Shown here: positions 1-55,215 of the stretch, one piece after another
Position numbering within the stretch: position 1 is the first letter of the stretch
Layout of the letters: every line of letters begins with the position of its first letter
Assembly: GCA_014859905.1 (NCBI GenBank)
Contig: JACZKT010000009.1
Coordinates: 1-55,215 of the forward strand
Length of the DNA stretch: 55,215 nucleotides
Source of the DNA: Rubrivivax sp.
GTDB taxonomy: Bacteria > Pseudomonadota > Gammaproteobacteria > Burkholderiales > Burkholderiaceae_C
Direction of reading: 5' to 3'
The notes under the pieces: model-generated
What the model was told of the DNA's origin: nothing
What the model saw: the letters and a program-made list of their open reading frames with translations, nothing else
Database searches by the model: none
Program-made: the position numbers and the translations under genes

Positions 1-1
1 C

Positions 2-61
2 GCGGCGCTGAACATGGCGCTGCAGCAGCGCCGCCCCGCCGGCGTCATCCATCACAGCGAC
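2..61 (+). pseudogene. IS3-family transposase (OrfB), left part of an interrupted DDE domain
   Basis: Frame 2 reads AALNMALQQRRPAGVIHHSD; joins in frame to QGSQYTSVAFG at 1753 to restore the canonical HHSDQGSQYTS motif. Confidence 0.85.
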
Positions 62-70
62 AGTAAGAAT

Positions 71-310
71 GCCCAGGCCAGTTGCTCCTGGGCGGCCTGA
101 CCCTCACAGCGATGGACCGGCTGGGAGCTTGGTGCCGCAAGGTGCCCTGGGTGGCTTGACCCCCACTCCGATAGACCGCCAGCCGTGTCTTTCCCCGGAC
201 CTGTCGGCCACCCGGGAGCATCTTGCGGCGAGGCTTTGCCTAGCCGGTGCGTGTGACTCAAGAAGGGCCTGACGTCCTGTCACGTTACTGTCCTGTCCAG
301 CTTCGGTCTT
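71..310 (+). ncRNA. Candidate IS110 bridge RNA (ends approximate)
   Basis: 5' stem-loop GCCCAGG(71-77)/CCTGGGC(87-93); target guides 104-112 and 143-150; donor guides 261-268 and 285-290, all matching the element's own flanks or ends. Confidence 0.8.
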
Positions 311-352
311 GGCCAAGCCGTCTTCGTCGCAATCGAGCTTGGAGGCCCGTCC

Positions 353-1433
353 ATGGATGATCTTCTGCATGAAGCCGTCGGCGTTGTCGGGGGCGTCGAC
401 ACCCACAAGGATTTGCACGTCGCCGCTGTCGTCAATGAGCACGATCACGTCCTAGGCTGTCGGTGCTTCCCTACCACGCGGCAAGGCTACCGACAGATGC
501 TCCAATGGATGCGATCGTTCGGGGAGGTGATGCGCATCGGCGTTGAGTCGACGGGAACGTATGGTGCCGGTCTGCTGCGCCACCTGCAGGCGGTCGGCGT
601 CGAAGTCCTGGAGGTTACGGCGCCGGACAAGCAGGACCGTCGCCGACGTGGCAAGGACGACGATCTGGACGCCCAGAACGCGGCGCATGCGGCGTTCGCC
701 GGGAGGCGAACCGTCACCCCGAAGGCGCGTGACGGGATGGTCGAGTCACTGCGGGTTCTGAAGGCTTGCCGCAAGACCGCGGTGGCCGCGCGCAAGGTTG
801 CCTTGCAGATGGTTCACAACACCGTCGTCTGTGCGCCCGACGAGCTACGCGATGCCCTGCGCAAGTTGACGCGCATGCAGCTCATCAGAACCCTGGCAGC
901 CTGGCGGCCGGACCTGTCCGACTACCGCAATGTCGCCTCCGCGTACCGGATCAGTCTCAAGTCGTTGGGCCGGCGCTACCTGGAGCTGCACGACGAGATC
1001 GCCGATCTCGACGCGATGATCGGCGCGATCGTCGACGAATTGGCGCCAGCGTTGGTCGCGCGCAATTCGATCGGCAAGGAGTCCGCAGCGCAACTCCTGC
1101 TAACGGCCGGTGACAACTCGGACCGCATCCGCTCAGAGGCCAGCTTCGCCGCCCTGTGCGGCGTCAGCCCCGGTACCCGCCTCCTCGGGCAAGGTGACAC
1201 GGCATCGCCTGAATCGCGGCGGCGATCGAGCGGCCAACAGTGCGCAACACATCATCGCGATCGGCCGGCTGCGAACCGACGCCCGATCCCAGGTCTATGT
1301 CGCTCGGCGAATCGCCGAGGGACACTCGAAGCTCGAGGCGATCCGATGCCTCAAGCGCTACATCGCCCGTGAGGTCTACACTTTGATCCGCCGGCGAAGT
1401 CTGGAGATCGCCCAGACTCGCATCGCAGCCTGA
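353..1433 (+). pseudogene. IS110-family transposase, frameshifted at a CCCC run
   Basis: N-terminal GGVDTHKDLHVAAVV, GVESTGTYG, DDLDAQNAA; C-terminal PVPASSGKVTRHRLNRGGDRAAN lies in another frame (1110-1433). Removing one C from 1168-1171 restores VSPVPASSGK. Confidence 0.88.
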
Positions 1434-1752
1434 GGGCGGACCAGTTGCGGCCCTAGGCCGCGGGGTCTGGGGCTTGCCCCAGGGAAGGGCCCGTCCAGGG
1501 CCCGCAGCAGAGCTGTGGGCGTAGCCCAGGCGGGGGTCAAACTGATCAAGCAGCGCAGCGATCTTGGCGCCGTGATCAACGCCGCCCGCGGAGAACGGCG
1601 GCAGGCGTACCGCAGGGGCCGGTTCGCGTCCTGTTAGCGCATTTGCCTTCCGATTCGCTCCACCACCGCACGTCGGCGCTGAGTTCGCTGAGCTAACCAT
1701 GGCAGCTCCCACACTCGCGGCCGTCGAATAGCTTGACAAACAGAAGGGCGTC

Positions 1753-2148
1753 CAGGGCAGCCAGTACACGAGTGTGGCCTTCGGCGAACGTTGCAGGAAG
1801 ATGCGCGTGCGGCCATCGATGGGCACCGTGGGTGACGCCTACGACAACGCCATGGCCGAGAGCTTCTTCGCCACGCTGGAGTGCGAGCTCATCGACCGGC
1901 GCAGCTGGCCGACCAAGACCGAGGCCAGGCTGGCGCTGTTCACCTACATCGAGGGTTGGTACAACCCACGCCGCCGGCACAGCGCCCTGGGGCAGACCTC
2001 GCCGGCCAACTTCGAAAGGAAACACGACGACAAGATCCGCACACCACCATCGCGCGGTGAACACGGGATACCCACCGTCGGCGCTTGCGTGGCAGGCGCC
2101 ACGCCGCCGGTGGATATCCCTGCGCCTGAGCTCATCGAACCGACTTGA
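1753..2148 (+). pseudogene. IS3-family transposase (OrfB), right part
   Basis: QGSQYTSVAFGERCRKMRVRPSMGTVGDAYDNAMAESFFATLECELIDRR...YNPRRRHSALGQTSPANFE. Confidence 0.9.
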
Positions 2149-2169
2149 GAATCAAGTCCCTACCCGTCC

Positions 2170-2601
2170 GTGCAACAGGGTCAAGTCCAACTTCACACGG
2201 CGGGCAACCTGCTGGGCGAATTGGCCGCGCTGGACAGCGATTCAAGCCTGCGCAGGAAGCTGCGCCAGTACGCTGCACCCGACTTGTTGGTCATCGACGA
2301 GGTGGGCTACTTGTCGTACTCGAACCGGCACGCCGACCTGCTGTTCGAGTTGGTCAGCCGACGCTACCAGCACAAGAGCACGGTGGTGACGACCAACCGA
2401 GCCTTCGCCGAATGGGGCGAGGTCTTCCCCAACGCGGCCTGCGTGGTCTCGCTGATCGACCGGCTGATGCACCGCGCCGAGGTGGTTCGCATCGACGGCG
2501 ACTCTTACCGCGCCAAGGAGGCCGACGAGCGCGAAGCGCTGCGCAAGGCCGAGCGAGCGGCCAAGACCCCCGGCTCGCGCTCGCGCAAGGCCCTTCGATG
2601 A
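2170..2601 (+). pseudogene. istB: IstB-like ATP-binding protein, N-terminally truncated
   Basis: AGNLLGELAALDSD, LLVIDEVGYLSYSNRHADLLFELVSRRY, STVVTTNRAFAEWGEVFPNAACVVSLIDRLMHRAEVVRIDGDSYR; Walker A half is missing. Confidence 0.85.
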
Positions 2602-2801
2602 GCGCGCAGCCTTTGTCGGCGGCGGCGCCACTCATACCGCGGCACTGGACGCCCGAGCAAGCCTTGGCGGTCTTCGAGTGTCTGCAGGCGCTTCGCCAAG
2701 CGCTGTGGGACGCGTATGGACCACAGGTGCAGCAGGCGTGGCGCAAGCAGCTCGTGCCTGATGGGCCCCCGCCCGAGTTCGATCCCGACGAGCCGTTCTG
2801 A
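2598..2801 (+). CDS. Small hypothetical protein downstream of istB
   Basis: ATGA overlap with the istB stop; MSAQPLSAAAPLIPRHWTPEQALAVFECLQALRQALWDAYGPQVQQAWR. Confidence 0.55.
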   Translation: MSAQPLSAAAPLIPRHWTPEQALAVFECLQALRQALWDAYGPQVQQAWRKQLVPDGPPPEFDPDEPF

Positions 2802-2833
2802 ACTGACATAACGGCCGTTCCACCATCAACAAC

Positions 2834-2859
2834 CAGATGGCCCCACGCGGGGCCATCTG
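2834..2859. terminator. Perfect 11-bp hairpin, terminator-like
   Basis: CAGATGGCCCC-ACGC-GGGGCCATCTG; no clear T-tract. Confidence 0.5.
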
Positions 2860-3085
2860 CACTTCATCGTACCGGTTCGGTCATCACAAACCGCCACCTC
2901 ACCAGCGAATAGAAGCGGATCTACACCAGCGCCAACAGGTTGCCGATGGGATCGCTGCACAGACTTGTGTGTGAAAGTTACCACAAGCAGTTCAGCCCTC
3001 GTGGCGTGGATGCCTGCCGGCATGCAGTTCGCTACTGATGTGCCGAAAGAGCCGTGGTGCCTGCACCTTCTATGCGCCTCCCGCG

Positions 3086-5029
3086 ATGCCTCGCTCCTCC
3101 ACGCAGCGCCTGACGGCGGCCTTGTTCTGCCTGGGTGCAGTGGCGGTCATTGCAACCAGTTCGTTGGCAACGGGACAGGGCATCAAGACCGACTCGATGC
3201 GGGCACTGGAAGCCAGCGTGCACAGATTTGCCGCCGCCCAGGACGACCCTGCGGGGACACTCGCTGGAGTTCTGCGCGACAAGAGGGAGGCCAAGGATGC
3301 TGAAACCTTGTTTTGGGGGCATCTTCTGGAGGCACGCATCCGGGGACTGCTGGAACAGCCGGTTGCGATGGATCATGCGCTGAAGGCTGCGGAGGAGCAG
3401 TTGAGGGCGTTGCCCACAGCCTCACCCTTGTACGGAATGGCTGTGCGGCTGCAGCGGCTGCAGTTGTCGACCCTGACAGGAAACATCGACTCGCTCCCTG
3501 AGCCGGTGCGCAGATTGGCAGGCGAGACTGCCGACGCGGGATCCTTGCGCCTGTCGTGCGAGGTCAAGATGTTGCGCGCATGGGTTGAGTCCGAGACTGC
3601 TATGGTCGATGAGGCATGGAGGGTCGCAGAACAAGCCTTGGCGTGCGCAAAGTCGTTGGAAGACCGCGAACTGACCGCTTCGGCATATCTGCAAATGGGA
3701 TTGTTGGCCCGGGGGACGTCCGCCGGCGCATCGGCCAGGCGGACCGCGTACCGCTACTTCCGGCAGGCGGAAGATGCCCTCGGCGATCGTCCTGCGCGGT
3801 ACCTGCGCAGCATCATCGAATGGGAGTCGGGTAAGACCCTCGGACGCGACGCGCTCCTCGAGAGGGAGCGGCACTTTGAGCGGGCGCGCTCGCTCAGCGA
3901 TGCCATCGCCGACGAGGTTGGCGTTGCAGTCGCTTCGGTTGACCTCGCTGGTATTGCGCTTCAGCGCAGACAGTTCGCGAAGGCCGTCTCCCTGGCACGC
4001 GCGGCACGACGTGCCTACGAGCAGCACACGCTGATGCAGAGAATTCCGTCTACCTATGCAGTCACGATCGCCGCACTTGCGGCGACGAACTGGGAGGAGG
4101 CACAGAGAGAAATCGACAGAGCCAAGTCGCTAGACACAGAAAGGACGGCAACACGTGAGAGCGCCCGCCTTGCTCGGACGATCGGCGAGGCCTACGCGGC
4201 AAGGCAACGCTATTCAGAAGCCTATGCGGAACTGTCGAGGAGCGTAGAGCTTGAGGCCACCGCACGCCAGGAAGAGTCGTCAAGGCTGATGCTTCGATTG
4301 CAGGCCACCCACGAGGCGGCGCAACGAGAGGCAGAGAACTCGAGTCTGCTGCTGCGCAACGAGTCGACAAGGTTGCAGTTGGAAGCCGCCAGAGTCCGCC
4401 AGGAACGCCTGATGCTGGCGTTTGGACTGGCGCTTGTGGTACTACTCATCGGCGGCTTCGCCTTGGTGACAGTCGCGCGCGAGCGCCGAAGTCTGGCCGC
4501 CTTGGCGATGCGCGACGAGCTCACTGGCACGCCCAACCGACGCTCGATACGGGCCATTGCTGAGGCGCAGTGGGACCACTGCCGGCGTCTGAAGACTCCT
4601 CTACTCGTGGCCATGATCGATCTGGACCACTTCAAACGCGTCAATGATTCGTATGGCCACGCGGTGGGAGATCTGGTCCTCCAGGCGTTTGCCCAGGCGG
4701 CCAGCGCCGCGTTGCGTGCCCAGGACCGGATCGGGCGTTATGGCGGCGAGGAATGGCTCCTTGTCGCCCCGGGAGTCCTTCTGGAGGATGTCGACGCGCT
4801 CTTTAGTCGCATCCGTTCGGCGTTCGCGGCTCAGGTCATCCCCGGCCTGCCTAGGCCCCATATGCTCACGTTCTCGATGGGTGCCGCACTGGATCACGAA
4901 AGGCGCACGAGTCTGACCTCGTTGATCGAGGAGGCAGACGATTGCATGTACGAGGCGAAATCTGGCGGGCGGGACCGATTTCACTTCAGGTGCGTATTTC
5001 AGCCCATCGTGGACGGCATTTCAGGCTGA
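3086..5029 (+). CDS. Sensor diguanylate cyclase: TPR-like region, TM helix, GGDEF (GGEEW) domain; C-terminus altered by IS21 end
   Basis: RDELTGTPNRRSI, DLDHFKRVNDSYGHAVGDLVL, RIGRYGGEEWLL; last residues (FQPIVDGISG) are encoded by IS21-end repeats. Confidence 0.85.
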   Translation: MPRSSTQRLTAALFCLGAVAVIATSSLATGQGIKTDSMRALEASVHRFAAAQDDPAGTLAGVLRDKREAKDAETLFWGHLLEARIRGLLEQPVAMDHALKAAEEQLRALPTASPLYGMAVRLQRLQLSTLTGNIDSLPEPVRRLAGETADAGSLRLSCEVKMLRAWVESETAMVDEAWRVAEQALACAKSLEDRELTASAYLQMGLLARGTSAGASARRTAYRYFRQAEDALGDRPARYLRSIIEWESGKTLGRDALLERERHFERARSLSDAIADEVGVAVASVDLAGIALQRRQFAKAVSLARAARRAYEQHTLMQRIPSTYAVTIAALAATNWEEAQREIDRAKSLDTERTATRESARLARTIGEAYAARQRYSEAYAELSRSVELEATARQEESSRLMLRLQATHEAAQREAENSSLLLRNESTRLQLEAARVRQERLMLAFGLALVVLLIGGFALVTVARERRSLAALAMRDELTGTPNRRSIRAIAEAQWDHCRRLKTPLLVAMIDLDHFKRVNDSYGHAVGDLVLQAFAQAASAALRAQDRIGRYGGEEWLLVAPGVLLEDVDALFSRIRSAFAAQVIPGLPRPHMLTFSMGAALDHERRTSLTSLIEEADDCMYEAKSGGRDRFHFRCVFQPIVDGISG

Positions 5030-5064
5030 TCGTGGACGCCGTTTCAGCGGGATCGTGGACGACG
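4997..5064. repeat. Three tandem IS21-type terminal repeats
   Basis: TTTCAGCCCATCGTGGACGGC (4997), TTTCAGGCTGATCGTGGACGCC (5019), TTTCAGCGGGATCGTGGACGAC (5042). Confidence 0.8.
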
Positions 5065-5128
5065 GGGGAGGCGCGCAAGTGATTTTCTGAACGGCCTCAG
5101 GCTCACGGCTCTTTTGCTGTCCGAGCCG

Positions 5129-6307
5129 ATGCCAACCAACAGAGTCACGATGCGACAAATCCGAGAGACATTGCGCCTGCACCTGCAGGCCGGGCTGAGC
5201 TACAGCGAGGTGGGCCGCGCGCTCAAGATCTCCAAGAGCGTGGTGGGCAAGTAGGTCACCCTGGCCCGTGTGGCCGGCGTCGACTGGGACACCGCCCAGA
5301 CCCTCAGCGACGAAGACCTGGAGGCCCGGCTGTACCGCCCGGCGCTGCCCCGCGGCAGCCACCAACTCGCCCCCGACCTCAGCGTCGTGCACCAGGAGAT
5401 CAAGCGTCCCGGCGTCACCCTGATGCTGCTGTGGGAGGAGTACGCCACCGGTAATCCGCTGGCCTACAAGTACACGAGTTTCTGCATCAAGTAACGCGAG
5501 TTCGCGCTGCGCCAGCAACGCTCGATGCGCCAGATCCACATCGCCGGCGAGAAGCTGTTCGTCGACTACGCCAGCTCCACCGTGCCCATCGTCGACGCCG
5601 CCACCGGCCAGATCACCCAGGCCCAGATCTTCGTGGCCACGCTCGGGGCATCGAGCTACACCTATGCCTGCGCCACGCCGCGCCAGACCACTGCCGACTG
5701 GATCGGCGCGCAGGTGCAGGCGCTGGAGTTCATCGGCGGCGTGCCACGCCTGATCGTGCCCGACCAGACCCGCTCGCTCATCAAGACCCCCGATCGCTAC
5801 GACCCCGAACCCAACCGTACCTACGAGGAATTTGCTCGTCACTACGGCTGCGCGGTGCTGGCAGCGCGCCCGGCGCACCCGCGCGACAAGCCCAAGGTCG
5901 AGGGCTCGGTTTTGCTGGTACAGAGGTGGATCCTGGCCCGGCTGCGCAACCGCCGCTTCTTCAGCCTGGCCGAGCTGAACAGGGCCATCGCCGAGTTGCT
6001 CGCCGATCTCAACAACCGGCCCTTCAAGAAGCTGCCCGGCTGCCGTCGCAGCGCCTTCGAGTCGCTCGACGCGCCGGCGCTGCGGCCCATGTCGCTCCAG
6101 CGTTATGTCGTCAGCCGCTGGAAGACTGCCAAGGTCCACATCGACTACCACGTCGAGTTCGAGGGCCACTACTACAGCGTGCCGCACCGGCTCGTCGGCG
6201 CCAAGATCGACGTGCGCGTCACCGGGCAGTTGCTGGAGTGTTTCGCGTCGAACCAGCGCGTGGCCGGCCACGCCGTCGGGCCGGTATGGGTCGGTTGCAC
6301 CCGGTGA
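5129..6307 (+). pseudogene. istA: IS21-family transposase IstA with two in-frame stops and a replaced C-terminus
   Basis: One frame throughout: MPTNRVTMRQIRETLRLHLQAGLSYSEVGRALKISKSVVGK* (TAG 5252) ...SFCIK* (TAA 5492) [27 protein letters not shown]...[13 protein letters not shown]; canonical IstA end lost after about 6280. Confidence 0.88.
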
Positions 6308-6393
6308 CAGCGGGCTCCTTCCAGGCGCCCCACCTCCAACGGCTGGTCTGCGGCGGTGAACCCGGTACAGGGTCGGGCATGTACCGACCCATA
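6285..6393. repeat. About 109-bp unit bounded by 11-bp inverted repeats
   Basis: TATGGGTCGGT (6285-6295) and ACCGACCCATA (6383-6393). Confidence 0.4.
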
Positions 6394-6966
6394 GGAGCCG
6401 GCGGCGGTTTTCTCAGCGAGCGACCGGTCTACCTTGGAACTTGACCTTCGCCGAAGGCGTCGAGCAAATCGAAGTTGGCGGACGCAGTCGTTCGCGCGTG
6501 CCGACCGACGACCGCGATAGGTCCACGGGCGAACGACTGCATCTGAAAGTCGCGAACGGGCGCTGCCCGACCCGGACCTGACCTACGAGGTCTTCGGATC
6601 GTTGCCCGGAAGCAGACCGCCAGTCCTCAGGCGGGTTGTCAGTGCACGCAGTCGAGTTCGTGCGCATCAACGCGACTCTCAACGAATTGGTCTGGCCCAG
6701 GATCGTCCGATCCTCCGGCTGCACATGGATCAGGCCCGGAGGCGCCGATTCCAGACTACATGCCAAGCCGGCCAGATTGATGCTCACCTGCTCGGGTGAG
6801 TCGCACCTCACCCGTTTCGATGATCTGTGTTCATCGCGCCTCGGGATTCGCAGGTCTCGACTCTCTCTCAGCATATGCACTGTCATCCGAGCCAACGGGT
6901 GGCGGACTTGGCGTTGTTCGGGATCGCCTCCCACTGCAACGCCGCTAACCGAGAAGGAGCAGTGCG

Positions 6967-7254
6967 GTGGCCATCTATGAGTATCGGTGCGATCGGGACG
7001 GTCTGTTCGACAAGAACCTGCCGCTCGGAACGGCGCCTGAGTCAGTGCCTTGTGGGACGTGCGGGAGCCAAGCAAGAAGAGTGTTCTCGGCGCCAATGTT
7101 CAGGTCCGCCTCCCGATCTGCGTGGACGGCTGCGATGGATCGCGCGGACAAGAGCCGCTACGAACCGGAAGTCGTTACCTCGCTGCCTGCAACCGGCGCC
7201 CCGAGGCGAACCATCCCGCTCACCCCCAAGCTGCGCGGCCTGCCACGACCATGA
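6967..7254 (+). CDS. fmdB: FmdB-family zinc ribbon protein
   Basis: MAIYEYRCDRDGLFDKNLPLGTAPESVPCGTCGSQARRVFSAP; CxxC zinc ribbon, upstream of formamidase. Confidence 0.8.
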   Translation: MAIYEYRCDRDGLFDKNLPLGTAPESVPCGTCGSQARRVFSAPMFRSASRSAWTAAMDRADKSRYEPEVVTSLPATGAPRRTIPLTPKLRGLPRP

Positions 7255-7420
7255 CAACACAGCTGGCATCGCCGTCAAGTGCGTTCCCGAGGACTGCGGA
7301 GCGGCGCTGTGCTCAGCAGGCGCCAACCTAACTCATGGAAGGAGCAGGTATCGGTCAACCAACACACAGTGCTTCACCCTTTTCACAGCGTCATGCAACC
7401 AACGAATGAGAGGTCTTGAT

Positions 7421-8677
7421 ATGCCCAAGAATCTGTTCCCGCTGGACAACAGTAAGAAGTTCACCAACCAGAAGCACGTCGGCCACAACCGGTGGCACCC
7501 TGACATTCCGGCGAACGTGACCGTGAAGCCGGGCGAGGTCTTCCGCGCGGATTGCCGTGAATGGTTCGACGGCGCCATCAAGAACGATGACTCTGCGGAC
7601 GACATCCGCAATGCCCCGCTCGCAGGCGTGCACGTTCTGTCCGGTCCCTTCCGAGTCGAGGGGGCGGAGCCAGGCGACCTGCTGATTGTCGACATCCTCG
7701 AGATTGACTCCTGTGATCAGGAAGACTCCGGGCCCTTCTCGGGCATGGGTTGGGGCTACACGGGCGTGTTCGCCAACAAGAACGGTGGCGGCTTCCTCAC
7801 CGAGCGCTTTCCGGATGCCTACAAGGTGATCTGGGACTTCAATGGCGACGTTGCCACGTCGCGCCATATTCCGGAGTGCTCCTACGTGGGCATCCACCAC
7901 CCAGGCCTGATGGGCACCGCGCCATCCGCCGAACTATTGGCGAGGTGGACGAAGCGCGAAACCGCACTGATCGCAACCGACCCGTACCGTGTGCCGCCGC
8001 TGGCCCTGCCGCCGCTACCCGACAGTGCAATCCTGGGTTCGCTCAAGGGTGCCGACTTCGAGCGCGTCGCCAAGGAGGCGGCACGGACTGCCCCGCCGCG
8101 CGAGAACGGCGGCAACCAGGACATCAAGAACCTGACGGCGGGGAGTCGGGTCTTCTATCCGGTCTTCGTCTCCGGGGCCAACCTTTCGTTCGGCGACCTG
8201 CACTTCTCGCAGGGCGACGGCGAGATCACGTTCTGCGGCGCGATCGAGATGGGCGGATTCATGGATCTGCGCGTCGACGTGATCAAGGGCGGGATGGAGA
8301 AATACGGCGTGCGCGAGAACGCCATCTTCATGCCCGGGCTGCGTGATCCGCAGTATTCCGAGTGGATCGCTTTCTCCGGCGTCTCGGTGGACAGCAAGGG
8401 CAAGCAGCACTACCTCGACTCGTGGCTGGCCTACCAGAACGCCTGCAATCACGCCATCGACTACCTGATGAAGTTCGGCTACACGGACATCCAGGCCTAC
8501 ATGATTCTCGGGACGGCGCCGGTCGAGGGACGTCTGTCCGGCGTGGTGGATATCCCGAACGCGTGCTCCACGATCTACATCCCCCGGTCGATCTTCGATT
8601 TCGATATTCGACCGTCGGCGAGCGGAAAGCCGCACCAGGTGAAGCAGGGCATGCAAGTGCCCCGCTCACCGAACTGA
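7421..8677 (+). CDS. fmdA: Formamidase (acetamidase/formamidase family)
   Basis: MPKNLFPLDNSKKFTNQKHVGHNRWHPDIPANVTVKPGEVFRADCREWFDGAIKNDDSADDI; GMGWGYTGVFA; GGFMDLRVDVIKGGM. Confidence 0.95.
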   Translation: MPKNLFPLDNSKKFTNQKHVGHNRWHPDIPANVTVKPGEVFRADCREWFDGAIKNDDSADDIRNAPLAGVHVLSGPFRVEGAEPGDLLIVDILEIDSCDQEDSGPFSGMGWGYTGVFANKNGGGFLTERFPDAYKVIWDFNGDVATSRHIPECSYVGIHHPGLMGTAPSAELLARWTKRETALIATDPYRVPPLALPPLPDSAILGSLKGADFERVAKEAARTAPPRENGGNQDIKNLTAGSRVFYPVFVSGANLSFGDLHFSQGDGEITFCGAIEMGGFMDLRVDVIKGGMEKYGVRENAIFMPGLRDPQYSEWIAFSGVSVDSKGKQHYLDSWLAYQNACNHAIDYLMKFGYTDIQAYMILGTAPVEGRLSGVVDIPNACSTIYIPRSIFDFDIRPSASGKPHQVKQGMQVPRSPN

Positions 8678-8804
8678 TGCCGATGCCGCAGCGGCTCACG
8701 CCGCGGCGGTGTTCAAGGCTCGTCAAGTACGCGCAGGCTGTGTCCGGTACGGCGAGGCCGGGAGAGCCTGCACTGGCTCGCTACACGATTGAGGAGAACG
8801 CACC

Positions 8805-9317
8805 ATGCTGGGACTGGTCTTGTTTTACGTTGGCGCCGTGTTGTGTCTGAACGGGCTTTGGCTGCTCGGACGCATCGGCGACAACGAGATTGCTGTCATC
8901 GACATCTTCGTGGGCGGCATCACGCTGCTGGCGTCACTCTACCTCGCGTTTGGGCCGGGCTCCGACGCCGCTTCGATCAAGGCCGCCGCGTTGACGTTGA
9001 TGTTCACCTTCACCTACTTCTGGGTGGCGATGAATCGGTACAACGGGGCTGACGGGCGCGGATTGGGCTGGTTCTCCCTGTTTGTCGCAATCACCGCAGT
9101 GCCGGTCACGATCCAGACACTGAGCGGCGCGACCACCACATGGGGCACCTGGTTCGGCCTTTGCTGGGCTGCATGGGGCGTGCTGTGGTTCCTGTTCTTT
9201 CTTCTTCTGGTCGCCAAGAAGCCCATTGCCAAGCTTGCAGGTATGGTCGCCGTCGCCGAAGGCGTGTTGACCGGCTGGCTCCCTGGCTATCTGCTGCTCG
9301 ACGGGCTGATGAAGTAG
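8805..9317 (+). CDS. AmiS/UreI-family amide or urea channel
   Basis: MLGLVLFYVGAVLCLNGLWLLGRIGDNEIAVIDIFVGGITLLASLYLAFG...TFTYFWVAMNRYN. Confidence 0.9.
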   Translation: MLGLVLFYVGAVLCLNGLWLLGRIGDNEIAVIDIFVGGITLLASLYLAFGPGSDAASIKAAALTLMFTFTYFWVAMNRYNGADGRGLGWFSLFVAITAVPVTIQTLSGATTTWGTWFGLCWAAWGVLWFLFFLLLVAKKPIAKLAGMVAVAEGVLTGWLPGYLLLDGLMK

Positions 9318-9455
9318 CCGCCTTGCCACCCTCGCACAGCCGACTGACTCCGGAACGATCGCAGATCGCGGTCACCGCGATCGAACGGCGCCACCGAGAC
9401 AGGTGGGTTCCGAGTCGTCTGGCGAAGCTGAGTCGACCAAATAGGACCCGCGACA

Positions 9456-9692
9456 ATGCCGATGTATGACTACCATTGCGCAAGCTGTGGCGACTTCCGG
9501 GAATGCCGACCGATGACCGAGTCCCGAACGCCACAGCCTTGCCCAGTCTGCGGTGCGGCATCCGAGAGGACGCTCTCGGCCCCGTTCCTCGCTCGAGGTG
9601 ATCAGCCGCGGCGCGCTGCGAGCCATTCGCCCGGAAATGGGCGCGTACCGTGGCGCACGGCCTGCGGGCTCGGTTGTACGCATGCGCATTGA
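9456..9692 (+). CDS. FmdB-like zinc ribbon protein (C-terminus possibly degraded)
   Basis: MPMYDYHCASCGDFRECRPMTESRTPQPCPVCGAASERTLSAPFLA. Confidence 0.7.
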   Translation: MPMYDYHCASCGDFRECRPMTESRTPQPCPVCGAASERTLSAPFLARGDQPRRAASHSPGNGRVPWRTACGLGCTHAH

Positions 9693-9905
9693 GCGGCTCT
9701 GTGGTTCGCTCGCCGAAATTGGGGGCAGGACCAATGGCGCGAAAGCCGGGCACTTGGTGCAGGCTTCGGTAGCTGCCAGTTCGGCGCCGCAAGATCCAGC
9801 TCGGCTGCCGCGCCCATGGCGTGGCTGTAAAACGCACAAGGCCCGCGATGCGACCCCGACCCGACCGCCGCCGGTTCGCACCCAGCCTGCGACCCCAACC
9901 TCAGC

Positions 9906-11609
9906 ATGAGCAGCCAAACGTTTTCCCTCGCAACGTTGAAGGTCGAGGTCTCGAAGCAGCGCAAACGCGAGGCGCCGAAAGGCCGGCAAGTCGATGCCCA
10001 GGCGCTCGAAGAAGTGCAGCGCCTGCTCGGCGCCGAACCGCGCCGGCGCGACCTTTTGATCGAGCACCTGCACAAGATTCAGGATAACGTCGGCCACCTG
10101 TCTTTGGCGCACCTCGCCGCGTTGGCGCACGAAATGCGGTTGGCGCAGACCGAGGTCTACGAGGTCGCGAGTTTTTATCACCACTTCGACATCGTCAGAG
10201 AAGGCGAGACTGCTCCACCCGCTTTGACGGTACGCGTCTGCGACGGCCTGTCGTGCGAGATGGCGGGTGCACGTGACCTGCTTGCACGTTTGCCACAGTT
10301 GCTTGCCAAGGACGTGCGCGTGATCGCCGCACCCTGCATCGGCCGCTGCGAGCAAGCGCCGGCGGTGGTCGTGGGGCGACACGCCGTGCCCAACGCGAGA
10401 TGCGAGGCGGTCGTCGCAAAGACGAAGGCGAGCGCAACGCGTCACCTGCCCGAAGGCCACATCGACTTCGCCGCCTACCAGGCCACAGGTGGATATGCAC
10501 TGCTGAAGGCCTGCAACGCGGGCACACGCGACGTCGAATCGGTCATCGCCACGCTGGAGCATTCGGGCCTGCGCGGCCTCGGTGGCGCGGGGTTTCCGAC
10601 CGGCCGCAAGTGGCGCATCGTGCGCGCCGAAGCGGCGCCGCGCCTGATGGCGGTGAACATCGACGAGGGTGAGCCCGGCACTTTCAAGGACCGCGTGTTG
10701 CTCGAACGCGACCCGCACCGCTTTCTCGAGGGCATGCTGATCGCGGCCTGGGCGGTGGACATCGCGCGCATCTACATCTACCTGCGCGACGAGTATCACG
10801 GCTGCCGCGCGCTGCTGGAGGCCGAGCTCGAGACGCTGCGCGCGCACCCGCCCGTCGCCGTGATGCCCGAGATCGTGCTGCGCCGCGGCGCTGGCGCCTA
10901 TATCTGCGGCGAGGAGTCGGCGATGATCGAGTCCATCGAGGGCAAGCGCGGCTTGCCGCGCTTGCGCCCACCCTACGTGGCGCAGGTGGGCCTGTTCGGC
11001 CGGCCGACGCTGGAGCACAACTTCGAGACCCTGTACTGGGTGCGCGAGTTGGTCGAGAAGGGGGGCGAGTGGTTCGCTTCGCACGGCCGAAACGGCCGCA
11101 GGGGCTTGCGTTCCTTTTCTGTCTCGGGCCGGGTGAGGGACCCGGGCGTCAAACTCGCACCTGCAGGCATCACGATCCAGGAGCTGATCGACGACCATTG
11201 CGGGGGCATGCAGGATGGCCACGCGTTCTACGCCTACCTGCCGGGTGGCGCCTCGGGCGGTATCCTGCCGGCGACGATGAACGACATCCCGCTCGACTTC
11301 GACACCCTGCAGCCCTATGGCTGTTTCATCGGTTCGGCGGCGGTGATCGTGCTGTCGGACCACGACACCGCCGTCGGCGCGGCGCGCAACATGATGCGCT
11401 TCTTCAAGCACGAGTCCTGCGGCCAGTGCACACCGTGCCGCATCGGCACCGCCAAGGCCTCGGCACTGATCGACAAGCCGCACTGGGATCTCGAACTGCT
11501 GGCCGACCTGTCGGCCGTCATGCGCGACGCTTCGATCTGCGGGCTCGGTCAGGCGGCACCGAACCCGGTCGACTGCGTGATGAAGTACTTTCCGCACGAG
11601 CTGGCTTGA
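9906..11609 (+). CDS. Formate dehydrogenase beta subunit, fused NuoE-like (thioredoxin-like 2Fe-2S) + NuoF-like (FMN/4Fe-4S)
   Basis: VYEVASFYHHFDIV, GRCEQAP; GLRGLGGAGFPTGRKW, NIDEGEPGTFKDR, GAYICGEESAMIESIEGKRG, SCGQCTPCRIGTAKA. Confidence 0.92.
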   Translation: MSSQTFSLATLKVEVSKQRKREAPKGRQVDAQALEEVQRLLGAEPRRRDLLIEHLHKIQDNVGHLSLAHLAALAHEMRLAQTEVYEVASFYHHFDIVREGETAPPALTVRVCDGLSCEMAGARDLLARLPQLLAKDVRVIAAPCIGRCEQAPAVVVGRHAVPNARCEAVVAKTKASATRHLPEGHIDFAAYQATGGYALLKACNAGTRDVESVIATLEHSGLRGLGGAGFPTGRKWRIVRAEAAPRLMAVNIDEGEPGTFKDRVLLERDPHRFLEGMLIAAWAVDIARIYIYLRDEYHGCRALLEAELETLRAHPPVAVMPEIVLRRGAGAYICGEESAMIESIEGKRGLPRLRPPYVAQVGLFGRPTLEHNFETLYWVRELVEKGGEWFASHGRNGRRGLRSFSVSGRVRDPGVKLAPAGITIQELIDDHCGGMQDGHAFYAYLPGGASGGILPATMNDIPLDFDTLQPYGCFIGSAAVIVLSDHDTAVGAARNMMRFFKHESCGQCTPCRIGTAKASALIDKPHWDLELLADLSAVMRDASICGLGQAAPNPVDCVMKYFPHELA

Positions 11610-11625
11610 CGCCGAGAACACGGTT

Positions 11626-14442
11626 ATGAACGCGATCACGCGGGACAAAGCGGACGGCCTGCAAGCGCCGTTTGTCACCTTCGAGCTCGACGGCCGCGAG
11701 GTGTTGGCCCGGGCGAGCGAGACCCTGATCGAGATCGCGCAGCGCGAAGGCGTGGCGATTCCGCACCTTTGCTACAAGCCGGGGCTGGACGCCGTCGGCA
11801 ACTGCCGCTCGTGCATGGTCGAGATCGCCGGCGAGCGCGTGCTGGCGCCGTCCTGCTGCCGCGCACCGACCGCCGGCATGAAGGTGACGACCGACAGTGA
11901 ACGGGTGCTGAAGTCGCAGAAGCTGGTGCTCGAGTTGCTGCTCGCCGACATGCCCGAGACGGCCTACACGCGGCACAACGAACTCGACGACTGGGCACGC
12001 AAGCTCGGCGTCGGCAAGCCGCGCTTCGAAGTGCGTGCGAAGGTCGCGCAGGACCTATCGCACCCCGCGATCGCGGTCAACCTCGACGCCTGCATCCAAT
12101 GCACCCGCTGCCTGCGCGCCTGCCGCGACGAACAGGTCAACGACGTGATCGGCCTGGCGTTCCGCGGCGAGCGGGCGAAGATCGTGTTCGACATGGACGA
12201 CGCAATGGGCGCATCGAGCTGTGTCGCCTGCGGCGAATGCGTGCAGGCCTGTCCGACCGGCGCCTTGATGCCGGCGCGCGCAGTGGCGCTCACGGTGCCC
12301 GACAGGCAGGTCGCATCGTTGTGCCCATACTGTGGTGTCGGCTGCCAGCTGACCTACCACGTCAAGGACAGCAAGATCCTGTTCGTCGAAGGTCGCGACG
12401 GCCCGGCCAACCGAGGACGGCTGTGCGTCAAGGGCCGCTACGGCTTCGACTACGCGCACCACCCGCACCGCCTCACAGTGCCGCTGATCCGGCGCACCGA
12501 CGTGCCGAAGACCGGCAACTTCGTGATGGACCCGGACCATGCGATGGACGTGTTCCGCGAAGCCACCTGGGAAGAAGCTCTCGACCTGGCCGCTGGCAGG
12601 CTCATGCAGATCCGCGACGCCCACGGCTGCAAGGCGCTCGCCGGGTTCGGCTCGGCCAAAGGCAGCAACGAAGAGGCCTACCTGTTCCAGAAGCTGGTGC
12701 GCACCGGCTTCGGCAGCAACAACGTCGACCATTGCACGCGGTTGTGCCATGCGTCGTCGGTGGTGGCGCTGCTCGAAGGCATCGGCTCGGGCGCGGTGTC
12801 GAACCCGGTGATGGATGTGATGAAGGCCGAGGTGGTGCTGCTCATAGGGGCCAACCCGGCGGTCAACCACCCGGTCGCGGCGACCTGGATCAAGAACGCC
12901 GTGCGCAATGGCACCCAGCTGATCGTCTGCGATCCGCGACGCTCCGATCTCGTGCGCATCGCGCACCGCTTCGTGCAGTTCAAGCCCGACACCGACGTCG
13001 CTCTGCTGAACGCGATGATGAACGTGATCGTGACCGAAGGCCTGGTGAACGAAGAGTTCATCGCCAGCCGCACCATCGGCTACGACGAACTGCGCCAGAA
13101 CGTCGAAGGCTACGGGCCGGAGGCAATGGCGCCGATTTGCGGCATCGACGCCGATTCAATCCGCCAGGTGGCGCGGCTGTTCGCCACCTCGAAGGCCTCG
13201 ATGATCCTGTGGGGCATGGGCATTTCGCAGCACGTGCACGGCACCGACAACGCGCGCTGCCTGATCGCTCTGTCGCTGATGACCGGTCAGATCGGCCGCC
13301 CCGGCACTGGGCTGCACCCGCTGCGCGGCCAGAACAACGTGCAGGGCGCGTCGGATGCGGGACTGATCCCGATGATGCTGCCCGACTACCAGCACGTGTC
13401 GCAGCCGGCGGTGCGCGCGAGCTTCGAGCGCGCCTGGAAGCTGCCGGCCGGCACGCTCGACGCTGAGCCCGGCCTGACCGTGGTCGAGGTCCTGCACGCC
13501 ATCAAGACCGGCGGCATCCGCGGCATGTACGTGATGGGCGAGAACCCGGCGATGTCGGACCCCGACGCCAACCGCGCACGCGAAGCGCTCGCCGCGCTCG
13601 AACACCTGGTCGTGCAGGACATCTTCCTGACCGAAACCGCCTACCTTGCCGACGTAGTGCTGCCGGCCAGCGCATTCCCCGAGAAGACCGGCAGTTTCAC
13701 CAACACCGACCGGTTGGTGCAGATCGGTCGCCAGGCCATCAACCCGCCTGGAGATGCGAGACAGGATCTGTGGATCATCCAGCAGATTGCGCTTCGCCTC
13801 GGCCTTGACTGGCGGTACGGCCACGTCTCTGAGGTGTTCGACGAGATGCGCCACACGATGCCCAGCATCGGCGGGATCACCTGGGAGAGGCTCGAACGCG
13901 AGCATGCCGTCACCTACCCGTGCCAGAGCGAGGGCGACCCCGGCGACCCGGTGGTCTTCACCGCCGGCTTCCCGCGAGAAGGTGGGCGCGCGCGCTTCGT
14001 GCCGGCAGACATCATCCCGGCCGACGAGCGGCCCGATGCAGAGTACCCGATGGTGCTGATCACGGGCCGCCAACTCGAGCACTGGCACACCGGCAGCATG
14101 ACCCGGCGCGCGGCCACGCTCGATGCGCTCGAGCCGGACCCGGTGGCTCTGGTGCACCCGCTCGACCTGGCCGCGATGGGCGGACGACCGGGCGATGTGG
14201 TGACGATCGCGTCACGCCGCGGCGAGGTCGTGCTGTACGCGCGCGCCGACGACGGCTCGCCGCGTGGCACCGTGTTCGTGCCGTTCTGCTACTACGAAGC
14301 AGCGATCAACCGGCTGACCAACGCGGCGCTTGACCCGTTCGCGAAGATCCCAGAGTTCAAGTACTGCGCGATCCGCGTTTCGTTGGGCGGGGTCGCGCCG
14401 GTGCAAGGCAGCTTCGGGGGTGGTCAGGCGGTGCCCGGTTGA
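11626..14442 (+). CDS. fdhA: Formate dehydrogenase alpha subunit (molybdopterin, NuoG-like N-terminus)
   Basis: N-terminal 2Fe-2S/ferredoxin motifs (CRSCMVEI, CIQCTRCLRACRDEQ, CVACGECVQACPTGAL), CPYCGVGCQLTYHVKD, DHCTRLCHASSVVALLEGIGSGAVSNP, GENPAMSDPD. Confidence 0.95.
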   Translation: MNAITRDKADGLQAPFVTFELDGREVLARASETLIEIAQREGVAIPHLCYKPGLDAVGNCRSCMVEIAGERVLAPSCCRAPTAGMKVTTDSERVLKSQKLVLELLLADMPETAYTRHNELDDWARKLGVGKPRFEVRAKVAQDLSHPAIAVNLDACIQCTRCLRACRDEQVNDVIGLAFRGERAKIVFDMDDAMGASSCVACGECVQACPTGALMPARAVALTVPDRQVASLCPYCGVGCQLTYHVKDSKILFVEGRDGPANRGRLCVKGRYGFDYAHHPHRLTVPLIRRTDVPKTGNFVMDPDHAMDVFREATWEEALDLAAGRLMQIRDAHGCKALAGFGSAKGSNEEAYLFQKLVRTGFGSNNVDHCTRLCHASSVVALLEGIGSGAVSNPVMDVMKAEVVLLIGANPAVNHPVAATWIKNAVRNGTQLIVCDPRRSDLVRIAHRFVQFKPDTDVALLNAMMNVIVTEGLVNEEFIASRTIGYDELRQNVEGYGPEAMAPICGIDADSIRQVARLFATSKASMILWGMGISQHVHGTDNARCLIALSLMTGQIGRPGTGLHPLRGQNNVQGASDAGLIPMMLPDYQHVSQPAVRASFERAWKLPAGTLDAEPGLTVVEVLHAIKTGGIRGMYVMGENPAMSDPDANRAREALAALEHLVVQDIFLTETAYLADVVLPASAFPEKTGSFTNTDRLVQIGRQAINPPGDARQDLWIIQQIALRLGLDWRYGHVSEVFDEMRHTMPSIGGITWERLEREHAVTYPCQSEGDPGDPVVFTAGFPREGGRARFVPADIIPADERPDAEYPMVLITGRQLEHWHTGSMTRRAATLDALEPDPVALVHPLDLAAMGGRPGDVVTIASRRGEVVLYARADDGSPRGTVFVPFCYYEAAINRLTNAALDPFAKIPEFKYCAIRVSLGGVAPVQGSFGGGQAVPG

Positions 14443-14461
14443 TCGGCGGCTCGTCTTTGCT

Positions 14462-15742
14462 TCAGTGGGATGCCTTGCGGCCGTTCATCAGGAACTCGTG
14501 CACGTCGGCAGGCGCGCAAGCGGGAGCCAGTGCATCGCCTTGACCCAGATCGCAGCCTTCCCACTTGAAGAACTGCGAGTCGCTGTCGGATGAGATGCCA
14601 TCTGCAATGGTCAAGATGTTCCACGTCTGCGCCAACGCAATCAACGAGCGCGCCATCGCCATCCGCTCTGGATCGACAGCCACCTCACGCACGAAGATGC
14701 GGTGAATCTTCAGCCGGTCGGGAACCAGGCGGCTCAGTTGCTGCAGCGAGATCGTCTGCGCGCCGAAATCGGTCAGCGTGAATGTCGCACCGAGCGAGCG
14801 CAGCGCCGCCACGGAGGCCCGCAGGTCGGCATCGCCGCTGAGCAAGGTCGCTTCATCGATGAGCAGGTCCAGCGCGCCAGGCGCCAGGCCGCTGTCGCGA
14901 ACCGTGCGCATGATGGCCTCAAGCGCAGCGCAGTCGCCCAGGCTTTGCGCGACCAGCGGTACCGACACCGTGACGGGTGCACCGAGACTGGCGCGCCATG
15001 ATCGCGCCCAGTAGCAGGCCTGTTCGAGCAGCCACAGGGCGATGCGGGTTCGTGCAGGGCCCTCGGCCAGTGCGTCGCCGACGCGCCCGGCCGGCAGCAG
15101 GCCCAGCGACGTCTTCCACTGCGGCACCAGCTCGATGCCGGTGACCTGGTTCGAGGCCATCGCGACCTCGGGCTGCGCCTGCATCAGGACCGACTCGCCT
15201 GCATGCATCCGCGCCAGTTCCATCGCCAAGAGGCTTCGCCCTGGGCCGAGCCCCTGCGGTATCGCAGACTGGACTTCTCGTTCTCGGCCAACACGCAGCG
15301 AACGCGCATGGCGATAACTTCTGAGCGCTGAAATGACGATCGAGTGCAGACGCTGCGACGTGATGTCGGTCTTCAGGAAGTAGCCGTTGATCTCGTAGCG
15401 CAGCACCACGTCGCGCTCGGGCGCCATGCCCGGCTGACCGGTGCGCAGCACAATCTGAACGTCGCTGTCGCGGAGCTGCTCGCGAACATGCTGCACCAGC
15501 GCGATGCCGGCATCGTCGGTCTCCATCACGACGTCGAGCAGGATCAGCGCCACGTCGCGGTGCTGCGCCAGGATTTCGCGCGCCTGAGCGGCAGAGCTGG
15601 CGCTGAGCAGTTCGACGTCACGGCCCTCGAAGCTCAGGCCGGACAGGATCAGGTTCGAAACCTCGTGGACGGCGGGCTCGTCGTCGACCAGCAAGACCCT
15701 CCAGCACGCCGCAAGGGCCGCGGCTTGGAATTCAGGGTTCAT
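14462..15742 (-). CDS. Response regulator: REC domain + degenerate EAL-like domain
   Basis: WRVLLVDDEPAVHEVSNLIL, LILLDVVMETDDAG; EAL-like C-terminus with ELV for EAL, TDFG for DDFG, KIH for KID. Confidence 0.8.
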   Translation of the reverse strand: MNPEFQAAALAACWRVLLVDDEPAVHEVSNLILSGLSFEGRDVELLSASSAAQAREILAQHRDVALILLDVVMETDDAGIALVQHVREQLRDSDVQIVLRTGQPGMAPERDVVLRYEINGYFLKTDITSQRLHSIVISALRSYRHARSLRVGREREVQSAIPQGLGPGRSLLAMELARMHAGESVLMQAQPEVAMASNQVTGIELVPQWKTSLGLLPAGRVGDALAEGPARTRIALWLLEQACYWARSWRASLGAPVTVSVPLVAQSLGDCAALEAIMRTVRDSGLAPGALDLLIDEATLLSGDADLRASVAALRSLGATFTLTDFGAQTISLQQLSRLVPDRLKIHRIFVREVAVDPERMAMARSLIALAQTWNILTIADGISSDSDSQFFKWEGCDLGQGDALAPACAPADVHEFLMNGRKASH

Positions 15743-18542
15743 CGATGGGTGTCCTCGGCAAGGCGGCCAGCAGGTGACCGACGTTCGGTGCATGCCGGAC
15801 CACCCTGGGAAAATGCATCACGAAGCGTACGCCACGTTCGGCGTTGCCCTCTAGGACGATCGAGCCATCGAGCTGGCGCGTCACGATCTGGTTGACGATG
15901 TACAGGCCGAGGCCGCTGCCGCCGATCATTCGGCGGGTGGTGAAAAAGGGCTCGAAAACCCTGCCCAGCAGCGCAGGTTCGATACCACGGCCGTCGTCGC
16001 TGTACTCGATGCGGACTTCGTCGTCATCGCACAGCGCGGCTCGAACGACGATCTGTCCGCGGCTGTCTGGCTCGAACGCGTGCTGCAAGGAGTTGATCGC
16101 TAGGTTGGTCACCACCTGCGCCAGCGCGACCGGGTAGCTGTCCATCTGAATGCTGGACGCGACTTCGACGCTTATCTCGACCCGCGACTCGCCCAGCTTG
16201 GGCTGCAGGTCCCGAATGGTCTCCTCAAGGTGCTCTCTCAGATCGAAGCGATGCCTTGCTTCGGTGATTCGGTCCACCGCGAGCTGCTTGAAATTCAGCA
16301 CAAGCTGGGCCACACGCCGGGCGTTGGATAGCAGCAGCCGGGCCGACTCGCGCGCGTCGCGCAAGTACTTCTCCTGCGCCACGGCGTCGAAGCGACCCAC
16401 TTGCACCAAGGCTTGTGCGGCCTCGGTTCGGTCGCTCAGGTACGAAGCCGAGCTGACGGCGATCCCGACCGGTGTGTTGATTTCATGGGCCACCCGGGCC
16501 ACCAATCCACCCAGCGAGGCCAGCTTCTCGGATTCGACGAGGGTCCTGCGTGTTTGTTCCAAGTGTCGCATCGACCCCAACAACTCGCGCTCCGATTGCT
16601 CCTGGCTCTCGTGCGACAGCACGATCCACCAGATCCCCAGCGATGCCAGCACCAGCGTCGCGACATACAGGCGCACCATCACGTTGACTACACTCGAGTC
16701 CACCGCCACATCGTGCAGGTCCATGAAGCGGTAGGTCAACAGGAATGCTGCCCCCAAGAGCGCGGCTGCGACGCTCATCAACCCCAGGAAGCGGCCGACG
16801 CGGCGCAGCACATGCGGTCTGAAGTGCAGTCCCGCCAGGTCGAGCTCTACTGCCGCGCCTTGCGGCGTCGCGGGTCGCTTGCAGAAGTCATGACAGTGCA
16901 GTTCCAGGCCGCAGCACAAGGAGCATATGGGACCGCGGTAAAAGGGGCAATGCGCCATGTCCGGCGCCTCGTACTGGCGCTCGCAAATGCAGCATTCAAC
17001 CAGTGTGTCTGGAGACTTGGCCCGATAGTGCTGGTCGGCCCGCGCGATGTAGTAGCGGCCGCCAGTGGCGTAGGCGATGGCAATTGCCGACATGAACGCG
17101 ACAGCCAAGGCGATGAAACCAAAGAATGCCTGGGCCAGCACGCCCAGAACACCCGCATAGGCCAGGATCGCGACGGCCGACGCGATCAAGGTTGCGCCAC
17201 AGCCTACCGGGTTGAAGTTGTACAGGTGCGCACGCTTGAACTCGATATACGGCGGACTGATCCCGGTGCGCTTGAGCACCAGCAGATCTGCCACGAGTGC
17301 CCCGATCCAGGCGATCGCGACCGTCGAATACACCGACAGCACGGCTTGCAGGGTTTCGAAGATGCCCAGCAGCGATAGCAGCAGTGCGATCACCACATTG
17401 AACACCAGCCAGACCACCCGTCCAGGGTGGTAGTGCGCCAGCCGTACGAAGCAGTTCGACCAAGCCAGCGATCCGCTGTAGGCATTGGTGACGTTAATCT
17501 TGATCTGTGAGACCGTGACGAAGACCGTGGCCAATGCCAGCGCCAGAGCCGGCGAGCCGACCATGTGATCGTAGGCATGAACGAACATGTGGATCGGCTC
17601 AATGGCTTGCGCGGCAGTGCTTCCCATGCGTAGGGCCAGCACCGCCAGCAGGCTGCCGGCGCAGACCTTGAGCGCCCCGATGACGATCCACCCCGGCCCG
17701 GCCGCCAGCAGGGCAGTCCACCAGGCCCGGCGATTCGCTGGACTCCGATCGGGAAGGAAGCGCAGGTAATCGGCCTGTTCGCCAATCTGTCCTATCAACG
17801 AAAAGAGCACACCAGAAGCTGCGCCGAAGAGGAGTACGTTGAAACCCCCGCCGGCCTCGGCCCGGCCATTGAACGCGGTCCAAGCATGCACGAGATCGGG
17901 ATCCTTGAACAGGATGAAGGCAAATGGCGCCACCAGGAGTACCACCCAGATCGGCTGCGTCCAGGCCTGCAGCTTGTTGATCAACGTGACACCGAAGAAG
18001 ACGATCGGGATGATCACCAAGGAACACACGAGGTAGCCGACCACGAGGTTCAGGCCGAAGGCCAGCTGCAGTGCCTGCGCCCAGATCGCGGTTTCGATGG
18101 CAAAGAAGATGAGGGTGAACGAGGCGTAGATCAGCGATGTGATGGTCGAGCCGATGTAGCCAAATCCGGCACCTCGGGTCAACAGGTCGATGTCCACATT
18201 GGCCACGGCGCACCAGTAGGCGATGGGCAAGCTCACGAGGAATATCAGTAGCGACACGACCAGTACCGCCAAGAGCGCATTCTGGAATCCGAAACTCAGC
18301 GTGATGCTGGCACCGATGGCTTCGAGGGCGAGGAAGGAAATGCCCCCGATCGCGGTGTTGGCCACCACCCCAGGCGTCCAGCGTCGGTACGAGCTGGCCG
18401 CGTAGCGCAACGCGTAGTCCTCGAGCGACTCATTGGCCACCCATGACTGGTATTCGCGTCTTACTCGAAGCATCGATCCATCTACTCCGGTGGGGCCAGG
18501 CCACAGTTTCAATAGGGTACTTGATCGCGGCCGGCAGCGCAC
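15732..18542 (-). CDS. NCS1-type permease fused to a Cys-rich module and a histidine kinase
   Basis: About 12-TM NCS1-like N-terminus (RYAASSYRRWTPGVVANTAIGGISFLALEAIGASITLSFGFQNALLAVLV), CCICERQ...CPFYRGPICSLCCGLELHCHDFCKR, then LGGLVARVAHEINTPVGIAVSSASYL and GGSGLGLYIVNQIV. Start could be nearer 18474. Confidence 0.88.
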   Translation of the reverse strand: MRCRPRSSTLLKLWPGPTGVDGSMLRVRREYQSWVANESLEDYALRYAASSYRRWTPGVVANTAIGGISFLALEAIGASITLSFGFQNALLAVLVVSLLIFLVSLPIAYWCAVANVDIDLLTRGAGFGYIGSTITSLIYASFTLIFFAIETAIWAQALQLAFGLNLVVGYLVCSLVIIPIVFFGVTLINKLQAWTQPIWVVLLVAPFAFILFKDPDLVHAWTAFNGRAEAGGGFNVLLFGAASGVLFSLIGQIGEQADYLRFLPDRSPANRRAWWTALLAAGPGWIVIGALKVCAGSLLAVLALRMGSTAAQAIEPIHMFVHAYDHMVGSPALALALATVFVTVSQIKINVTNAYSGSLAWSNCFVRLAHYHPGRVVWLVFNVVIALLLSLLGIFETLQAVLSVYSTVAIAWIGALVADLLVLKRTGISPPYIEFKRAHLYNFNPVGCGATLIASAVAILAYAGVLGVLAQAFFGFIALAVAFMSAIAIAYATGGRYYIARADQHYRAKSPDTLVECCICERQYEAPDMAHCPFYRGPICSLCCGLELHCHDFCKRPATPQGAAVELDLAGLHFRPHVLRRVGRFLGLMSVAAALLGAAFLLTYRFMDLHDVAVDSSVVNVMVRLYVATLVLASLGIWWIVLSHESQEQSERELLGSMRHLEQTRRTLVESEKLASLGGLVARVAHEINTPVGIAVSSASYLSDRTEAAQALVQVGRFDAVAQEKYLRDARESARLLLSNARRVAQLVLNFKQLAVDRITEARHRFDLREHLEETIRDLQPKLGESRVEISVEVASSIQMDSYPVALAQVVTNLAINSLQHAFEPDSRGQIVVRAALCDDDEVRIEYSDDGRGIEPALLGRVFEPFFTTRRMIGGSGLGLYIVNQIVTRQLDGSIVLEGNAERGVRFVMHFPRVVRHAPNVGHLLAALPRTPIDEP

Positions 18543-18719
18543 CCTCGGCGACAGTCATGGCGACTACCGTCAGGCAGGTTACCGATTGACAGCAACGGAG
18601 GGCGGGGGAAGACTCGCGATCCTTGCTGGATGTTGGGGGCGGTCATAGCGGCGTTGGCCTGCGTATCGAAGCGATAGCGGGATTCGCGGTGGATGCCACG
18701 CGCTGACAGAGGTGGCTCA

Positions 18720-19871
18720 ATGGGCAGGACGGGTTTGCGTACCGAGTGTTCGCCGAGAGAAAAGTCGCTCGTCCGCGGAATACATGCGGCGGGTGTCAGT
18801 GCCTCCGAATGGCCAGGAGTGCTTGAGCGATTGCGCAGGTTTCTCGATGCCCGTGTTGTCACTCTCGGGTATCACGAGTTCACCACCGGGTCGGATTCAG
18901 CCGTGCATGAATCTCCAGACGACGCGGATTTCTGCAGGAGCATGGCCGCCTATTCGGCGCGCAACCCGTGGTTCTTGTCGAGTGACGACTACGCTCCAGG
19001 GCGGGTGATGACGGGAGACGAACTCATCAGCCACAACGACTTGCGTCGCACCGATTTCTACCGAGGCTTTCTCCAGCCTCGCGGCCTGTTGCACCGTCTG
19101 TGCGGTGTCGTCGCGAAGCATGGGTGCGGAGCTCACCTCCTTTCGGCCTATCGCGCCGAGGATCAGGGCGCTTTTGAAGCGCGCGAGAAGGCCGAGCTGG
19201 AGGTGCTGCTGGACCACGTCACGCTGTCACTGCGGAGCCAATGGCGCTGGCAGGAGGCCGACGACCTTGCACGCGCTCTGCTGACGCAATCCGACCATGA
19301 CGCGAACCCGTTGATCCTGGTCACGTCGGACGCAGAGCCGGTCTACCGTAATCCGGCGGCCGAGCACCTGCTTGACTTGGGCGTCGGTCTGCGCCTTGAC
19401 GGCACGCGCCTGGTCGCCTCGAGCAGTGCTGATCAGCGCCTGTTGCGGGAGACGATCGCCCGTGTGGCCCAGGGCGAACCCACAGACGCTGCCGTCTCGC
19501 CCGCCGTGGTGACACTGGCCTGCGTGCGGCCAGCACATCCTGTTGTGGTGGTGGTGCGCGCGGCGGGCCGGGTCTTCATGAGCCAGGCGGGCGTACGCCG
19601 TGGGCTGGTGATGTTGTCAGTCCGGGGTGGCCACGCTGGGCACGACCCCGCTTCGTGCGTGTTCGCGCGGCAGTACGAGCTAACCACGGCGCAGGCAAGG
19701 GTCAGCGCGCTTGTATTGGCGGGGCAGCCGTTGCCCAGGATCGCCCAGTCGCTGAACGTCTCCCAGAACACGGTACGCAGCCACCTGAGGCAGATCTTCC
19801 AAAAGACCGAGACGCACGGCCAAATGGAACTCGTCCACCTCCACGCGCGCGTTTGCCCGACGCTCCCGTAA
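18720..19871 (+). CDS. LuxR-family transcriptional regulator
   Basis: C-terminal HTH: ELTTAQARVSALVLAGQPLPRIAQSLNVSQNTVRSHLRQIFQKTETHGQMELV. Confidence 0.85.
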   Translation: MGRTGLRTECSPREKSLVRGIHAAGVSASEWPGVLERLRRFLDARVVTLGYHEFTTGSDSAVHESPDDADFCRSMAAYSARNPWFLSSDDYAPGRVMTGDELISHNDLRRTDFYRGFLQPRGLLHRLCGVVAKHGCGAHLLSAYRAEDQGAFEAREKAELEVLLDHVTLSLRSQWRWQEADDLARALLTQSDHDANPLILVTSDAEPVYRNPAAEHLLDLGVGLRLDGTRLVASSSADQRLLRETIARVAQGEPTDAAVSPAVVTLACVRPAHPVVVVVRAAGRVFMSQAGVRRGLVMLSVRGGHAGHDPASCVFARQYELTTAQARVSALVLAGQPLPRIAQSLNVSQNTVRSHLRQIFQKTETHGQMELVHLHARVCPTLP

Positions 19872-20141
19872 CGCGCCAATCCCTTCCAGTTGTGACGCCG
19901 TTTGGCGATGGTGGTGCGCAGGCTCATCTATTTGGATGAGACAGACCTCACCCAAGTGGATGAAGCCACTCATCGGATCGGGTGAGAGCAATCTCACCTG
20001 GCGAGTCGGCCCAATCCTCGCGCGTTCCGGTGAGGACGTGGATCCGCCGCAGGGGATTCGCCGAGATTCCGATCCTTCTACGATGCCCTACGCCAGGTCG
20101 GCGTGCAGGTGAACGGCGCATCCGTTCAGGCTCTCGGGTGA

Positions 20142-21050
20142 ATGATCTATGGCAAAGTCCGCACTTTGTGCACAGCGCAGCAGTTGGCCATGGGAGTGGC
20201 AAAACCGAACGCAGAGCCGCTGCCGCACCGAACGTGCGAGCGCTGTGGGACGCCAATCGTGACCATCGGCCTCGATGCCGTCATCGCCGCGTGTCTGCTG
20301 GCCAACGCCGCCGGTCTGATCGCAGCAGCGCTCGTGGTGTACTGGCGCCGCGCCCCGCCCATCGGCCCGCGCCTGCTCAGCTTTGTGATCGGTGTGCTGC
20401 TTGGGGCCGTGCTGCTCGACCTGCTGCCGCATCTGTGGGAGGCAACCGGCAATTTGGCCGCCTTGCTGGGCATGTTCGTAGCAGCGCTGGTGGTTAGCGG
20501 GCTGTTCGACCGCGTTTGCGCGTGCAGTCACCGCCCGACCGGGCCACGCGGCTCGAAGACCGTTCACCATCACGTCGAACCGGGGGCATCGTCAGTACAC
20601 GGAGCGGAGTTGCTGTTAGTCGGCGACTTCGTGCACAGCCTTGTGGACGGGGCGTTGATCGTCGCGGCATTTGCAGTGGGCCTCGTGCCCGGTGCCGTGG
20701 CGACCATGGCCGTAGCGATCCATGAAGTCCCCCGGCGCATCGCCACCGTGACGCTGCTGGTCCGCGCGGGCTGTCGGCCCGCGCTTGCTTTGGGCCTGGC
20801 GGTGTGCGCCGGTTTCGGTACCGTGCTGGGTGGCACGCTGGCATGGTGGTCGACCGAGGCGATTCGTCCCGCGCTGCCGGCTGCCCTGGCCCTGTCAGCA
20901 GCGGCGATGCTCTATGTCGCGATCGCGCAATCGGCGCAGCTCTTTGGGGCGTGGCGCACACGCATGTTCACGCTCGAGTGTGGTCTGCCATTTCTGGCTG
21001 GGATCTTGATCATTGGCGGATCGCACCATGCGCTGGAACTGCTCGGCTGA
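20142..21050 (+). CDS. ZIP-family metal transporter
   Basis: GDFVHSLVDGALIVAAFAVG, AVAIHEVPRRIATVTLLVRAG, multi-TM. N-terminal start uncertain. Confidence 0.8.
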   Translation: MIYGKVRTLCTAQQLAMGVAKPNAEPLPHRTCERCGTPIVTIGLDAVIAACLLANAAGLIAAALVVYWRRAPPIGPRLLSFVIGVLLGAVLLDLLPHLWEATGNLAALLGMFVAALVVSGLFDRVCACSHRPTGPRGSKTVHHHVEPGASSVHGAELLLVGDFVHSLVDGALIVAAFAVGLVPGAVATMAVAIHEVPRRIATVTLLVRAGCRPALALGLAVCAGFGTVLGGTLAWWSTEAIRPALPAALALSAAAMLYVAIAQSAQLFGAWRTRMFTLECGLPFLAGILIIGGSHHALELLG

Positions 21051-21187
21051 GGATAGCGTCTTTCCGAAACGGCGCGAGAGGTCGATGCGTACCGCCTCGT
21101 TCTTCCATTCATGCCCCGTTTCCGGATCGAGCTGCAACAGCGTCGTCACGCTTGCTCCCTCCTGATTAGCCGCACGCGGGCCGGTCC

Positions 21188-21493
21188 GTGAGCCTTTCGA
21201 TACTGGCCATTTGCGTCGGCGCCTCCCTCGGCGCCGCGCTGCGGTGGCTGCTTGCCTCGCGCCTGAAGTCGATTTTCCCGTCGGTGCCACCGGGCACATT
21301 GGTGGCCAATCTCCTCGGCGGCTTTCTGATCGGCATGGCAGTCGCGTTCTTCGCGAACCATCCATCGCTTCCATCTCAATGGTGCCTGTTGATCGTGACG
21401 GGCTTCATGGGCGGACTCGCGACGTTCTCGACCTCTTCTGTCAGGTTGCATCGCGTCCGTTTCAGGCCCTCACCTGAAAGGACAAACCGGTGA
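21188..21493 (+). pseudogene. crcB: CrcB-family fluoride channel, C-terminally truncated copy
   Basis: MSLSILAICVGASLGAALRWLLASRLKSIFPSVPPGTLVANLLGGFLIG...TGFMGGLATFST, then unrelated RLHRVRFRPS. Confidence 0.8.
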
Positions 21494-21888
21494 CCCTCTC
21501 CATCGTTGCCATCAGCGTCGGCGCCTCGCTCGGGGCCCTGTTGCGCTGGTTTCTCGGCACGAAGCTCAATGCGCTGTTCCCGTCGATCCCGCCCGGCACC
21601 CTGACGGCCAACCTCGTCGGTGGCTATCTCGTCGGCGTGGCAGTGGCCTACTTCGGCAGCCACCCGTCACTGCCGCCCGAATGGCGTCTGCTGATCGTGA
21701 CCGGCTTCCTGGGCGGCCTCACGACCTTCTCCACCTTCTCCGCCGAAGTCGTTGCGCAGTTGATGGCCGGGCGGATGATGTGGGCGCTTTCCGGCATCGC
21801 CGTGCATGTGGCCGGGAGCATCGCGATGACGCTGCTCGGCATCGCTACGGTCGCGCTGCTTCGCAACTCTCAACTCGCAGGAGGATGA
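21490..21888 (+). CDS. crcB: CrcB-family fluoride channel, complete
   Basis: [42 protein letters not shown]...[17 protein letters not shown]. Confidence 0.95.
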
Positions 21889-21891
21889 GCC

Positions 21892-22218
21892 ATGCACGGA
21901 TTCCAGGTCACGTTCTTCACCGAAGAAGGCCGGCATCACGGCCGAAAGCAGGTGCATGTCTGGCTGATGGAGGTGGCCAAGTCGCTGGGCATCACCGGCA
22001 TCACGACGGCGGTGGGTGTGCAGGGCATCGGGCGCGATGGGCGACTGCACTCGGCGCACTTCATCGAGCTCGCGGACCAGCCAGTCGAGGTGACGATGGC
22101 ACTGAGCCCGCAGCAGTGCGACACGCTGTTCGCGCGGCTCGAAGCGGAGAAGGCCAATGTCTTCTACACGAAGACGCCGGTGGAGTTCGGCGTGCTGGGC
22201 CGACCGCCGGATGAGTGA
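21892..22218 (+). CDS. DUF190 family protein
   Basis: MHGFQVTFFTEEGRHHGRKQVHVWLMEVAKSLGITGITTAVGVQGIGRDGRLHSAHFIELADQPVEV; follows crcB. Confidence 0.85.
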   Translation: MHGFQVTFFTEEGRHHGRKQVHVWLMEVAKSLGITGITTAVGVQGIGRDGRLHSAHFIELADQPVEVTMALSPQQCDTLFARLEAEKANVFYTKTPVEFGVLGRPPDE

Positions 22219-22279
22219 CCTGCGCCCAGCGGCGCCGCCGAAGTCGATCGTTCCGGTCTCGATGCCCGCAGGCGTGTGA

Positions 22280-22666
22280 GTGCTGGGTTTCGTGAGCATG
22301 TTGATGGACATCTCGTCCGAGATGGTCCACAGCCTGCTTCCGCTGTTCCTGGTGGGCAGGCTCGGCGTCAGCGTGCTGGCGGTCGGCATCATCGAGGGGC
22401 TGGCCGAACCGACCGCACTGATCTCGAAGGTGTTTTCCGGGGCGCTCAGCGACTACCTCGGCAAGCGCAAGGGCCTGGCCCTGCTGGGCTATGCGATGGG
22501 CGCCTTGACAAATCCGGTGTTCGCCCTGGCCAACGGGGTCGGTGCGGCGGTCGCCGCACGCTTCATCGACCGCGTCGGCAAGGGTACGTTCGAGCAGCCG
22601 TCGGCCTACGACGGCTGCACTTTGAAACCGGTCATTGGTGTAGCGACTTCTCGCCCGATCGTATGA
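22280..22666 (+). pseudogene. MFS transporter, truncated after the first TM helices
   Basis: MLGFVSMLMDISSEMVHSLLPLFLV...DYLGKRKGLALLGYAMGALTNPVFALA..ARFIDRVGKGT, then non-MFS sequence. Confidence 0.8.
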
Positions 22667-23159
22667 CTGGAAGTGGCCGACCGCCGAAGGCCACGAACGG
22701 CAGCTTCGTAGATGCGGAACTTGAAGGATCCGGGCCGGTCGTCGGGCAGCTTCGGAGCGCGTCGATGGGCTGGTATGGGTCGTGCTGCGACGGCCGACCA
22801 ATCGGATTCATCGCCGGAAAGCGGGCGTTGAAGGCTCGATACCCGTAAGCTGCCACTCGCCGACGAGTCATTTCGACCCAAACCAGGCACTCGCCTGCCC
22901 TGACTGACAGCCGCGAAGCGGACATTTGTGAGTGACTTTGCGGCCGGGTGCGGTGGCTCGCATCGCGGTCGACCATGGTGACCCCAGTCACACGCCTCGA
23001 CCGATGGTCCTGGCCACCCCATGCGGCCCCAGCGCCACGAAGATATGCGATTGAACGACTTATCCTCTTACCTGCGCAACGTGTTGCGCTCGCTGGGCCA
23101 GCCGCTGGCCACCGTCTGAGAACCCGTTCGACGCCCCAGCCCCAGAGGAGGATTCTGCG

Positions 23160-23648
23160 ATGAGCGACAAGGCCCAGGAACTCGCTGCCCGGTTGATCCG
23201 AAATGTCGATGGTGTCGAGCTGAAGCACTTCGTGCTAGGCAGCGTGTACGAAAGCCATGGCGGCCGCCTGTCGGAAGGCACCGCCGCTAGGAAGCTGGCC
23301 GCAGGCGTGGACACGCTGCCGCCGGGCAAACGCAGCTGCCCCTACCACTTCCACCATGCCGAAGAAGAGATCTTCATCGTGCTGGAAGGCAAAGGCACTC
23401 TGCGCGTGGCCGGCGACATGCTGCCCATCACATCTGGCGACGTGATCTTCATCCCGCCCGGACCCGAATACCCGCACCACATCCTGAACACCTCGGACGC
23501 ACCCCTGAAGTACATCTCGATCGGCACCAACGAACCGATGGAGATCTGCGAATACCCCGACTCCGGCAAGTACCTGGTGGGCGCACCGAACTTCCACACC
23601 ATCAGCCGCAAGGGCGGCGAACTCGACTATTGGGACGGCGAAATGTGA
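23160..23648 (+). CDS. Cupin-domain protein
   Basis: LPPGKRSCPYHFHHAEEEIFIVLEGKGTLRVAGDMLPITSGDVIFIPPGPEYPHHILNTSD. Confidence 0.85.
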   Translation: MSDKAQELAARLIRNVDGVELKHFVLGSVYESHGGRLSEGTAARKLAAGVDTLPPGKRSCPYHFHHAEEEIFIVLEGKGTLRVAGDMLPITSGDVIFIPPGPEYPHHILNTSDAPLKYISIGTNEPMEICEYPDSGKYLVGAPNFHTISRKGGELDYWDGEM

Positions 23649-23873
23649 GCCGAGCGACGACCTGGCGCCTGGCCGACCTCCAACAGGTCTCCTTCGACAT
23701 GGACTCGCACTGCTTGTAGCTGCTGCATAGGCATCGGGGAGACACTGTGTAGGCGGTTGAGCCAGCTCCGGCTCAGTTGGAGCTGCCGACGAGATGGCAG
23801 GAAGCCGACCTCCACCAAGACCTGTGGCTGGCCGTCATGCCAGCCTTCCGCAGCGAACGCCGAGCTCGCTACG

Positions 23874-26800
23874 TTAGGCGGCGGCCGGGACGATGTTGCG
23901 AGAGCGGTCGCGCGCGAACAGTGTGTAGGCGCTGGGCACCACGAACAGGGTGAGCAGCGTGCCGAAGGTCATGCCGCCCACGATCACCCAGCCGATCTCG
24001 TGCCGGCTCTCGGCGCCCGCGCCTGTGGCGATGGCCAGGGGCACCGCGCCCGCCACCATGGCACCGGTGGTCATCAGGATCGGGCGCAGGCGCCGCACCG
24101 CAGCTTCGACCACCGCCTCGCGCAGTCCCCGGCCCTGGTCCTGCAGCTGGTTGGCGAACTCCACGATCAGGATACCGTGTTTGCTGATCAGTCCGATCAG
24201 CGACACCAGCCCGATCTGGCTGTAGATGTTCAGCGTGCCGCCCGTGAGGTGCAGTGCGAGCAGCGCGCCGGCCATGGACAGCGGCACCGTCAGCATGATG
24301 ATGAGCGGGTCGACGAAGCTCTCGAACTGCGCCGCCAGCACGAGGAAGATGAACCCGAGCGCAAGCACGAAGATGAACAGCAGACTGGACTCCGCGTCCT
24401 TGAACTCGCGCGACTGGCCGGCGAATTCGGTGCGCGCGTCCTTGGGAAGCACGCGCTGGGCAGCAGCTTCGAGGAACGCGAGCCCCTCGCCGAGCGAGGT
24501 CCCCGGCGCGGTGTTGCCGGTGATGGTCGCGGAGCGGAACTGGTTGAAGCGGTTCAGCTCCTTGGGCGCCACAGTTTCGCGCGTGCGCACCAGGTTGGAC
24601 AGCGGCAGCATGGCCCCTGTCGGCCCGCGCACATAGATCGCGTCCAGGTCGCCGGGCGTGCGCCGGTCCGCGGGCGCCACCTGCACGATGACGTCGTACT
24701 GCTCGCCGTTCTGCGTGAAGCGCGTCACCTGGCGGCCACCGAGCAGGGTCTCCAGCGTGCGCCCGACGGTGAGCACGCCGGCGCCGGCGTCGGCCACGCG
24801 CTCGCGGTCGACCTCGACCTCCAGCTGCGGCTTGTCCAGGCGCAGGTCGCTGTCCAGGTTGATCAGGCCGGGGAAGCGCTCGGCCTCGGCGAGCAGGCGC
24901 TGGACGTGCTCGTCCAGCTGCTGGTAGCTGCCGGCGGTCTGGATCACGAACTCCACCGGTTTGCTGCGCGCGCTCTGGCCGAAGGAGCCCGGGTTGTTGG
25001 CGAAGGCGCGCACGCCGGCGATGCCGGCGAGCTGCGGCTGAATGTCGCGCACGATGTCCATTTGCGTGCGGTTGCGCGTTTCCCAGGGCTTGAGCTGCGA
25101 GAACGAGATCAGTTCGGTCACCGCCTGCGAGCCGACGATGACGAAGGAGTGCTCCACCTCCGGAATGCCCTTGATCAGCCTCTCGAATTCCCCGGCGTAG
25201 CGGCTGGTGAAGTCCACGGTCGAGCCCTCGGGCGCGTTGCCAGCGGTGAACAGCACGCCGCGGTCCTCGATCGGCGCCAGCTCCTTCTTCAGCGAGGTGA
25301 ACAGCAGCACGCTCATGCCCGCAACGCCGAGCACTGCCAGCGCGACCAGCGGGCGAAACTTCAGCGTCGCCTGCAGGGCGGCTCGGTAACCGCGGTTGAG
25401 CGCGTTCAGCCACCCCTCGAGCAGGTTGTAGAGTCGGCCATGCGCCTCGTGCGGGCGCATCAGCCGCGAGCACAGCATCGGCGTGAGCGTCAGCGCGACG
25501 AAGCCCGACACCAGCACCGCACCCGCCAAGGTGAGGGCGAATTCGGCAAACAGCGTACCGGTGCGCCCCGGCGCGAAGGCCACCGGCGCGTAGACCGCCG
25601 CCAGCGTGAGCGTCATCGCGATGACCGCGCTGGAGATCTCACCCATGCCGCGCACGGCCGCCGCCATCGGCGCCATGCCCCCCTCGACGTGGCGGTGGAT
25701 GTTCTCCAGCACCACGATGGCGTCGTCCACTACCAGGCCGATCGCGAGCACCATCGACAGCAGCGTCAGCGTGTTGATGGAAAAGCCCAGCAGGTCCATC
25801 AGCGCGAAGGCGCCGATGAGCGACACCGGGATGGTCACCAGCGGGATGATGGTGGCGCGCGGCGTGCGCAGGAACAGGAAGATCACCAGCACCACCAGCA
25901 CCACCGCCTCGGCGATGGTGGTGTACACGGCTTCCACAGATCGGTCGATGAAGATCGACCGGTCGTAGGCGATGGTGGCGTGCATGCCGTCGGGTAGCTC
26001 GCGCACCAGCTCGGGCATCATCTTGCGCAGCTCGCGCGAGACGTCCAGCGGGTTGGCCGTGGCCTGCTTGACGATCCCGATGATCACTGCGTTCTCGCCG
26101 TTGAAGCGTGTCACGCGGCGCTCGTCCTGCGGCCCGACTTCGACCCGCGCCACGCTGTCCAGGCGCACCGGGAAGCCGGCCACGTCCTTCAACACCACCT
26201 GGCGGAATTGCTCGGGCGTGGCCAGGCCGGTGCGCGAGAGCACCGTGAACTCCCGGTCCAGGCTCTCAATGCGGCCCGAGGGCACCTCGACGTTCTGCGC
26301 GCGCAGCGCGTTCTCCACGTCCTGCACCGTCAGGTCCTGCGCAGCCAGCCGCGTGCGGTCCAGCCAGACGCGCATGGCGTAGCGCCGCTCGCCGAAGATG
26401 CGCGCCTCCGACACCCCCGGCAGGTTCTGCAGCCGGTCGCGCACGTAGCGGTCGGCGTAGTCCGAGATCTCGATCGAGCGCTGGCGGCTGCTGGTGAAGG
26501 CGATGAAGATGATGGCCTGCGCGTCGGCTTCGACCTTGGCGATCACCGGCTCCTCGATCTCCGGCGGCAAACGTCCACGCACGCGGCCGACGCGGTCGCG
26601 TACATCGCTCGCTGCCGAATCGGGGCTGATGCCGAGGCGAAAGCGCACCGTGATGCGGCTCTCCTCGGGACGGCTGGTGGAGCTGAGGATCTCGATGCCT
26701 TCGATGCCGGCGATCGAACCCTCCAGCACCTGGGTCACCTGGCTCTCGATGATCTCGGCACTGGCGCCCTTGTATTCGGTGCGCACCGACACGATGGGCT

Positions 26801-26918
26801 CGTCGATGTTCGGGTACTCGCGCACCGACAGGCGCGAATAGGACACCAGCCCGACCAGGATTACGAGCAGGCTCATGACGGTGGAGAACACCCGCCGCCG
26901 GATGAAGAACTCGAACAT
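23874..26918 (-). CDS. RND efflux permease (HAE1/AcrB-like)
   Basis: MFEFFIRRRVFSTVMSLLVILVGLVSYSRLSVREYPNIDEPIVSVRTEYKGASAEIIE; GLVVDDAIVVLENIHRHVEGG; GLISKHGILIVEFANQLQ. Confidence 0.96.
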   Translation of the reverse strand: MFEFFIRRRVFSTVMSLLVILVGLVSYSRLSVREYPNIDEPIVSVRTEYKGASAEIIESQVTQVLEGSIAGIEGIEILSSTSRPEESRITVRFRLGISPDSAASDVRDRVGRVRGRLPPEIEEPVIAKVEADAQAIIFIAFTSSRQRSIEISDYADRYVRDRLQNLPGVSEARIFGERRYAMRVWLDRTRLAAQDLTVQDVENALRAQNVEVPSGRIESLDREFTVLSRTGLATPEQFRQVVLKDVAGFPVRLDSVARVEVGPQDERRVTRFNGENAVIIGIVKQATANPLDVSRELRKMMPELVRELPDGMHATIAYDRSIFIDRSVEAVYTTIAEAVVLVVLVIFLFLRTPRATIIPLVTIPVSLIGAFALMDLLGFSINTLTLLSMVLAIGLVVDDAIVVLENIHRHVEGGMAPMAAAVRGMGEISSAVIAMTLTLAAVYAPVAFAPGRTGTLFAEFALTLAGAVLVSGFVALTLTPMLCSRLMRPHEAHGRLYNLLEGWLNALNRGYRAALQATLKFRPLVALAVLGVAGMSVLLFTSLKKELAPIEDRGVLFTAGNAPEGSTVDFTSRYAGEFERLIKGIPEVEHSFVIVGSQAVTELISFSQLKPWETRNRTQMDIVRDIQPQLAGIAGVRAFANNPGSFGQSARSKPVEFVIQTAGSYQQLDEHVQRLLAEAERFPGLINLDSDLRLDKPQLEVEVDRERVADAGAGVLTVGRTLETLLGGRQVTRFTQNGEQYDVIVQVAPADRRTPGDLDAIYVRGPTGAMLPLSNLVRTRETVAPKELNRFNQFRSATITGNTAPGTSLGEGLAFLEAAAQRVLPKDARTEFAGQSREFKDAESSLLFIFVLALGFIFLVLAAQFESFVDPLIIMLTVPLSMAGALLALHLTGGTLNIYSQIGLVSLIGLISKHGILIVEFANQLQDQGRGLREAVVEAAVRRLRPILMTTGAMVAGAVPLAIATGAGAESRHEIGWVIVGGMTFGTLLTLFVVPSAYTLFARDRSRNIVPAAA

Positions 26919-26923
26919 GGGCC

Positions 26924-28030
26924 TCAGCCGCCCTTGCCGTTCGCACCCATCACGGGCTCGGAGAGCTGCAGCGGCGCGCCGTCCCGCACCTGCTGCTGGC
27001 CGGCGGTGACCACTCGCGAGTCCCGCGCCAGGCCTTCACGAACCTCGACGAAGCCGGGGCGGCGCTGGCCCAACACCACCGCGGTGCGCGCCGCGCGGCC
27101 CTCGATCACGCGGTAGACGTAGGTCTTGTCGTCGCGTGCGAACACCGCCGATTCCGGGAGCAGCAGCGCGTTCTCGCGCCGCGCCACCACAACCTGCACA
27201 CGCGCGAACAGGCCGGGCGCGAGCTCGCCCTTGGGGTTCGGCACGCGGGCGCGGATGCGGATTGCGCGCCCGGCCACGTCCACCACCGGGTCGATGGCGT
27301 AGATCTCGCCGCTGAAGCTGCGGCCGGCGCGGGCGTCCACGGTCAGCTGCACCGCCTGGCCGCGACGCACGTCGGCGAGGGCGAGCTCGGGGACGCGGAA
27401 GTCCAGCTTAAGCGGGTGGATGCTGGTCAGGTCCACGATGCGCTGGCCGGCGGCAACGTAGGCGCCTGCGCTGACCGCGCGCAACCCCACGATGCCCGAC
27501 AGCGGCGCGCGCAGTGTGGTCTTCTGCAGCCGTGCCTGGGCGAGCTCCAGGTTGGCCTGCGCCGCGTCGAGTGCACCCTGGGTCTCGTCGCGCGCGCGCA
27601 GCGTGCTCATGCCCTGGGCGGAAAGCGTGACGATGCGGTCGTGGTTGGCCCTGGCCAGTGCCAGCTCCGCGCGCGCCTTGGACAGTTCCGCCTTCAGGAT
27701 GGCGGCGTCCAGCTCCACCAGCACCTCGCCGGCCTGCACGGCCTGGCCCTCGGTGAAGGCGATACGCTCGATGCGGCCGGCGATTTCCGGGACCACGGTC
27801 ACCGCCTCGTTCGGCTGTAACGTGCCCACGGCCTGGATCTGCTCGATCACCGTGTCCACCGTCAAGCCCGCGACCTCCACCGCCACGGGTCGGCTGGGGG
27901 CCTCGCTGTTGCTTCGCTCCGCCTCAGGATCTATGGCCGTGCGGGCCGACGTCTTCTGCCAATAGTGGATGCCGCTGGCGAGCGCCGCGGCTACCGCAGC
28001 GAGGATGAGCCAGAACCGCGGTCTTGCCAC
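26924..28030 (-). CDS. RND efflux periplasmic adaptor (membrane fusion protein)
   Basis: AVGTLQPNEAVTVVPEIAGRIERIAFTEGQAVQAGEVLVELD; LRAPLSGIVGLRAVSAGAYVAAGQRIVDL. Confidence 0.95.
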   Translation of the reverse strand: MARPRFWLILAAVAAALASGIHYWQKTSARTAIDPEAERSNSEAPSRPVAVEVAGLTVDTVIEQIQAVGTLQPNEAVTVVPEIAGRIERIAFTEGQAVQAGEVLVELDAAILKAELSKARAELALARANHDRIVTLSAQGMSTLRARDETQGALDAAQANLELAQARLQKTTLRAPLSGIVGLRAVSAGAYVAAGQRIVDLTSIHPLKLDFRVPELALADVRRGQAVQLTVDARAGRSFSGEIYAIDPVVDVAGRAIRIRARVPNPKGELAPGLFARVQVVVARRENALLLPESAVFARDDKTYVYRVIEGRAARTAVVLGQRRPGFVEVREGLARDSRVVTAGQQQVRDGAPLQLSEPVMGANGKGG

Positions 28031-28299
28031 TGGTGGGTCACATTCATATGGTGCAGAGAACTCGCCGAGTCTATCCGGCGCCCCTGGCCCTACAAGGCGA
28101 CGCTGCGTTTGGAGCGTGCTGTCTCGCCGATGCCTGCGCTGTCTTCGAATCGTCAGGTCGGAGCGTCCTGCCCTCGATGGAGCCCGAGCTCTGCCAGTTG
28201 CCCAGCCCTATGGCTGTCGCGCGTCCGGCCCTGGCGGCACATCCCAATCCTGCGCCGGCCGGCCTACCCCCATGCCCAGAAGGCCACCTGTGGCCATGC

Positions 28300-29101
28300 C
28301 GGCGCCCCCTGACCGCCGCCGCCACCACCGGCTCGGTCTCCCCTGCCCTCGCCGCATTGCCGCGCCCCCCAGCCGCCGAGGCCGCGATCAAGGTCTTGAG
28401 CCGCTCGTTGATCTGGCGGTTCTGGCGTTCGCGGCGCTGCTGCACGCGCTGCATCACCACACCGAAGCGCTCCTTGAGCTTGGCCACCTGAGTAGCCACC
28501 GTGGCAGGGTCGGCGGTGTTGCCCTTGAACACCTCCACCGAGATCGGGCAGCCTTCGGCGGTGCACACCAGGCCGAGGACGCTCTGCGGATCGTCGCGCT
28601 TGCCGTCGCGCGAATGGCCCCGCGCGGCCAGCTCGCAGCTACGCCCGGTCAGCCAGGTCGAAGTCAGGTCGTACAGCACCAGCGTGCTGCCAACGAGATG
28701 CTGGCGCGCCAGGCGCCGCTCGATGCCCGCTTGCGCCTCATGCAGCCAGTCCAGCGCCCGGTACAGATCGTCGGCGCTGCATTGGCCTACGCCCAGCACG
28801 CGACCCAGCGAGGACGTGGCCGTGTCGTCATGCAGCATGCGGTGCGTGGCCAGCTTGGAAGCCGGCTCCAGCAGCCGGGCCACCAGCATGGCCTGCAGCA
28901 CAAGCTGCAGATCCTGCGGGGCCGAGCCGAACCAGGCCGAGGAGCCTGAGCCGCGGGCCGCACCGAGCACGGCTGCGACATGGCCGTGTGGCAGGCTGCG
29001 CTCGACGGTGAAGACCGACTCGGCACTGGGTACGGCCACGCCGCCTCGCAAGAGCACCTTCAAGCCCTCGATCACCTCGGCGGACAGGCAAGACAGGTTG
29101 G
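28300..29101 (-). pseudogene. IS1634/IS4-like transposase remnant
   Basis: Within ORF 28071-30197: ASKLATHRMLHDDTATSSLGRVLGVGQCSADDLYRALDWL...LVLYDLTSTWLTGRSCELAARGHSRDGKRDDPQSVLGLVCTAEGCPISVEVFKGNTADPATV; C-terminal DDE part missing. Confidence 0.75.
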
Positions 29102-29389
29102 TCAGCGGCGATGAGCCGTCTCGTCCTCGGTCAGCGAGGTGATGAAGGGCAGAACGTCCGGGTCGTCGCTGCGAATCTGCTCGATCAAAAATTCGCCACC
29201 GCGCTTCCAGGTCGCCATGATCGCGAAGATCACCACCACCATCAGCCCCCAGAAGATCACCGACACGGCACCGACGTTCTTTGGTGCATCCAGCGGGACG
29301 CCGTGCGCCGGGTTGAGGACCTCCTTCATCGTGTAGAACGGACTCGTGCCGGTGTCGCCGCAGACCCCCAGGGCGCCCAGGTTGAGCAT
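29102..29389 (-). pseudogene. kup: KUP-type potassium transporter fragment with internal deletion
   Basis: LGALGVCGDTGTSPFYTMKEVLN...VGAVSVIFWGLMVVVIF joined directly to AIMATWKRGGEFLIEQIRSDDPDVLPFITSL (normally far downstream). Confidence 0.75.
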
Positions 29390-29552
29390 CCCCTGACCCC
29401 GCCGGGTTTCCTGATGGGATGCTTCGTGCGGACATGCCGGGCAGCTTGATGGATTCTTGACGGCCACAGCCAGAGTCTTTGCACCATTCGTATGCGCAAC
29501 GGCGTGCAATGGTGCCAGGCCGACACCTCCGAGCCGGCCGCGAAGGAGAGCC

Positions 29553-29640
29553 ATGAATGCCTATGCCTACGGGACCCTCATCAAGCGGTCGTTCGACGAC
29601 TTGGCGGAGGCCCTCTGCCGCGCGTCCACTCTGCTTCGAC
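29553..29640 (+). pseudogene. Possible DUF302-like N-terminal fragment
   Basis: MNAYAYGTLIKRSFDDLAEALCRAS resembles DUF302 N-termini; following sequence does not. Confidence 0.35.
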
Positions 29641-29867
29641 ACCAGGTCTTGAAAGGCGGCGAGATACGCTTGTCGGCTCGAAGGACGAGGCGCCACGATG
29701 GGCGGATCCAAACGACAGTTCGGGTCGGCAGCTCGTCGTCCCGTTACGCCTGGCCAGCGAGGCATCCGGCAGAAAAGGCCTTGTTGGTCAAGCATGCCAG
29801 CGCGCACTGCCACCGCTCGCCGCTCCATGGATGGCACCGTTGATCGGTGCCCCACCGTGTGTTGGCC

Positions 29868-30206
29868 ATGCCAAAACCAGCCAACGCGAGCTCGATTCAG
29901 GTTGCCGCCATCGCGGCTGTCTGGTTTGTGGTCCTGACGATTCTGAACGTCTTCGCCGGAGGCCGCCTCCGGGGAACCATCTTCTACGCCGTGCCCGTGG
30001 CGTTCGCTGCTTGGTACGACCTGCGCCTGGGTTTTGTGTTCGCCGCCGTCGGTGCATTGAGCGCCTGGGCCGGAGGTTCCATTCCCCGGCCAGGCTTTGA
30101 AGACCCGGTGTGGATCGAAGGCTCTTGGGCGTTTCTGAAGCTCAGCGCAGCGGCAATCGGGACCCGGATTGCGCTTCGCCAACTGGGCAAGCGTCACTCG
30201 AAGTGA
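29868..30206 (+). CDS. Small membrane protein
   Basis: MPKPANASSIQVAAIAAVWFVVLTILNVFAGGRLRGTIFYAVPVAFAAWYDLRLGFVFAAVGALSAWAGG; 3-4 hydrophobic segments. Confidence 0.6.
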   Translation: MPKPANASSIQVAAIAAVWFVVLTILNVFAGGRLRGTIFYAVPVAFAAWYDLRLGFVFAAVGALSAWAGGSIPRPGFEDPVWIEGSWAFLKLSAAAIGTRIALRQLGKRHSK

Positions 30207-30253
30207 ACGACGCCTGTCGGTCGCGGGTTCGTGGTCGATCGCAGGCCGGCGCC

Positions 30254-30304
30254 TCTTGACGGGATCTTTGCGCCCGCCAGCAAAGTCTTTGCGCCATCTT
30301 TAGG
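30254..30304 (+). promoter_or_regulatory. Direct-repeat operator, 11-bp phased TCTT repeats (KdpE-like?)
   Basis: TCTT at 30254, 30265, 30286, 30297; TCTTTGCGCCATCTTTAGG 30286-30304. Confidence 0.55.
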
Positions 30305-30376
30305 CCCTCTCAGCTTCAATGGCGACGTGGTTCGACCGACTTCGTTGAAGGTCGGCCACGCGAACCAAGGACTGCC

Positions 30377-31048
30377 ATGAGTACCATCGCCCTGCGCCGA
30401 CTTCGACCTGACGATTCGATCGATGAACTGACCGCGATGCTGCGTCGCGCGTTCGCCCGGCTCGGAGCCAGCGGCATGAACTGCACTTGTGTCGAGCAGA
30501 CGCCCGATGTCACTCGTCAGCGCATCGGCCAGGGTGACTGCGTCGTCGCGTTGGCCGGACCGCGCATCGTCGGCACGGTGACCTTGCAGACTGCCGACCC
30601 GCAGGCTGAAATCGCGTGGTACCGACATCCCAGCGTGGCCAGCCTGCACCAGCTGGCGGTGGAGCCTGTCCATCAAGGCACCGGCGTCGGCAAGGCCCTG
30701 CTACACGCAGCCGAAGACTGGGCTTTCAAGCAACGCTGCGTGGCGCTTGCGCTGGACACACCAGAGCCCGCACTGCATCTGCATGCCTACTATGCACGCC
30801 AGGGCTTCAGCCGGCAGTCGACCGTGCAGATTGCGGGTCGCACCTACCGCAGTGCCGTGTTCAGCAAGCCGGTGCGACTAGCCCCGCGAGCGGTCTGGCA
30901 CGATGTCTGGCCGCCTCGGCGCCCTGGCGAGACGGCGCTGCTCGCCAGACAGCAGAACCGATCGCACGGGCATGAAGCGGCGGCCCTTCAGGGGCGCAGC
31001 GATGCACTGGCGTCAACCGCTCTGGGGGCCCGCAGCTGGCCCCGGTGA
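30377..31048 (+). CDS. GNAT-family N-acetyltransferase
   Basis: LHQLAVEPVHQGTGVGKALLHAAEDWAFKQRCVALALDTPEPALHLHAYYARQGF. Confidence 0.9.
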   Translation: MSTIALRRLRPDDSIDELTAMLRRAFARLGASGMNCTCVEQTPDVTRQRIGQGDCVVALAGPRIVGTVTLQTADPQAEIAWYRHPSVASLHQLAVEPVHQGTGVGKALLHAAEDWAFKQRCVALALDTPEPALHLHAYYARQGFSRQSTVQIAGRTYRSAVFSKPVRLAPRAVWHDVWPPRRPGETALLARQQNRSHGHEAAALQGRSDALASTALGARSWPR

Positions 31049-31084
31049 CGCTGCACGCCCTCGCACCTCGGCTTGCTGATGCGA

Positions 31085-31124
31085 TCTTGATGCGCGGGCC
31101 ATCAATCTTGATGCCATCTTTGTG
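31085..31124 (+). promoter_or_regulatory. Direct-repeat operator (same architecture as 30265-30302)
   Basis: TCTT at 31085, 31106, 31117; TCTTGATGCCATCTTTGTG 31106-31124. Confidence 0.6.
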
Positions 31125-31186
31125 CGCGCCTGCATAGAGTGCATGTTCCTGTCGGCAGCGGGTTCCCCCGCAGCCGGATCTGCTTT

Positions 31187-32362
31187 ATGTCCGAGACTAT
31201 CACCCGCTCCAACACGCCCGTTCGCTTCCCGCGCAGCTCAGCGCAACCGGTGGAACCGGTGCACTGCGTACGTGCGTCGGTCTCCGACCTCGCAGCCCTG
31301 TCGGCGCTGGAAGAAGCGGCATTCGACGGTGACCGCATCTCGCCCCGCAGCTGGCGCCAGCTCTTGCGCAGCCGCTCGGCCCTGGTCACGACGGCACGTA
31401 GCAGTGGCGCGGCGGCCGGGCTGCTGGGCGCGACCGTCGTACTGCGGCGGGCACGCAGCTCGGTGGCTCGCCTCTATTCGATCGCCGTCGCGCCCGCGGC
31501 GCGTGGCCGCGGCACCGCGAGCCGACTGCTCGGAGAAGCCATCGGTCTCGCACGCGACAGCGGCGCTGCGGTGCTGCGCCTGGAAACGCGCGCCGACAAC
31601 CATGCCGCGCAGCGCCTGTTCGCGCGCCATGGCTTCAGCCCGCTGGATCGCAAGGCGGGCTACTACGAAGACGGCGCCGATGCGCTGCGCTTCCAGAAGT
31701 CACTGTGGGACAGCGGCCGCGCCACTCACGACCTGGCCCTGAAGGCGCCCTTCTACGCGCAGACGCTGGACTTCACCTGCGGCCCCTGCGCCCTGCTCAT
31801 GGCGATGGCAGCTTTGGACGAGGGCGCCGTGCTGGACCGCTCCGCTGAAATTCGGCTGTGGCGCGAAGCCACGACGGTCTTCATGGCCGCCGGTCACGGC
31901 GGCTGCGGTCCCTTCGGCCTGGCGCTGGCCGCCGTGCGCCGCGGCTTCGGCGCCACCGTCTACGCGCCTCCGGGCCACGCGATGTTCATCGAGTCGGTGC
32001 GCGACCAGCGCAAGAAGGACGTGATCGCCTTGGTCGAGTCCGACTTCCGCACCGAGTTCGCAGCCACCGGCCAGCGCGTGGCGCCGGCACCCGTGTCGCC
32101 GGCGCAACTGGTCGAGCACCTGCACCGGGGCCATGTGCCGCTGGTGCTGATCAGCCTGTGGCGTCTGCACGGAGAAAGAAGCCCGCACTGGGTGGTGGTC
32201 ACCGGCTTCGACGGCCAGGTGTTCCGCATCCTCGACCCGATGTCCGAGCCGCAGGCCGATGCCGACCCCGGCATTTCGGTCAGCGTCGACGAATTCAAAC
32301 GCATCACCCGCTACGGCCGGCACCGCCAGTCGGCGGCCATCATCATTTCGAAGGGACTCTGA
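31187..32362 (+). CDS. GNAT acetyltransferase fused to a peptidase C39-like domain
   Basis: LYSIAVAPAARGRGTASRLLGEAIGLARDSGAAVLRLETRADNHAAQRLFARHGF then DFTCGPCALLMAMAAL...SPHWVVVTGFDGQVFRILDP. Confidence 0.9.
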   Translation: MSETITRSNTPVRFPRSSAQPVEPVHCVRASVSDLAALSALEEAAFDGDRISPRSWRQLLRSRSALVTTARSSGAAAGLLGATVVLRRARSSVARLYSIAVAPAARGRGTASRLLGEAIGLARDSGAAVLRLETRADNHAAQRLFARHGFSPLDRKAGYYEDGADALRFQKSLWDSGRATHDLALKAPFYAQTLDFTCGPCALLMAMAALDEGAVLDRSAEIRLWREATTVFMAAGHGGCGPFGLALAAVRRGFGATVYAPPGHAMFIESVRDQRKKDVIALVESDFRTEFAATGQRVAPAPVSPAQLVEHLHRGHVPLVLISLWRLHGERSPHWVVVTGFDGQVFRILDPMSEPQADADPGISVSVDEFKRITRYGRHRQSAAIIISKGL

Positions 32363-32363
32363 A

Positions 32364-33977
32364 GTGGCATCCGATCACCTGATCGTCGTTGAAAAGCTCG
32401 CCGACTTCCGCTGGGCCGGTGCCGACGCGCGTGCCGATTCACATGTCGTCACGGCCGAGGCCTTCATCTCCGAGCGCAGCGACTCTCGCGCCCGTGCCGC
32501 CGGGCGGCCGCGCAAGGTGATCAACCTCTGCCGCAACTACGACTACCTAAGCCTGGGCTACTACTGTTCGCTGCTGGCCGAGGCGCGGGGCGACCGCATC
32601 ACGCCCAGCGTTGAGACCATCCTCGACCTGCAGCACCGCCACACGCACCAGGCCTCGCTGGCGCGGCTGGATCGCCTGATCTCCGGGCTTGACGACGTGC
32701 CGCGCTCGGTAAACCGCCTGAGCCTCAATGTCTTCTTCGGCCATGTCGAAGACCCTGAACTGGCTGACCTGGCGCGCAAGGCCTTCGAGCTGTTCCGCTG
32801 CCCGCTGCTGGAGGTCGAACTCGAACGGCCTGAGGGCCTGAACGGCTGGAAGACCACGGCCGTCAGGGCGCTGGACCCGCGTGAGTTGGATGCCCCGCGC
32901 GACAAGCTGTTTATCAGCGCGCTTGACGAGTTCACGCGCCGCCGCTGGAGCCCGGCGCGCGTACAGGCGGCACCGAAGATGGACCTGGCCATCCTGCACG
33001 ACCCGGGCGATCCGCTGCCGCCGTCGAACATGAAGACGCTGCAGCGCATCGTCGAGGTGGGCGAGTCCATGGACATCGCGGTGGAGCTGATCCGCCGCCA
33101 GGACTATTCGCGCCTGACCCAGTTCGACGCCCTGTTCATCCGCGAGACCACCGCGGTGGCGCACCACACCTTCAAGTTCGCGAAGAAGGCGGCGGCCGAA
33201 GGCATGCCGGTGATCGACGATCCCGGCTCCATCCTGCGCTGCACCAACAAGGCCTATCTGGCCGAACTGCTGCGCGGCAACGGCATCGCCACGCCACGCA
33301 CGCGGCTAGTCAGCCGGCGCACGCTTGCGCGTTTCGAGGACACGCTGTGCTACCCCGTGGTGCTGAAGGTGCCCGATGGCTCCTTCAGCCGCGACGTGAA
33401 GAAGGCACAGGACTTCAGACAGTTTCGGGACATTGCGCTGGCGATGTTCAAGGACTCGGAAATCGTGCTCGTGCAGGACTTCATGTACACGCCCTACGAC
33501 TGGCGGGTCGGCGTGCTGGCCGGCGAGCCGCTGTTCGTGGCGCGTTACCACATGGTGCGCGACCACTGGCAGATCATCAAGCACGCGGGCGCAGGGCAAG
33601 CTGCCGAGGGGCGCACCGAGGCGGTAGCACTGCGCGACACGCCCAAGGCTGTGCTTGACACTGCGGTCAGCGCGGCCCGCCTGATCGGCGACGGCTTCTA
33701 CGGCGTCGATCTCAAGCAGAACGAGACAGGCGTATTCGTCATCGAGATCAACGACAACCCCAATCTCGATGTTGGCGCTGAAGACAAGGTGATGGGCGAC
33801 GAGCTCTATCGCCGGCTGCTGGCGCACCTGCTGGCCAAGTTCGAGGGTCGCAACGAGACGCCCGTCCGCGAATTGCTAAGCACCCCGGCGCAGGTGGATG
33901 AATCCAGCCACCTACCCCTCATTGCTGCGAAAGCAGTGCTGAGGGCAGGCCCCAAACACGCCGCAGCGTCGAGCTGA
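32364..33977 (+). CDS. RimK-like ATP-grasp family protein
   Basis: GTG start just after the preceding stop; PVIDDPGSILRCTNKAYLAELLRGNGIATPRTRLV...YPVVLKVPDGSFSRDVKKA...FYGVDLKQNETGVFVIEINDNPNLDVGAED. Confidence 0.9.
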   Translation: MASDHLIVVEKLADFRWAGADARADSHVVTAEAFISERSDSRARAAGRPRKVINLCRNYDYLSLGYYCSLLAEARGDRITPSVETILDLQHRHTHQASLARLDRLISGLDDVPRSVNRLSLNVFFGHVEDPELADLARKAFELFRCPLLEVELERPEGLNGWKTTAVRALDPRELDAPRDKLFISALDEFTRRRWSPARVQAAPKMDLAILHDPGDPLPPSNMKTLQRIVEVGESMDIAVELIRRQDYSRLTQFDALFIRETTAVAHHTFKFAKKAAAEGMPVIDDPGSILRCTNKAYLAELLRGNGIATPRTRLVSRRTLARFEDTLCYPVVLKVPDGSFSRDVKKAQDFRQFRDIALAMFKDSEIVLVQDFMYTPYDWRVGVLAGEPLFVARYHMVRDHWQIIKHAGAGQAAEGRTEAVALRDTPKAVLDTAVSAARLIGDGFYGVDLKQNETGVFVIEINDNPNLDVGAEDKVMGDELYRRLLAHLLAKFEGRNETPVRELLSTPAQVDESSHLPLIAAKAVLRAGPKHAAASS

Positions 33978-34056
33978 CGCATGCTGCAGACCCGCAAGGC
34001 CCGAACCAAAGCAAAGCGTGAAGGCCTTGCTTCCATCACCCGCCTGGAGATACTTC

Positions 34057-34830
34057 ATGAAGAAATCAACGCTGGCTTCGCTGGCCCTGCTGGCAACCAT
34101 CGCAACCCCCGCGATGGCCGCCGATGACTCTTTGTCGTTCAACCTCAGCGTCGTCAGCGACTACCGCTACCGTGGGATTTCGCAAACCCGTCTGAAGCCC
34201 GCGTTGCAGGGTGGCGTCGACTATGTATCGCCGGTCGGCATTTACGCTGGCGCCTGGGGCTCCACGATCAGCTGGATCAAGGACAACGACGTCAAGGGCC
34301 CGGTCGAGGTGGACATCTATGGCGGCTACCGCGGCGAAATCCAGAGAGACCTGGGCTACGACGTCGGCTTGATTCAGTATGCGTACGTGGGCAACAAGCT
34401 CGCCGACACTGGCGGCGGCGGCGTTTACAAGAACGCGAATACCACCGAGTTGTACGGCGCGCTGACCTACGGCCCCGTGACGGCAAAGCTGTCGTACGCC
34501 TTGACCGACCTGTTCGGCAACTACAACTTCGCCAGCGGGCAGAGCACGAAGGGCAGCCTCTACGCCGAATTGAATGGCAGCTTCGACATCACCTCGGGCT
34601 TCACGCTCGCACCCCACGTCGGTTACCAGAAGGTGGCGCATATCGGCAACGCCTCGTACACCGACTACTCAGTGACCGTCAGCAAGGACCTGGGGTCTGG
34701 CCTGTCGGTCGGCCTCGCGCTGGTGGGCACCGATGCCGACAAGTCCTTCTACGTGCCAGGCGCCGCTGCCAACAGCTCGAAGTTCCTCGGCAAGACGGCA
34801 CTGGTGCTCAGCGTCAAGGCGACGTTCTGA
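34057..34830 (+). CDS. TorF-like putative porin (TIGR02001-type)
   Basis: Signal peptide MKKSTLASLALLATIATPAMA; LSFNLSVVSDYRYRGISQTRLKPALQGGVDYVSPVGIYAGAWGSTIS. Confidence 0.88.
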   Translation: MKKSTLASLALLATIATPAMAADDSLSFNLSVVSDYRYRGISQTRLKPALQGGVDYVSPVGIYAGAWGSTISWIKDNDVKGPVEVDIYGGYRGEIQRDLGYDVGLIQYAYVGNKLADTGGGGVYKNANTTELYGALTYGPVTAKLSYALTDLFGNYNFASGQSTKGSLYAELNGSFDITSGFTLAPHVGYQKVAHIGNASYTDYSVTVSKDLGSGLSVGLALVGTDADKSFYVPGAAANSSKFLGKTALVLSVKATF

Positions 34831-35495
34831 CAGTACTGCCGAGACTGGGCCAAGTTCAATCGGCAGAGGGTGGGTGCTGTTTGAGTGGGACGGCTGCACA
34901 GTGCGCGCCGCCATGTCGATCTCGACGCTGCCGAATCGAAGCTGTCTGGCTTGCACTCATCGCCCGCGCCCCGAAGGCCATTGGCTTCTTTATGTCTTGT
35001 TGATGCTTGGCCCGACAATCTCTACGCCAATTTGACCTCCCGATGCCTACGATTTCCTTCATCGAATCACACTCATCGGAGATCCAACTTGCACTGGCAT
35101 TACGGGGATATGAGCGGCCTGACGTTCAGACTTCTCTTCATCCTTGCTTTCGCAGCATTGTCGCTGGGCATCGTCGCTCTCGTTCTGGCTTTCAGATGGC
35201 TGAAGCGGAAGGTGTCCGACCTCTCTCTCGGTCGGCGCCAGACCGCAAGCGACGCGCCGGCACCAGTGCCTGACCGCAACATGCCGAACGACCTTGCCCG
35301 ACCCGGCGATGGGGCACAGATGCGCCTATTGGTCAGACCAGGAGGTCATCATCTTCGCGTCGCTGAACACGCGGGGCCAGTCGACGAAGTTCGGGTTGGT
35401 TGTGGCCACCATGCCGGTGTGCTCGCACAACCGAATGCGTCCGGCGAACGCGTCGAGGCCAGGCCCTAATCGCTCGGTCCAAGCGGATCGAGCGC

Positions 35496-36191
35496 TCAAT
35501 CGGCCAGCAGCCGGTAGCCCACACCGGTTTCGGTGACGAGGTGCTTGGGCTGCGCCGAGTCGTCTTCCAGCTTCTGCCGCAGATTGCCCATGTAGACACG
35601 CAGGTAGTGCGTGCTTTGCGATTGGGTCGGGCCCCACACCTCGCGCAGCAGGTACGGGTGGGTGAGCACCCGTCCGACATTGGCGATGAGCACACCGAGC
35701 AGTCGGTACTCGATCGGCGTCAGGTGCACCTCGACGCCGCGCCTCTTCACGACACGGGCTGCCAGATCGACCTCCACATCGCCGAAGCGGAAGAGGGAGT
35801 CCGGCGCGGCGCGGCCGGCCCACACCCGGCGCAGGTTGGCTCGCGTGCGCGCCAGCAACTCGGCCACGCCGAAGGGCTTGGTGATGAAGTCGTCGGCGCC
35901 GGCGTCCAGCGCGGCCACCTTCTCGCTCTCGTGGGTGCGGGCGGACAGAACTATGATCGGCACGCCCGACCAGGTCCGAACCTCACGAATGAAGTCGACA
36001 CCGTCGCCATCGGGCAGGCCGAGATCGGCGATCACCAGATCGGGCCGTCGCGTGCCGGCCTCGACCAATCCCTGTTTGATCGTGCCGGCTTCGACCACCT
36101 GCCACCCCTCAGTCTCGAGCGAGATGCGCACGAACTGCCTGATCTCGCGCTCGTCTTCGAGCACCAGGGCGATGGGCGTCGGGGTGGACAT
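35496..36191 (-). CDS. kdpE: KdpE response regulator
   Basis: ALVLEDEREIRQFVRISLETEGWQVVEA...ADLGLPDGDGVDFIREVR; C-terminal winged helix HLTPIEYRLLGVLIANVGRVLTH; next to kdpD. Confidence 0.95.
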   Translation of the reverse strand: MSTPTPIALVLEDEREIRQFVRISLETEGWQVVEAGTIKQGLVEAGTRRPDLVIADLGLPDGDGVDFIREVRTWSGVPIIVLSARTHESEKVAALDAGADDFITKPFGVAELLARTRANLRRVWAGRAAPDSLFRFGDVEVDLAARVVKRRGVEVHLTPIEYRLLGVLIANVGRVLTHPYLLREVWGPTQSQSTHYLRVYMGNLRQKLEDDSAQPKHLVTETGVGYRLLAD

Positions 36192-38905
36192 CAGGATTCC
36201 GGCTTCTCGGTGCCGGCGAGTACATCATCGGCCAAGTCGACCGCCGGCGGCGTGCCCAAGGGCAGGCTGAACGTGAAGGTAGCGCCCTGCGGAAGGGTCG
36301 CTTCGACCCAGATGCGGCCGCGATGGGCCTCGACGATCGCGCGGCAGATGGCCAGGCCCAGCCCGACCCCGGGCGTGACCGACTCGGTTTGGCCGCGTGT
36401 GAACTTTTCGAAGATGGCCTCTTCCTGGCCAGGCGCCACGCCCGGGCCGTGATCGCGCACGCCGACCTGCAGTCGGTCGTCGACGGCGCTCACCAGGATC
36501 TCGACCGGCGAGGCGGCAGGCGTGTACTTGCCCGCGTTCTCCAGCAGGTTGACCAGCACCCGTTCGATCAACACCGCATCGCATTGCACCAAAGGCACGC
36601 CGGGATCGATATGCACGCTGACACGGCGCTCGCCCAGGCTGCCCTGGGCGGACTTCAGGGCGCCACCGATGATCTCCTCGATCGACTGCCACTCGATGCG
36701 CAGCCGGACCTCGCCGCTCTGGATGCGCGCCATGTCGAGCAGATTGGTCACCATGCCGGTCATGCGCCGCGACTTTTCGCTGATCGCCGCAGCCAGGCCC
36801 TGCTGCGGGCCGCTCAAGGGTGGCTGGCTCGCGGCCAGCATCTCGGCCATGGCGACCAGCGCGGCCAGCGGGGTGCGCAGGTCGTGCGACAGCGCCGCCA
36901 GCAGCGAGTTGCGCAGGCGCTCGGACTCCATCTGCACCGTGGCGGTCTGCGCCACGTCGATGTAGTGCACGCGCTCGAGCGCCATGGCAGTCAAGGCCGC
37001 AAACGTCTCCAGTTGCTGCCGCTGCTCGGGCACCAGCAAGAAGCGTGGCTCGTCGGGTTGTACGGCGAGCACGCCGCGTGAGCGCATCGTCGCCTTCAGC
37101 GGCAGGTACAACCAAGTGCTGCCGGCCAGCGTGTCGGTGCCAAGGCCGGCGGGCAGGTTGTGGTCCAGCACCCACTGCGCCGTGCCCAGATCCAGTCCGG
37201 CGCCCTTTGTCGTCGGCGCTTGAATTCGGTCGTGCGCATCCAGCACGTAGACCGCGACGCGGGCGTGGAACTCGCGACCGATCACCGTCTGGGCCACTTC
37301 GACCGCTTGCTCGTTGGTCAGCATGTTGGACAGGTCCCGTGCGGCCTCGAACAGCGCCCTCGAGCGTGTTTCCCGGTGCGTGGCCACTCGCGCCTGGAAG
37401 CGCAGCCCCGCCGTCAGCTGCCCGGTGACCAGGCCCACGATGAGCATCACGGCAAAGGTCAACAAGTACTGCACATCGGACACTGCGAAGGTGCCCTTCG
37501 GCGGCACGAAGAAGAAGTCGAAGGCCGCCACGTTCACGAACGCGGCCAGGACCGCCGGCCCTCGTCCCTGCCAGACCGCCACGCCGACCACGGACAGCAG
37601 GAACACCATGACGATGTTGGCTAGGTCGAAGTACGGAACCAGCAGGAGCGCCAGCACCGTGGTCGCTGCGCAAGCTGCAGTTGCGAAGCCATAGCGGCGA
37701 ACCTGGGTGCCGGTGTTCGACGCGGCCTCCAAGTCGGCCCCCCTTGCGACCGGAGCGGGCCGGGCGCGCTGCGACTGCCCGACCTCGATGCGATCGATGT
37801 CTGGCGCCAGCCTGGCCACGGCCTGCCCAAGGGACCGCCGTGGCCACCAAGTCTTGCGATCACTGTGACCCAGCACGAGCCTGGCCAGATTGTTCTGGCG
37901 TGCATGCTCGACCAGCGCACCGGCGATGCCCTGGGCCGACAGCACTGCCGTGCTGGCACCCAATTCCCGCGCCAGCTTGACGGTTTGAAGGATCCCCTCG
38001 CGCCGGCCAGGCTCCAACCGCTGCAGGGCCGGTGTCTCGACGTACACGGCATGCCACGTGACCGCCAGCTGCCTGGCCAGTTGGGCCGCACTGCGCACCA
38101 CGTGCTCGGCACCTTCCTGCGGCCCGATGCAACACAGCAAGGCACCTTCGGTCTTCCAGACCTTGGCAATCGATCGGTCGACACGGTACGCCTGGACGTC
38201 GTCTTCGACCCGGTCGGCGGTGCGGCGCAACGCCAACTCGCGCAGCGCCATCAGGTTGCCCTTGCGGAAGAAGTTCTTCGCCGCGCGCTCGGCCTGTGCC
38301 GGCAGATACACCTTGCCGGCGGCCAGGCGTTCGATCAGTTCGTCGGCCGTCGTGTCGACCAGCACCACCTCGTCGGCCTTGTCGAAGAAGGTGTCGGGCA
38401 GCGTCTCGTGCACCGCGATGCCCGTGATACCGCCGACCACGTCGTTCAGGCTTTCCAGGTGCTGCACGTTGAGCGTGCTGTAGACGTCGATGCCGGCGGC
38501 AAGCAACTCCTCGACGTCCTGCCAGCGCTTGGGATGACGTGACCCGGCGACGTTCGAATGCGCGAGTTCGTCGACCAGGACCAGGCCCGGCCTGCGTGCC
38601 AGTGCGGCGTCGAGATCGAACTCCGCCAGGCGCTTGCCGCGGTACTCGATGAGCGCCGGTGGCAGCGTCGGCAGGCCTTCCAGCAGCCCGGCCGTCTCGC
38701 TGCGCCCGTGCGTCTCGACGATCCCGGCGAGCACGTCCACGCCATCGGCGTGCAGCTTGCGCGCCGCCAACAGCATGGCGTAGGTCTTGCCCACGCCGGC
38801 CGACGATCCGAAGTAGATGCGCAGGCGGCCCCGCGCCTCGCGCTGCTCCTCCTGCTTGATCTGCGCCAGCAGGGCGTCGGGGTCGGGGCGTTGCTCGTCC
38901 GTCAT
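36191..38905 (-). CDS. kdpD: KdpD sensor histidine kinase
   Basis: GRLRIYFGSSAGVGKTYAMLLAARKLHADGVDVLAGIVETHGRSET; USP domain; LLAALSHDLRTPLAALVAMAEML. Confidence 0.97.
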   Translation of the reverse strand: MTDEQRPDPDALLAQIKQEEQREARGRLRIYFGSSAGVGKTYAMLLAARKLHADGVDVLAGIVETHGRSETAGLLEGLPTLPPALIEYRGKRLAEFDLDAALARRPGLVLVDELAHSNVAGSRHPKRWQDVEELLAAGIDVYSTLNVQHLESLNDVVGGITGIAVHETLPDTFFDKADEVVLVDTTADELIERLAAGKVYLPAQAERAAKNFFRKGNLMALRELALRRTADRVEDDVQAYRVDRSIAKVWKTEGALLCCIGPQEGAEHVVRSAAQLARQLAVTWHAVYVETPALQRLEPGRREGILQTVKLARELGASTAVLSAQGIAGALVEHARQNNLARLVLGHSDRKTWWPRRSLGQAVARLAPDIDRIEVGQSQRARPAPVARGADLEAASNTGTQVRRYGFATAACAATTVLALLLVPYFDLANIVMVFLLSVVGVAVWQGRGPAVLAAFVNVAAFDFFFVPPKGTFAVSDVQYLLTFAVMLIVGLVTGQLTAGLRFQARVATHRETRSRALFEAARDLSNMLTNEQAVEVAQTVIGREFHARVAVYVLDAHDRIQAPTTKGAGLDLGTAQWVLDHNLPAGLGTDTLAGSTWLYLPLKATMRSRGVLAVQPDEPRFLLVPEQRQQLETFAALTAMALERVHYIDVAQTATVQMESERLRNSLLAALSHDLRTPLAALVAMAEMLAASQPPLSGPQQGLAAAISEKSRRMTGMVTNLLDMARIQSGEVRLRIEWQSIEEIIGGALKSAQGSLGERRVSVHIDPGVPLVQCDAVLIERVLVNLLENAGKYTPAASPVEILVSAVDDRLQVGVRDHGPGVAPGQEEAIFEKFTRGQTESVTPGVGLGLAICRAIVEAHRGRIWVEATLPQGATFTFSLPLGTPPAVDLADDVLAGTEKPES

Positions 38906-38920
38906 GCACTTACGATAGCG

Positions 38921-39886
38921 TCACAGCCAGCCCGAGCGCCGGAAGCGCCACCACAGGTAGGTGGAAGTGCCGACGATCAGGGCCAGCGCCGCCGGATAGC
39001 CCCACCTCAGCTTCAGTTCGGGCATGACCTCGAAGTTCATGCCCCAGATGCCGGCGAAGGCGGTGGCCACCGCAAAGATGGCGGCCCAGGCCGCCAGGCG
39101 CTTGGTGATCTCGCCTTCCTCGATCGTGACCATCGACAGGTTGACCATGATCACGGTGCCGATGGTCTCGCGGATCGAATCGATCGACGCCTCGATGCGC
39201 GACAGGTGGTCGCCGATGTCGCGGAAGTAAGGCTGGGTGTTGGCGCAGACCGCCGGCACGCGGCCGCCGTGCAGCTTGCCCGAAAACTGCAACAGCGACG
39301 ACACCGCATGCTCGAGCTGCATCAGCTTGCGCTTGAGCGCGTACAGCCGCTCGATGTTCAGACGCGTCGCGCCGCGCACGAAGATGCGTTCCTCGATGCT
39401 CTCGAGTTCGGTCTGCAGCAGCTCCAGGATCGGAAAGTAGCGGTCCACCACCGCGTCCATCAGCGCGTACAGCACATAGCCCGAACCTTGTTTGAGCAGC
39501 TGCGGCTCGCGCTCGCAGCGCTCGCGCACGCCCAGGAAATGCTGCCTGCTGCCGGTGCGAACCGACAGCACGTAGTTCGGCCCGGCGAACACCGCCACCT
39601 CGCCGACGTTGAGCTCGCCGCCGACGAACTCGATCAGCTGCATGACGACGAACAGGGTGTCGCCGTATTCGTCGACCTTCGGCCGCTGGTGGCCGTGGCT
39701 GGCGTCTTCCACCGCCAAGGGGTGCAGGTCGAACTCGCGCCGCATGGCATCGAGTTCCTGCGGCGACGGGTCGCGCAGCGCGACCCAGACGAAGCAGCCG
39801 GGCTTGTCGAGATAGTCGCTGATCTGCTCGACCGGCAGGTCGACGAGGCGGGCGCCCTCCTGGTAGGCGACGCAATTGACGAGCAT
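38921..39886 (-). CDS. corA: CorA-family magnesium/cobalt transporter
   Basis: C-terminal AGIWGMNFEVMPELKLRWGYPAALALI (GMN motif), LYALKRKLMQLEHAV. Confidence 0.93.
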   Translation of the reverse strand: MLVNCVAYQEGARLVDLPVEQISDYLDKPGCFVWVALRDPSPQELDAMRREFDLHPLAVEDASHGHQRPKVDEYGDTLFVVMQLIEFVGGELNVGEVAVFAGPNYVLSVRTGSRQHFLGVRERCEREPQLLKQGSGYVLYALMDAVVDRYFPILELLQTELESIEERIFVRGATRLNIERLYALKRKLMQLEHAVSSLLQFSGKLHGGRVPAVCANTQPYFRDIGDHLSRIEASIDSIRETIGTVIMVNLSMVTIEEGEITKRLAAWAAIFAVATAFAGIWGMNFEVMPELKLRWGYPAALALIVGTSTYLWWRFRRSGWL

Positions 39887-39922
39887 GGCTTCGGGCTCCC
39901 TGGACAGACCGCGTCCTTGCCT

Positions 39923-40063
39923 TCACCGTTGCCGGCGCGTGCTTGCTCCGGAACCTGGATCCCGCTTGCGGTCGCTGCGGGCCAACAGCACCCAGGCCAG
40001 CAACAGCGGCGCGACGATGACCAGCAGCACCATCAACAAACCCCACCCATCGATCGACGACAT
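39923..40063 (-). CDS. 46-aa single-TM small protein between kdpC and corA
   Basis: Manual translation: MSSIDGWGLLMVLLVIVAPLLLAWVLLARSDRKRDPGSGASTRRQR*; not in the ORF track. Confidence 0.5.
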   Translation of the reverse strand: MSSIDGWGLLMVLLVIVAPLLLAWVLLARSDRKRDPGSGASTRRQR

Positions 40064-40105
40064 GCACTCGCGGCAAGGCGCGGCAACGCGCTCGGGCCCT
40101 CGGTT

Positions 40106-40681
40106 TCAGTTGCCCGCCGCGTCGAGCGCGCGATTGAGCTGAAGCACGTTGACGCGCGGTTCGCCGAGCAGGCCGAACAGGCGGCCCTCGCTGTGCTTCT
40201 CGATCGTCTGCTGCACCTGCGGCAACGGCAGGTTGCGCGCCTTCGCCACCCGGGCGGCCTGGTACAGGGCGCCGGCGACGCTGATGTGCGGGTCCAGGCC
40301 GCTGCCCGACGCGGTGACCAGGTCGACCGGCACCGGCGCCGCGTTGCCGGGATCGGCAGCACGCAAGGCTTCGATGCGCCCCTTGACCGCATCGCTCAGC
40401 GCCGGGTTCAGCGGGCCCTGGTTCGAACCGCTGGAGGCACTCGCGTTGTTGGGGTACGGCCCGGTTGCCGACGGCCGGCCCCAGACGTACTTCGGGTCAC
40501 TGAAGTTCTGCCCGATCAGCGACGAGCCGACCGGTTTGCCGTCGCGCAGGATCAGGCTGCCGGCTGCCTGCTCGGAAAATGCCGCCTGGCCGATGCCGGT
40601 GACGACGAGCGGATACGCGACACCGGTCAACGCGGTCAGCACCGCGAAGATGACCAGGGCCGGACGAACGATGGAGGTCAT
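40106..40681 (-). CDS. kdpC: K+-transporting ATPase subunit C
   Basis: [35 protein letters not shown]...[22 protein letters not shown]. Confidence 0.97.
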
Positions 40682-40691
40682 GACAGTCCTT

Positions 40692-42788
40692 CTAGACGAG
40701 GTGAACGGCCGACAACAGCAGGTCGATCGCCTTGATGCCGACGAACGGCACGATCAGCCCGCCGACGCCGTAGACGAGCACATTGCGCCGCAGCAAGGCC
40801 GCAGCGCCGATGGCGCGGTACTTCACGCCCTTGAGCGCCAGCGGGATCAGGAACACGATGACGATGGCGTTGAAGATCACCGCCGACAGGATGGCCGACG
40901 ACGGGCTGGCCAGCCCCATCACGTTCAGCGCACCGAGCTGCGGGTAGGTGGTGACGAACATCGCGGGAATGATCGCGAAGTACTTCGCCACGTCGTTGGC
41001 AATGGAGAAGGTGGTGAGCGACCCTCGCGTCATCAGCAATTGCTTGCCGGTCTCGACGATCTCCAGCAGCTTGGTCGGGTTGCTGTCCAGGTCGACCATG
41101 TTGCCGGCTTCCTTGGCCGCCTGGGTGCCGGTGTTCATCGCCACCGCCACGTCGGCCTGCGCCAGCGCCGGCGCATCGTTGGTGCCGTCGCCCGTCATCG
41201 CCACCAAGCGGCCTTCGGCCTGGTAGTCGCGGATCATCTTCAGCTTGGCCTCGGGGGTGGCTTCGGCCAGGAAGTCGTCGACACCGGCCTCGGCCGCGAT
41301 GGCCGCGGCAGTGAGCCGGTTGTCGCCGGTGATCATCACGGTCCTGATGCCCATGCGGCGCAGTTCGGCGAAACGTTCCTTGATGCCACCCTTGACGATG
41401 TCCTTGAGCTCGACCACGCCGAGCACGCTCGCGCCGTCGGACACCACCAGGGGCGTGCTGCCTTTGCGGGCCACGTCCTCGGTCGCCACCTGCACGTCGG
41501 CCGGGAAGTGGCCGCCCAACGCTTCGACATGCCTGCGGATGGCATCGCCCGCGCCCTTGCGCAGTTGCCGCACGCTGCCGTCGGCGCCTTCGATGTCGAC
41601 ACCGCTCATGCGCGTCTGGGCGGTGAAGGGCACGAACTGGGCCTTCAGGCTCGACAGCTCACGTTCGCGCAGGTTGAACTTCTGTTTGGCCAGCACCGTG
41701 ATGCTGCGGCCTTCGGGCGTCTCGTCGGCCATCGACGCGAACTGCGCCACGTCGGCCAGCGCCTGCTCCGTCACACCCGTGGCGGGCACGAAGCTTGAGG
41801 CCTGCCGGTTGCCCAGCGTGATGGTGCCGGTCTTGTCCATCAGGAGCACGTCCACGTCACCGGCGGCTTCGACCGCGCGGCCCGATGTGGCGATGACGTT
41901 GGCCGCCATCATCCGGCTCATGCCGGCCACGCCGATGGCCGACAGCAGCGCCCCGATGGTGGTGGGGATCAGGCACACCAGCAGCGCAATCAGCGCGGTG
42001 ATGGTCACCGGCGTGCCCAGCTTGGCGGCCTCACTTGCAACGCTCGCGCTGAAGATCGAGTACGGCAACAAGGTCACGGTGACGACCAGGAAGACGATGG
42101 TCAAGGCCACCAGCAGGATGGTCAGTGCGATCTCGTTGGGCGTCTTCTTGCGCTTGGCGCCCTCGACCATCGCGATCATGCGGTCGAGGAAGGACTCACC
42201 CGGGTTGACGTCGATGCGCACCACCAGCCAGTCCGACAGCACGCGGGTACCGCCGGTGACCGAGGCGAAGTCGCCGCCGGACTCGCGGATCACGGGGGCC
42301 GATTCACCGGTGATCGCGCTCTCGTCGACCGAGGCCACGCCTTCGATGACCTCGCCGTCGAGCGGAATCACGTCACCGGCCTCGACCAGCACGACCGCGC
42401 CCTTGCGCAACTCCTCCGCTTCCATCGGGTGCCAGGACGAGCCATGCCGCGGCTGCTCCAGCTTCTTGGCGATGACCTTCTTCTTCATGCCACGCAGCGA
42501 CGAGGCCTGCGCCTTGCTGCGGCCCTCGGCCATCGCCTCGGCGAAGTTGGCGAAGAGGACGGTGAACCACAGCCAGACGGTGATGGCCAGGATGAAGCCC
42601 TGGGGCGCCTCACCCTGGCCGCCCAGGGCCTGTGCCCACAGGATGGTGGTGAGGATGCTGCCGACGTAGACGACGAACATCACCGGGTTGCGCCACTGCA
42701 CGCGCGGGTCGAGCTTGCCGAACGCTGAAGCGATGGCGGGCTTGACCAGTGCAGGGTCGAACAGGGAGAAAGTCTTTGCAGTTGTCAT
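40692..42788 (-). CDS. kdpB: K+-transporting ATPase ATP-binding subunit B
   Basis: [63 protein letters not shown]. Confidence 0.98.
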
Positions 42789-42807
42789 GATGGTGTCCTG
42801 TCGCGGC

Positions 42808-44616
42808 TCACTTCGGGGTCCACAACATCAGGTGCTCGACCACCGGCCCCAGGGCCAGCGCGGGCACGTAGTTCAGCAAGCCGACCAGGAGCACGGTGCC
42901 GATGAGCAGGCTCACGAACAGCGGGCCGTGCGTCGGCAGCGTGCCGGCGGTGACGGCCATGCGCTTCTTGGCCGCGAGCGAGCCGGCGATGGCCAGCACC
43001 GGCACGATCACGCCGAAGCGGCCGAACCACATCGCCAGGCCCAGCATCGTGTTGTAGAAGGGCGTGTTGGCCGACAGGCCGGCGAAGGCGCTGCCGTTGT
43101 TGTTGCCGGCCGAGGTGAAGGCGTAGAGGATTTCCGACAAGCCGTGCGCGCCGGGGTTGGCGATGCCCGCCTTGCCCGCGTCGGCCAGCACGGCCACGGC
43201 GGTGCCGGCCAGCACGAGGATCGGCGTCACGAGGATGGCGACGGACACCATCTTCATCTCGTAGGTCTCGATCTTCTTGCCCAGGTACTCTGGCGTGCGG
43301 CCGATCATCAGCCCGGCGATGAACACCGCTAGGATGGCGAAGACCAGCATGCCGTACAGGCCCGTGCCGGTGCCGCCGAAGACCACCTCGCCGAGCTGCA
43401 TCATCACCAGCGGCACGGCGCCGCCGAGCGGCGTGAAGGAGTCGTGCATGCCGTTGACGGCACCGCACGAGGCAGACGTCGTGATCGTGGCGAACAAGCC
43501 CGTGGCGGCGATGCCGAAGCGGGCTTCCTTGCCTTCCATGTTGCCGCCGGGCTGGGTGGCGCTGAGACTCTGGTCGGCGCCGAGCGCAGTGAGCAGCGGG
43601 TTGCCCTGCTGCTCCTGCGCCGTCACGACGACCACCGCCACGACGAACATCGCGGTCATCGCCGCGAGCACCGCCCAGCCCTGGCGCGGGTCACCGACCA
43701 TGCGGCCGAACATGAACACCAGTGCCGCCGGGATCAGGAAGATCGACAGCATCTCGAAGAAGTTCGCCAGCGGCGTCGGGTTCTCGTACGGATGTGCCGA
43801 GTTGGCGTTGAAGAAGCCGCCGCCGTTGGTGCCGAGCAGCTTGATCGCCTCCTGCGAAGCGACCGGGCCCATGGCCAGCGTTTGTCTGTCGGTCTTGACG
43901 TCCTCCATCACCGGTGCGCCCTTGTCGTCCTTCAGCGACTGGCCATCGGGGCCGTTCTTGGCCTGCTGGTAGGTGGTGACGTCGAGCGTGGCCACCTCCT
44001 TGTAGGGAGAGAAGTTCTGGATCACGCCCTGGCTGACCAGGAACACCGCGAACACCAGAGACAGCGGCAGCAGCACGTAGGCCGTGACACGCGTGATGTC
44101 GACCCAGAAGTTGCCGATTGACGCCGACGAGCGCGCGACGAAGCCGCGCACCAGCGCGATCACGACCACGATGCCGGTGGCGGCGGAGAGGAAGTTCTGC
44201 ACCGCCAGCGCCAGCATCTGCGTCAGGTAGCTCATCGTGGCTTCGCCGCCATAACCCTGCCAGTTCGTGTTGGTGACGAAGCTGACGGCGGTGTTGAACG
44301 ACGAGTCGGCGCTGACGCCGGCCATGCCGGCCGGATTCAGCGGCAGCACACCCTGCAAGCGCTGCAGTGCATAGACCGCGAGCACGCCCAGGAAGTTGAA
44401 GAGGATCAACCCGATAGCGTACTGGCGCCAGCCCATGCCGGCCGACGCATCGACGCCGGCCAGGCGGTAGAGACCTCGCTCGGCGGCCTCGAACGGCGCC
44501 AGCCAGCGTGGGAAGCGGCCGTCAGCCACGGCGATCAGCCACTTCCCCAGCGGCCACGCCAGCAACAACAGGACGCCGAGGTAGGCGACGAGCAGGATCC
44601 ATGCTTGGGTGTTCAT
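42808..44616 (-). CDS. kdpA: K+-transporting ATPase subunit A
   Basis: [27 protein letters not shown]...[28 protein letters not shown]...[19 protein letters not shown]. Confidence 0.98.
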
Positions 44617-44705
44617 CAGAATTCCTCCGCCCTCAACAGGGCGTAGACGAGATAGACGAGCAGGCCTAGCGAGGCCGCGCCTGCGAGCCAATAGAGCCAA
44701 GTCAT
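44616..44705 (-). CDS. kdpF: K+-transporting ATPase subunit F
   Basis: Manual translation: [34 protein letters not shown] overlap with kdpA; too short for the ORF track. Confidence 0.9.
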
Positions 44706-44794
44706 TTGCGCACCCCCAGTCTGTCGCAGCCGATCACAACGCCCAGCATGGCCGCGAACATCACCGCGGCGGCGAGCAGAAAGACGACGTCCAT
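44702..44794 (-). CDS. 30-aa hydrophobic small protein upstream of and overlapping kdpF
   Basis: [34 protein letters not shown]-type overlap with the kdpF start. Confidence 0.65.
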
Positions 44795-44873
44795 GGTTCC
44801 TCCAGTTGTCCAGTTCCAGACATAGAGCGTAGGTACTACGGAATCAAATGGGTGTAGAGATTCGACCGATCGA

Positions 44874-44892
44874 CATAAAGATCTCATCAAGA
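44874..44892 (-). promoter_or_regulatory. Candidate KdpE box upstream of the kdp operon
   Basis: Minus strand TCTTGATGAGATCTTTATG, 11-bp direct repeat of TCTT, 80 bp upstream of the first small ORF. Confidence 0.6.
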
Positions 44893-45440
44893 TGGCAGGG
44901 ATGGCGGAACGGCCCGCGCATTGCGACCTGTCGCGCCCACGAAGGCGCGACACCTGCTCGGCGATTCGACCGGAAAGCTGAGAGGGAGGGGTAGCGCGCT
45001 TCGAAGTTGCGCCGCTGCGCCAATTTGATCCGAGGGCCGAAGTCCCAACTGAGCAAACGCAACCTCGCCGGCGACTGCCGGCCGGATCCTGAACGGCTGC
45101 GGCGGTCGCTTGCTTACGTTGACTGGCAGGGAACTCGGTGCAGCCGCACGCTGCCTTCCGAGCGGGTGAGTCGATACGGCGTTGGACACGGGCCCGCTTC
45201 CATATGGCCATCTACCGCCCACGCCGCGAACCGGCCTGGCGTGTGAGCAGCGCAGCTTTGCAGTGCTCGGTACACAGCACGGGCCCCAAGGCCTGGCGCA
45301 CTGACCGTCTTCGTCGCAGGCAGCCCGCGCTGAAGTGCCGGAAAGCTGCCGTCGATGGCTGTCCGGTCATGGCCGACAGGGTGAGGTCGAACTTGAGTAA
45401 AGCAGACGCTTGTCCCGGCCTAGCCGCAAGCAGCTTGCGA

Positions 45441-47444
45441 CTATGTGCGCGAACCGATGAGCCGACCCAAGGCCAGCCCGTCGATCGGCTTTTGCAAGAA
45501 TCCATCGAACGGCCAGACTTGGCCAGCGGCCTGGTTCTCTGCGGCGCTGATGAGGATCAGCATCGACGAAGTGTTCGGCCCGCCGCGCTGACGGATCTCG
45601 GTGGCCAGCGCAAGGCCATCGGTGTCAGGCATTTCCAGATCAATCAGGACCGCATCGAAGTGCTTGCCATCCAGCAGAGGGCGTGCCTCGGCCGCAGACC
45701 CGACCGCGCTGCAGGCATGACCCAGCCGACGCGTCACGTCGCTGAGCGAATCGCGAACGTCGGACAGGTCATCCACAACCAAGACATTGAGTGAACCGCG
45801 AGGCTCGTCGCGGTCACCATGGGCCGAATCGTCCTGAACCCGCCTGACTGGGATGCTCACCGTGAATGTTGTGCCCTGCCCTTCGGCATTGGACGCATCC
45901 CGCGATTGCACTTCGAGACGACCACCCAGCTGTTGCAGCACGTCGCGAATCACGAAGAGGCCGATACCGGTCCCGTCGCTGCTCGACGCGAACGGCACGG
46001 CAGCACTCTTCAGCCGCTCGGATGCCTGTGGTGGCAGGCCTGGCCCACTGTCATGGACGACAAACCGCAGCATGCCCTCCACCGATGAAGCGTCTGGCGC
46101 TTCCGCGCCTCGAAAGTCAGGGGCCAACGCCGCGCCGCCTGCGGTACTTGCGAGACTCACGAAGGGCTCGACCCGAACCTGGACGTGCCCCGTGCTTGTG
46201 TAGCGCACGGCGTTCTCGACGAGGTTTCGCAAGACCTGCGCGATCCGAATCGGATCGGCGCTGAGTGTCACCGGCGACGGCGGAAACTCAACCTGGAAGG
46301 CGAGCCCTTTGGCAACGGCTGCGTCTTCAAGGCCGGCACAGACATCCTGAACCAGCTCGCCGAATTCGAAGATCTCGACCTGCGTGGGCAACTGTCCGGC
46401 ATCGCCGCGCGCGATGGTGAGCAGGTCGCGCAGCTGCGCCTGAAGCACCGTCACGGCATGTCGGATGCGGCGGATCGCCGCGACGCTCTCCGGCCGGCTG
46501 TCCTTCATGGCCAGCAGCTCCGCCGAGGCAACGATGTTCTGCAACGGCGAACGCACTTCGTGGTTCACCATGCTCAGGAATCTGCGCTTCGCGACGATGC
46601 CTTGCTCCATCGCCTCGACCGCACGTTGCCGATCGTGCGCCGCAGCTCTGTAGCGGCGTCGAGACCGGATTGCATACAGCAGCCAGAGCGCCAATGCGGC
46701 CCAGCAAAAGGCGAATCCACCCCAAGCCCACTCGATGCGCCGAGACAGGGTCTGCGTCATGGCCTCCTTGGCGTTGATCTCGGCCATGCGCACATCGCTT
46801 GCGAGCTTGCTCAAGAGCTCGTCGTCGCCCATGGCCTGGAATTCACCAAGCACCTTGATCGCGTCAGCTTGGGTCAACGCACCCTTTTCAAGGATCGGGC
46901 CGACACGGCTTTGAAGCTCGGCCACACGGTGCGTGGCATCGGCATAGCCTGGCACGCCGTTCAGGAGGCTCTTGACCTCGGAGGGCTCGGTGAGAATGCT
47001 GACCCTGGAAGCCAGCACCGCAGCGCGTCGGCTCAGTTCCTGTGCATTGACTGGTTCGCCGGCGGCGACGGCGCGCAGTTCCTGCTTCAGCCTGTGGTGC
47101 GCGATCTGGTACTGGGCGACGGACCAGTAGAAGCCTTCGTTGGGTACGGCGTTGGCCGCCCTGGAGACGGTCAACTGCTGGCTCACGAGTGCAGTCGTGG
47201 CCGTCACCACGGACAGCAGTACCAACACCAACACGGGCCACCAGCCCAGGCCCTTCGCGGAGGGTGCGTCGCCTGAGCGGCGGCCGCCTTGCAGTGGTTC
47301 GACGGAAAGCCGCGCCGGGTTGCGGCGCTCCGTCACATCATTCAACCGCCTGCTTCGATCCTGTCGACTTGCCAGATGAACCTCGATTCCGCGATCGGAC
47401 CCCTCAGCGCGGCCGAATTCTGGTCGCGAGGGTAGATTGTCCAC
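45441..47444 (-). CDS. Hybrid sensor histidine kinase/response regulator
   Basis: FLSMVNHEVRSPLQNIVASAELLA, GTGIGLFVIRDVLQQLGG, LNVLVVDDLSDVRDSLSDVTRRLGH...DAVLIDLEMPDTDGLALA. Confidence 0.93.
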   Translation of the reverse strand: MDNLPSRPEFGRAEGSDRGIEVHLASRQDRSRRLNDVTERRNPARLSVEPLQGGRRSGDAPSAKGLGWWPVLVLVLLSVVTATTALVSQQLTVSRAANAVPNEGFYWSVAQYQIAHHRLKQELRAVAAGEPVNAQELSRRAAVLASRVSILTEPSEVKSLLNGVPGYADATHRVAELQSRVGPILEKGALTQADAIKVLGEFQAMGDDELLSKLASDVRMAEINAKEAMTQTLSRRIEWAWGGFAFCWAALALWLLYAIRSRRRYRAAAHDRQRAVEAMEQGIVAKRRFLSMVNHEVRSPLQNIVASAELLAMKDSRPESVAAIRRIRHAVTVLQAQLRDLLTIARGDAGQLPTQVEIFEFGELVQDVCAGLEDAAVAKGLAFQVEFPPSPVTLSADPIRIAQVLRNLVENAVRYTSTGHVQVRVEPFVSLASTAGGAALAPDFRGAEAPDASSVEGMLRFVVHDSGPGLPPQASERLKSAAVPFASSSDGTGIGLFVIRDVLQQLGGRLEVQSRDASNAEGQGTTFTVSIPVRRVQDDSAHGDRDEPRGSLNVLVVDDLSDVRDSLSDVTRRLGHACSAVGSAAEARPLLDGKHFDAVLIDLEMPDTDGLALATEIRQRGGPNTSSMLILISAAENQAAGQVWPFDGFLQKPIDGLALGRLIGSRT

Positions 47445-47839
47445 AACGGGCCCCAGCGCTTGTTGTTCAGGCGCTGGCCATCCTGACTGTGCGCCAGGAT
47501 CACGCCGTAGCGTACAAGGTCCTCCCAGGGGATCGGGGCCGAGTAGTCATCGAGGGTCTTGAAGGTCAGGGTGCCGGAGGTGACGCCGGCGGCTCGCATG
47601 ACATCGACCAGCAAGGGCCCGACAAAGACCGAGGTCGGGGTCCATGGCGTGCCGGTCGTGATGCTGGTCGTGGCCAGCTTCAGGAAGTCCGCTTCGCTGA
47701 AGTCGTAGGTGTCCGTCGTTTTGTTGTTGACCCGTCCGATGCGGCCACTCACCGTGAGCAGCGCCTTGGGCTGCGGAGTCGAGGCCATGCTCGGGAGGGC
47801 AGCGATGGCCATCGATCCGAGCAGCAATCTGCGTTTCAT
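47342..47839 (-). CDS. Exported molybdopterin-oxidoreductase-like small protein
   Basis: Signal peptide MKRRLLLGSMAIAALPSMAST; LTVSGRIGRVNNKTTDTYDFSEADFLKLATTSITTGTPWTPTSVFVGPLLVDVMRAAGVTSGTLTFKTLDDYSAPIP. Confidence 0.75.
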   Translation of the reverse strand: MKRRLLLGSMAIAALPSMASTPQPKALLTVSGRIGRVNNKTTDTYDFSEADFLKLATTSITTGTPWTPTSVFVGPLLVDVMRAAGVTSGTLTFKTLDDYSAPIPWEDLVRYGVILAHSQDGQRLNNKRWGPLWTIYPRDQNSAALRGPIAESRFIWQVDRIEAGG

Positions 47840-47977
47840 GTTCTTCCCTGGTTGGCTGCGATTTGACATCACCCCTTCTACCCCACGCAGCCTGGCAATC
47901 CTGCCTGGCAGGCGTAACTGTTTGCGCTGCATCTCCACGCGCGCTCGGGCAGCAAAGGCGCGCGCCGAGTGGGATGT

Positions 47978-48329
47978 CTATGCGATGAAGAAGCGAGTGG
48001 TCAACGCCGGCCACACTTCTTTACGCCAGATGTCGTCGAGCGCGGCGATCACGCGCGGGTCTGGGTACCGGTAGAACCCGATCGAGTCGCTGACCGGCAT
48101 GCCACGGTCAAAGGCCTCCACCACCAGCAGGCCGAAGGGGCTGACAGGCGAGACTGCGCCGAAACTGATCGGCCGCGCACGCCGGCCTTGCAAGACCAAG
48201 TCCAGGATGTCCAGCGACGGCGCGGCCGGGTGTGACGCGCGAAGCTTCAACGCGTCGTCGATGACAGCCGCCGCAACGGGATCGACATCACGAGCGGCGC
48301 CAGGCGGGAAAGCTGGGTCCATGGGCATG
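47978..48329 (-). CDS. Hypothetical protein
   Basis: MPMDPAFPPGAARDVDPVAAAVIDDALKLRASHPAAPSLDILDLVLQGRRARPISFGAVSP...; internal start chosen. Confidence 0.5.
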
Positions 48330-48725
48330 ACAACAGGACTGTACCCACGGACGCGGGCTTGGTGCAACGACCGCCGCAGCCCCGATGACCCTGCATTGAA
48401 GGGGCGCCCGCACTGCGGCGTTGGGTCGCTCAGCTGGGAAGCTTCGCGCGTGTCGTTGATGGGGTGGCAACACGGCCTGTGCGTCCCGGGACTCGGGGTG
48501 GCTGATCTGCCTGTCGTTCCGCCTCTTTCCGACGCATAGCGGCATCCAGTCAGGCCCCAAGGGTGAAGGCTGGCGCCCACGTCCTCCCCCGGTCTCTGCG
48601 CTCCGCGTTGCTCCGCTTCGAGCTGCGGCTTGCGGTCGTGCCCTTGTGTCCTGCCTTGCTGTCGCTGTTCATGCGTCGAGGCGAAACCGACGGGCAGATT
48701 TCAACCACCACACGAGGCCATCAGC

Positions 48726-49181
48726 ATGAACGCACAGTCCAACCACCCCATCATCGACACCACCGATCCGCAGTTCCTCGGCCCCGAGGCTGGCCAACAG
48801 GCAGGGGGTGAAAGTCAAAGCGGTAGCGAACGGGATGTCAACGGCAGCGAGCTGCATCGCTACTTCTCGATCGCACGCGGCGCCCTGATCTCGGTGCGGT
48901 CCAACGGCGTCACTCTCTGCCGCCAGGTCGATGATGACTGGAAGGTGCTGTCGCGAAAGAAGGTGGACGTCCCGCTCGCGCAATGGGTGCTCAACAAGAC
49001 GTCGTCACTCAGCGCCCTGGCCCGCTGGCAGCTCGAAGTCGACGAACTGCCCAGCCTGCAGGACTTGATGGCATGGAACGAGGACGGCATCTGCGAAACG
49101 CCGACAGGCCACCGCGTGGAGCCCGATGGCACCGGGCCCGATGGCGTGCCCTCCTGGCTTCGCGCGCTGCGCTTGATCTGA
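48726..49181 (+). CDS. Hypothetical protein
   Basis: MNAQSNHPIIDTTDPQFLGPEAGQQ...LHRYFSIARGALISVRSNGVTLCRQVDDDWKVLSRKKVDVPLAQWVLNKTS. Confidence 0.6.
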   Translation: MNAQSNHPIIDTTDPQFLGPEAGQQAGGESQSGSERDVNGSELHRYFSIARGALISVRSNGVTLCRQVDDDWKVLSRKKVDVPLAQWVLNKTSSLSALARWQLEVDELPSLQDLMAWNEDGICETPTGHRVEPDGTGPDGVPSWLRALRLI

Positions 49182-49195
49182 CCCGCCTGGCCGCC

Positions 49196-49465
49196 ATGAG
49201 CACCCCCATGATCGACCCAGCCTGCCCTTCCAACGTCCGCCGGTTTGTTGTTGAGGCCGGCAACCGGGATCCTGCCGCCCAGCACCAACACGAGCGCGAC
49301 AGGCTGATCGAGCGCAAGCTACACGCAAGCCGCACCGATGCCAATCGAGCCGCGCGCTCCTTCTTGCAGCGAGGGCTCTGCGTCGAGGTCTACGACGACG
49401 ACACCAAGGAGCTGCTGGCCGGACCTTTCGACCCGGAACAGGCCGGGCCCGCGTACATCGTCTGA
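49196..49465 (+). CDS. Hypothetical protein
   Basis: MSTPMIDPACPSNVRRFVVEAGNRDPAAQHQHERDRLIERKLHASRTDANRAARSFLQRGLCVEVYDDDTKELLAGPFDPE. Confidence 0.55.
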   Translation: MSTPMIDPACPSNVRRFVVEAGNRDPAAQHQHERDRLIERKLHASRTDANRAARSFLQRGLCVEVYDDDTKELLAGPFDPEQAGPAYIV

Positions 49466-49485
49466 CGCGACAAACCCGCGGGGCC

Positions 49486-49692
49486 ATGACCGACATCCTC
49501 TATCCGAGTAGGACCCGGCGCTTCATGTCTGAGGTGGCAGGACTGCGCAGGTATCACCGCGACCCGGCGCGAGCAGCAGCAGCTGCGCGGGGCGGCGTCT
49601 TGTGGGTCGCCGTGTGCAACGGCTGGAGCTGCAACCCTGATCGCGTGGCCAACGTCCTCGCCACCGTCGAAAGACAGGGGCGTGCGTCGTGA
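49486..49692 (+). CDS. Hypothetical protein
   Basis: MTDILYPSRTRRFMSEVAGLRRYHRDPARAAAAARGGVLWVAVCNGWSCNPDRVANVLATVERQGRAS; follows 49196-49465 closely. Confidence 0.4.
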   Translation: MTDILYPSRTRRFMSEVAGLRRYHRDPARAAAAARGGVLWVAVCNGWSCNPDRVANVLATVERQGRAS

Positions 49693-49947
49693 TTGGGGAG
49701 AGGTCATTTTGCCGCCACGCTCTCTTCTGGGCTCCGCCCCGAGGGCGCGCGGGCCCATGCCCCGCAGCTGGAGGCGCTGGGCCTGTGCTCAACGGTGTCA
49801 GCACGCGGGACGCACCGGCGGAACCGTCAAGCTGGTTCTTGTCTTGCATTGCCTCAACACCTACAAAGACGGCTGTTCGGCAAGCGAAGCGCGTCAGGCC
49901 GTAGGCGGCGGCCGGGGAGCAGTGGTCAAGTCACGAAACCCGCAGGG

Positions 49948-49974
49948 CCATCCACAGGCTCGTCCTGTGGATGG
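49948..49974. repeat. Perfect 11-bp inverted repeat
   Basis: CCATCCACAGG-CTCGT-CCTGTGGATGG. Confidence 0.55.
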
Positions 49975-50059
49975 GTGACTTGTCCACGGCGGGCGTGCCA
50001 TTGATCAGGTTGGTCGATCTCGGCTGGCTCTGGGCTCTCATGCGCTTACGTGACTGATA

Positions 50060-51125
50060 CTAAGTTGCGTTCAAAGATATAGACGTTATCCAGTTAAACC
50101 CGGTCATTGACTGGGTTCGAACTGGGTCAGCTTCGAGGGCGACGATGCCGGCGGTCAGCGCGCGCTCGACCGCGTCGAGGTCGGCGAAGACATGGTTTGC
50201 GAAGCAGTCCTCGCGCATCGCCTCCCACAGGTGCTCGGCCGGGTTGAGCTCGGGGCTGTAAGGAGGCAGGAACATCAGCCGCATGTTCGGCGGCACGGCG
50301 AGCTCACCAGCGATGTGCCAGCCCGCCTGGTCCATGACCATGAAGACGAACTCGTCGGCGTGACGCTGAGCGACCTCGTCGAGGAACATCGACATCATCT
50401 GGGCGTCGACCCAAGGCAGCACGAGGCTGTCCATCACTCCGTCGTGCGGGCTGACGGCGCTGAAGGCATAGAGGTATTTGCGCTGCAGCCGCGCACCGAC
50501 CACAGGGCGCACTCCCCTTGGCGCCCAGCAGCGCCGCGGCGTACCCAGCAGCCCGAAGCGACCTTCGTCCTGGAACATCAACCGCACCCGGCGGCCCTGC
50601 TCAGCCTGGCGCCAGACCTCTTGGCGTACCGCGCGGCGGAGTTTTTTTAAAGGCGGCCTGCGCCGCGATGTCCGCCTTCGGGTGCCTGGGGCGCGGCACG
50701 ACCTTGCGCCAGCCGTGCCGCGCCAGCAGCCGATACACCGTCGACCGTGCCACGGCCTTGCCGGTTCGCTCCCGGTAGGCCTGCTGGATATCGGCCACGG
50801 TGAGCATGCCGCCAGCCTCGGCGCACTCGACGAACGGCGCCAACAGCGTCTTCTCCTGCTCCTGCGTGAGGTGCTGGTGACGCCTGCCGCCGCGGCTGCC
50901 CACGTCGAAGATCGCCTCGCCCTCCTTGGCCCAGCGCGAGTGCATCACGTGCACGGTGGCCGTGGACCAGCCGAGCAGCTGCGCGATTTCCGCCGCCGAG
51001 CTGCCCAGCGTGGCCCGGATCAGCACGCATTGGATGCGCTGGTACTCCGAGTGGCTGTGGGCCCCTTTCAGCCTCTCTGCCAACCGCTCCACGGTGGGCT
51101 TGTCGCCCACGATCAGACTCTTCAT
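50060..51125 (-). CDS. IS630 transposase in two frames (HTH part 50601-51125; DDE part 50060-50587) across an A7 run
   Basis: HTH: AAEIAQLLGWSTATVHVMHSRWAKEG; DDE: MRLMFQDEGRFGLLG, VMDQAGWHIAGE, LPPYSPELNPAEHLWEAMRED; junction TTTAAAAAAACTC. Confidence 0.85.
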
Positions 51126-51184
51126 CCACGACTCCTTGAAGTCCGTGGATCGACATCATATCTAGTTTATTGAACGCGACTTGG
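50060..51184 (-). mobile_element. IS630-family insertion sequence flanked by TA dinucleotides
   Basis: Left end CTAAGTTGCGTTCAA and right-end complement CCAAGTCGCGTTCAA; TA at 50058-50059 and 51185-51186; two-frame IS630 transposase inside. Confidence 0.85.
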
Positions 51185-51564
51185 TATGAAGGCATCGAGT
51201 GGTCGGTCACACGAGTGACGCAAGGCGGCGAGTATGGGAGCCAGGTCCGACACCATCACGTCGTCGGTCGGTTCGTCGAGCGCCATGTCGGAGAGCCGCT
51301 GCGTCCAGCGATTCCCAACTGCGGTCAGAACGCGTTCGGCGCGATCTGGCGGCTGCGCCGCTGCCAACTCGACCATGATGTCCCGGAGCAAATCCAGACG
51401 CAATGTGACCGCATGAAGATCGCGCGAAGCCATGGTGTTCTCCTGACGAGCTGCTGTTGATGGCTCACATGGTCGCCGACAAACCCAGCGGCGACCATCC
51501 CCCGATGCGGGCCCCCGCACGGAGGGAAAGGCATCCACCCCATTGGGGGGGTCAGAGCCGTCCG

Positions 51565-52785
51565 TCAGGAGTACGCCTCGATTCCGAGGCACTTTCTCAC
51601 CCAGACGGCGGCGGTTCCCTCGCCGGCGACGTTGTCGGCGATTCGCTCGCCGACGAGCGCGCCCACACCAATCGCTTCAGCGGCGGCAACTGCGTTGTCG
51701 CGCGCCGCGCCGACATCAGCGCCAGTGAGCTCATAGCCTTCGCCACGCGCCATCCAGTACAGCGCCGTTAGGGCAACCTCCGAAGCGAAGGCCGGCTGAC
51801 TCTTGACATGGTCGCGCGCGGCACGCACGAGCGTCTTCGGATCCACTGGGGCGCGTCGCGCGAGTGCAAGGGCCAGGTCGTATTGCTTGAGCGTCTTTGC
51901 GGTCGCAAACCACTTGCCCTCTGCGCCCGGCGTTGAGGCAATCAGGTCGCCGAGGATCCGACCTGGATCGATGCCGGGGTATCGTTTGGCGATGGCGCGA
52001 AAAGTCGCGATGTTCGTGTTGGCCGACGTGGCTTGGATGCCGTACCGCGCATAGGCCTCATCGACGCGACCGGCGTCCAGCAGCAGCTGCTCGGCCACGG
52101 CCGATATCGCCATATCCGGCGCGTGCCGGCTGCGCAGCCCCTCCATCAGGTCGATGGCACCGTCCACGTCGCCGCGCGCAGCCAGGGCCTTCGCAGCCCA
52201 TTGCTGATCATGCCAGTAGGGCTTGGGGTCGAGCGCCAGCACGGCCAGCAGGTCGTCGAAGCGACCGGCGTGGAACAGCGCGCTGTAGCAGAGCGTGCCG
52301 GAACTGGCGTAGGCGTAGGTGCCCTTTTTGCGGTCTGCCATGACGAGCTGCATCAGCAGCAGAAGTTGGTCCGCCCACTGGGAGGCCAGTGCCGGATCCC
52401 CACACAAGACGCCCCAATGCTCGCCCAGGGACTCGATGTAGGGAGGGTCGTCTTCCTGAATGGCGTCGAGGAGCCGTTCCAGCCACTTCTCGCGCACACG
52501 CCGTGGTACTGGCGCTGCCGCAATCAGGGGCACCATTCTCTCGACGACGCCGTTGGTCGCGTTGCCCAGCGCGCCGCTGGAGCTGTCGATCTGGTTGATA
52601 GCTGGAGAGAGCTTTTCGAGCAGCAGGACCGCGCCCTCGCCGGCCAGTGCTGGATCGGTGCGCGCCACGCGCTCGATCTCCCCGACGGCCTCGTTCAGGC
52701 GTTCGATGGCCTTGCGCGTGCCGCGCCATCCGAACGCGTTGCGCCGAAAACTGGCCCTGAAGGCCCATGCATGGGAAGCCGCCAC
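51565..52785 (-). CDS. Hypothetical protein, helical/TPR-like
   Basis: Long ORF with coding-like composition; ...LLAVLALDPKPYWHDQQWAAKALAARGDVDGAIDLMEGLRSRHAPDMAISAVAEQLLLDAGRVDEAYARYG. Confidence 0.7.
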   Translation of the reverse strand: MAASHAWAFRASFRRNAFGWRGTRKAIERLNEAVGEIERVARTDPALAGEGAVLLLEKLSPAINQIDSSSGALGNATNGVVERMVPLIAAAPVPRRVREKWLERLLDAIQEDDPPYIESLGEHWGVLCGDPALASQWADQLLLLMQLVMADRKKGTYAYASSGTLCYSALFHAGRFDDLLAVLALDPKPYWHDQQWAAKALAARGDVDGAIDLMEGLRSRHAPDMAISAVAEQLLLDAGRVDEAYARYGIQATSANTNIATFRAIAKRYPGIDPGRILGDLIASTPGAEGKWFATAKTLKQYDLALALARRAPVDPKTLVRAARDHVKSQPAFASEVALTALYWMARGEGYELTGADVGAARDNAVAAAEAIGVGALVGERIADNVAGEGTAAVWVRKCLGIEAYS

Positions 52786-52870
52786 CGTGGTCCTGGTCTG
52801 CCGCTACCAGAACATGCTGCCCGACGTCGCGTACAGACAGCGCACCCCAGCTCTCGTCGGCAACTGGCCT

Positions 52871-53254
52871 TCAGCCCTTTGACAGAAGGTCCTCGGGCTT
52901 CTTGCCCGCAGCCAGCGCAGCCTTGAACCAGTCCGGGCGCTTGCCGATGCCGCCCCATGTGTGACCTTGATCGTCTTTGAACTTCACGGCCTTCGCGGGT
53001 CGCTTTGCAGCGGCGCTCTTGCGCCCCTTCCTCGCAGGCATGCCGCCAAGCGCTGCGGGGGACTTGCCAACCTGCCGGGCGGCTTTGCCCAAACCCAGAT
53101 CAGCTGCCGTCAGGCCGTAGTGGGCGATAGCGTCCTTCACCTTGGCGATGACCTCCGCCATCTCCGTCTTGCGCAGAGCATCGGCCTGCGCTTGAAGCGC
53201 AGCAATCTGCGCGGTCAATGCCGCCAGGGTCGGACCACTCTTGCTTGTTGCCAT
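52871..53254 (-). CDS. H-NS-like nucleoid-associated protein
   Basis: N-terminal coiled coil and C-terminal VKFKDDQGHTWGGIGKRPDWFKAALAAGKKPEDLL. Confidence 0.88.
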   Translation of the reverse strand: MATSKSGPTLAALTAQIAALQAQADALRKTEMAEVIAKVKDAIAHYGLTAADLGLGKAARQVGKSPAALGGMPARKGRKSAAAKRPAKAVKFKDDQGHTWGGIGKRPDWFKAALAAGKKPEDLLSKG

Positions 53255-53364
53255 GTGCCAGCTCTCAGGGTTTCGTTGAAAACGTCAGAGGATAGGTCAA
53301 TTGCGGGCACCTGCTGTTGGCTGGAGCCATACCTTTCAGTCGAACGCGGCGTGCCCGCGACAAG

Positions 53365-53868
53365 TCAGCAAAGCGAAGCTTGCTGCAGAACCTCGACAAG
53401 GCCGTTACTCATCTTCTCCAGCTCCTCCTCTGGGAAGCCGAACCGGTCAAAGATCATGTTCATGCCGCCGAAGGCGCGCCCCAGGGCCGCCGCCACCAGG
53501 TCGGCGTCCATCTCGACGGCACCCCGGCCGAGGAACCGGCTTCCCGCAACGCAGAAGAGGAGCAACTTGATGCTGTCGTCGACCTGGTTGAAGAAGTACG
53601 CCCAATGCGGCCACGACGACTCCAACCCGCGCAAGAGGCTCCGAACCTCGGGGATGTCGACCAGCTCGCGTGGATCGTTGTTGTAGCCGTCGACGACGAG
53701 TGTCATCTGGCCCCTGTACCTCCAGGCGTCCTCGCGGGTCGCCAGAAACGGTTTCAGCCGGGACAGCACGGAGGCCAGGTCGCCCGCCTCGACCTCTCGC
53801 CGGGAGATAAGGAGAACCACGGGTTCGGAAACGCCGGGGCGGAGATCAAGGCGCGGTCGCTGGGGCAT
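53365..53868 (-). CDS. Hypothetical protein
   Basis: MPQRPRLDLRPGVSEPVVLLISRREVEAGDLASVLSRLKPFLATREDAWRYRGQMTLVVDGYNNDPRELVDIPEVRSLLRGLESSWPHWAYFFNQVDDS. Confidence 0.6.
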   Translation of the reverse strand: MPQRPRLDLRPGVSEPVVLLISRREVEAGDLASVLSRLKPFLATREDAWRYRGQMTLVVDGYNNDPRELVDIPEVRSLLRGLESSWPHWAYFFNQVDDSIKLLLFCVAGSRFLGRGAVEMDADLVAAALGRAFGGMNMIFDRFGFPEEELEKMSNGLVEVLQQASLC

Positions 53869-54052
53869 GCCGCTATTCTGGCGCTGGGTTTTCGGACTTG
53901 CTTGGTGATATCAGCGACATCGGCCACCTGCCACGCAGCCGACAATCGTGGTCAGGGCTTCAGGGGGCCTGTTTGCAGGTTCTTCGATAACCAGTTTCAC
54001 TCATCGGCCGCCGATCCGGCGCCAGGTGCCCAACCGATATCGACACACGCGA

Positions 54053-54213
54053 TGTGACCACCGCGCTCGACGACAAGCTGGCAGCCGTGTCCCGACAGAT
54101 CGTCGTCGGCTGGTCTGCGCTTTCTGTCGACATAGAGACCAATCCTGCGGACGGCGACCCGATCTTCAAGATCGGCGCGGTTCGGTCGGACATGGTCGGC
54201 AGCAAGCGCCCCT
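54053..54213 (+). pseudogene. Possible DnaQ-like/helicase-associated exonuclease fragment
   Basis: DVTTALDDKLAAVSRQIVVGWSALSVDIETNPADGDPIFKIGAVRSDMVG (D-x-E exonuclease-like). Confidence 0.35.
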
Positions 54214-54550
54214 GACCCACGTGCCACTGGTCGTCGGGCGCACCCGTGTTGCCGACGCTGGGGGCCGGGGGCGTACCGTAGAAGGCCTGCCCGCGCACCG
54301 CTGCGCCCATCACGAACTGATGGCCGCCCCAGCCATGGTCGGTGCCATCGCCGTTGGAGGTCAACGCGCGCCCGAAGTCGCTGCCGGTGAAGGTGGTCAC
54401 CTGGTTGGCCAGGCCCAGCTCGTCGAGCGCGGCCTGGAACGCCCCGAGCGCCTGGCTGAGCTGGCGCAGCAGCCCCGGGTGAGCCACCATCAGTCGGTCG
54501 TGGTGATCGAAGCCGCCGAGCGAACACAGGAACACCTCTCGGCAACTCCG
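54210..54550 (-). pseudogene. DUF1501-family protein fragment
   Basis: EVFLCSLGGFDHHDRLMVAHPGLLRQLSQALGAFQAALDELGLANQVTTFTGSDFGRALTSNGDGTDHGWGGHQFVMGAAVRG. Confidence 0.7.
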
Positions 54551-54879
54551 AACGGGCGGGCATGTGGCTGTCAACACAACTACGACATCGCCAGTGGGTC
54601 ATGGGCAGAGTGGCACACGTGTTGCGTTGGCCGGCCAAGGAACGGGCGGGCTTCTCGTCCTGGTCAGCTGCATCGATCAAGCGCCTGGCATCGATGCGCG
54701 ATTGGCCCCAAGGGGCGCTCGCATGGGCCTGTCCCCCAGCGGCCGAGCTTGTCCGGCAGCAAGACACGTTGCGCCAGGAGTTCAGCATCTCGCCCAGGTA
54801 CTTCAAGGCATGCGCGACCCTGTTTGCTTCGATCCAGTGACTGGGATCCGAAGCCCTCAACAAGGCGCCATTCGCAAAA

Positions 54880-54937
54880 TATTCGTTCAGGGTCGCAGAT
54901 TATTCGTTCAAAGTCGCAGTTATTTCGTTCTTCGACA
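54880..54937 (-). repeat. Transposon-end-like array of 20-21-bp direct repeats with terminal TGTCGAAG
   Basis: Plus strand: TATTCGTTCAGGGTCGCAGAT, TATTCGTTCAAAGTCGCAGT, TATTTCGTTCTTCGACA. Confidence 0.6.
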
Positions 54938-55040
54938 ACTGCACGGTGACGCCACGCTTTGCCGCAAGCGCATCAATGCGGGCGACTGACAAGTAGGAAT
55001 AAGTGCTCGGGTAGCCAAACCAGAATTGCAGCGTTTGCAT
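54938..55040 (-). pseudogene. DsbA-family (2-hydroxychromene-2-carboxylate isomerase-like) N-terminal fragment
   Basis: MQTLQFWFGYPSTYSYLSVARIDALAAKRGVTVQ then transposon end. Confidence 0.6.
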
Positions 55041-55091
55041 CGAGGCCCTCCGGTCCAGATTCTGCGACCTATCGAGCAAAGCAGCGACGTC

Positions 55092-55215
55092 CATGGCGGC
55101 CATTGCCGCGCTCTCCAGGGTCAGGCTGCTGGGCTGGTCGTGGCTCGACCCGGCGCTTGGGATCGTCGGCGCGGTGTAGGTGGAGATGTGGGCCAAGGGC
55201 CTCATCGTCGACAAT
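55092..55215 (+). pseudogene. CDF-family cation efflux protein fragment with in-frame TAG
   Basis: SMAAIAALSRVRLLGWSWLDPALGIVGAV*VEMWAKGLIVDN; TAG at 55177-55179. Confidence 0.5.

What the first reader, a model, noticed from the sequence alone, without database searches (positions are those of the whole stretch)
62..310. IS110 bridge RNA whose four guide segments match its own ends and the reconstructed target site
Seen in sequence: the empty site, rebuilt from the interrupted IS3 gene, is TCACAGCGACCAGGGCAGCC. In the 5' leader, TCACAGCGA (104-112) equals the left target (52-60). TGCCCTGG (143-150) is the reverse complement of the right target CCAGGGCA (1752-1759). AGAAGGGC (261-268) equals the element right end (1742-1749). 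TTACTG (285-290) is the reverse complement of the left end CAGTAA (61-66). The order (target loop, then donor loop) and polarity (left guides same sense, right guides antisense) are those established for IS621-type IS110 bridge RNAs. Inference: this copy was installed by the guide it still carries, so both reprogrammable loops can be read directly. The exact core dinucleotide is not resolved, because left and right junctions differ (CA versus CC).
Basis: partly seen in the sequence, partly recalled or inferred. Interest (0 to 1): 0.95.

Follow-up and report, generated by a model that had tools for sequence, protein, structure and literature searches.

The report
Bridge RNA with two target guides
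A broken mobile element still carries the RNA that told it to land in the active-site codons of another mobile element's gene, and in this element's group that RNA holds two interchangeable left address tags, so one element can reach two families of landing sites.

Summary
The letters and coordinates reported are correct. The element (62-1752) is an IS110-group insertion sequence of the ISEc21/ISMch6 clade. Members of this clade sit in the codons around the second Asp of the IS3-transposase DDE motif, as published for ISEc21 (PMC11187229). The donor guides (261-268, 285-292) and the left target guide (LTG1, 105-113) are supported by relatives. The claimed right target guide (143-150) is not: it lies in a covarying stem and does not track right targets.

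Of 57 relatives with both left guides, 29 sit at sites fitting LTG1, 26 at sites fitting LTG2 and 2 tie. Identical leaders occur at both site types, including in one genome. The two left-guide halves pair with the same downstream strand (203-219) through two mutually exclusive helices, both with covariation.

Best reading: a two-headed bridge RNA that swaps its left guide, covering AGY- and TCN-serine (or Asn-Thr-Asp) versions of the IS3 motif. I found no description of this. The window copy is dead (transposase frameshift). All evidence is comparative; nothing was tested at the bench.

The parts
50..61 (+). left half of the target, CAT CAC AGC GAC (His-His-Ser-Asp of the interrupted IS3 transposase); C61 is the third base of the Asp codon
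   Evidence: joined flanks read HHSDQGSQYT and match Pfam rve/rve_3
62..1752 (+). IS110-group element of the ISEc21/ISMch6 clade, single copy in its genome
71..93 (+). local 5' hairpin (71-77 with 87-93), which competes with helix 1
   Evidence: free fold of the window leader
84..101 (+). 5' strand of helix 1 (pairs with 203-219); ends in the TGAC frame of LTG1
   Evidence: 17 pairs, 93.9% of cells paired, 11 pairs with changes on both sides, 0/500 shuffles
105..113 (+). LTG1, left target guide 1, CACAGCGAT (fits this copy's own target 9/9 counting one U-G wobble)
115..124 (+). 5' side of the arm between LTG1 and the right guide in conformer 1 (pairs with 179-189)
   Evidence: mean -9.2 versus -7.7 kcal/mol when permuted, 0/300
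146..160 (+).
   Evidence: 18 pairs, 95.8% of cells paired, 12 pairs with changes on both sides, 0/500 shuffles
164..172 (+). LTG2, left target guide 2, CACTCCGAT, homologous to the guide of ISEc21
   Evidence: PMC11187229
190..198 (+). shared right target guide TTTCCCCGG, followed by AC (199-200), complementary to the donor end GT (handshake position)
   Evidence: tracks right targets: all dual p=0.0005, LTG2 class p=0.001, LTG1 class p=0.08
203..219 (+). shared 3' strand GTCGGCCACCCGGGAGC, the partner of both helix 1 and helix 2
254..268 (+). donor loop, left side: frame TGACTCA plus left donor guide AGAAGGGC
   Evidence: same frame as LTG1 and LTG2; equals the right end 1742-1749
285..292 (+). 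right donor guide TTACT plus GTC; its complement GAC-AGTAA is the left junction
   Evidence: covaries with the left end in three states
353..1433 (+). DEDD transposase gene, broken by a frameshift near 1171-1176, just before the catalytic-Ser region
1434..1730 (.). extra ~290 bp in the tail, absent from nearly all relatives, partly shared with L006
1731..1752 (+). right end, TTGACA (-35 box) through AGAAGGGCGTC
   Evidence: 21 bp identical in ten relatives
1753..1774 (+). right half of the target, CAG GGC AGC CAG TAC (Gln-Gly-Ser-Gln-Tyr)

Best explanation
The element is a dead member of the ISEc21/ISMch6 clade of IS110-group insertion sequences. Its left end encodes a bridge RNA whose donor loop reads the element's own ends and whose target loop reads the codons around the second Asp of IS3-family transposases. 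In this clade the 5' half of the target loop (stem strand, TGACYC, left guide, GACC) is duplicated. Two left guides, LTG1 and LTG2, take turns with one shared right guide and one shared 3' stem strand: helix 1 presents LTG1, helix 2 presents LTG2. One element can thus reach IS3 genes that write the motif with either codon family (Ser AGY versus TCN), or as Asn-Thr-Asp versus His-Ser-Asp. This copy went in through LTG1. Shown by sequence comparison: clade membership, target type, both left guides fitting real insertion sites, donor-guide covariation, covariation of both helices. Inferred: that the helices form and alternate in cells, and that LTG1 works with the shared right guide.
For: Of 86 elements with both flanks, 75 join into [HNYQ][STAG]D|xG. 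Of 57 dual-guide elements, 29 fit LTG1 better, 26 LTG2, 2 tie; the better guide pairs 8.23/9 against 7.46 with targets permuted (0/5000), the other about 6.2-6.4. LTG1=AGY/LTG2=TCN elements: targets 9 AGY, 12 TCN, 0 NTD; LTG1=NTD/LTG2=TCN elements: 0 AGY, 7 TCN, 17 NTD. Identical leaders at both site types: L005/L104 in one genome and L149/L150 in one strain; near-identical L055/L058. The guide class changes at least 17 times on the transposase tree. The better guide's mismatches fall at third codon positions: 23, 43 and 38 (the last all U-G wobble) of 91 at positions 3, 6 and 9, and at most 3 elsewhere. Both helices covary in register and share 203-219. Elements without LTG1 lack a comparable helix 1. 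The donor guide covaries with the left end.
Against: In the free fold of the window leader helix 2 wins by about 16 kcal/mol, although over 51 leaders the two conformers differ by only 2.4 on average. Helix energies do not predict which guide a copy used (p = 0.36). The right guide's tracking of targets within the LTG1 class is weak (p = 0.08), and in this copy 143-150 fits the right target better than 190-198 does (7/7 versus 5/7). Permutations ignore relatedness; the LTG1 type changes only twice among LTG1-class elements and the left-end state only twice. No RNA or transposition data.
Confidence: 0.72

Rival explanations
1. Two complete, separate target loops in tandem, each with its own left and right guide (105-113 with 143-150; 164-172 with 190-198).
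For: In the window, 143-150 pairs 8/8 with the right target.
Against: Across dual-guide relatives the region upstream of LTG2 does not track right targets (LTG1 class p=0.47; all p=0.06), while 190-198 does (p=0.0005). 146-150 is the 5' strand of covarying helix 2. LTG1's own stem strand finds its partner in the shared 3' strand.
Confidence: 0.15
2. LTG1 is a relic or a regulatory element (for example a transcription, processing or translation switch through helices 1 and 2), and only LTG2 guides, with loose pairing; the fit of LTG1 to half of the sites is a by-product of the few ways IS3 motifs are spelled.
For: ISEc21 works without LTG1, and a 58-nt RNA suffices (PMC11187229). Several lineages have lost LTG1.
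Against: LTG1 type matches target type 29/29 in the LTG1 class, and NTD sites occur in dual elements only when one guide is of the Asn-Thr (AAC...) kind. LTG2 alone would leave 2-4 mismatches at those sites, mostly outside third codon positions, which single-guide elements rarely show. Targets permuted among dual elements give worse fits for LTG1 (0/5000).
Confidence: 0.15
3. Copies at the poorly fitting site type did not insert there but were carried by the IS3 host or moved by recombination between IS3 copies, which swapped the flanks.
For: The targets are themselves mobile and often multicopy; IS3-type genes are annotated next to several copies.
Against: Flank swapping would not make the new flank agree with the second guide in nearly every case.
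Confidence: 0.06

Closest known systems
ISEc21 (Escherichia coli, IS110 group; seekRNA, PMC11187229)
   Same: Same target (codons around the second D of the IS3 DDE motif), RNA in the left end, left (bottom-strand) guide before right (top-strand) guide, promoter formed by joined ends, no target duplication. L036 is ISEc21-like (98.7% to an annotated ISEc21 copy).
   Different: ISEc21 has only LTG2 (CACAGCGAT); the LTG1 segment and helix 1 are absent there. The transposase is about 73% identical over the N-terminal part.
ISMch6 (Methylorubrum extorquens CM4, L089)
   Same: About 79% identical over the transposase N-terminal part; dual left guides (CACAGCGAT and CACTCTGAT); inserted at an HSD|QG site.
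   Different: Described only as an ISEc21 relative redirected by three bases (which fits LTG2); the LTG1 copy is not mentioned in the paper's main text. Its site fits LTG2.
IS621 bridge RNA (PMC11208160, PMC11208158)
   Same: Left and right guides in a target loop, then a donor loop; the same polarity; handshake positions after the right guides complementary to the other partner (read here from sequence).
   Different: IS621 has one target loop with one left guide and a CT core. Here the left guide is duplicated, and only the last base before the crossover (Y in target, C in donor) is shared.

Membership tests
IS110 group (of IS110/IS1111) | DEDD transposase with the C-terminal Tnp_20 domain | tested here: met
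   PF01548 E 2e-21, PF02371 E 6e-4, just under its cut-off because of the frameshift; NCBIfam IS110 RNA-guided transposase, 144 bits against a cut-off of 140
IS110 group (of IS110/IS1111) | long non-coding left end with guide RNA, short right end | tested here: met
   left end ~291 bp with guides; relatives have a right end of ~21 bp after the gene. In the window the tail carries ~290 extra bp.
IS110 group (of IS110/IS1111) | functional transposase | tested here: not met
   frameshift near 1171-1176 in this copy; relatives have open frames
ISEc21/ISMch6 clade | insertion in the IS3 DDE second-Asp codons | tested here: met
   joined flanks HHSDQGSQYT, Pfam rve; 75 of 86 relatives
ISEc21/ISMch6 clade | transposase nested with ISEc21 and ISMch6 | tested here: met
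   tree of 98 elements; quick tree, some forks open
IS621-type bridge RNA | donor loop pairing with both element ends | tested here: met
   right donor guide covaries with left end; left donor guide identical to right end but invariant
IS621-type bridge RNA | one target loop with one left and one right guide | tested here: not met
   two left guides and two alternative helices
IS621-type bridge RNA | RNA bound by the transposase and guiding recombination | not testable with these tools
   no expression or assay data; shown for ISEc21 in PMC11187229
IS1111 group | guide RNA downstream of the transposase gene, subterminal inverted repeats | tested here: not met
   guides upstream; no inverted repeats in 1425-1760

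The most novel reading that the evidence does not exclude
A bistable bridge RNA: two left-guide halves compete for one shared right-guide half through mutually exclusive helices, so a single transposon RNA alternates between two address sets and covers the degenerate spellings of one protein motif.
Probability: 0.6. Interest if true: 0.85.

Novelty: new variant of a known kind. Interest (0 to 1): 0.72.

Why it matters
Bridge RNAs are described as one target loop plus one donor loop. A natural RNA that carries two interchangeable left guides for one right guide would show how such elements widen their target range without losing the old address, and how guide switching between clades (AGY, TCN, Asn-Thr) can pass through a two-guide stage. 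It would also offer a natural design for a bridge RNA with two programmed targets. The guide's mismatches sit at third codon positions, which suggests selection to read a protein motif through its DNA. The donor-guide covariation bears on an open difference between the seekRNA and bridge-RNA accounts of the ISEc21 group.

Tried and rejected
Rfam search of the window: no match. Search for copies in the window's own genome: single copy. Same-genus genomes: no close relative. Phage records: no match. A conserved GNRA hairpin at 131-146 was considered and dropped: covariation puts 135-138 and 146-160 in helix 2. A local hairpin around LTG1 has weaker support than helix 1 (z 2.9 against 6.7). Helix energy as predictor of the guide used: no signal. 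Family-wide genome searches gave few new elements: of two new leaders, one was dual and fits the rule (L160, LTG1 8 against 6), one had only LTG2 recognised. ISEc21's reference record is not held. The notebook gives the shared 3' strand as 206-222 or 206-232; the corrected coordinates are 203-219 (helix 1) and 203-216 plus 225-228 (helix 2).

Full report
OBSERVATION. Reading the window confirms all four matches at the stated coordinates. The element is present once in its genome, which is a 724-contig assembly, 86% complete; the window is contig C284, positions 1-55215. The flanks, joined in frame, read AALNMALQQRRPAGVIHHSDQGSQYTSV... and match the Pfam integrase core (rve, rve_3). The element is therefore inserted in the Asp codon of the HSD motif of an IS3-family transposase.

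WHAT IT IS. The gene at 353-1433 is a DEDD IS110 transposase broken by a frameshift near 1171-1176, just before the catalytic-serine region. A scan of species genomes gave 80 relatives at 69-84% identity. Plasmids gave 1,579 records, mostly Klebsiella and Escherichia. The E. coli relative L036 is 98.7% identical to a copy annotated ISEc21 and interrupting an IS3-family element; L089 is ISMch6. Relatives fix the ends: LE begins at A62 (AGTMA) and RE ends at C1752 (TTGACA...AGAAGGGCGTC). The base before LE is C or T, the third base of the target's own Asp codon, and the right flank starts at 1753. Of 86 elements with both flanks, 75 join into [HNYQ][STAG]D|xG. This target was published for ISEc21, with ISMch6 as a redirected relative (PMC11187229), so the membership and the target type are not new.

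THE SECOND LEFT GUIDE. Aligning 66 and then 85 leaders showed that the frame TGACYC-N-[nine-base guide]-GACC occurs twice before the donor loop, at 105-113 (LTG1) and 164-172 (LTG2); the donor guide is preceded by the same TGACYCN. LTG2 is universal, and by position and sequence it is the ISEc21 guide: the three bases that PMC11187229 reports as changed between ISEc21 and ISMch6 fit LTG2 (CACAGCGAT to CACTCTGAT). LTG1 is present in 57 of 93 usable elements. The own left target fits LTG1 better in 29, LTG2 better in 26, and equally in 2. The better guide pairs 8.23 of 9 on average (7.46 with targets permuted, 0/5000); the other guide pairs about 6.2-6.4. Elements with AGY-type LTG1 and TCN-type LTG2 sit at 9 AGY, 12 TCN and 0 Asn-Thr-Asp sites; elements with Asn-Thr LTG1 and TCN-type LTG2 at 0, 7 and 17. 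Identical leaders occur at both site types: L005 and L104 in one genome, L149 and L150 in one strain; L055 and L058 differ by under 1%. On a transposase tree the class changes at least 17 times and possession of LTG1 at least 9 times. Mismatches of the better guide lie at positions 3, 6 and 9 (the last all U-G wobble), the third codon positions.

THE RIGHT GUIDE. The segment before GAC-GTC (190-198 in the window) tracks right targets in all dual elements (p=0.0005), the LTG2 class (p=0.001) and elements without LTG1 (p=0.018), and weakly in the LTG1 class (p=0.08). In the window itself 143-150 fits better than 190-198, so for this one copy a role cannot be excluded.

TWO EXCLUSIVE HELICES. The bases before LTG1 pair with the same 3' strand, in the same register, as the bases before LTG2 (z 6.7 and 8.9; controls near zero when G-U pairs are counted). 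In the window 84-101 pairs with 203-219 (helix 1), and 146-160 with 203-216 plus 135-138 with 225-228 (helix 2). On 51 dual leaders helix 1 has 93.9% of cells paired and changes on both sides in 11 of 17 pairs; helix 2 has 95.8% and 12 of 18. No shuffle of 500 reached the paired percentages or the covariation scores, and sliding the partner by 1-3 columns gives 30-53%. Mean duplex energies are -26.6 and -21.5 kcal/mol. Elements without LTG1 lack a comparable helix 1. The arm between LTG1 and the shared right guide also covaries. Since both helices use one strand, only one can form at a time. Free folding favours helix 2 in the window by 16 kcal/mol, but over 51 leaders the difference averages 2.4. 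Which guide a copy used is not predicted by helix energies (p=0.36).

DONOR LOOP. The right donor guide matches the left end in 95 of 98 elements, through three compensated states. The left donor guide equals the right end but does not vary. The two bases after each right guide are complementary to the other partner (AC to donor GT at 199-200; TC to target GA at 291-292), as for the IS621 handshake positions (PMC11208158); this is a sequence reading only.

LIMITS. Everything is comparative. Permutation tests ignore relatedness, and some traits changed only two or three times on the tree. The tree is a quick one. No preprints and no supplementary files could be read, so earlier mention of the second guide cannot be ruled out; full-text searches found none.

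Noticed in passing
window:1434-1730: About 290 bp between the transposase stop and the conserved right end; nearly all relatives have ~21 bp there. L006 shares 117 bp at 85%. No plasmid match, single in the genome, no terminal repeats.
   Followed up: partly
window:2170-2601: IstB-like fragment (IS21 helper ATPase, C-terminal half only) directly after the interrupted IS3 gene; an IS21 transposase fragment lies at 5525-6307. The contig starts inside the IS3 gene, so the region is a nest of broken mobile elements.
   Followed up: partly
window:3038-5029: GGDEF diguanylate cyclase with a long N-terminal region, between the IS21 fragments.
   Followed up: partly
L062, L045, L149, L150: Guides in transition: L062 carries the Asn-Thr guide in the LTG2 slot and a mixed one in LTG1; L045/L149/L150 have AACAGCGAC in LTG2, and L150 sits at a site reading AACAGCGAT.
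   Followed up: partly
L009, L064, L090, L031, L033, L072: Insertions whose flanks do not join into the usual IS3 motif: possible off-target, rearranged or repeat-mediated copies.
   Followed up: no
L012, L013, L014, L020, L069, L154: Leaders with a decayed LTG1 segment (frame remnants such as TGATCC or CGGCAC), as expected if the second guide is lost repeatedly.
   Followed up: no
E. coli genome collection (query L036:2688-4069): ISEc21-like DNA matches 1189 of 5426 complete E. coli genomes, but only 491 hold at least 80% of the element, so fragments are common.
   Followed up: no
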